Assembly: GCA_029938235.1 (NCBI GenBank)
Contig: JAOZVH010000004.1
Location: forward strand, 1-37,372
Origin: Bacteroidales bacterium
GTDB taxonomy: Bacteria > Bacteroidota > Bacteroidia > Bacteroidales > 4572-128
Direction: 5' to 3'
Length of the DNA: 37,372 nucleotides
The position numbers and the translations under genes are program-made. Shown here piece after piece: positions 1 to 37,372 of the stretch. Position 1 is the first letter of the stretch. Every line of letters begins with the position of its first letter. The notes under the pieces are model-generated. The model did no database searches. It was not told where the DNA came from and saw only the letters and a list, made by a program, of their open reading frames with translations.

Positions 1-8
1 TGTAAATG

Positions 9-16
9 CAAAGATA
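9..16 (-). promoter_or_regulatory. Putative Bacteroidota -7 element (TATCTTTG) for a minus-strand gene outside the window
   Basis: CAAAGATA on + equals TATCTTTG on -, matching TAnnTTTG; lies just beyond the stop of the FGE-like ORF. Confidence 0.35.
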
Positions 17-21
17 ATATT

Positions 22-1272
22 TTATACGGAAAAACTTTTAAAAGAGTACTTATCACTTCCAGAATATTTATAATTCTTTCCAGCTTTCGCTGCATATTCC
101 CATTCTACTTCTGTTGGCAATCTTCCTCCTGCCCATTTACAATATGCTTTTGCTCCATACCAAGTAACTTCAATCACAGGATGATTATTTTTTCCTGACT
201 TAGATACAAAACGCCCATTACTTTTTTCTATCTGACAATCACTATCATCAATATCAAGCCAAGTTACTCCGCCTTCTGTTTGGTTTCCTTTTTCATTTAA
301 AAATTCGCAATATTCTTTATTTGTTACTTCATATTTTCCTATATAAAAATCAGAAACTGTTACCTGATGAATAGGTTTTTCATCATCGTCAGCTTCGCTA
401 TCATTACTTCCCATATTAAAAGTTCCTCCCTTTACAAAAATAAGACCTTCTTTTTCTTCTTTTTTCTTGTTACTTTTTTTAATTTTTTGTAAAAAAATAT
501 CTTTTTCATTTTGGTTTAAACTTTTCCAAGTTTCATAAATATCACAATTTTTATTATCTACAATTTCAATATTTCCAATATCTTTTTTAAAATTAGTTTT
601 TTCATTTTCTGATAAATTTCCCCAAATTTCATAAATATCATGGTCTTTATTATTTCCAATATTTTTTTTCAAAAATTTTTCTTTAATATTTTCATTTTGA
701 TTTTTATACAAGTTTTCGAATAAATTATCAATTAAATTAATACTTACAATTTTAAACCTTTCGAAATCTTTTGAATTTTTCTTTTTCCTAAAAGAGATTT
801 GAAATTGCAAATAAGACAATTCTTTATGTTGAGTTTCTGTTATGGTATAATTTCCATCTATATATAATTTGAGGTACAAATTGATATAAAATTTATTTTT
901 TTCATATTCAGTAATTTTTCCCTCAGTAATAAAACTTTCGAAACTAACTTTAGTTTCTCCATACCACGCACGAATATTTCCTAAATATTCGTCTATGCTA
1001 TATGTTCCGTTTTCAATTTCAGGAACCAAATTATTATAAACGGGTACCATTTTATTAGAAAATAATTTTAAAACGGCATTTTTAAAAATTGTAATTTCAT
1101 AATTATCTTCTTCATAACTTGCGTCTAAATAATTTTGCAAATGATTTATATAATCATCAGTAACATTTTTATAGTTCGCTCTGATAATTCTTTTTTGTAT
1201 TATGTCAAAATCCTGTGAATACGAAAATTTAAACATCAAAAACAATATTATTAACAAAATATTTTTTTTCAT
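22..1272 (-). CDS. Secreted FGE/SUMF1-like (formylglycine-generating enzyme family) protein, C-terminally truncated
   Basis: Signal peptide MKKNILLIILFLMFKFSYSQ; motifs GGTFNMGSNDSEADDDEKPIHQVTVSDFYIGKYEVTNKEYCEFLN and GGRLPTEVEWEYAAKAG; ORF ends shortly after YSGSD without the usual C-terminal segment. Confidence 0.85.
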   Translation of the reverse strand: MKKNILLIILFLMFKFSYSQDFDIIQKRIIRANYKNVTDDYINHLQNYLDASYEEDNYEITIFKNAVLKLFSNKMVPVYNNLVPEIENGTYSIDEYLGNIRAWYGETKVSFESFITEGKITEYEKNKFYINLYLKLYIDGNYTITETQHKELSYLQFQISFRKKKNSKDFERFKIVSINLIDNLFENLYKNQNENIKEKFLKKNIGNNKDHDIYEIWGNLSENEKTNFKKDIGNIEIVDNKNCDIYETWKSLNQNEKDIFLQKIKKSNKKKEEKEGLIFVKGGTFNMGSNDSEADDDEKPIHQVTVSDFYIGKYEVTNKEYCEFLNEKGNQTEGGVTWLDIDDSDCQIEKSNGRFVSKSGKNNHPVIEVTWYGAKAYCKWAGGRLPTEVEWEYAAKAGKNYKYSGSDKYSFKSFSV

Positions 1273-1310
1273 TTTTTTTTCATTTTTTTTTAATAAAATT
1301 AAAAAAAATT

Positions 1311-1318
1311 TAATTTTG
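1311..1318 (+). promoter_or_regulatory. Putative -7 element TAATTTTG
   Basis: Matches TAnnTTTG, 14 nt before the ATG at 1333. Confidence 0.35.
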
Positions 1319-1332
1319 TAAAAAAAAAATTT

Positions 1333-1758
1333 ATGAAAAATATTTCATTAAAAAAACTTTATATTATTACTTCTATTTTATTTTTTGTTCTTGTTATATT
1401 AACAATAATTAATGTTAAAAATAAAAAAAATGGTATTGAAATAATAGAAAAAAAAGTTCGATATAAAAATTATCTAAAAATTATTTCAGATGTTTCAAAT
1501 ATTTTAAATGAAATAATTAATGACAATAATGAAAATGATTCTTTAAAAAAAGACAAATTAAAGCATTTTTTTAAAACAAATGCTATAGTAATAATTAAAA
1601 AAGGTAAACGTCTTTCTGACGTTAAAAAAATAAATGAATATTTGACAAATATTTCTATAAATAAAAAAACTATTAAAGAGATTATTGTTGAAGAAATTCT
1701 TTTGAATAAAGATAGTTTAATAAATAAAGTTAGTTTAAGCGAGACTTGGAAAAATTAA
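1333..1758 (+). CDS. Hypothetical membrane-anchored or secreted protein
   Basis: 141-aa ORF with N-terminal hydrophobic segment (LKKLYIITSILFFVLVILTIINV). Confidence 0.65.
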   Translation: MKNISLKKLYIITSILFFVLVILTIINVKNKKNGIEIIEKKVRYKNYLKIISDVSNILNEIINDNNENDSLKKDKLKHFFKTNAIVIIKKGKRLSDVKKINEYLTNISINKKTIKEIIVEEILLNKDSLINKVSLSETWKN

Positions 1759-1781
1759 AATTTAATTTAAAAATATAAAAA

Positions 1782-2387
1782 ATGTATAAAAAAAAAGTTC
1801 TATTTTTGATTTTTATGATTTTAATAAAAATCACGGTTTATTCTCAGGACAGCTTAAATCTTGTTAATGAATTTAATCTTGATCATCAAGCTTTGAAAGA
1901 TTTTAAAAAAGCAACAAATGATAAATTGATTTCTTTAACGAATAATATCATAAAAATTACTTCTAAAACAACAAAAGAATCGAAAAAAGACATTATTATA
2001 AATAATACGGTTTTATTATTTACTAAGAAAGCAAAAATAGAAGTTTCTAAAATTTCTTCTGACGGGAAAAAAAAATTTGTAAAGTCTTATCCTATAAGAG
2101 AATATCTTACAAGATTAAAAAAACTCCTCTATACAAAATGCGAAATTTCATATTATGATCTTTCTTATTTGTCTAATTTTCAATTGGGTCCAGACGGTCA
2201 TTATTATGCTGTTGCTACGGTTTTTCAAAAGTTTGTCGGATATCAAGATGAAAATGTTATTTATTATGATAAAACAAAAAAGCAAATAAGTATCAGATTA
2301 GAATGGCGATATGACGAAGTTTTTAAAAAATATAGATGGATGATATTATTTGGAGATACACAAGTTATTGAAACAAAAAAACACTGA
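1782..2387 (+). CDS. Hypothetical secreted protein
   Basis: 201-aa ORF with signal peptide MYKKKVLFLIFMILIKITVYSQ; 24 nt after the previous ORF. Confidence 0.7.
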   Translation: MYKKKVLFLIFMILIKITVYSQDSLNLVNEFNLDHQALKDFKKATNDKLISLTNNIIKITSKTTKESKKDIIINNTVLLFTKKAKIEVSKISSDGKKKFVKSYPIREYLTRLKKLLYTKCEISYYDLSYLSNFQLGPDGHYYAVATVFQKFVGYQDENVIYYDKTKKQISIRLEWRYDEVFKKYRWMILFGDTQVIETKKH

Positions 2388-2419
2388 TTTTTTACGAATT
2401 TTATAATTTATAAAAAAAT

Positions 2420-2745
2420 TTTTTTCAAAATTCGTCCAAAATTTTAATATTTTTAAATTTCAAAATAAAAAAAATTTTTTTCAAAAATCGTAAAAATTTT
2501 AAGATTTTTAAATTTCAAAATAAAAAAAATTTTTTTTTCAAAAAACGTAAAAATTTTAAGATTTTTAAATTTCAAAATAAAAAAAATTTTTTTCAAAAAA
2601 CGCCCAAAATTTCAAATATTTTAATTTCAAGATAAAAAATTTTTTTTCAAAAAACGCTCAAAATTTCAAATATTTTAATTTCAAAATAAAAAAATTTTTT
2701 TTTTCAAAAAACGCTCAAAATTTCAAATATTTTAATTTCAAAATT
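2420..2745. repeat. Tandem array of ~55-bp A/T-tract intergenic repeats (about 6 units)
   Basis: Recurring aaaatttttttTCAAAAA(a/t)CG...ccaaaatttcaaatattttaatttcaaaataa; CG anchors at about 2433, 2489, 2546, 2601, 2655, 2712 (54-57 bp spacing). Confidence 0.85.
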
Positions 2746-3406
2746 AAAAAAAATTTTTTGGCAAATTTGCAATAATTTCAATTTCTTCTTTTTTAACAGG
2801 GTGTATAAATTTTATTCTTTTAGAATGCAAAGATATTCCAAGATTTTTATTTGGAAAAGAAAAACCATATTTTACATCACCAATAATTGGCGAACCAATT
2901 TTAGATAATTGACTTCTAATTTGATGATGTCGTCCTGTTTCCAAATTTATTTCTAATAGAAATTTATTTTTTATTTTTTTTTTTACATAATAATGCATTA
3001 TTGCCATTTTGGAATTTGCAATTTCTTTATCATAAGAATATGATTTATTTTGTTTTCTATTTCTGTAAATAAAATGTTTTAAAGTTGCATCTTTTTTTTG
3101 GGGACATTTTTTTACCAAAGCGAAATATGTTTTTTCAATATCTCTTTCTTTAAATAATTTATTCAAACGACTAAGAGATTTAGATGTTTTCGCAAATAAA
3201 ACCACACCACTAACAGGTCTATCTATTCGATGAACAATTCCTAAAAAAACATTGCCTTTTTTAAAATATTTTTTTTTTATGAAAATTTTCAACTTTTCCG
3301 ACAAACTTAAATCATTAGTTTTGTCGGATTGAACAATGTCAGAAGTTTTTTTATTTACTGCTATGATATGATTATCTTCATACAAAATTGAAATGTCATC
3401 AATCAT
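2744..3406 (-). CDS. RluA family pseudouridine synthase
   Basis: LGIVHRIDRPVSGVVLFAKTSKSLSRLNKLF, ETGRHHQIRSQLSKIGSPIIGDVKYG motifs. Confidence 0.9.
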   Translation of the reverse strand: MIDDISILYEDNHIIAVNKKTSDIVQSDKTNDLSLSEKLKIFIKKKYFKKGNVFLGIVHRIDRPVSGVVLFAKTSKSLSRLNKLFKERDIEKTYFALVKKCPQKKDATLKHFIYRNRKQNKSYSYDKEIANSKMAIMHYYVKKKIKNKFLLEINLETGRHHQIRSQLSKIGSPIIGDVKYGFSFPNKNLGISLHSKRIKFIHPVKKEEIEIIANLPKNFF

Positions 3407-3412
3407 TTAAAT

Positions 3413-4720
3413 TTATTTTTTTCTCATAAAAATATTAATTGGAACTCCGGTAAAATTAAATTTTTTTCGCAAAGAATTTTCAAGATAACGTTTATAAGAC
3501 TCTTTAATATATTGCGGTAAATTACAAAAAAACGCAAAATTTGGTGCGTGAGTTGGTAATTGCATTACATATTTAATTTTTACAAATTTCCCTTTCAAAG
3601 ACGGAGGTTTTATCGCATCAATCAATGGTAACATAACTTCATTTAATTTGGAAGTGGAAATTTTTTGTTTTCTATTTTTATAAACTCCTATAGCTTCATC
3701 TAAACTTTTTAAAACTCTTTGTTTATTTTTTACAGAAGCAAAAATAATCGGAATATCAACAAAAGGAGCAAATTTTTTTAAAATTTCCTCTTGATAATTT
3801 TTTGCTGTGTTTGTTTCTTTTTCTTCTACTAAATCCCACTTATTTATTATTATAACTACACCTTTATGATTTTTTCTTATTATTTCAAAAATATTTACGT
3901 CCTGAGACTCAACTCCATGGGTTGCATCTATCATCAATAAACAAACATCAGAACTTTCTATTGCACGTATAGAACGAATGACAGAATAAAATTCTACATC
4001 TTCATTAACTTTATTTTTTTTCCTAACTCCGGCTGTATCCACAAGAATAAAATTATGTCCAAATTTATTATAAGGAGTGTTTATTGTGTCTCGTGTTGTT
4101 CCGGAAATTTTAGTTACAATATTTCGTTCCTCTCCTATTAAAGCATTAATTAGAGATGATTTACCAACATTTGGACGACCAACAATTGCAAATTTTGGAA
4201 TCTCAATTTCTTCTTCTTCATTTTCTTTGGTAAAAGAACTTACAACTTCATCTAATAAATCACCAGTTCCGGAACCGTTAATGGAAGAAATCGGATAAAT
4301 TTCACCCATTCCAAGGGAATAAAAAACATTCGCATCCATTAAAAGTTGGTTATTATCTGTTTTATTTACAACAAGAAAAACTTTTTTTTCACTTTTTCGC
4401 AAAATATTTGCAACTTCTTCGTCAGAAATTGTTATTCCGGAAAAAACATCAACAAGAAATAAAATAATATCTGCTTCTTCTATGGCAAGAACAACCTGTT
4501 TTTTTATTTCTTTTTCAAAAATATCTTCTGAATTATTTATATAACCTCCAGTATCAACAACAGAAAAATCTATTCCGTTCCAGAAAGATTTTCCATAATG
4601 TCTATCTCTTGTTACTCCGCTACTTTCGTGAACGATTGCTTTTTTTTGACCTGTTAATCTATTAAAAAAAGTCGATTTACCAACATTTGGTCTTCCAACT
4701 ATTGCAACTAAATTGCCCAT
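3413..4720 (-). CDS. der: Ribosome-associated GTPase Der (EngA)
   Basis: Two G domains: [15 protein letters not shown] and [33 protein letters not shown]-like C-terminus. Confidence 0.97.
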
Positions 4721-4738
4721 TTTATTTTATTTTTTTTG

Positions 4739-4746
4739 CAAATTTA
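4739..4746 (-). promoter_or_regulatory. Putative -7 element TAAATTTG upstream of der
   Basis: CAAATTTA on +; matches TAnnTTTG on -, 18 nt upstream of the der start. Confidence 0.4.
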
Positions 4747-5221
4747 GAAAATTTATTAAAAAAAAACTTAATTTCAATAATTTTTTTTTATTCGTTTTTT
4801 ATATATAAAAATATCCTTCATTTTTTTATGATAAAATAGAATTTTTATATGATGTATCTGGATATATTTTATCCAAAATAATATTCATTGTAATTCTATA
4901 TTATTTGCAAAAAATATATTATATATATTCAAAAACATCAATACAATTAATAGATTTTGGATATAACATAATTGGCAAATTATGATAATAATAATAAAAA
5001 ATGTTAATTTATTACCAAAAAATTTAATTTTTGTATAAATATGGTGGTCATACAAAATGTTAATTTTACGTTATGCATAAAATTGGAAATATCAAATTAA
5101 TGAAAAATCTTTATAATGACATAATAAGATATATCTAAAAACAATTTGATTTCAAAATCTTGTTTAATGTATGACATTATTATTTGCTCATTTATTATAG
5201 ATAAAATTTTAAGCCATGACA

Positions 5222-5265
5222 TTTTTTTAACATTTGTGTTTAAAAAAACACAAATGTTAAAAAAA
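5222..5265. terminator. Bidirectional Rho-independent-type terminator
   Basis: TTTTTTTAACATTTGTGTTT-AAAA-AAACACAAATGTTAAAAAAA, about 20-bp perfect stem, just past the citrate-lyase-like ORF stop. Confidence 0.8.
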
Positions 5266-5268
5266 TTA

Positions 5269-6489
5269 TTAATTAATATTCCAATTTTCATTTAAAATTT
5301 TAAGTTTTATAGCAAGAGAAATAATTTTTTCAGCACGTTTTACAACAGGTGGGTCTATCATTTTTGTACCAAGAGAAACTACTCCGAGACCTTTTTTTTC
5401 TGCTTCTTGAAATGCAATAATTATTTTTTTCGCTTTTTCTATTTCGTCCTTTTTAGGAGCAAAATTTTCATTAATAACTTTTATTTGTCTTGGATGTATG
5501 CAACCCATACCTTCGAAACCTAATGCTCTGGAAACTTTTACTGTTTCTTCTAAGGCTTTCATATCAGCAACATCAGAAAAAACAGAATCTATCGCCTGAA
5601 TTCCAACAGCTTTACAAGCATTTACAATTCTTGTTCTTGCATAAAAAGATTCTCTTGCTCCTTTTGTTCTGCTTACTCCTAAATCTGCGGTGAAATCTTC
5701 CAAACCTATGGCTAAAGAAACAACATTTTCTGAAGAAGATGCAATTTCAAAAGCATTTTCAACTCCCAATGCACTTTCAATAATTGGCATAAAATAAATT
5801 TTAGAAATTTCTTTTTTGTTTTTCAAAAAAATTTCTTTTATTTTATCTTCAATTTTTAGAATTTGTTTTGCATTTTCGCACTTTGGAACAAGAATTAAAT
5901 TAACATTATGAGGAACAATAAAATTTAAATCTTCCAATCCTCTTTCACCTTGATTAATTCGCACCATACGTTCTGCACCATAAAAATTAACCGCTCTGAG
6001 AGAATTTCTAATTAACAAACGAGCCTCTTCTTTTTTTGTAATTGCTACAGAATCTTCTAAATCGAGAATAATACCATTTGGTTTGTGAATACCTGCATTT
6101 AACATCATACTCGGAGTATTTCCGGGCAAATACAATCTTGAAAAACGAAAATTATCTTTTCCAATGGAATAAGAATTTTCTTCCAAAAAATCAGGCAAAA
6201 ACTCTAAATCTGTTTTCATTAATTGTCGAACACAAGCCTCAAACCTTGCCATTAAAACATGAACCAAAGCTCCTTTATCTAAAATATCAATCCTCACATT
6301 TTCTATGGAAAAAAAATTACACCCATCTTTTATTAATTTAACAATAGATTTTCCAAAAATTGCTTTTACTTTGCTTTTTAAAAAAATTTCTATTCCACCA
6401 TTTTTTGTTAATTCCATAGAAATAAAACAATCAGAACGAACTTTTTTTCCATTATTCCCAGCAAAAACCACTTTATTATAAATTCCCAT
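5269..6489 (-). CDS. Fusion of citrate lyase acyl-carrier (CitD/gamma-like) domain and citrate lyase beta (CitE/HpcH-HpaI) domain
   Basis: N-terminus has SDCFISMEL...FGKSIVKLIKD...IDILDKGALVHVLMARFEACVRQL (CitD-like, cf. DKGALxxxLxARxEA); C-terminus RLYLPGNTPSMMLNAG, GIILDLEDSVAITKKEEARLLIRNSL, AIGLEDFTADLGVSR, GFEGMGCIHPRQI (CitE-like). Confidence 0.85.
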   Translation of the reverse strand: MGIYNKVVFAGNNGKKVRSDCFISMELTKNGGIEIFLKSKVKAIFGKSIVKLIKDGCNFFSIENVRIDILDKGALVHVLMARFEACVRQLMKTDLEFLPDFLEENSYSIGKDNFRFSRLYLPGNTPSMMLNAGIHKPNGIILDLEDSVAITKKEEARLLIRNSLRAVNFYGAERMVRINQGERGLEDLNFIVPHNVNLILVPKCENAKQILKIEDKIKEIFLKNKKEISKIYFMPIIESALGVENAFEIASSSENVVSLAIGLEDFTADLGVSRTKGARESFYARTRIVNACKAVGIQAIDSVFSDVADMKALEETVKVSRALGFEGMGCIHPRQIKVINENFAPKKDEIEKAKKIIIAFQEAEKKGLGVVSLGTKMIDPPVVKRAEKIISLAIKLKILNENWNIN

Positions 6490-6576
6490 TTTTTTTATTT
6501 AAAAATTTTAAAAAATTAAAATTAAAATTAAAATTAAAAAAAAAACGTTTTTTTTGAAAAAATTTTTTTTATTATT

Positions 6577-7668
6577 ATGAAATACTTTTTGGTTATAGCA
6601 ATTTTTTTATCTTTTTTTATTGAAAAAAATTATTCACAAACACAAGATGATTTGAATTTTGGTTTAATTTTATCAGCAGAACAAAATGAAAAAGATTCAT
6701 TAATAAAATTTATTGAAAAAGGTGCAAATGTAAATTCTATGACAAAAAACGGTGTAACTTCGTTAATGTATGCTTGCCAGAATAAAAATAAAGAAATAGT
6801 ATCTATTTTAATTAAAAACGGTGCTGATTTAAATATTTCTCCGAAAGATGGAGTTAGTGCCTTAATTCGTTCTTGTATGAATAATGATTTAGAGATTGTT
6901 AAACTGTTAATTTTTGCATTAGCAGAAGTAAATGTCTCTGATTCCATTTCAAAAAAAACCCCTTTACATTACGCTTTGGATTGGAAAAATAAAGAAATTA
7001 TAAATTATTTACTTGAAAATGAAGCAGATATTTATTATTCAAAAAATGACGAAATTTTAAATCCCATAGAATATTCGGATAAATATGAAGACAAAGAACT
7101 CTATAATTTATTATTAAATTATCAATGTAAAAAACCAATGGAGAATTTTGAAGAAGAAGAAAACTTTGAAGAGGAAGAAAATTTAGAAAAAATAAGTGCC
7201 GCTGAATTTTTTGAATATAAAAAACATTCCTTAGGTTTATCTGCTCATTTTTCATCAGATTTTATTTGGGGAGGAAATTTTGGAATACATGATATTATTA
7301 ATAATTACAGTTTATTTTTTGGTTTTGATGGTCGTATGTTTGCTAAAAGAATTATGATAGAAAAATCAAAAAATATTTTTTATCAATATTGGGAGAGGCG
7401 ATTTTTACTTTATGCTAATGCAAATAAAACTTTTAAAATAAATGAAAATATTGGTTTTTTAATTGGAATGCGAGTAAGTTCAACATGGGGAAGTTATAGA
7501 GGTTCAGATGAAGGTACAGAAACGAAATTTATAATATCTCCACAATTGGGATTTTCAAATGTTTCAAATGAAAATTTATTAATGAGAATTTTTTACGAAT
7601 ATATGGATTTTGCAGTGGAAGAATTTTCTCCACATAGATTTAATATAAGTTTTTCTTACATGTTTTAA
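6577..7668 (+). CDS. Secreted ankyrin-repeat protein with putative C-terminal outer-membrane beta-barrel-like domain
   Basis: Signal peptide; ankyrin repeats (NGVTSLMYACQNKNKEIVSILIKNGADLN, DGVSALIRSCMNNDLEIVKLLI, KTPLHYALDWKNKEIINYLLENEAD); C-terminus with alternating aromatic strands ending FNISFSYMF. Confidence 0.8.
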   Translation: MKYFLVIAIFLSFFIEKNYSQTQDDLNFGLILSAEQNEKDSLIKFIEKGANVNSMTKNGVTSLMYACQNKNKEIVSILIKNGADLNISPKDGVSALIRSCMNNDLEIVKLLIFALAEVNVSDSISKKTPLHYALDWKNKEIINYLLENEADIYYSKNDEILNPIEYSDKYEDKELYNLLLNYQCKKPMENFEEEENFEEEENLEKISAAEFFEYKKHSLGLSAHFSSDFIWGGNFGIHDIINNYSLFFGFDGRMFAKRIMIEKSKNIFYQYWERRFLLYANANKTFKINENIGFLIGMRVSSTWGSYRGSDEGTETKFIISPQLGFSNVSNENLLMRIFYEYMDFAVEEFSPHRFNISFSYMF

Positions 7669-7682
7669 AAAATTTACGTTTT

Positions 7683-8096
7683 ATGAAAAAAATTTTTTTT
7701 ATTATTTTTTTTATTATTTTTTCTTTAAATTCTTGTTCTCTTATTTATGACGAAGAATTTTGCGAGGATTATAATTATAGCGGTTGTGATACTTATGAAC
7801 CTTATTCTTTCGATATGGAAATAGTAATTAGTTCCAGAAGCGAAGGTGTACCTGTTTGGTTTTATTCTGGAAATGTAGAAAATGGAACACTCTTATTTGC
7901 GGATACCGTTTATAGTACTTTTTATGAGGAGGTTATTTTTGGTGGAGAGTATTCTATAAAAGCAGAATATAAAGAAGGAGATAAAATAATTTTCGCAGTG
8001 GACGGTTGTAAACCGATAAAAAGGTCTACAAATAAATGTGATTCTGTTTGCTGGACAAGTTCACATTGTGATTTAGATGTTTCTTTGATATATTAA
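7683..8096 (+). CDS. Putative lipoprotein
   Basis: Lipobox-like MKKIFFIIFFIIFSLNSC; 137 aa; Cys-rich. Confidence 0.7.
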   Translation: MKKIFFIIFFIIFSLNSCSLIYDEEFCEDYNYSGCDTYEPYSFDMEIVISSRSEGVPVWFYSGNVENGTLLFADTVYSTFYEEVIFGGEYSIKAEYKEGDKIIFAVDGCKPIKRSTNKCDSVCWTSSHCDLDVSLIY

Positions 8097-8166
8097 ATTT
8101 ATTTTTTTTCAAAAAATTTTTTTTTAAGAAAAAAGATTTTAAATTTGCTTTTTTTAAAAAAATAAT

Positions 8167-9195
8167 TTGAAAAAATCAATGAAAACACATGATGCATTTT
8201 TTAAGAATTTGTTTAGCAAGCTGGAAGAAGCAAAACATTTTATCAAAAAAACGTTTCCACAAGAATTTTTAAAAAATCTTGATGTTGATTCTTTGAAAAT
8301 TGATACAACTAATTATGTAAGTAATGACCTAAATGAATTTTTTGCAGATGTAGTTTATGATTGTAATTATTTTATCAATAAGAAAAAGGAAAAAATAAAA
8401 ATTTCTTTGCTCTTCGAACATAAAAGTTACGTAGAAAATTTTATTCATTTGCAGCTTTTGAAGTACCTTGTGAGTATATGGGACCTACAAATAAAGCAAG
8501 CAAAAGATAAGAAATTAAAAATGAAATCTTTCCGTTTACGTCCAGTTATTTTAATGGTTTTTTATCATGGAAAACAAAAATGGGAGAAAAAACATTTTAA
8601 AGAACATTTCGAGTACATGGACGAAAATTTGATAAAATATCTCCCAAAATTTGATTATGAACTAATTAATATTAATGAATTTTCTGACGAAAAAATAAAA
8701 AATTTATTTAGTCGTGAACAATTGCAAGCAAGTTTACTTCTATTAAAAAATATTTTTGATAAAGAAAAGATCATTAAATTATTAAAAAACATAATTATGA
8801 TGGATGGCTTTATAGATAAAAGCCAAAAAAAACAATTTTTAGAGACAATTTCGAGTTATATTTATAATAAAACAGAAATAAGAGTTAATGAATTATTTAA
8901 TATTATGGAAAGTATAGAAACAAAATCCAAAAGAATTTTTATTTCTACAGCTATGCAGCTTGAAATGAAAGGAAAAAAAGAAGGAAGAAGAGAAGGAATA
9001 TTGGAAGGAATTATTCTAGGTAGAACCGAAGGTAGAACCGAAGGAAAAAACGAAGGAAGAAAAGAAGGAAGAAACGAAAGTAGAATAGAAATAGCTTTTT
9101 CTATGTTGAAAAAAAAATATCCAGATGAAGTTATTATGGAGCTTACAGGCTTAGATATTTCTAATATAAAATTACTTAAATCCATAGACGGATAG
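8167..9195 (+). CDS. Rpn family recombination-promoting nuclease / PD-(D/E)XK nuclease-like protein (true start likely ATG 8179)
   Basis: MKTHDAFFKNLFS...FFADVVYDCNY...ISLLFEHKSYVENFIHLQLLKYLVSIW; PVILMVFYHGKQKW; C-terminal EGR/EGK repeats typical of the family. Confidence 0.85.
   Translation: MKKSMKTHDAFFKNLFSKLEEAKHFIKKTFPQEFLKNLDVDSLKIDTTNYVSNDLNEFFADVVYDCNYFINKKKEKIKISLLFEHKSYVENFIHLQLLKYLVSIWDLQIKQAKDKKLKMKSFRLRPVILMVFYHGKQKWEKKHFKEHFEYMDENLIKYLPKFDYELININEFSDEKIKNLFSREQLQASLLLLKNIFDKEKIIKLLKNIIMMDGFIDKSQKKQFLETISSYIYNKTEIRVNELFNIMESIETKSKRIFISTAMQLEMKGKKEGRREGILEGIILGRTEGRTEGKNEGRKEGRNESRIEIAFSMLKKKYPDEVIMELTGLDISNIKLLKSIDG
9019..9090 (+). repeat. 12-bp in-frame tandem repeat inside the Rpn-like gene
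   Basis: ggtagaaccgaa x2, ggaaaaaacgaa, ggaagaaaagaa, ggaagaaacgaa, agtagaatagaa; encodes GRTE/GKNE/GRKE/GRNE. Confidence 0.8.
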
Positions 9196-9327
9196 ATTAT
9201 TGACAAAACTTCTAAAAATAAGATTAAATTAAAATATTAATATTTTTTTCAAAAAAAGCAAAAATTTTATTATTTTATTTTGAAAAAAAATTTTTTAATT
9301 ATAAATTTTATTATTTTATTTTGGATT

Positions 9328-9756
9328 ATGAAAATAAGAAAGACATTTTTTTATTTATTTTTTTATTTATTTTTAATTGGTGTTTCTTGTCAAGAAGAGA
9401 ACAATTATAAAGAAATTGATATGATTGGAACTTGGGATATTGATGTGTATTTAAGATATAAATATGTTAATGATGGTGTTTTTAAAATGGACACATTTCC
9501 ATTATCAGGAAAATTTATTTTTGAAAAAAATGGAATTGGAAGAAAAATACTTTTAAATAAAACAAGTTTTATTAAGTGGACTAAAGAAAAGTATGCAGCA
9601 AAAATTATAGAAGACGAAATAGAAACTTCTTTTGTTGTAAAAACAGACTTAGAAAACGAACAAACTTGGATTGGAAATACTTACGAAAGAGACAGTTCTT
9701 TCCAACAAATTAGAATAGAACACACTTTTTTTTTAGAAAGGAAAAAAAACAAATAA
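9328..9756 (+). CDS. Putative lipoprotein (ORF track starts at a TTG at 9280; ATG 9328 is more likely)
   Basis: MKIRKTFFYLFFYLFLIGVSCQEEN lipobox. Confidence 0.7.
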   Translation: MKIRKTFFYLFFYLFLIGVSCQEENNYKEIDMIGTWDIDVYLRYKYVNDGVFKMDTFPLSGKFIFEKNGIGRKILLNKTSFIKWTKEKYAAKIIEDEIETSFVVKTDLENEQTWIGNTYERDSSFQQIRIEHTFFLERKKNK

Positions 9757-9757
9757 T

Positions 9758-11188
9758 ATGTTAAAATTTAATTTAATAGAAAATTTTTCTGATAATAATT
9801 TAATTATTATAGCAGATAAAAATAGTGATCTTTCAAAATTTAATTTCTCTGAAAAGGAATTAAATTTTATAAAGAAATCTATTAAAGACAAAAAAAAACA
9901 AATTACAATAAATCATTATGATAAATTTGTTTTTGTAAATATTTTAGAAAAAAGCAAAAAAAAACTGGAATATAAAGACAAAGAAAATGCAAGAAAATCA
10001 GCATTTGCTTTGTGGAACACAATTCAAAATTATAAATTGAAAGAGATAGAAATTTGTGATATTGAAAATAGAAGTTCAATTGTTCTTGCTTTTGCAGAAG
10101 GACTTGCCCTCAGTAATTATCAATTTTTAAAATATTTTAGTAAAAAAAATTTTGAAAAAAAGAGGTCTTTTCTTGAAAAAATTTCTTTTGTAAATTTAAA
10201 AGAAGAAGATATTTCTGAATTGAAAAATTTAATGGAAGCAGTTTATTTAACAAGAGATTTAGTTAATGAGCCAGTTAATTTTTTAAATACAGAAAAATTC
10301 TCTTGTGAAATTAAAAGAATTTCTGAAGAAATTGGATTTTCTGCGGAAATTTTTGATAAGAAAAAAATAGAGAGTTTAAAAATGGGTGGAATTATTGCGG
10401 TGAATAAAGGGAGTATAGATCCACCAAGTTTTGCCATTTTAGAATGGAAACCAGAAAATCCGAAAAACAAAAAGGCAATAGTTCTTGTTGGAAAAGGCAT
10501 CGTTTACGACACAGGAGGTTTAAGTTTGAAACCTTCAAATTCTATGACGAGTATGAAATCTGATGTTTCCGGAGCCTGCTCTGTTTTGGGAACTTTTTAT
10601 GCTGTCGCAAAAAACAAATTAGATGTTCATATTATTGGTTTAATTCCAATTACAGATAATCGTCCTTCGCATAATGCTTATGCTCCGGATGATATTATAA
10701 AAATGTACGATGGAACAACTGTTGAAGTTCAAAATACTGATGCTGAAGGTCGTATGATACTTGCTGATGCTTTATCATATGCAAAAAGATATGAGCCAAA
10801 ACTTGTTATAGATTTAGCAACTTTGACTGGTGCTTCGGCATATTTCATTGGGAAAGAAGCTATTGTTAGTATGACAAACGAAGATGCTGAACCTCACTTA
10901 AAAAATTTACAAAAAAGTGGAGAAAATGTTTATGAACGTTTAGTAAATCTTCCTATGTGGGAAGAATATGCAGAGCAAATAAAATCTAATATTGCTGACA
11001 TTCGTAATATTGGAGATTACGCTGGTTCTATAACCGCAGGAAAATTTTTAGAACATTTTACTGATTATCCTTGGATCCATTTAGATATTGCCGGAACGGC
11101 TTTTCTTGATAGAAAAGATAATTACAGAGGAAAAGGAGGAACTGGTTCTGGAGTTCGTTTGTTGTATGATTTTCTAAAAAATTATTAA
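9758..11188 (+). CDS. Leucyl aminopeptidase, M17 family
   Basis: VGKGIVYDTGGLSLKPSNSMTSMKSDVSGA and NTDAEGRMILADALSYA signatures. Confidence 0.95.
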   Translation: MLKFNLIENFSDNNLIIIADKNSDLSKFNFSEKELNFIKKSIKDKKKQITINHYDKFVFVNILEKSKKKLEYKDKENARKSAFALWNTIQNYKLKEIEICDIENRSSIVLAFAEGLALSNYQFLKYFSKKNFEKKRSFLEKISFVNLKEEDISELKNLMEAVYLTRDLVNEPVNFLNTEKFSCEIKRISEEIGFSAEIFDKKKIESLKMGGIIAVNKGSIDPPSFAILEWKPENPKNKKAIVLVGKGIVYDTGGLSLKPSNSMTSMKSDVSGACSVLGTFYAVAKNKLDVHIIGLIPITDNRPSHNAYAPDDIIKMYDGTTVEVQNTDAEGRMILADALSYAKRYEPKLVIDLATLTGASAYFIGKEAIVSMTNEDAEPHLKNLQKSGENVYERLVNLPMWEEYAEQIKSNIADIRNIGDYAGSITAGKFLEHFTDYPWIHLDIAGTAFLDRKDNYRGKGGTGSGVRLLYDFLKNY

Positions 11189-11235
11189 AAAAAAATTAAA
11201 AATTTTAAAAAAAATTATTTCGTAAATAAAAAAAT

Positions 11236-11856
11236 ATGGAAAATTTATTAAATATTTTTGTCAAATCAATGTTTATTGATAATATGATATTTGCCTATTT
11301 TTTGGGTATGTGTTCATATTTGGCTGTGTCTAAAACAGTTAAAACTTCTGTTGGACTTGGGCTTGCTGTAATTTTTGTACTTGGAATTACTGTTCCTGTA
11401 AACTATTTATTGGAAAATTACATTTTAAAAAAAGGTGCTTTAGCTTGGGTTCTTGGTGAAAGTGCAAAGGATGTAGATTTAAGTTTTTTAAGTTTTATAA
11501 TGTTTATCGCTGTGATTGCGTCTATGGTTCAGTTGGTTGAAATGATAGTTGAAAAAGTTTCGCCAGCTTTATATAATGCTCTGGGTATTTTTCTACCATT
11601 AATTGCCGTAAATTGTGCGATACTTGGTGGAGCATTATTTATGCAAGAAAGAGCTTATAATTCAATTGTCGAAGCAACAGCTTTTGGAATGGGGTCTGGA
11701 TTAGGATGGTTGCTTGCTGTAATTGGAATTGCTGCCATACGTGAAAAAATACAATATTCTAATGTTTTACCACCTCTAAGAGGTTTAGGAATTACATTCA
11801 TCGCAACAGGAATTATGGGAATTGCATTTATGGCATTTATGGGTATAAAATTATAA
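11236..11856 (+). CDS. nqrE: Na+-translocating NADH:quinone reductase subunit E
   Basis: [112 protein letters not shown]. Confidence 0.95.
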
Positions 11857-11901
11857 TTAAAATTTATATAAAAAATAATTATTTGAAATAAAGAAACTTG
11901 A

Positions 11902-11957
11902 AAATATTTTTCAAATTTTAAAATAAAATATTTTATTTCAAAATTTGAAAAATATTT
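11902..11957. terminator. Palindromic terminator downstream of nqrE
   Basis: AAATATTTTTCAAATTTT...AAAATTTGAAAAATATTT (18-bp arms). Confidence 0.65.
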
Positions 11958-12000
11958 AAATTTTAAGCAATTTTTTCAATTTTTTTTTTTTTAATTATTT

Positions 12001-12060
12001 AAAATCTTAAAAATTTTGGCGTTTTTTTTGAAAAAAATTTTTTATTTGAAAATTTTTAAA
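12001..12060 (+). repeat. Single copy of the intergenic A/T-tract repeat
   Basis: cttaaaaattttggCGttttttttGAAAAAAAttttttatttgaaaattttta. Confidence 0.5.
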
Positions 12061-12116
12061 AAGAAAAGTGTTTTGATTTTTAAAGAATAGAGTATTAAAA
12101 AAAATAACAAATAGAA

Positions 12117-13352
12117 ATGAAGAAACTTGATAAACATATTTTTCAACAATTAGAACTTGTTTATAAAAAATATGAATTTTTAAAATCGAAAGAAGAAAAG
12201 TTTAATATTTTTTCAGTATTATACAAAGATTATGAAGAAGTTAAACTGCATTCAAGATTTATTTCAACACTTTTAAATCCTTATGCGTCTCATAAAAAAG
12301 GTTCTATTTTTTTAAAAGAATTTATAAATATATTTTCTGACGATATTTTAAAATTTGATAATTTCGATAAAGCAGTTGTTTATCCAGAAGAATGGAATAA
12401 AAAAGAATATCATCATATTGACATTTTAATAATTGATAGAAAACAACAAAATGCTATCATCATAGAAAATAAACTAAATGCTTATGATAGTAGTAAGGGT
12501 AAACAATTGGAAAGATATTTTAAGTTTGTGAGAGATGAAGAAGAAATTCCTCAAGAAAATATCACTACTTTTTATCTAACATTGGACGGACACGAACCAA
12601 GTGATGATAGTTTAGGAGAGTTTAAAGAATTATCAAATATTAATGGATATTGTATTACATATAATTATCATGTTATAAAATGGTTAAATAGATGTTTAAT
12701 GTACGTTTCTGATAAACCATTTATACGTGAAAGTATTTTTCAATACAAAAATTTAATAAAGAAAATAACAATGGATAATAAAGATATTGAAGAAAGACTT
12801 GAAATTAGAGAAACTATTGCTAAAGATGAGATTTCTATGAACTCAACGAAATACATAATAGATAATTTTAAGCATATTAAATGGCATACTGTGAGAGATT
12901 TTTGGGATGAGTTGAGTTGTAAATTAGTTTCATTAGATTTTGAGGTAGTAGAAGAACCTACTCATGAGCAAATAACAGATATTACTCATTATGAAATATA
13001 TCGTAAAGGACAAAAAGATAAACAATATTGTGGTATTAAATTTAAAGTTAATGAAAATTTAGAATTATTTATTTGGAATGAAGCTGATGACTGGATATAT
13101 TGGGGTGCTTCTATTACAAATGTAAAAAATAGCTCTCTTCATGTTATATTTAATGATTTCTTTTCTTTACAAGAAAAATACAAGTATTGGTGGAAAAATT
13201 CTTTAGAAGATGATAATAGAATTTGGCTTTCAAATTTTTCTCATCAAGCAACTTTTAATCTAATCAATAAAGATAAAAGAGCAAAAGTAGTTGAAAATAT
13301 TATTAAAGAAATAAAAAATTTTTTGATAGTAAAATTACATTTAAAGTTTTAA
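12117..13352 (+). CDS. PD-(D/E)XK nuclease superfamily-like protein
   Basis: EEVKLHSRFISTLLNPYASHKKGSIFLKEFI; HIDILIIDRKQQNAIIIENKLNAYDSSKGKQLERYF (D...E-x-K motif). Confidence 0.8.
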   Translation: MKKLDKHIFQQLELVYKKYEFLKSKEEKFNIFSVLYKDYEEVKLHSRFISTLLNPYASHKKGSIFLKEFINIFSDDILKFDNFDKAVVYPEEWNKKEYHHIDILIIDRKQQNAIIIENKLNAYDSSKGKQLERYFKFVRDEEEIPQENITTFYLTLDGHEPSDDSLGEFKELSNINGYCITYNYHVIKWLNRCLMYVSDKPFIRESIFQYKNLIKKITMDNKDIEERLEIRETIAKDEISMNSTKYIIDNFKHIKWHTVRDFWDELSCKLVSLDFEVVEEPTHEQITDITHYEIYRKGQKDKQYCGIKFKVNENLELFIWNEADDWIYWGASITNVKNSSLHVIFNDFFSLQEKYKYWWKNSLEDDNRIWLSNFSHQATFNLINKDKRAKVVENIIKEIKNFLIVKLHLKF

Positions 13353-13361
13353 ATTTAAAAT

Positions 13362-13397
13362 AACTTTGACTAAGTTTAGAATTTCGTCAAAGTTTTT
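13362..13397. terminator. Hairpin terminator
   Basis: AACTTTGAC...GTCAAAGTT followed by T-run after the nuclease-like ORF. Confidence 0.55.
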
Positions 13398-13614
13398 GCG
13401 CCTGCAGTGTTTTTTTATAATGAATAATTGTGTGGTGAAAACTATACAAACCCAAAAAATTGGCATTTTTTTGAAAAATTTTAGGTTTGTACAGTTTGTA
13501 AAAATTTTTACAAAAAAACAACATATTTTTTTATTAAATTTTTTTTTAACAAAATTATTCAAATTTTTAATAGTTTCAAAAAAAAATGCTTTTTTGCGAA
13601 AAAATTAAAAAAAA

Positions 13615-15684
13615 ATGAATTTTTTATATCCTTATTTTTTGTTTGCATTATTTTCAATTTCTATTCCTATAATAATACATTTATTTAATTTTAGGTCTTA
13701 TAAAACGGTCTATTTTAGCAATCTTGAATTTTTAAAAAATATCAAACAAGAAACAAAAGCAAAATCAGAATTAAAACATTTACTAATTTTAATTTCTCGT
13801 ATTTTAATGATTATTTTTCTTGTTTTTGCGTTTGCACAAATTTATATTCCATCAGAGGGAGAAAAAAAAATAGAAAAAGAAAAAATTATTTCTATTTATA
13901 TAGATAATTCTTTTTCTATGGATGCCGAAGGAAAAGATGGTAAATTATTAGAATTAGCAAAAAATAAAGCTGTAAAAATTGCAAATGCTTATGCAAATAA
14001 TACAAAGTTTTTGTTAATTACAAATGATTTTTTTATGGGAAAATCAACATTAATTTCAAAAGAGCAATGCATAGAAATGATTAATGACGTAGAAATTTCT
14101 GCTTCTGTAAAAAATTTAAGCGAAATTTTCAGCCGACAAGAGGATTTTATCTCAGAAGAAAAAGAAGAAATTATTTTTGTTTTATCAGATTTTCAAAAAA
14201 ATTCTAATGATTTTTCAAAAATAAAAAATAATGATAAATTAAAAGTCAATCTTATTCCATTATTTGCGAAAATAAATAATAATTTATATATTGATAGCTG
14301 TTGGTTTGAAACTCCAAGTAGGAAATTAAATCAAACTGAAGAATTATTTGTGAAAATTGTAAATAAATCACAAGAAAATTATCAAAATATTCCGATAAAA
14401 TTATCTTTTTTAAATTCCGAAGATAATGAAAACTATAAAAAAAAATCTGTTGCGAGTTTTAATATAGAAAAAAATTCTAGCGAAATAGTAAAATTAACTT
14501 ACACAAATACAGAAAAAGGTATTTTAAATGGAAAAATTGAAATTTCTGATTATCCAATAACTTATGATAATACATTTTATTTTTCTTATTCCATAGCGAA
14601 TAATGTGAATATTTTAAATATTTTTGAAGAAAAAGAAAATATTTATTTTGATGCACTTTTTGGAAAAGATGAATATTTTGACATTAAACAAGAAAAAGTT
14701 TCTAAGATAAAAGTTTCAGAATTTAATAATTATTCTTTAATTATTCTCGATGAGTTGAAAAAAATTAATTCTGGTTTTTTGCAAGATTTAACAAATTACA
14801 TTTCTTCCGGAGGAACGATTTTATTTTTTCCAAATGAAGAAGGAGATATTGAAAATTATAATTTTTTATTAGAAAATTTGCAAAGCGAAAAAATTCTTTA
14901 TTTAGACGATAAAGAAAGTAAAATTGAAAATATTAATATAGAAAATGAAATTTATAAGAATGTTTTTAAAGAATTAGAAAATAACACAAATTTGCCAGAT
15001 ATTTTTAAACATTTTGTTTTTTCTCAGAATAAAATTAATAAAGAGCAAATAATATTAAGTACAGAAAATAATCATAAAATTTTAAGTTTTACGCCTTTTG
15101 GAAAAGGTGGAATTTATGTTTTTTCCATTCCGAATAAAATTAATGCCAGCAATTTTGTAAAACATCCGATTTTTATTCCAACAATTTATAATATTGCTTT
15201 AAACAGTCAAATTTCCTCCAAAATTTACTATAAATTGGGAGAGAATGAAAATGTTGAAATCAAGAAAAATTATTTAAATTCTGATTTTAATATTTTACAC
15301 ATCACAAATTCTAAATTAAATTTTGATTTCATTCCGGAAAAAAAGTCAGACATTTTAAATTCAAATATTCTTTTGAATGTGGAAGGGAAAATCAAAGAAG
15401 CAAATAATTATTTTGTAAAAAATGGTAAAAAAAATTTATATGGTATTTCTTTTAATTTTAATCGCAAAGAATCTGATTTAATTTATTGGGATATAAACGA
15501 AATAAAAAGTTTAATAAGTTCTAAAAATTTGAAGAATTTTAAATTTTTAGAATTTGAAAATATAAAAGAATTTGCAACAGTCTTAAAAGACATCAGTCAA
15601 GGAAAACAAATATGGAAAATTTTTATTTTATTATCCTTGCTATTTTTTGCAATGGAAATTCTTTTGATAAGAATTTGGAAATAA
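13615..15684 (+). CDS. BatA domain / vWA-domain-containing membrane protein
   Basis: N-terminus MNFLYPYFLFALFSISIPIIIHLFNFRSYKTVYFSNLEFLKNI; MIDAS-like DNSFSMD; C-terminal TM segment. Confidence 0.85.
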   Translation: MNFLYPYFLFALFSISIPIIIHLFNFRSYKTVYFSNLEFLKNIKQETKAKSELKHLLILISRILMIIFLVFAFAQIYIPSEGEKKIEKEKIISIYIDNSFSMDAEGKDGKLLELAKNKAVKIANAYANNTKFLLITNDFFMGKSTLISKEQCIEMINDVEISASVKNLSEIFSRQEDFISEEKEEIIFVLSDFQKNSNDFSKIKNNDKLKVNLIPLFAKINNNLYIDSCWFETPSRKLNQTEELFVKIVNKSQENYQNIPIKLSFLNSEDNENYKKKSVASFNIEKNSSEIVKLTYTNTEKGILNGKIEISDYPITYDNTFYFSYSIANNVNILNIFEEKENIYFDALFGKDEYFDIKQEKVSKIKVSEFNNYSLIILDELKKINSGFLQDLTNYISSGGTILFFPNEEGDIENYNFLLENLQSEKILYLDDKESKIENINIENEIYKNVFKELENNTNLPDIFKHFVFSQNKINKEQIILSTENNHKILSFTPFGKGGIYVFSIPNKINASNFVKHPIFIPTIYNIALNSQISSKIYYKLGENENVEIKKNYLNSDFNILHITNSKLNFDFIPEKKSDILNSNILLNVEGKIKEANNYFVKNGKKNLYGISFNFNRKESDLIYWDINEIKSLISSKNLKNFKFLEFENIKEFATVLKDISQGKQIWKIFILLSLLFFAMEILLIRIWK

Positions 15685-15692
15685 AATTTCAA

Positions 15693-15740
15693 TTTTTAAT
15701 AAAATTTTCATTTAAATTTAAATGAAAATTTTATTAAAAA
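15693..15740. terminator. Loop-less perfect palindrome between convergent genes (bidirectional terminator)
   Basis: 24-bp arms: TTTTTAATAAAATTTTCATTTAAA / TTTAAATGAAAATTTTATTAAAAA. Confidence 0.75.
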
Positions 15741-15768
15741 ATTGCCGTTTTTTTGAAAAAATTTTTTT

Positions 15769-16077
15769 TTAACCAAACATATTTTGAATATCTGGCATTA
15801 CATTATTAGCAACTCCTTTCATTTCTATTTCAGAAATTTTTTCGGCTTTTTCTAATGCTCTATTAATTGCAACTATTATTAAATCCTCAACACTTTCTTT
15901 GTCATCCATAAGTTCTTGACTAATAATAATATTTTTAATTTTTTTATTTGCTGTGCAAGTTATTTTTATCAAACCGTTTTCTAATATTTCGTCTATTAAA
16001 ATAGTATCCAAACGTTTTTTAGTTGCTTCCATTTTTTGTTGGGCTTCTTGCATTTTGCCCATTATATCTCCAAACAT
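15769..16077 (-). CDS. YbaB/EbfC family nucleoid-associated protein
   Basis: MFGDIMGKMQEAQQKMEATKKRLDTILIDEILENGLIKITCTANKKIKNIIIS. Confidence 0.92.
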   Translation of the reverse strand: MFGDIMGKMQEAQQKMEATKKRLDTILIDEILENGLIKITCTANKKIKNIIISQELMDDKESVEDLIIVAINRALEKAEKISEIEMKGVANNVMPDIQNMFG

Positions 16078-16099
16078 AAATTTTTGTATTTGTAAATTG

Positions 16100-16107
16100 C
16101 AAAATTA
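16100..16107 (-). promoter_or_regulatory. Putative -7 element TAATTTTG upstream of the YbaB gene
   Basis: CAAAATTA on +; 22 nt upstream of the start at 16077. Confidence 0.4.
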
Positions 16108-16132
16108 ATTTATTTTTAATAAAAAATTAATT

Positions 16133-17080
16133 TTATTCATAATCATCAATTTCCATTTCCATTAGTTTTTCTAAATTCATATCTAATAATTCTTTTGTAA
16201 TTTTTCTATCTTTTTGTAATTTTTCAAGCTTTTGTTTTGCTTTTTTCATTTTATTCATAAATTTTTCCATAATTTTTTCTTTTTCTTTTCTTATTGGAAC
16301 AGTTCCAGCTTTTCTAATAACTCTTTGTCCTTTTTTTGAAAGTATAAAATTTAAAAAATTCAAAATTTTTTTTTTATTTATATTATCATTATGTACAGTC
16401 AAATAAAGTGGTCTTATTAATTCATATTTCCCTTTTACAATATTTCTAAAAGAAGGTTTAACATTATTTAGTTTAAGAATTTTTAAATTTCTTTTTTTTG
16501 CTGAGGAAATACCTGTTATTCCAATTCCATTTATATCATTTTCTAATGCTTTTTCTAAGGGAGCCGATGATTTATAAATTATAGATTTTGTATATTCAAT
16601 TTCTTGGTCATAAAAAAGGAGAAGTCTTAACATAAAACCAACACCAGATATTTTCCCTTTTCTCGTATGAAGATTTATTTTTTCATCATTACCACCAATT
16701 TCTGACCATTTCGTAATTTCTCCGGAATATATTTTTTTAATATTATCAGTTGTAATGTTATTTATAGGATTTGACTTATTTACAATTACTACAATAGCAT
16801 CCCATGCAACAGGTATTAAAGTTACATTTTTTTCTTTCTCTTCGTTATCTAAACTGTGCCTACAAGTACCACCAATATCTGAGATTTTATTAGAAGTATT
16901 TCTAATCCCTTTTGTTGCTCCGCCACCAGAAAGTTCTATAATTATTCCTTTTTCTTTTTTATAAGCATCAGCTATTTCTTTCATAAAAGCTTTCTTTGTA
17001 ACAGCGCAACCCGTCCATTTTATCTGAGAAAAAGAACAAAAACTGATTAAAATTAAGAAAAAAATAAATATATTTTTCAT
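16133..17080 (-). CDS. PstS-like phosphate-type substrate-binding protein (start likely the internal Met at 17080)
   Basis: Signal peptide MKNIFIFFLILISFCSFSQ; ELSGGGATKGIRNTSNKISDIGG; NITTDNIKKIYSGEITKWSEIGG. Confidence 0.85.
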   Translation of the reverse strand: MKNIFIFFLILISFCSFSQIKWTGCAVTKKAFMKEIADAYKKEKGIIIELSGGGATKGIRNTSNKISDIGGTCRHSLDNEEKEKNVTLIPVAWDAIVVIVNKSNPINNITTDNIKKIYSGEITKWSEIGGNDEKINLHTRKGKISGVGFMLRLLLFYDQEIEYTKSIIYKSSAPLEKALENDINGIGITGISSAKKRNLKILKLNNVKPSFRNIVKGKYELIRPLYLTVHNDNINKKKILNFLNFILSKKGQRVIRKAGTVPIRKEKEKIMEKFMNKMKKAKQKLEKLQKDRKITKELLDMNLEKLMEMEIDDYE

Positions 17081-17242
17081 ATTATTTTTTTTGAAAATAT
17101 TTAAAAAAAACGTCATTTTTTAAAAAATATTTTTTTTATTTGAAATTAAAATTAAAAAATTTTATTAAAAAAAAAATATTTTTATTTAATAAAACTTTAT
17201 TTAAAATATTTTTTAAATTTAACGTTTAAAAGAAAAAAAATT

Positions 17243-19495
17243 ATGAAAAAATACATTTTTTTATTATTTATTTTAATAAATACTTCTTGTTTTTCTCAGA
17301 ATGATGAATTAATTTTCACATTTAAAGGTCATTTTGAATATTTGCGCAGTGTATCTTTCAGTTCTAACAATAAATTTGTTGTCAGTGCGGCTGAGGATAA
17401 TACTATAAAAATTTGGGATATAGTTGAAAATCGTGAAGTTTATCCTTATAAAGAAGAAAATGACATTGTAAATTGTGCAGTATTTTCTCCGGACGATAAA
17501 TTTATTGCTACTGCTTCTAATAATAAAAATGTTACTTTATGGGAAGCTTTTGGGGATAAAAAAATTTCTGTTTTTAAAGGACATACAAAAAAAGTTTTAT
17601 CTGTATCTTTTTCTCCGGACGGTAAATTTCTTGTCAGTGCTTCTGCTGATAAAACTTTGAAAATCTGGGATATAGATAAAAAAAAACTTGTGAAAACTTT
17701 AAATGGACACAGCAAAATAGTAAATGATGCCACATTTAATTTGAGTGGAAAACAAATTTTAAGTGCTTCTTCTGATAATACTATAAAATTATGGGATGTA
17801 AAAACAGGTAAATTAATAGATACTTTTAAAGGACATTCGGAAGCAGTTTTATCTGTAAAATACAGTCCAAATGGAGAATATTTTGCAAGTTCTGGCAGAG
17901 ATAATAATATTATTTTATGGGATGCAAATAAAAATAAACCACTTAAAATTTTATCCGGTCATACAAATTATGTTAGAGAAGTTGTATTTAGTCCTTCCAG
18001 CGAATATCTTATAAGTGCTTCAAATGATAATTCTCTGAGGCTTTGGGAAGTTGAAACAGGAAAAAATATAAAATCTTTTAGAGGACATAAAAAATCTATT
18101 TCTTGTGTTGATTTTTCAAAAGATGGTAGAAGTATTGTCAGTGGTTCTAATGATTATCTTGTAAAATTATGGGATACTAAAGAATATCTTACAAAAGAAG
18201 GTAAAATTAGAGTTTTTGTAGAAAATAAAATAAATAAATGGCAAAAAAAAAGACCAAAAGAATTAGAAAAAACTTATAAAAGACGAGTGAATAAAAAAGA
18301 AAAAGAGAAAAAAATTATGTTCGCTATGAATGAAGCCATTTTGAAATTTGAAAATATTGCTTGGCAAAGTGCTATGAGAGATTATAATTTAGACCAGCAA
18401 TCTTTTAAAATTAAAATAGATAATTTTCAAGAAATTTATGTTCAAGTTCCACTTGAAGAAGCTGATGATTTTGATAATAATTTCAATATAGGTTTAAAAT
18501 ATTTAAAAGCTAAAATGGCAATAAAAGATTCTAGTTATGTTTTGTTGTATGTTGAAATAGAAAATCCAAAAAACAATAAAAAATATATTTATAAAAATAA
18601 AGAAAAATATAAATTAGACATAAATAAAATAGGTTTTCATTTTGAAAGTACGGAAAAAGAAAAATTGAAAAAGAAAAAAGAAATTCCGTATATTGAAATT
18701 GACATTCCTATAACAATGAAAAAAAATGATAATATTTTTGCATTAATAATTGGCAATGAAGATTATAATTCAGAAAAAGACACTGTCTTAAAAGATAAAA
18801 ATGTAGATCTTACTTTTGCAATAAATGACGCTAAAATTTTTAAAGAATATCTTGCGAAAACAATAGGCGTAAAAAAAAAAAATATTATTTATATAGAAAA
18901 TGCAAAAGAAAACGAAATGAAAGATGGAATTAAAAATCTTATAGAATTTATGAAAAAAAATGATTCTAAATATACTGAAGTAATTTTTTATTACTCTGGT
19001 CATATTTTACCTTTTACGCATCCACGAAAAAGATTTCCTTATTTAATGCCAACAAATATAAGCGAGAAAAATATAGAAAAAGCTATTAATTTAGAAGATA
19101 TTTATTACGAAATATCAAAAGAAAAATCTCATAAAACAACATTTTTTATAGATGCTTGTATGGGAATAAATGGCAGAGAAGAAAGTCTTTCGGAAAGCAA
19201 TTATAATGTAGAAACAAAATCAAATGCAATAAAAGGAAATATTATTAGTTTTATTGCTTGTGGAGATAAACAAAAAAATATTTATTGGAAAGAAAAAAAA
19301 CATTCTTTATTTACTTATTTTCTTTTAAAGAAATTAAAAGAAACCTCAGGAAATGTAAATTATTCTGATCTGAATAAATATCTTAGTAAACAAGTACGTT
19401 TAAAAGCATCTTCTTTAAAATCAAAAAAACAAAATACAAAATTAATGATAGGAGAAAAAGCAAAATATAGTTGGGAAAAATGGAACATGAAATGA
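17243..19495 (+). CDS. Secreted WD40-repeat caspase (peptidase C14 family) protein
   Basis: Signal peptide; seven WD40 repeats (e.g. GHTKKVLSVSFSPDGKFLVSASADKTLKIWD); C-terminal caspase fold with IFALIIGNEDYN, VIFYYSGH (His) and TTFFIDACMG (Cys). Confidence 0.93.
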   Translation: MKKYIFLLFILINTSCFSQNDELIFTFKGHFEYLRSVSFSSNNKFVVSAAEDNTIKIWDIVENREVYPYKEENDIVNCAVFSPDDKFIATASNNKNVTLWEAFGDKKISVFKGHTKKVLSVSFSPDGKFLVSASADKTLKIWDIDKKKLVKTLNGHSKIVNDATFNLSGKQILSASSDNTIKLWDVKTGKLIDTFKGHSEAVLSVKYSPNGEYFASSGRDNNIILWDANKNKPLKILSGHTNYVREVVFSPSSEYLISASNDNSLRLWEVETGKNIKSFRGHKKSISCVDFSKDGRSIVSGSNDYLVKLWDTKEYLTKEGKIRVFVENKINKWQKKRPKELEKTYKRRVNKKEKEKKIMFAMNEAILKFENIAWQSAMRDYNLDQQSFKIKIDNFQEIYVQVPLEEADDFDNNFNIGLKYLKAKMAIKDSSYVLLYVEIENPKNNKKYIYKNKEKYKLDINKIGFHFESTEKEKLKKKKEIPYIEIDIPITMKKNDNIFALIIGNEDYNSEKDTVLKDKNVDLTFAINDAKIFKEYLAKTIGVKKKNIIYIENAKENEMKDGIKNLIEFMKKNDSKYTEVIFYYSGHILPFTHPRKRFPYLMPTNISEKNIEKAINLEDIYYEISKEKSHKTTFFIDACMGINGREESLSESNYNVETKSNAIKGNIISFIACGDKQKNIYWKEKKHSLFTYFLLKKLKETSGNVNYSDLNKYLSKQVRLKASSLKSKKQNTKLMIGEKAKYSWEKWNMK

Positions 19496-19560
19496 GGAAT
19501 TAAGAATTTTTAATGTAAATGAGGAATAATTTATTTTTTTAAATTTTTTATTTCCCATAA

Positions 19561-19982
19561 AAAATTGCCGTTTTTTGAAAAAAAAATTTTTTTAATTTCA
19601 AATTTAAAAATCATAAAATTTTGAACGATTTTTGAAAAAAAATTTTTTTTTAATTTCAAAATTAAAAATCATAAAATTTTGGACGATTTTTGAAAAAATT
19701 TTTTTAATTTCAAATTTAAAAATCATAAAATTTTAGACGATTTTTGAAAAAATTTTTTTAATTTCAAATTTAAAAATCATAAAATTTTGGACGATTTTGA
19801 AAAAAAAATTTTTTAATTTCAAATTTAAAAATCATAAAATTTTGGACGATTTTTGAAAAAATTTTTTTTAATTTCAAATTTAAAAATCATAAAATTTTGG
19901 ACGATTTTTGAAAATTTTTTTTTTAATTTTGAAATTAAAAATCATAAAATTTTGGACGATTTTTGAAAAAAATTTTTTTTAA
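19561..19982. repeat. Tandem array of ~55-bp A/T-tract repeats (about 8 units)
   Basis: aatttcaaatttaaaaatcataaaattttggACGATTTTTGaaaaaatttttttt; ACGATTTT anchors at 19625, 19683, 19737, 19791, 19846, 19901, 19956. Confidence 0.93.
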
Positions 19983-21134
19983 TTATATTTTTTGGTAAAA
20001 ATATAATTCATGATTTTTTAAGATTTCCGGATGAAAAATTTTAATTAAATCTTTTAAAATTATATCTGGTTTTATCATTCCTGATTCCCAGTAATCATTT
20101 CCTCCGTTTGAAAATGAGCGTTTATTATTATTAAACATTTTATCATTTGAAAAAGCTTTAAAATGTCTTAATCTTTCATCTATTGCTATAACTTCTTCCA
20201 AACGTTTTGCCGAACCAATATTTATCCAAATATCTGAATTTCTTGCTTTTAAAAGAACATTTTCAAAATTTAATGGTATGCTATTTTTTTTATTACTATC
20301 TTTCCAAATATAATCTCCACCTGCATCTTCTATTAATTTTGCCATATAAGATTTTCCACCCGGCACATACCATAGATCTTTCCACAAAATATTTGTCATA
20401 ATTTTAGGTTTTATTTTAACATTTTTTATTAATTTTTTTAAATTATTATAATTTTTTACAACTTTATTAAATTTATCAATTACAAATTTTTCCTTATCAT
20501 AAAAAGCTGATAAAAATTTTATCCATTCCATCTTTCCCAATGGATGATTTTCTAAATATTCTCCATTCATTAGGACTTTTATGCCTAAGTTTTCTAACTT
20601 ATTTAAATTATTAGACGAATTTACATCGTAAGCAAGAACAAAATCACTTTTCATCTTTAAAATAAGTTCGTAGTTTAAATTTGCATCATAGCCAATTTCT
20701 TTAATTTTATTTTGTGAAATTGAATTTCTAACTTTGTTATTGCTGACAAATTTTGCTCCGGAAATTCCTATCACAGAATGAGTTTCGTTCATAAAATCTA
20801 AAAGAGAAATATGAGTTGTAGATAAACAAATTATGCGTTTTATAGGAATTTTTATAAAAGTAAATTTTTGTAAATATTTAGGAATTAAACTTTTATCTTT
20901 TCCAAGAACATAAGTGTAATTTTTTAAACGGTAAAATACTTGAACGATTTTATAATTTTCAAAATATTTTATATCAAAACCCTTAGCATATTTTATAGAA
21001 AAAGGTGGGTTTATTTCTTTATCTTTATTTTCAATAATTTCTTTTTTAATTTCATTTCTACAAGAAAACATTAAAAATATTAAAGAAAATAAGAAAAAAA
21101 ATTTTTTCGCTTTTTGATTTTTTAATTTTTTCAT
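19983..21134 (-). CDS. Lipoprotein ABC-transporter substrate-binding protein (FecB/BtuF-like periplasmic fold)
   Basis: Lipobox FLMFSC; KRIICLSTTHISLLDFMNETHSVIGISG; EIGYDANLNYELILKMKSDFVLAY; MAKLIEDAGGDYIW. Confidence 0.85.
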   Translation of the reverse strand: MKKLKNQKAKKFFFLFSLIFLMFSCRNEIKKEIIENKDKEINPPFSIKYAKGFDIKYFENYKIVQVFYRLKNYTYVLGKDKSLIPKYLQKFTFIKIPIKRIICLSTTHISLLDFMNETHSVIGISGAKFVSNNKVRNSISQNKIKEIGYDANLNYELILKMKSDFVLAYDVNSSNNLNKLENLGIKVLMNGEYLENHPLGKMEWIKFLSAFYDKEKFVIDKFNKVVKNYNNLKKLIKNVKIKPKIMTNILWKDLWYVPGGKSYMAKLIEDAGGDYIWKDSNKKNSIPLNFENVLLKARNSDIWINIGSAKRLEEVIAIDERLRHFKAFSNDKMFNNNKRSFSNGGNDYWESGMIKPDIILKDLIKIFHPEILKNHELYFYQKI

Positions 21135-21183
21135 TTAATTTAAATTTATTTTTTAATTTCAAAAAAGAATTTTTAATTTATAT

Positions 21184-21205
21184 ATTCCATTTAATTAAAT
21201 GGAAT
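21184..21205. repeat. 22-bp perfect palindrome overlapping the kinase stop codon region
   Basis: ATTCCATTTAATTAAATGGAAT. Confidence 0.6.
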
Positions 21206-23020
21206 GATAAAATGAAAAGTTGAACCTTTATTTATTTCTGATGTAAACCAAATTCTACCATCAAGAAGTTCTATGATTTTTTTTGAAATGGTTAAACCTA
21301 AACCAGCTCCTTGATAATTTTGAAATACATTTTCTTCTACCTTTCTAAATCTTATAAAAATAATATTTTTGTATTCTTTTTTTATTCCAATTCCAGTATC
21401 TTTTACAGAAAATTGCAAATAATTTTCATCATTTATAAAAAATGAGATTTCTATTTTTCCACGCTCTGTAAATTTAAAAGCATTATTTAATAAATTCTTA
21501 ATAACTTGTCTAATTCTCTCTTTATCAGAAAAAATAGCAAAATCTTCTATATTATTATTAATTTTAAATTCTATATTTTTATTTTCTCTTTCTTTTTTTA
21601 TTTTTAATAAATTCATTTCCTCTTTCAAAATACTGCTTATAATAAATTTTTCTTTTTTTAATTTAATTTGTCCGGCTTCCATTTTCGATAAATCCATAAT
21701 ATTGTCTATTAATTGCAAAAGTGTATTTGTACTTTCTTTTAAATAAGAAATATAGGTTTTTCTATCTTTTTCTGGAAAATTAGGCATTGCAAGTATATCA
21801 GAAAAACCAATAATTGCATTCATAGGAGTTCTTATTTCGTGAGAAATATTTGCAAGAAAAAATGATTTTAGTTTATCTGATTCTTCTGCTTTTTTTTTTG
21901 CTTTTCTTAAATTTATTTCAAATTTTTTTTGTTCAGTAATATCTCTCAAAATGACAATCAAATTCCAATCTCCATTAATATATGTTGTTGTAATGGAAGC
22001 ACTTACAATTATTTTTTCAAAGTTTTTTTTTTGTAAAAAAAATTCAATATTATTATAATTTTTCTTTTTTCTTTTTATTTTTTCTAGGTTTGAAAATGTT
22101 TTTTCTAAAACAAGTTTATGTTTTTTTTTTGATAATAAAATATAAAATTTTTTTTCCATTACTTCTTCTTTTTTATAGCCAAACAGTTTTTCAGCTGCTT
22201 TATTCCAAAATACAATATCTGCATTTTTATTTATCATAAAAATTGTATCATTTGCAAATGATGTTATTTTTTCAAATTGCTCTTTACTTTGTTTCAAAAA
22301 TCTTTCTGCGGATAGATATTTGTTTCTTCTTTCTTCTAATTTATTCAACATTTTATTAAAAGATGAATACAAAACACTAAATTCATTATTATGGTATTCT
22401 TTTAATCGAAAAGATGAATAATCGGAAATATTGCTGATTTTTTTTGTGAATTTTGTCAATTGTAAAATAGGCTTTATTATAAAACTTTGAGACCATAAAG
22501 ACAAAATTAAAGATAGTAATATCATAAAAAAAGCAATAACTATAAAAGTTTCCAAATGAATTTTTATTTTATTGTTCAAATTTATTGTAGAATAAGTCAA
22601 ATGTATGTAGGCAATAATTTTATTATTTTCAAATATAGGCTCTGAAACCAGTATATAATCATCGCTAATTTGCTGTAAACCTTCCCTAGAAAAATCGAAA
22701 AGAAAAAATTCAAAATCTCCATAATTACTATAAATAGAAATTATTTCTTTTTCTGCATTGTACAAACGAACATCTTTTACCATTTTTACAAACTTAAGAT
22801 TTTCTAATATACTTTTTGCTTCTTCTTTATTATTCTTTTTCAAAGAACGAAGAGAATGTTGTCCGATTAATTTACTATGTAAAATAGCGTTATTTAACGC
22901 CTCTTTTTTAAAATTATTAATATCTCTTGTTATAATAATTGTCATTCCAATAATTATCACAAGAAAATTAATGAAAAATATAGTAAAAATAATTTTATAT
23001 TTTATGGAAAAATCTTTCAT
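21191..23020 (-). CDS. Membrane PAS-domain sensor histidine kinase
   Basis: Two TM segments, HAMP-like linker, PAS, HisKA SHEIRTPMNAIIGFSDIL, HATPase VKDTGIGIKKEY and GAGLGLTISKKIIELLDG. Confidence 0.95.
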   Translation of the reverse strand: MKDFSIKYKIIFTIFFINFLVIIIGMTIIITRDINNFKKEALNNAILHSKLIGQHSLRSLKKNNKEEAKSILENLKFVKMVKDVRLYNAEKEIISIYSNYGDFEFFLFDFSREGLQQISDDYILVSEPIFENNKIIAYIHLTYSTINLNNKIKIHLETFIVIAFFMILLSLILSLWSQSFIIKPILQLTKFTKKISNISDYSSFRLKEYHNNEFSVLYSSFNKMLNKLEERRNKYLSAERFLKQSKEQFEKITSFANDTIFMINKNADIVFWNKAAEKLFGYKKEEVMEKKFYILLSKKKHKLVLEKTFSNLEKIKRKKKNYNNIEFFLQKKNFEKIIVSASITTTYINGDWNLIVILRDITEQKKFEINLRKAKKKAEESDKLKSFFLANISHEIRTPMNAIIGFSDILAMPNFPEKDRKTYISYLKESTNTLLQLIDNIMDLSKMEAGQIKLKKEKFIISSILKEEMNLLKIKKERENKNIEFKINNNIEDFAIFSDKERIRQVIKNLLNNAFKFTERGKIEISFFINDENYLQFSVKDTGIGIKKEYKNIIFIRFRKVEENVFQNYQGAGLGLTISKKIIELLDGRIWFTSEINKGSTFHFIIPFN

Positions 23021-23087
23021 ATAAAAAAGTATAAAAATTTATTTATTAAAAATAAAATAAAAATTTTTTTTATTAAAATAAAATTTT

Positions 23088-23095
23088 TATCTTTG
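23088..23095 (+). promoter_or_regulatory. Putative -7 element TATCTTTG upstream of the His-rich lipoprotein
   Basis: TAnnTTTG match followed by GC, 37 nt upstream of ATG 23133. Confidence 0.5.
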
Positions 23096-23132
23096 CAAAA
23101 TAATTTTTATATTTTTTTTATATTTTTTAGTT

Positions 23133-23726
23133 ATGGTTAAGAACTTATTTTTTATCTTATTATTTTCTTCTTTTTTATTTTCTTCTTGCAAAGATTGTGC
23201 TCCTGGTGAAGGAGATGACAAAGAAAAGAAAATGAAATCAGAAAAACTAGCTTCAAGTGCTATTACAGTAGATGATTTGAAAGCTAAAGGGAAAGAATTT
23301 ATTGGCAAAGAAGTTACCGTAAAAGGAACTATTACTCACATTTGTCATACAAGTGGTAAAAAAATGCATATTATAGGAACTGATAAAAAGTTTTCTGTAA
23401 AAGTAGAAACGAATGGAACTCCTTTTGATATAAAATTAGAAAGTTCTCAAAAACAAGAAATAGAAGTTGTTGGTATTCTTAGAGAAATAAAACTTGGTGA
23501 GCATAAAGATGCTGAAGGACATGACCACAAAGATGGTGAAGCACATGAGCATAAAGAAGGTGAAGCACATGACCACAAAGATTGTAAAGGACACAAAGAT
23601 GGTGAAGCACATGACCATAAAGATGGTGAAGCACATGACCACAAAGATGGTGAAGGACACAATTCAACAGATGCTTGTGGAAATTCAGGTTATGTGATAG
23701 AGTATAAATCACATAAATTATTATAA
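23133..23726 (+). CDS. Lipoprotein with OB-fold-like domain and His-rich repeat
   Basis: Lipobox LFSSC; FIGKEVTVKGTITHICHTSGKKMHIIG; tandem (D)GEAHDHK units. Confidence 0.8.
   Translation: MVKNLFFILLFSSFLFSSCKDCAPGEGDDKEKKMKSEKLASSAITVDDLKAKGKEFIGKEVTVKGTITHICHTSGKKMHIIGTDKKFSVKVETNGTPFDIKLESSQKQEIEVVGILREIKLGEHKDAEGHDHKDGEAHEHKEGEAHDHKDCKGHKDGEAHDHKDGEAHDHKDGEGHNSTDACGNSGYVIEYKSHKLL
23495..23661 (+). repeat. 24-bp in-frame repeat encoding DGEAHDHK-type units
   Basis: gatggtgaagcacatgaccacaaa and variants, about 7-8 copies, one partly deleted. Confidence 0.85.
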
Positions 23727-23756
23727 GTTTTTAAATAAATTTTTAATTTTATTTTT

Positions 23757-23808
23757 AAAATGGAATTTTACGAAAAAATTTTTTCGTAAAATTCCATTTT
23801 TTTTTAAT
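23757..23808. terminator. Strong hairpin terminator / possible leader element
   Basis: AAAATGGAATTTTACGAAAAAA|TTTTTTCGTAAAATTCCATTTT, 22-bp perfect arms followed by T-run. Confidence 0.8.
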
Positions 23809-23814
23809 TTTTTT

Positions 23815-25638
23815 ATGAAAAATCGTTTAAAATATATATTTTTTTTAACTTTATTTTGGCTTTTTATTTTTTTTATATCAAAAATTTTATTTCTAATATA
23901 TCAATTTGAGTTTTCAAAAGAAATTCAATTTTTAGATTTATTGAGAATTTTTTTTTACGGAATGCCTCTTGACATTTCTATGATTTCTTATTTATTGATA
24001 ATTCCTTTTTTATTTTTTATTTTTTATTTTTCATCAAATGAAAATTTTATTAGGAATTTCCTTAGAATATATAATATCATTTTTATTTTTATTTCATTAC
24101 TTTTAATTGTTTTTAATTTAGAATTATATAGAAATTGGGGCTTTCATATTGATAGTACAATTTTACTTTATATAGAAACACCGAAAGAAATGATGGCTTC
24201 GGTTGATTTATCTACAAGTTTAAAATCTATATTTTTATTAGTTTTTTTATTCTCTTTCTTAATTGTTATTTACAATAAAATTTTTTTCAAAATTAATTTT
24301 GAAAAAAATAATTTCCCTAAGTCATTGATAATGTTTGTTTTAATTTTATTATTAATAATTCCAATTCGCGGAGGAATAGGAATTGCCCCTGTAAATGTTG
24401 GAACAGTTTATTTTCATAAAAAAAAATTTATTAATCATTCTGCTGTAAATGTTATCTGGAATTTTATGTATTCCATTTCAAAAATCGGAAAACATAAAAA
24501 AGTTAAATTTTTTGAAGAAAAAGAAGCAAAAAAAATTTTTTCTGATTTATACAAGGAAAATTTAGAAAATAATTTTATTTTAAAAAATAAAAATCCAAAT
24601 ATTGTTTTTATTATTTTGGAAAGTTTTACAGCAAAAGTTATAGAAAATCTTGACGGTAAAAAAGGAATTACTCCAAATTTTAAAAATTTACAAAAAGATG
24701 GCATATTTTTTAAAAATTTTTACGCAAATGGCGACCGTTCAGATAAAGGCATAGTTTCTATTTTAAGTGGCTATCCTGCTCAGGCAACAACTTCCATAAT
24801 AAAATTTACAAAAAAGACAGAAAATTTGCCTTTTATTTCAAAAGATTTAAAAAAATTAAATTATAAAAGTTCTTTTTATTATGGTGGAGATATAAATTTT
24901 GCAAATTTGAAATCTTATTTTGTAAACGGTGAATTTGATGAAATTATTAGTAAAAAAGATTTTCCAAGCGAATTTCATAATTCTAAATGGGGAGTTCATG
25001 ACCATTTACTTTTTGAAAAATTTTTTGAAGATATTTCTAAAGAAAAGGAAAAATTTTTCAAAGTTCTTTTTACTCTGAGTTCACACGAGCCTTTTGACGT
25101 TCCGATGAAAATAGTTTTTCAAGGTGATGATGAAGAAAATAGATTTTTAAATTCTGTTTATTACACTGATAAATGTATAGGAATTTTTTTTGAAAAAATA
25201 AAGAAAACAAAATTTTGGGAGAATACTTTGTTTATTTTGGTTGCTGACCACGGAAGTCGTTTACCTGATAATACTGCTAATTTTGAAATAAAAAAATTTC
25301 ACATTCCTATGCTTTGGCTCGGCGGAGTTTTGAAAAAAAAAGATACAATAATTAATTTATTTTCTTCGCAAACAGACATCGCAAAAACTCTTATGTCTCA
25401 ATTAAATATTGAAAATAAAAATTATATTTTCAGTAAAAATATTTTTTCTAAAAAAGCAAAATCATTTTCTTTTTATACTTTTAATGATGGTTTTGCTTTT
25501 ATAAACGATGGAAATCAAATTATTTTTGACAATATTAAAAAAGATTTTTTATTAAAAAACGGAATAAATTTTAAAGAAAATGAAAAAAAAGGTAAAGCAT
25601 ATTTTCAAATTTTAAACAATGATTTTTCTCTAAGATAA
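23815..25638 (+). CDS. LTA synthase family membrane sulfatase / phosphoglycerol-transferase-like protein
   Basis: Multiple N-terminal TM segments; NPNIVFIILESFTAKVI; TPNFKNLQKDGIFFKNFYANGDRSDKGIVSILSGYPAQ; TLFILVADHGSRLPD. Confidence 0.92.
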   Translation: MKNRLKYIFFLTLFWLFIFFISKILFLIYQFEFSKEIQFLDLLRIFFYGMPLDISMISYLLIIPFLFFIFYFSSNENFIRNFLRIYNIIFIFISLLLIVFNLELYRNWGFHIDSTILLYIETPKEMMASVDLSTSLKSIFLLVFLFSFLIVIYNKIFFKINFEKNNFPKSLIMFVLILLLIIPIRGGIGIAPVNVGTVYFHKKKFINHSAVNVIWNFMYSISKIGKHKKVKFFEEKEAKKIFSDLYKENLENNFILKNKNPNIVFIILESFTAKVIENLDGKKGITPNFKNLQKDGIFFKNFYANGDRSDKGIVSILSGYPAQATTSIIKFTKKTENLPFISKDLKKLNYKSSFYYGGDINFANLKSYFVNGEFDEIISKKDFPSEFHNSKWGVHDHLLFEKFFEDISKEKEKFFKVLFTLSSHEPFDVPMKIVFQGDDEENRFLNSVYYTDKCIGIFFEKIKKTKFWENTLFILVADHGSRLPDNTANFEIKKFHIPMLWLGGVLKKKDTIINLFSSQTDIAKTLMSQLNIENKNYIFSKNIFSKKAKSFSFYTFNDGFAFINDGNQIIFDNIKKDFLLKNGINFKENEKKGKAYFQILNNDFSLR

Positions 25639-25722
25639 AATATTTAATTTTTTTTAATTTCAAAATAAAAAATCGTAAAATTTTGAATTAAAAAAAAATT
25701 TTTTTTCAAAAAAACCACTTTT

Positions 25723-25754
25723 TTTTATGATTTTTTTATAAAAAAATCATAAAA
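25723..25754. terminator. Hairpin terminator
   Basis: TTTTATGATTTTTTT-AT-AAAAAAATCATAAAA, 15-bp perfect stem. Confidence 0.6.
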
Positions 25755-25759
25755 TGCTG

Positions 25760-26040
25760 AAATTTTCAACATTTTTTAAATTAAAAAAAAATCAAAAAAC
25801 TTAAAATTTTAATGTTTTTTAAATTATTAAAAAAAAATTTTTTTCAAAAATCATTGAAATTTTAATGATTTTAAATTATTAATAATAAAAAATTCAAAAA
25901 ATACCGAAATTTTTATGACTTTTAAATTATTTTATTTTTTTTCAAAAATATTAAAATTTTAATGATTTTAAATTTTTAAAAAAATCAAAAATTTTAATAT
26001 TTTTTATATTAATTTTTTTTTATTAAAAAACGTTTTTTTT
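25760..26040. repeat. Degenerate copies of the intergenic A/T-tract repeat
   Basis: Repeated ttttttTCAAAAAtca..aaattttaatgattttaaattatt variants. Confidence 0.6.
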
Positions 26041-26065
26041 TAAAATTTAATTTTTGAAATTGTTT

Positions 26066-26073
26066 TATATTTG
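26066..26073 (+). promoter_or_regulatory. Putative -7 element TATATTTG upstream of the giant adhesin gene
   Basis: TAnnTTTG match. Confidence 0.35.
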
Positions 26074-26170
26074 ATATTTTAAAATTAAAAAAAAAATAAA
26101 AAATTTTATAAAAAATTATATAATTATAAAAAAAATTTTTCTTAAAAAACCGCTATTATTTTTAATTTTC

Positions 26171-29100
26171 ATGTTTTTGTATTTTTCTTTTTTTTCAATA
26201 AATAAAAAAATACAAATAAAAGAAGATCAAGTAAATATTTTTGGTTTAGAAGAAAATTATTGTGAAAATTCCGAAAATGTAACTTTAATAGGAAATCCAG
26301 AAGGAGGAATTTTTGATGGTCCCGGAATATATGGAAATGAATTTAGACCAAATTCTTTAACAGCAGGAACTTATGAAATAAGTTACATTTTTGGTGAATT
26401 AAGTTATAGCAAAATTGTTACTATTAATACGGTTACAGAATTAAATTTTGAAAATTTAGAATTAGAAAACTTTTTTTGTCAGAATGATACAAATAATATC
26501 GTTTTAAAAGCAAATGTGCAAGGAGGAATTTTCTCTGGAGATGGTGTTCAAGACAGTATTTTTTCACCATTTTTGCTGGAAGCAGGAACGCAAACAATTC
26601 ATTATCAATATTATAATGAGTATAATTGTCTAAGTACAATAGAAAAAGAAATTGAAATAAAAGAAAAACCAAATTTAAGTTTTTCAAATTTAGAAAATAG
26701 ATATTGCAAAAATTCTGAGGATATAGTTTTATCTGCTAATCCAGAAAATGGAACTTTTTATGTCGAAAACATTATAAAAAATAATTTTGAAATTTCTAAT
26801 TTAGAAATTGGAAGTTATGCTATTTCTTATTTTTACAAGGATGAAAATAATTGTACCGATAGCATTTCAAAAAATGTTATAATTAATCCAATTCCTGAAT
26901 TAAATTTTAATTCTTTGGAAGCAGAATATTGTTATAATTCTCAGGACATAATTTTAAATGCAGAACCAGAAGGAGGAATTTTTGAAAATGAAGCAGTTGA
27001 TGGAAATATTTTTAATCCATCTTTACTTTCAAGTTCCGGAGAAACTAACATAGTTTATAATTTTACAGATGAAAATAATTGTCAAAATACAATTTCGCAA
27101 ACAATAAATATTCTCGATTTGCCAGAAATTAATTTCTCAGGTTTAGATGAAAATTATTGTAATAATGATAATTCTGGAAACATTTTAAATGGTGAACCTG
27201 CAGGAGGAGTTTTTTCTGGTTCTGGAATAATTGGAAATAAATTTTATCCAAAAAATCTTTCCGAAGGAACTTATGAAATTACATACAATTTTAGTGATGA
27301 AAATCTTTGTTACAACTCTGTAAAAAAAATTGTAAATATTTTTGGAGCTGGAGAAATTTCCATAGAAAATCTTGAAAATGAATATTGTATAAATTCTGAA
27401 AATGTAAATTTAGAAGTAAATATAAACGGAGGAATTTTTTCCGGCGACGGAATAACCGGAAGTATTTTTTCACCGAATGATGCTGGAGTTGGAGCAAAAA
27501 CTATAAATTACTCTGTGGAAGACGCTAATAATTGTCAATTGAATCATTCAAAAAATATTGTTATTTATGATTTGCCAGAAGTAACTATGCAATCTTTGAC
27601 AGAAAATTATTGTGTCAATTCAGATGATGTTGCTATAATTGTTTTTCCTGAGAATGGTGAATTTTCCGGAGATATAGAAATTTTAAACAACACTTTTTCG
27701 CCAAGTAATATTGTCGCAGGAAATTATGAAATTTCATATTCGTACACAAATGAAAAATCTTGTTCTAATACAATAACACAAAATATTTCCATTAATAATT
27801 TACCAATTTTAGATTTTGAAGGTTTGGAAAGTTCTTATTGTGGAAATGAAAATCCTGTAAATTTAACGCCAAATATTGAAGGAGGAATTTTTTCTGGAGT
27901 TGGAGTAAATTCTGCCAACGCAACTTTTAATCCAAACAATCTTATTCCAAATGAGTATGAAATTTATTATACATTTACAGATGAAAATTCCTGTACAAAT
28001 ATAGATACTCAGAAAGTAGAAATTCTTGGTCTTTATGATTTAGAGATTTTAAATCTATATGATTCTTATTGTTCTGATGCTTTGCCTATTTTGTTAGAAA
28101 CAAATTTGAACGGTGGAACTTTTACCGGAAATGGAATGGTTGGAAATCAATTTAGACCGTCAGATGCAGAATATGGAATTTTTGAAATTTCTTATCAATT
28201 TAGCGATGCAAATTTATGTGTCAGTGAAGTTAAAAAGATGGTTACTGTTTATTCTGCTCCGGAAGTTGATTTTGAAAATTTAGAGAGTGATTATTGTGAA
28301 AATTCTAATGTCGTAAATTTAGTTGGAATTCCTGAAAATGGAAGTTTCGAAGGAAATGGAATTGACGAAAAAGCATTTAATCCAGAAATTGCTGGTGAAG
28401 GTATTCATTCTATTTCTTATTCTTATACAGACGAAAATGGTTGTTATGCTTCAAAAATAAAAACCGCTATAGTTCATCCGATAGAAGATATTGATTTTAA
28501 CGGTATAGAGGAAGAATATTGTTTGAATACAGAAGATGCTATTTTAACTTCGGAAACAGAAAATGGAACTTTTTATGGTGATGGAATTTCTGGAAATTTA
28601 TTTAAGCCAAATTTGGCTGGAGTTGGAAATCACACGGTAACTTATTCTGTTACAGATGAATATCTTTGTACACATTCTAAAACTAAAAATCTTGTGGTTT
28701 ATGATTTGCCAAATGCAAATTTTATTAATTTTGACCAAACTTATTGTTTAACAAGTCCAGAAGTAATTTTACTTCCCGGTAATGAAAATGGCATTTTTTC
28801 CGGAGACGGAATAATTGAAAATGAGTTTAAATTTTCGCCAGAACTTGCTGGTCTTGGTGAGCATCAAATTACTTATACAGTAACTGACGAAAATAATTGT
28901 ACAAATACAGAAACAAAAAAAACTGATATTTTGGAAGTTCCTGAATTAGAAATTTTGGGTTTAGAAGACAATTATTGTATTGGAATTACAGAAATTGAAT
29001 TATCTGCAAATTTAGAAGGAGGAACTTTTTCTGGCGATGGAATAGTTGGAAATTATTTTTATCCAAATAATTTAGAAGTTGGAACTTATGAAGTTTTTTA

Positions 29101-32100
29101 TAATTTTAATAATTATTGTGATAATACCATCAGCAAAACTGTAAATATTCGTGGATTACCAGAATTAAATTTTGATGGTTTAGATGAAAATTATTGTCAT
29201 AATGCTGATTTTGTAAATCTTTCCTCAGAGCAAGAAAATGGTATTTTCTCTGGAAATGGAATAATAGAAAATAAATTTTTTCCACAAAATGCAGAAATTG
29301 GAGAAAATGAAATTACATATACTTACACAGACGAATTTAATTGTGAAAATTCAATTTCAAAAAGTGTAAATATTTATGAAATTGCGGAATTAGATTTTGA
29401 TGGTTTAGATGAAAATTATTGCATAAATTCTGTATTTGCTATTTTAACTCCAAATATTGAAGGGGGAAGTTTTTCCGAAAATATAGAAAATAATGAATTT
29501 AATTCTCAAAATTTAGGAGTTGGTACACATCAAATAACTTATTCTTTTACAGATTTAAATAATTGTTTTTTATCAAAAACGAAAAACGTTTCTGTAAATG
29601 ATATTCCAGAAATAAATATTTTAAATTTAGACGATGAATATTGTGAAAATTCTTTTTCTGTAAATTTAGAATCGTCGCCTGCAAATTGTAATTTTTCCGG
29701 AAACGGTGTAATTGATAATGTTTTTACACCGTCTTTAGCTTCGTATGGAATTAACACAATTATTGCAACTTTTACAGATGAAAAAAATTGTTCAAATTCC
29801 ATTTCAAAAGATGTTTCTATTTTTGATATGGAAGATTTAACTATAGAAAATCTCGAAAATGATTATTGCGAAGATGCAGAAAATGTTACTTTATCTGCAA
29901 ATATAGATGGAGGAACTTTTAGCGGAGCTGGTATAAATGAAAATATTTTTAGCATAAATAATTCTGGAATTGGTGAACATACAATTTATTATAATTACAC
30001 AGATTTAAATAATTGTACACAAATAATTTCTCAAAATGTTAATGTCCATCAAAATCCAGTTGTTGATTTTGGTTACACAACAAATATTTTTACAGATACG
30101 CCTGAAAATATTGTTTTAAATGCTGGTGCTGGATTTTCATCTTACGAATGGCAAGATGGCTCTAACGCACAAGCTTTTAATGTTCAAACTTGGGGAGATT
30201 ACAGTGTAGAAGTTACAGATGAAAATTCTTGTAAAAGTATCGCTGAGGTATCTATTTCTTTTAGTACTAATGATTTAGGAATAAAAAAAATCATTTCTCC
30301 TGTTTCAAAATGTGAACTTAGCGATAATGAAAATATTATTTTAGAAATAGAAAATTGCGGAGAAACTATTTTAGCAGGTGAAACTATCACCATAAATTAT
30401 AATATAGGTTCAACTCCTTTTGTTGAAGTAATTACATTAGAAGAAGATTTTCTTGCTTATACAAGTTTAATACATACTTTTTCACAAACAGCAGATTTTT
30501 CTAATTTTGAAAGTTATGATTTTGCGTTTTCTTTGGCAGGTGGAGATGGAAATTTTACTAATGATACAAAAAATGCTGTAATTAAAAATTTAAATTTTGT
30601 TGATTTAGCTTTAGATTTTGAAAATTTAGAAGACAATTATTGTATAAATTCTGAAAATTCTTTATTAACTACAAATGTAGAAGGTGGAATTTTTTCTGGA
30701 AATGGAATTAATGAAAATTATTTTTCTCCGGAATTAGCTGGTGAAGGAATTCATGAAATTAAATATACTTATATAAATGAAAATAATTGTGTTTCTGAAA
30801 TTACAAAAAATGTAGAGGTTTTTGATGTTCCAAATTTTGATTTTGAAATTAATGATTCATATTGTATGGGTTCAAATCCAGTGTTTTTAAATGCTTCTGT
30901 TGAAGGAGGTAATTTTTCTGGAAACGGAATTAATGGAATTAATTTTAATCCTAATGTTGCAGGAGTTGGAAGTCATAATATTTCTTATAATTACACAGAC
31001 GGAAATAGTTGTAATTATGAAATTACAAAATCAGTAAATATTTATGAGCCGCTTATTGCGAATATTAACGGTTTAAATGATGTTTATTGTAAAAATGGAG
31101 AAAGTTCAATTTTAATTGGTTTTCCAGAAAGTGGTTCTTTTTCAGGAACAGGAATTAGTGGAAGTGTTTTTAACCCTAATTTTGCAAATGACGGTGAAAA
31201 TACAATTTATTATAATGCTACAGATTTTAACGGTTGTGCTGTAAATACGACAAAAAATGTTTTTATTAATTCTTTAGAGGATTTAGATTTTGATTTAGAA
31301 GAAAATTATTGTATAAATTCAGAAAATATTTTATTAACACCAAATTTAGAAAATGGTATTTTTTCCGGAGAAGGAATTTTTGAAAATAATTTTTTCAATC
31401 CAAGTGTTTCTGGAATTGGTAATAATGCGATAACTTACACTTATAAAGATGAAAATAATTGTGTTTCTCAAATTACAAAAGAAACTAATATTTTAAGTGT
31501 TGGAGAGGTAGATTTTGACGGTTTAGAAAATGAATATTGTGTAAATTCCGAAGATCTTATTCTTTTACCAACCATTGAAAATGGTATTTTTTCCGGAGAA
31601 GGTATTGATGGAAATACTTTTTCGCCAGAAAATGCCGGAGAAGGTGCAAAAAACATAACTTATTCTGTTACTACAGAAAATAATTGTTTAATTTCTGTTA
31701 CAAAAAATGTAATTATTCACGGTTTACCGTCTTTAGAATTTAAAAATTTAGAAGATTTTTATTGTGTTTCTGAGCAAGGTTTTATTATGAATACAAATTA
31801 TACCGGAGGAATTTTTTCAGGAAACGATGGAATTGCTGGAAATGGATTTTTTCCACAAATTGCAGGTTCAGGAACTCATACTATAAATTATAATTTTACA
31901 GACGAAAATTCTTGTGAAAATACCATTTCAAAAGAAGTAGAAATTATAGAATTGCCTGATGCAAGTTTTACAGAATTAGAAGAAGAATATTGTTTAAATA
32001 CTCCAGATATAGATTTAGAAGCTTCAAATGAAGGAGGAATTTTTTCCGGAGATGGAATAATAGAAAATAAATTTTATCCGGAATTTGCAGGACTTGGAAC

Positions 32101-35100
32101 TCATATTTTAGAATATTCTTATACGGATGAAAATAATTGTAAAAATGATCTTTCACAAAATGTAACAATTAGAAATATTCCAAATGTAAAATTTAGAATG
32201 TTGGATAATAGTTTTTGTAAATCTGACGAAGCCATAGAATTGGAAGCAACTCCAACAGGTGGAACTTTCTCCGGAAATGGTGTTAATGGTGAATTTTTTG
32301 ACCCAAATGATGCTGGCGTAGGAACTCATAATATTGAATATAATTATGTAAATAATTTTAATTGCAGTAACACAGCTATAAAAAGTTTTACTATAAATGA
32401 TGTTCCAAGTTTAGATTTTCAAGGACTTGAAAATGAATATTGTCATAATTCTGACATTGTGAATTTAACACCAAATTTAACTGGTGGAATTTTTAGCGGA
32501 ATAGGAATTTATGAAAATACTTTTAATCCATCTTCATTAGAAACAGGAGTTTATAATATAAGTTACTCTTTGAATACAGAAAATAATTGTTATTCAAGTG
32601 TAGAAAAATCTGTTACTATTTTACCAATAATTGATGTAGATTTTACAAATTTAGATACTGACTTTTGTATAAATGAGACAAATATGACTTTGTCAGCAAA
32701 CGATGAAAATGCAACTTTTTCCGGAACAGCGGTTAATAAAAATATTTTTAATCCAAGTGTTGCAGGAATTGGGACGAATACAATAAATTTACATTTTACT
32801 GACGAAAATAATTGTAATATTGTAAAAAGCGAAATTGTAAATATACATTCTTTGCCGAATGTAGATTTTCAAAATTTAGAAAACGAATATTGTTTAAGTT
32901 CTGATACTGTACATTTACAAGGAAATTTTGAAAATGGAAATTTTTATTTTGATAATTCGGCTCTGGGAGATACTTTTTTTAGAATTGATAATTATAATGT
33001 TGGAAATCATCAAATAAAATTTTCTTATTTAGACGAATTTAATTGTTTTTCTTATAAAACTAAGGATTTTGTTATTGCTAATTTGCCACAAATAGAATTT
33101 GTAAATTTAGAAGAAGAATATTGTAAAAATTCTGAAGAAGTAATTTTACAATCAAATTTTCCAGAAAGTATTTTTTCCGGAGAAGGAGTTGTTGATGGAG
33201 TTTTTTATCCAAATCTTTTAGATGAAAATGTAGAAACTACAATTATTTACTGTTCATATACAGATGAAAAATCTTGTGTAAATTCTATAGAAAAAGAAAT
33301 TACAATAAATTATCCGACAGAAATAAGTTTTGAAAATTTAGAAAATTCCTATTGTTTAAATGATGAAATTGTAGTTTTAAATTCAGAATTTGAAAATTCT
33401 TATTTCTCTGGAAATGGAGTTATCGGAAACACTTTCAATCCAGAACTTGCTGCAGCAGGAGAGCATAATATTTATTTGCATTTTGTAAATGATAATAATT
33501 GTTTTTCTGATATTTCGCAAAGCGTAAATGTTTTAGAATTGCCGAATTTAAGTTTTGAAAATTTAGAAAATTCATATTGTAAAAATGACGAAAAAATTGC
33601 TTTGGAAGCAAATTTTGAAAATGCAATTTTTGAAATTCAAGCAGAAGAAAAAGATACTTTAGATATTCCAAACTTGGAAGTTGGAAGTTATAATATTATT
33701 TGTAATTATACAGATGAAAATTCTTGTTCAAATTCCATTTCAAAAAATGTAATTATAAATAACTTTCCTGACGCAAATTTTCAAGGTTTAGATACTGCAT
33801 ATTGTCAAAATTCTTTATTTTCTGTTTTACAAGCAAATGAAAATGGAGGAGAATTTAATGGTGATGGTCTAATTGAAAATATTTTTTATCCGAATTTATT
33901 AGATTCAGGAAATTATGAAATTTCTTATAATATAACTAATGAAAATAATTGTTCAAATTCTTTTACAAAACTTGTAAAAATTCATCATTTAGAGGAAATT
34001 ATTTTTTTAAATTTAGAAGAAAATTATTGTAAAAATGACATTGTAGTTTTAAAAGCTGCTCCTTCTGATGGATTTTTTGAGGGTTTTGGAATAGAAAGCG
34101 ATTCTATTTTTAAAGCTATTAGCTCTGGCGAACAAATTATTTTTTATAATTACACAGATACAAATAATTGTTTTCAGAAAGTTTCAAGAATTACAAATAT
34201 AAGGAATTTACCAATTATTGAATTTGATGAATTAGAAAAAAATTATTGTAAGAATGATATTTTAATTGCATTAAATGGAAATCAATTATCAGGTATTTTT
34301 TCCGGAGATGGGATAATAGGAAATAATTTAAATCCATCTTTGGCAGATGCTGGAGAAAATCAAATAACTTATTCATATACAGATAATAATAATTGTACAT
34401 CAGAAATATCGCAAAGTTTTAATATTAATCTTTTGCCTGATTTAAGTTTTGAAAATTTAGAAAATCATTATTGTAAAAAAGATGAAATTATAAATATACA
34501 AACATCTCCAACTTATGAAAATACTAATTTTTCTGGTGGAAATACAGATAAAGATGACGAGCTTTCATTAAATGAAATTGGAACTTTTATAATAAATGCA
34601 TCTTATACAGATGAAAATTTATGTGAAAATTCCATTTCACAAAATATAGAAATTCATGATTTACCAACCGTTTCTATTAATTTGGATTCTTTAGATTATT
34701 GCAAAGGTAATTCTTTACACCAATTAAGTGTTTCGCCAGAAGGAGGAACTTTTGAAGGAATGGAAGTTATAGATAATTCTTTCAGTATAGATAAATTGGA
34801 AAGTGGAAATTATAAAATTGTTTATGAGTTTACAGATGGATTTTCTTGTACTGCAAAAGACTCTGTAAATTTCGAAATTCATAGTTTACCGAGTGTAAGT
34901 TTTTCTGGAATAGATGAAGAATATTGTTTAAATAATGATACTGTTCATTTAACAGGAACTCCGGAAAATGGAATTTTCTCTAACTATACAGATACTTCAT
35001 TTTTTGTGCCGTCTATTTCCGGAGATTTTGAAATTAAATATGAGTTTGTGGACGAGTTTTTTTGCAAAAATTCGCAAACAAAAAACTTTACAGTTCATAA

Positions 35101-36763
35101 TTTACCAGATATTTCTTTCGAAGGTTTAGCGGAAAATTATTGTAAAAATAGTGAATTTGATATTTTAACAGCAAGTATTTCTTCGGCGACTTTCTCTGAA
35201 AATATAGAAAATGAAAATGAATTTCATCCGGAAAATGCTGATATTGGAGAAAATACGATTTTTTTAACTTACACAGACCAAAACCTTTGTACTGCTTTGG
35301 ATTCTCAAAAAACCATAGTTTATGAAATTCCAGAGATAACTTTTGAAATTGAAAATAATGTATTTTGTATAAATGATGCACAAATTTTTTTAGATGTAAA
35401 TCCATTAGGAGGAACTTTCGAAGGAAATGCTCTTACAAATAATTCATTTTTCCCATCTGAAGCAGGAGCAGGAACTCAGGAAATTATTTATACTTATACT
35501 GACGAAAATTTTTGTACAAATTTTGTTACGCAAGAAATAATTGTAAATCCTTTGACGGATTTGAGTTTTATAAATTTAGAAGAAAGATATTGTGAAGATT
35601 TTGGAGATATAGAATTGCAAGCATATCCAAGTGGTGGAAAATTTTATAAGAACAATTCTTTTGAAGATGAAATTGAGAATTTTGTATATGAATATCCGGG
35701 GGATTATATTATTACTTATAAACACACAGACGAAAATAGTTGTAAAAATAGCATTTCAAAAAATATCAGAATAATGCCTTTGCCAAATGTTGATATTTTA
35801 AATTTGGATAGTATTTTTTGTGTAAATTCTAATGATATTGAGATTTTGCCATTTCCATTTACAGCAAAACTTTTTTATAATAATGAAGAAATAAATGAAA
35901 ATATTTTTTCTCCGGAAGATTTTGGAGTGGGAAGTTTTGAAATTATTTGTAAATATGAAGACATAAACAATTGTAAAAATTCTAAAACGAAAATAATAAA
36001 AGTCAAAGACATTCCTGATGTGGAATTTTTATTAGATTCAGATACTTTATTATGTCAAAATAGTGATTCTATTTTATTAAAAGCCATTCCAAAAGGTGGA
36101 ACTTTTTCTGGACTTGGTGTTGAAAAAGACTCTTGTTTTTTTCCTGAAATTGCAAATATTGGAACTCATAAAATTAAATATGTTTTCACAGATACTACAG
36201 CTTCTGATAAAAAATGTTCAAATTTTGCGGAAATAAATTTAAAAGTAAATTCTTTACCAAATTTAGAATTTGAAAAAAGTATTATAGAAACAGATTTACC
36301 TTTGAATTTGTATAATACTTTGAATATTGAAAATACTGACACTGATACGAGTTTTTTTAATTTCATTTGGAATGATGGTATTATTGATTTATTAAATTAT
36401 GAAATTAAAAATTACGGTAATTATTCTTTAAAATTGGAAAATAGAGATACAAAATGTTCTATTTTTGAAAATATTTCTATTGAACGAAGTTCTAATTATG
36501 GAAGATTAGTAATTAATGCTTATCCAAATCCATCTTATTCTCGTGATAAGTTAATGATTTCTGTTGACCAACTTGAAGAAAAAGATGTTGTTATTGAACT
36601 TTTAACTTTTATTGGTCAAGTTTTATATCATAAAGAAATTAAAGATGTTTTATTTTTTGTTGATGAATTTGATATTTCTAATTTAGAAGAGGGAATTTAT
36701 TTTATTAGAGTAAATTACGGAGTTCAAGAAAACACAATTAAAAAAGTTGTAATTATGAAATAA
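26171..36763 (+). CDS. Giant T9SS-secreted repeat adhesin (about 42 Ig-like/PKD-like two-Cys repeats; real start may lie upstream)
   Basis: 3530 aa; consensus LDFxxLExxYCxNSxxVxLxxNxEGGIFSGxGIxxNxFxPxxAGxGTxxIxYxYTDENNCxxSISKxVxI; C-terminal NAYPNPSYSRDKLMIS...LLTFIGQVLYHKEI...LEEGIYFIRVNYGVQENTIKKVVIMK (type A T9SS sorting domain). Confidence 0.95.
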   Translation: MFLYFSFFSINKKIQIKEDQVNIFGLEENYCENSENVTLIGNPEGGIFDGPGIYGNEFRPNSLTAGTYEISYIFGELSYSKIVTINTVTELNFENLELENFFCQNDTNNIVLKANVQGGIFSGDGVQDSIFSPFLLEAGTQTIHYQYYNEYNCLSTIEKEIEIKEKPNLSFSNLENRYCKNSEDIVLSANPENGTFYVENIIKNNFEISNLEIGSYAISYFYKDENNCTDSISKNVIINPIPELNFNSLEAEYCYNSQDIILNAEPEGGIFENEAVDGNIFNPSLLSSSGETNIVYNFTDENNCQNTISQTINILDLPEINFSGLDENYCNNDNSGNILNGEPAGGVFSGSGIIGNKFYPKNLSEGTYEITYNFSDENLCYNSVKKIVNIFGAGEISIENLENEYCINSENVNLEVNINGGIFSGDGITGSIFSPNDAGVGAKTINYSVEDANNCQLNHSKNIVIYDLPEVTMQSLTENYCVNSDDVAIIVFPENGEFSGDIEILNNTFSPSNIVAGNYEISYSYTNEKSCSNTITQNISINNLPILDFEGLESSYCGNENPVNLTPNIEGGIFSGVGVNSANATFNPNNLIPNEYEIYYTFTDENSCTNIDTQKVEILGLYDLEILNLYDSYCSDALPILLETNLNGGTFTGNGMVGNQFRPSDAEYGIFEISYQFSDANLCVSEVKKMVTVYSAPEVDFENLESDYCENSNVVNLVGIPENGSFEGNGIDEKAFNPEIAGEGIHSISYSYTDENGCYASKIKTAIVHPIEDIDFNGIEEEYCLNTEDAILTSETENGTFYGDGISGNLFKPNLAGVGNHTVTYSVTDEYLCTHSKTKNLVVYDLPNANFINFDQTYCLTSPEVILLPGNENGIFSGDGIIENEFKFSPELAGLGEHQITYTVTDENNCTNTETKKTDILEVPELEILGLEDNYCIGITEIELSANLEGGTFSGDGIVGNYFYPNNLEVGTYEVFYNFNNYCDNTISKTVNIRGLPELNFDGLDENYCHNADFVNLSSEQENGIFSGNGIIENKFFPQNAEIGENEITYTYTDEFNCENSISKSVNIYEIAELDFDGLDENYCINSVFAILTPNIEGGSFSENIENNEFNSQNLGVGTHQITYSFTDLNNCFLSKTKNVSVNDIPEINILNLDDEYCENSFSVNLESSPANCNFSGNGVIDNVFTPSLASYGINTIIATFTDEKNCSNSISKDVSIFDMEDLTIENLENDYCEDAENVTLSANIDGGTFSGAGINENIFSINNSGIGEHTIYYNYTDLNNCTQIISQNVNVHQNPVVDFGYTTNIFTDTPENIVLNAGAGFSSYEWQDGSNAQAFNVQTWGDYSVEVTDENSCKSIAEVSISFSTNDLGIKKIISPVSKCELSDNENIILEIENCGETILAGETITINYNIGSTPFVEVITLEEDFLAYTSLIHTFSQTADFSNFESYDFAFSLAGGDGNFTNDTKNAVIKNLNFVDLALDFENLEDNYCINSENSLLTTNVEGGIFSGNGINENYFSPELAGEGIHEIKYTYINENNCVSEITKNVEVFDVPNFDFEINDSYCMGSNPVFLNASVEGGNFSGNGINGINFNPNVAGVGSHNISYNYTDGNSCNYEITKSVNIYEPLIANINGLNDVYCKNGESSILIGFPESGSFSGTGISGSVFNPNFANDGENTIYYNATDFNGCAVNTTKNVFINSLEDLDFDLEENYCINSENILLTPNLENGIFSGEGIFENNFFNPSVSGIGNNAITYTYKDENNCVSQITKETNILSVGEVDFDGLENEYCVNSEDLILLPTIENGIFSGEGIDGNTFSPENAGEGAKNITYSVTTENNCLISVTKNVIIHGLPSLEFKNLEDFYCVSEQGFIMNTNYTGGIFSGNDGIAGNGFFPQIAGSGTHTINYNFTDENSCENTISKEVEIIELPDASFTELEEEYCLNTPDIDLEASNEGGIFSGDGIIENKFYPEFAGLGTHILEYSYTDENNCKNDLSQNVTIRNIPNVKFRMLDNSFCKSDEAIELEATPTGGTFSGNGVNGEFFDPNDAGVGTHNIEYNYVNNFNCSNTAIKSFTINDVPSLDFQGLENEYCHNSDIVNLTPNLTGGIFSGIGIYENTFNPSSLETGVYNISYSLNTENNCYSSVEKSVTILPIIDVDFTNLDTDFCINETNMTLSANDENATFSGTAVNKNIFNPSVAGIGTNTINLHFTDENNCNIVKSEIVNIHSLPNVDFQNLENEYCLSSDTVHLQGNFENGNFYFDNSALGDTFFRIDNYNVGNHQIKFSYLDEFNCFSYKTKDFVIANLPQIEFVNLEEEYCKNSEEVILQSNFPESIFSGEGVVDGVFYPNLLDENVETTIIYCSYTDEKSCVNSIEKEITINYPTEISFENLENSYCLNDEIVVLNSEFENSYFSGNGVIGNTFNPELAAAGEHNIYLHFVNDNNCFSDISQSVNVLELPNLSFENLENSYCKNDEKIALEANFENAIFEIQAEEKDTLDIPNLEVGSYNIICNYTDENSCSNSISKNVIINNFPDANFQGLDTAYCQNSLFSVLQANENGGEFNGDGLIENIFYPNLLDSGNYEISYNITNENNCSNSFTKLVKIHHLEEIIFLNLEENYCKNDIVVLKAAPSDGFFEGFGIESDSIFKAISSGEQIIFYNYTDTNNCFQKVSRITNIRNLPIIEFDELEKNYCKNDILIALNGNQLSGIFSGDGIIGNNLNPSLADAGENQITYSYTDNNNCTSEISQSFNINLLPDLSFENLENHYCKKDEIINIQTSPTYENTNFSGGNTDKDDELSLNEIGTFIINASYTDENLCENSISQNIEIHDLPTVSINLDSLDYCKGNSLHQLSVSPEGGTFEGMEVIDNSFSIDKLESGNYKIVYEFTDGFSCTAKDSVNFEIHSLPSVSFSGIDEEYCLNNDTVHLTGTPENGIFSNYTDTSFFVPSISGDFEIKYEFVDEFFCKNSQTKNFTVHNLPDISFEGLAENYCKNSEFDILTASISSATFSENIENENEFHPENADIGENTIFLTYTDQNLCTALDSQKTIVYEIPEITFEIENNVFCINDAQIFLDVNPLGGTFEGNALTNNSFFPSEAGAGTQEIIYTYTDENFCTNFVTQEIIVNPLTDLSFINLEERYCEDFGDIELQAYPSGGKFYKNNSFEDEIENFVYEYPGDYIITYKHTDENSCKNSISKNIRIMPLPNVDILNLDSIFCVNSNDIEILPFPFTAKLFYNNEEINENIFSPEDFGVGSFEIICKYEDINNCKNSKTKIIKVKDIPDVEFLLDSDTLLCQNSDSILLKAIPKGGTFSGLGVEKDSCFFPEIANIGTHKIKYVFTDTTASDKKCSNFAEINLKVNSLPNLEFEKSIIETDLPLNLYNTLNIENTDTDTSFFNFIWNDGIIDLLNYEIKNYGNYSLKLENRDTKCSIFENISIERSSNYGRLVINAYPNPSYSRDKLMISVDQLEEKDVVIELLTFIGQVLYHKEIKDVLFFVDEFDISNLEEGIYFIRVNYGVQENTIKKVVIMK

Positions 36764-36780
36764 TTATAATTTAAAAATTT

Positions 36781-36816
36781 AAAAAAATTCCAAAATTAAA
36801 ATTTTGGAATTTTTTT
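36781..36816. terminator. Rho-independent-type terminator of the giant adhesin gene
   Basis: AAAAAAATTCCAAAATT-AA-AATTTTGGAATTTTTTT. Confidence 0.8.
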
Positions 36817-36819
36817 TCA

Positions 36820-37105
36820 AAAAACTCCCAAAATTTCAACAATTTATTCGAAAAAAATTTTTCAAAATTCACCCCAAAATTTCAACATTTTTTAATTTAA
36901 AAGAATAAAAAAAAAATTTTTTCAAAAATCGTCCAAAATTTCAATATTTTTTAAATTGAAAATAAAAAAATTTTTTTCAAAAAACGTCCAAAATTTTAAT
37001 GTTTTTAAAAAAACAACATTGGAGGTTTTTTTTTAACCTCCAATGTTTCGACATCAAAAATCGTCCAAAATTTCAATATTTTTTAATTTAAAAGAATAAA
37101 AAAAA
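36820..37105. repeat. Intergenic A/T-tract repeat copies (about 4-5), one interrupted by a hairpin
   Basis: ttttttcaaaaatcgtccaaaatttcaatattttttaaattgaaaataa and variants. Confidence 0.75.
37015..37047. terminator. 13-bp perfect hairpin with T7 loop inside a repeat unit
   Basis: AACATTGGAGGTT-TTTTTTT-AACCTCCAATGTT. Confidence 0.55.
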
Positions 37106-37111
37106 CATCCA

Positions 37112-37216
37112 TATGCGTCAAGCGTCCACGATGATTTGGTATTCCACGTGTCAAGCGTGGACGCTTGACGCATAATAGGTAAGATACTTCCGTGTCAAGC
37201 GACACGCTTGACGCAT
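37112..37216. repeat. GC-rich palindromic repeat cluster (REP-like)
   Basis: TATGCGTCAAGCGTCCACG (37112-37130) inverted at CGTGGACGCTTGACGCATA (37156-37174); GTCAAGCG-TGGA-CGCTTGAC and GTCAAGCG-ACA-CGCTTGAC hairpins. Confidence 0.9.
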
Positions 37217-37251
37217 AAGGTTCTTGGGAGATAATGATAATGCAATGCAAT

Positions 37252-37314
37252 AATTCTTCCATTATTTGCCAATTTTATAATAATGGAAGAATTTTAAAAA
37301 ATTCTTCCATTATT
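37252..37314. repeat. Triple inverted repeat AATTCTTCCATTATT / AATAATGGAAGAATT / AATTCTTCCATTATT
   Basis: Arms at 37252-37266, 37279-37293, 37300-37314; the last two form a 15-bp stem with 6-nt loop. Confidence 0.85.
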
Positions 37315-37372
37315 ATTATCTGAAACTTTCAAATCTACATTAAAATGACATTCCCAATGGTCAATACGTGGG
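37294..37372 (-). CDS. Possible 3' end of a CDS truncated by the window edge
   Basis: Open frame ...PRIDHWECHFNVDLKVSDNNNGRIF* on the minus strand; too short for a family call. Confidence 0.25.
   Translation of the reverse strand, partial: PRIDHWECHFNVDLKVSDNNNGRIF

What the first reader, a model, noticed from the sequence alone, without database searches (positions are those of the whole stretch)
19561..19982. Regular ~55-bp tandem array of phased A/T tracts between convergent genes
About eight near-identical units (ACGATTTT anchors spaced 58, 54, 54, 55, 55, 55 bp) fill the whole convergent spacer between the WD40-caspase and the binding lipoprotein. Each unit contains AAAAATC...GATTTTT inverted arms plus alternating A and T runs that would be expected to bend DNA. 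It is non-coding and matches no repeat class I know. Possible roles: reiterated terminators/transcription roadblock, curved-DNA or nucleoid-protein anchor, or a selfish AT repeat.
Basis: partly seen in the sequence, partly recalled or inferred. Interest (0 to 1): 0.62.

Follow-up and report, generated by a model that had tools for sequence, protein, structure and literature searches.

The report
Genome-wide intergenic 55-bp satellite-like repeat
The eight AT-rich 55-bp repeats between two genes belong to a repeat family found thousands of times between genes in this Bacteroidota genus and in no other genome searched, and gene order between its two known species is broken almost everywhere such repeats lie.

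Summary
The array is real: seven clear units plus a degenerate eighth, in one orientation, spaced exactly as stated, filling 19561-19984. It is not a local oddity. The own genome holds 436 exact 23-bp cores (1,330 with up to 2 mismatches; reversed control 0), and the sister genome (MAG Bacteroidetes bacterium 4572_128) holds 253 (937). About 780 other genomes of the order and phylum are at control level. Extrapolated, there are about 2,700 units in the genome, about a fifth to a quarter of its noncoding DNA and almost none in genes. New finding: spacers with units are colinear between the two species in 1 of 27 cases, against 50 of 73 without; the focal array is itself such a breakpoint. Best reading: a lineage-specific, selfish or neutral satellite-like repeat that grows by local duplication, is tolerated near gene 3' ends, and marks or causes gene-order breakage. 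Some of the breakage could be assembly error; long reads would decide.

The parts
19561..19984 (+). Focal tandem array, eight 54-58 bp units in one orientation (first one degenerate)
19616..19638 (+). First clear unit core AAATTTTGAACGATTTTTGAAAA; further cores start at 19674, 19728, 19782, 19837, 19892, 19947
   Evidence: 0-based starts 19615...19946
2411..2769 (-). Second array of the same family, 6-7 units, between convergent genes (cores GAGCG, GGGCG, TACG, GGACG)
36851..37010 (-). Third array, about 3 units, last assembled spacer of the contig
25736..26003 (.). Degenerate array of related AT-rich units (one unit over 15 bits) in a same-direction spacer
17243..19495 (+). Left flanking gene, WD40-repeat protein; its 3' neighbour in the sister genome is an acyltransferase-type (MBOAT-like) gene, with no array between
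   Evidence: MBOAT-like by my reading of the sequence
19983..21134 (-). Right flanking gene, periplasmic binding protein (PF01497); its 3' neighbour in the sister genome is a glycyl-tRNA synthetase-like gene, with one degenerate unit between
   Evidence: synthetase by my reading of the sequence

Best explanation
The array is one locus of a high-copy, lineage-specific, non-coding, satellite-like repeat family. Shown: about 55-bp units (AAATTTTGGACGATTTTTGAAAAAAATTTTTTTT plus a variable AT part) stand in head-to-tail arrays in spacers throughout two genomes of one genus; they are essentially absent from genes; they lie nearer gene 3' ends than 5' ends; they have no consistent orientation to transcription and no fold; units within an array are more alike than units of different arrays; and gene order between the two drafted species is broken at nearly every array. 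Inferred: arrays grow and shrink by slippage or unequal crossing-over; the family spread through the genome before the two species split, by an unknown route; selection removes copies from genes and promoters; and recombination between dispersed arrays reshuffles the gene blocks they bound. No cellular function is needed to explain the anatomy.
For: Copy number and specificity: 436 exact cores in the own genome and 253 in the sister genome with 0 in the reversed control; 1,330 and 937 at 2 mismatches against 0-1 in 391 other genomes of the order and about 395 of the phylum; none in viral contigs, phages or plasmids. Abundance: 168 units in 219 kb (array-blind contigs plus the window), 3.6% of DNA and 21% of noncoding; 25-26% of noncoding in larger samples; 1 of 588 and 8 of 1,591 units inside genes. 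Placement: median 46-68 bp from 3' ends against 103-144 bp from 5' ends, p down to 1e-9. Local duplication: within-array identity 85.5% against 79.3% between arrays, the same within and between species; arrays carry runs of one core variant, e.g. GTCG x4, CACG x4 then GGACG x4. Gene order: 1/27 array spacers colinear against 50/73 without, p=1.7e-9; reciprocal 1/27 against 66/84, p=1.4e-12; for spacers of 150 bp or more 0/23 against 8/12 and 0/26 against 16/25. Focal case: homology to the sister genome ends at 19564 and resumes at 19981, the array's two edges, on two different contigs. No constraint seen: in well-aligned orthologous units core G/C identity is 92.5% against 89.4% for G/C in ordinary spacers, p=0.39.
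Against: Both genomes are fragmented draft assemblies (own 328 contigs; sister about 150, a named MAG), and arrays sit at contig ends (16 of 40 ends; 42 of 148 units within 200 bp of an end against 6.5 expected), so some joins through arrays may be wrong. Array orientation relative to the same gene is conserved in only 23 of 36 flanks, and distance in 12 of 36, so breaks are not simply clean crossovers inside arrays. No filled/empty orthologous spacer pair was seen, so the route of spread is unknown. No transposase was found that would move units: the only Y1 (IS200/RAYT-type) match in the genome is a fragment with five in-frame stops. The constraint test has only 106 core G/C sites.
Confidence: 0.62

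Rival explanations
1. The repeat family is real, but the gene-order breakage at arrays is mostly an assembly artefact: the assembler joined wrong contigs through similar arrays.
For: Arrays are enriched at contig ends; in an 18% sample 22 of 69 internal arrays share a 51-mer with another array, and in the sister sample 77 of 184; near-total breakage (26/27) is what random joins would give.
Against: Arrays with no shared 51-mer in the sample are broken just as often (13 of 14; 20 of 21). The focal array shares no 51-mer with any other sampled array, and its best full-length paralogue genome-wide is 86% identical. 9 of 45 flanks run into no unit at all in the sister genome, where a misjoin through units is not a ready explanation; the WD40 gene is one, and its sister-genome neighbour lies elsewhere in the own genome.
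Confidence: 0.25
2. Curved-DNA or nucleoid-protein anchor: phased A/T tracts bend the DNA and a protein binds the GGACG core.
For: A/T-tract power near 11.2 bp, the fifth harmonic of a 56-bp unit, and higher predicted curvature of arrays (1.171 against 1.102 shuffled); a G/C-rich core is kept inside an AT skeleton.
Against: Focal array within its shuffles; unit spacing scatters over 52-58 bp; the core varies in sequence and length, GGACG in 171 of 577 units; no extra core conservation between orthologous units.
Confidence: 0.1
3. Reiterated transcription terminators or a roadblock between genes.
For: Preference for convergent spacers and gene 3' ends; long T runs at the unit end.
Against: No terminator-like sites; unit RNA folding no better than shuffles, mean z +0.9 and +0.7; orientation random to incoming transcription, 54:49 and 122:114; a quarter of divergent spacers carry arrays.
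Confidence: 0.04
4. REP/BIME-type mobile palindromes moved by a RAYT transposase.
For: Same placement bias as REPs (near 3' ends, convergent and same-direction spacers; PMC3733652); the reverse strand of the core contains CGTC.
Against: No stable stem-loop; CGTC lies inside the unit, not as an end tag; direct, not head-to-head, repeats; only one stop-ridden Y1 match in the genome.
Confidence: 0.04

Closest known systems
Mycobacterial interspersed repetitive units (MIRU/VNTR)
   Same: Tandem units of similar length (tens of bp) dispersed in intergenic regions of one lineage (from general knowledge).
   Different: MIRUs are in tens of loci in a GC-rich genome; here there are hundreds of arrays and thousands of units in a 24% GC genome, about a quarter of the noncoding DNA, at synteny breaks. 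No sequence relation tested.
REP / BIME elements (GTAG and CGTC families)
   Same: High copy, intergenic, near gene 3' ends, convergent spacers preferred over divergent (PMC3733652).
   Different: No palindromic stem, no end tag, direct-repeat arrays of 55-57 bp, no associated intact transposase.
TAACTGA intergenic direct repeats of Beggiatoaceae, Cyanobacteria and Bacteroidetes (MacGregor 2015, PMC4679880)
   Same: Intergenic direct-repeat arrays in marine bacteria including Bacteroidetes; [quoted passage not shown]
   Different: 7-bp unit, mostly just upstream of start codons in the Beggiatoaceae, found across phyla; here 55 bp, nearer 3' ends, no orientation, one genus only.

Membership tests
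REP (repetitive extragenic palindrome) | Stem-loop forming palindrome | tested here: not met
   Unit folds no better than dinucleotide shuffles as RNA or DNA
REP (repetitive extragenic palindrome) | GTAG or CGTC tag at one end | tested here: not met
   CGTC occurs only as the reverse complement of the internal core; array edges are AT-rich
REP (repetitive extragenic palindrome) | Intergenic, near 3' ends | tested here: met
REP (repetitive extragenic palindrome) | Associated RAYT transposase (GTAG families) | tested here: not met
   One Y1_Tnp match in the genome, with five in-frame stops
Intrinsic terminators | GC-rich stem followed by U run, oriented with transcription | tested here: not met
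MIRU/VNTR-like interspersed tandem repeats | Tandem units of one family at many intergenic loci | tested here: met
MIRU/VNTR-like interspersed tandem repeats | Copy number varies between strains | not testable with these tools
   Only two species' drafts, almost no colinear array spacers
Known RNA families (Rfam 15) | Match over gathering score | tested here: not met
   Only a chance match of 20.1 bits against a gathering score of 82

The most novel reading that the evidence does not exclude
The arrays act as a genome-wide set of interchangeable joints: recombination between them shuffles array-bounded gene blocks so fast that, between two species with about 93% protein identity, almost no array-spanning neighbourhood survives, while neighbourhoods without arrays mostly do.
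Probability: 0.35. Interest if true: 0.75.

Novelty: new variant of a known kind. Interest (0 to 1): 0.55.

Why it matters
Bacterial genomes usually hold little repeated noncoding DNA. A satellite-like family that fills about a quarter of the noncoding space of one lineage, and coincides with gene-order breaks between two close species, would be a natural case for asking whether repeats alone can drive bacterial genome shuffling. It also helps explain why drafts of this genus fragment, and warns against trusting gene neighbourhoods across such arrays.

Tried and rejected
RNA terminator or hairpin: rejected. Promoter arrays: the Bacteroidetes motif TTTG-N17-23-TAnnTTTG is rarer in arrays than in shuffles (0.096 against 0.264 per kb); the generic sigma-70 scan gave 13 sites against 5.8 expected in the focal spacer, which I put down to AT repetition. 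Horizontal element: nothing in viral contigs, phages or plasmids. Core under selection: a first count seemed to show core G/C to be the least conserved positions, but it mixed in misaligned paralogues; the stricter count shows no difference from ordinary spacer DNA. Higher-order repeats: suggested by alternating core variants, but only 1 of 31 long arrays shows them by permutation. An early synteny count with a noisy gene caller was replaced by the DNA-level test. The bp position of homology ends is uninformative because alignments run on into similar units. Literature: searches for repeats at synteny breakpoints and for low-coding-density genomes gave nothing; a search for the MAG name matched only unrelated digits.

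Full report
OBSERVATION. The array is as described. TRF reports a 55-bp period, 7.3 copies and 92% matches at 19580-19984, and core starts are spaced 58, 54, 54, 55, 55, 55. A degenerate eighth unit extends it left to about 19561. It lies between a WD40 protein gene (17243-19495, +) and a periplasmic binding protein gene (19983-21134, -), leaving about 65 bp of the spacer free. The same family recurs in the window at 2411-2769, 36851-37010 and, degenerate, at 25736-26003.

A GENOME-WIDE FAMILY. A search with the 405-bp array gives 185 matches in its own genome. The exact 23-bp core AAATTTTGGACGWTTTTTGAAAA occurs 436 times in the own genome and 253 times in the only other genome of its family, and 0 times when read backwards; with 2 mismatches 1,330 and 937 times, against 0-1 in 391 other genomes of the order, the same as the control, and 0-1 in about 395 of the phylum. 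I recall that MAG series as coming from Guaymas Basin sediment; this was not checked. A profile of the unit has 583 hits of at least 15 bits in 591 kb and none in shuffled sequence. Array-blind contigs (148 units in 181 kb) extrapolate to about 2,700 units in 3.36 Mb. Units take 3.6-6.1% of the sampled DNA and 21-26% of noncoding DNA; 1 of 588 (own) and 8 of 1,591 (sister) lie inside genes.

ANATOMY. Units within an array share orientation; modal spacing is 55-57 bp with most between 52 and 58. Arrays have preferred edges: information falls off about 25 bp before the first core and about 34 bp after the last. The skeleton is AT-rich; a 4-6 base insert carries the G and C (GGACG in 171 of 577 units, otherwise GGGCG, GGCG, GTCG, CACG, GGTC and others), often the same within one array. 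Units are 85.5% identical within arrays and 79.3% between arrays, within and between species alike. This fits local duplication inside arrays and a family older than the split of the two species (inference).

PLACEMENT. In the sister genome arrays occupy 62 of 109 convergent, 31 of 120 divergent and 112 of 365 same-direction spacers; the own genome is similar (28/51, 16/57, 47/159). They lie closer to 3' ends (medians 46-68 bp) than to 5' ends (103-144 bp). Orientation to a gene reading into the array is random (54:49; 122:114). This is what avoidance of promoters would give, and it resembles the distribution reported for REPs (PMC3733652).

FUNCTION TESTS. Terminator: none found and folding no better than shuffles. 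Promoter: motif depleted. Curvature, with a dinucleotide wedge model whose parameters I took from memory: arrays 1.171, their shuffles 1.102, array-free spacers 1.100; focal array 1.125, within its shuffles of 1.06-1.16. Constraint: among 34 well-aligned orthologous unit pairs, core G/C identity is 92.5% against 89.4% for G/C in 28 colinear array-free spacers (p=0.39), and A/T identity outside the core is 95.5% against 95.6%. So I find no sign of selection on the unit sequence, with limited power.

GENE ORDER. Orthologous proteins of the two genomes have a median identity of about 93%. Taking 400 bp of each gene flank and asking whether the other flank follows within 3.5 kb in the other genome, spacers without units are colinear in 50 of 73 cases and those with units in 1 of 27 (p=1.7e-9). 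The reciprocal test gives 66 of 84 against 1 of 27 (p=1.4e-12). Among convergent and divergent spacers alone it is 14/23 against 1/15 and 15/22 against 1/15, and for spacers of 150 bp or more 8/12 against 0/23 and 16/25 against 0/26, so operon structure and spacer length do not explain it. The focal array is such a case: homology to the sister genome runs to 19564 on one contig, where an MBOAT-like gene follows the WD40 gene with no unit between, and resumes at 19981 on another, where a glycyl-tRNA synthetase-like gene lies beyond one degenerate unit. The MBOAT-like gene is elsewhere in the own genome, on contig C204; the synthetase was not found in the own draft.

IS IT ASSEMBLY? Arrays do break these assemblies: 16 of 40 contig ends carry units, and 42 of 148 units lie within 200 bp of an end against 6.5 expected. 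Misjoins would give the same picture. Against a pure artefact: arrays with no shared 51-mer in the sample are broken as often (13 of 14 and 20 of 21); the focal array shares no 51-mer with any other sampled array; and 9 of 45 flanks meet no unit at all in the sister genome. But the 51-mer check covers an 18% sample of the own genome, orientation of the array at the same gene is conserved in only 23 of 36 flanks (p=0.13) and distance in 12 of 36. I put about one in four on most of the breakage being artefact. Causation is also open: arrays may cause the breaks, or accumulate where order has broken.

COMPARISON. By what it works like, it is closest to interspersed tandem repeats such as MIRUs and, in placement, to REPs; it fails the REP definition on fold, tag and transposase. 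The TAACTGA repeats of marine bacteria are the nearest published parallel I found, including a suggested role in gene rearrangement in Bacteroidetes (PMC4679880), but with a 7-bp unit and start-codon bias. I found no report of this family in the papers searched, a limited library. I file it as a new variant of a known kind: scale, lack of structure and coincidence with synteny breaks set it apart.

Noticed in passing
window 8167-9195 (+): Rpn-type putative transposase/recombination-promoting nuclease (PF04754, E 1.3e-33) with a Lys/Glu-rich repetitive C-terminal part; a PD-(D/E)XK protein (PF14281) lies at 12117-13352.
   Followed up: no
window 26171-36763 (+): 3,530-aa protein whose only Pfam match is a C-terminal secretion sorting tail (PF18962, Por_Secre_tail).
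   Followed up: no
window 23498-23662, in ORF 23133-23726 (+): His/Asp-rich tandem repeat (24-bp unit) in a 197-aa protein without Pfam match.
   Followed up: no
own genome, e.g. L058, L060, L063, L064, L066: The G/C-bearing insert of the unit varies in sequence and length between arrays but tends to be uniform within one, inside a constant AT skeleton; why G/C is kept there in a 24% GC genome is unexplained.
   Followed up: partly
L032:1528-1756 (genome G011, same order): A different AT-rich tandem array, period 90 bp, in a genome that gave 20 weak matches; may be an independent analogue.
   Followed up: no
G000 contig C203:4437-4802 (L221): Decayed Y1 (IS200-type) transposase with five in-frame stops, the only one found in the genome.
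   Followed up: no
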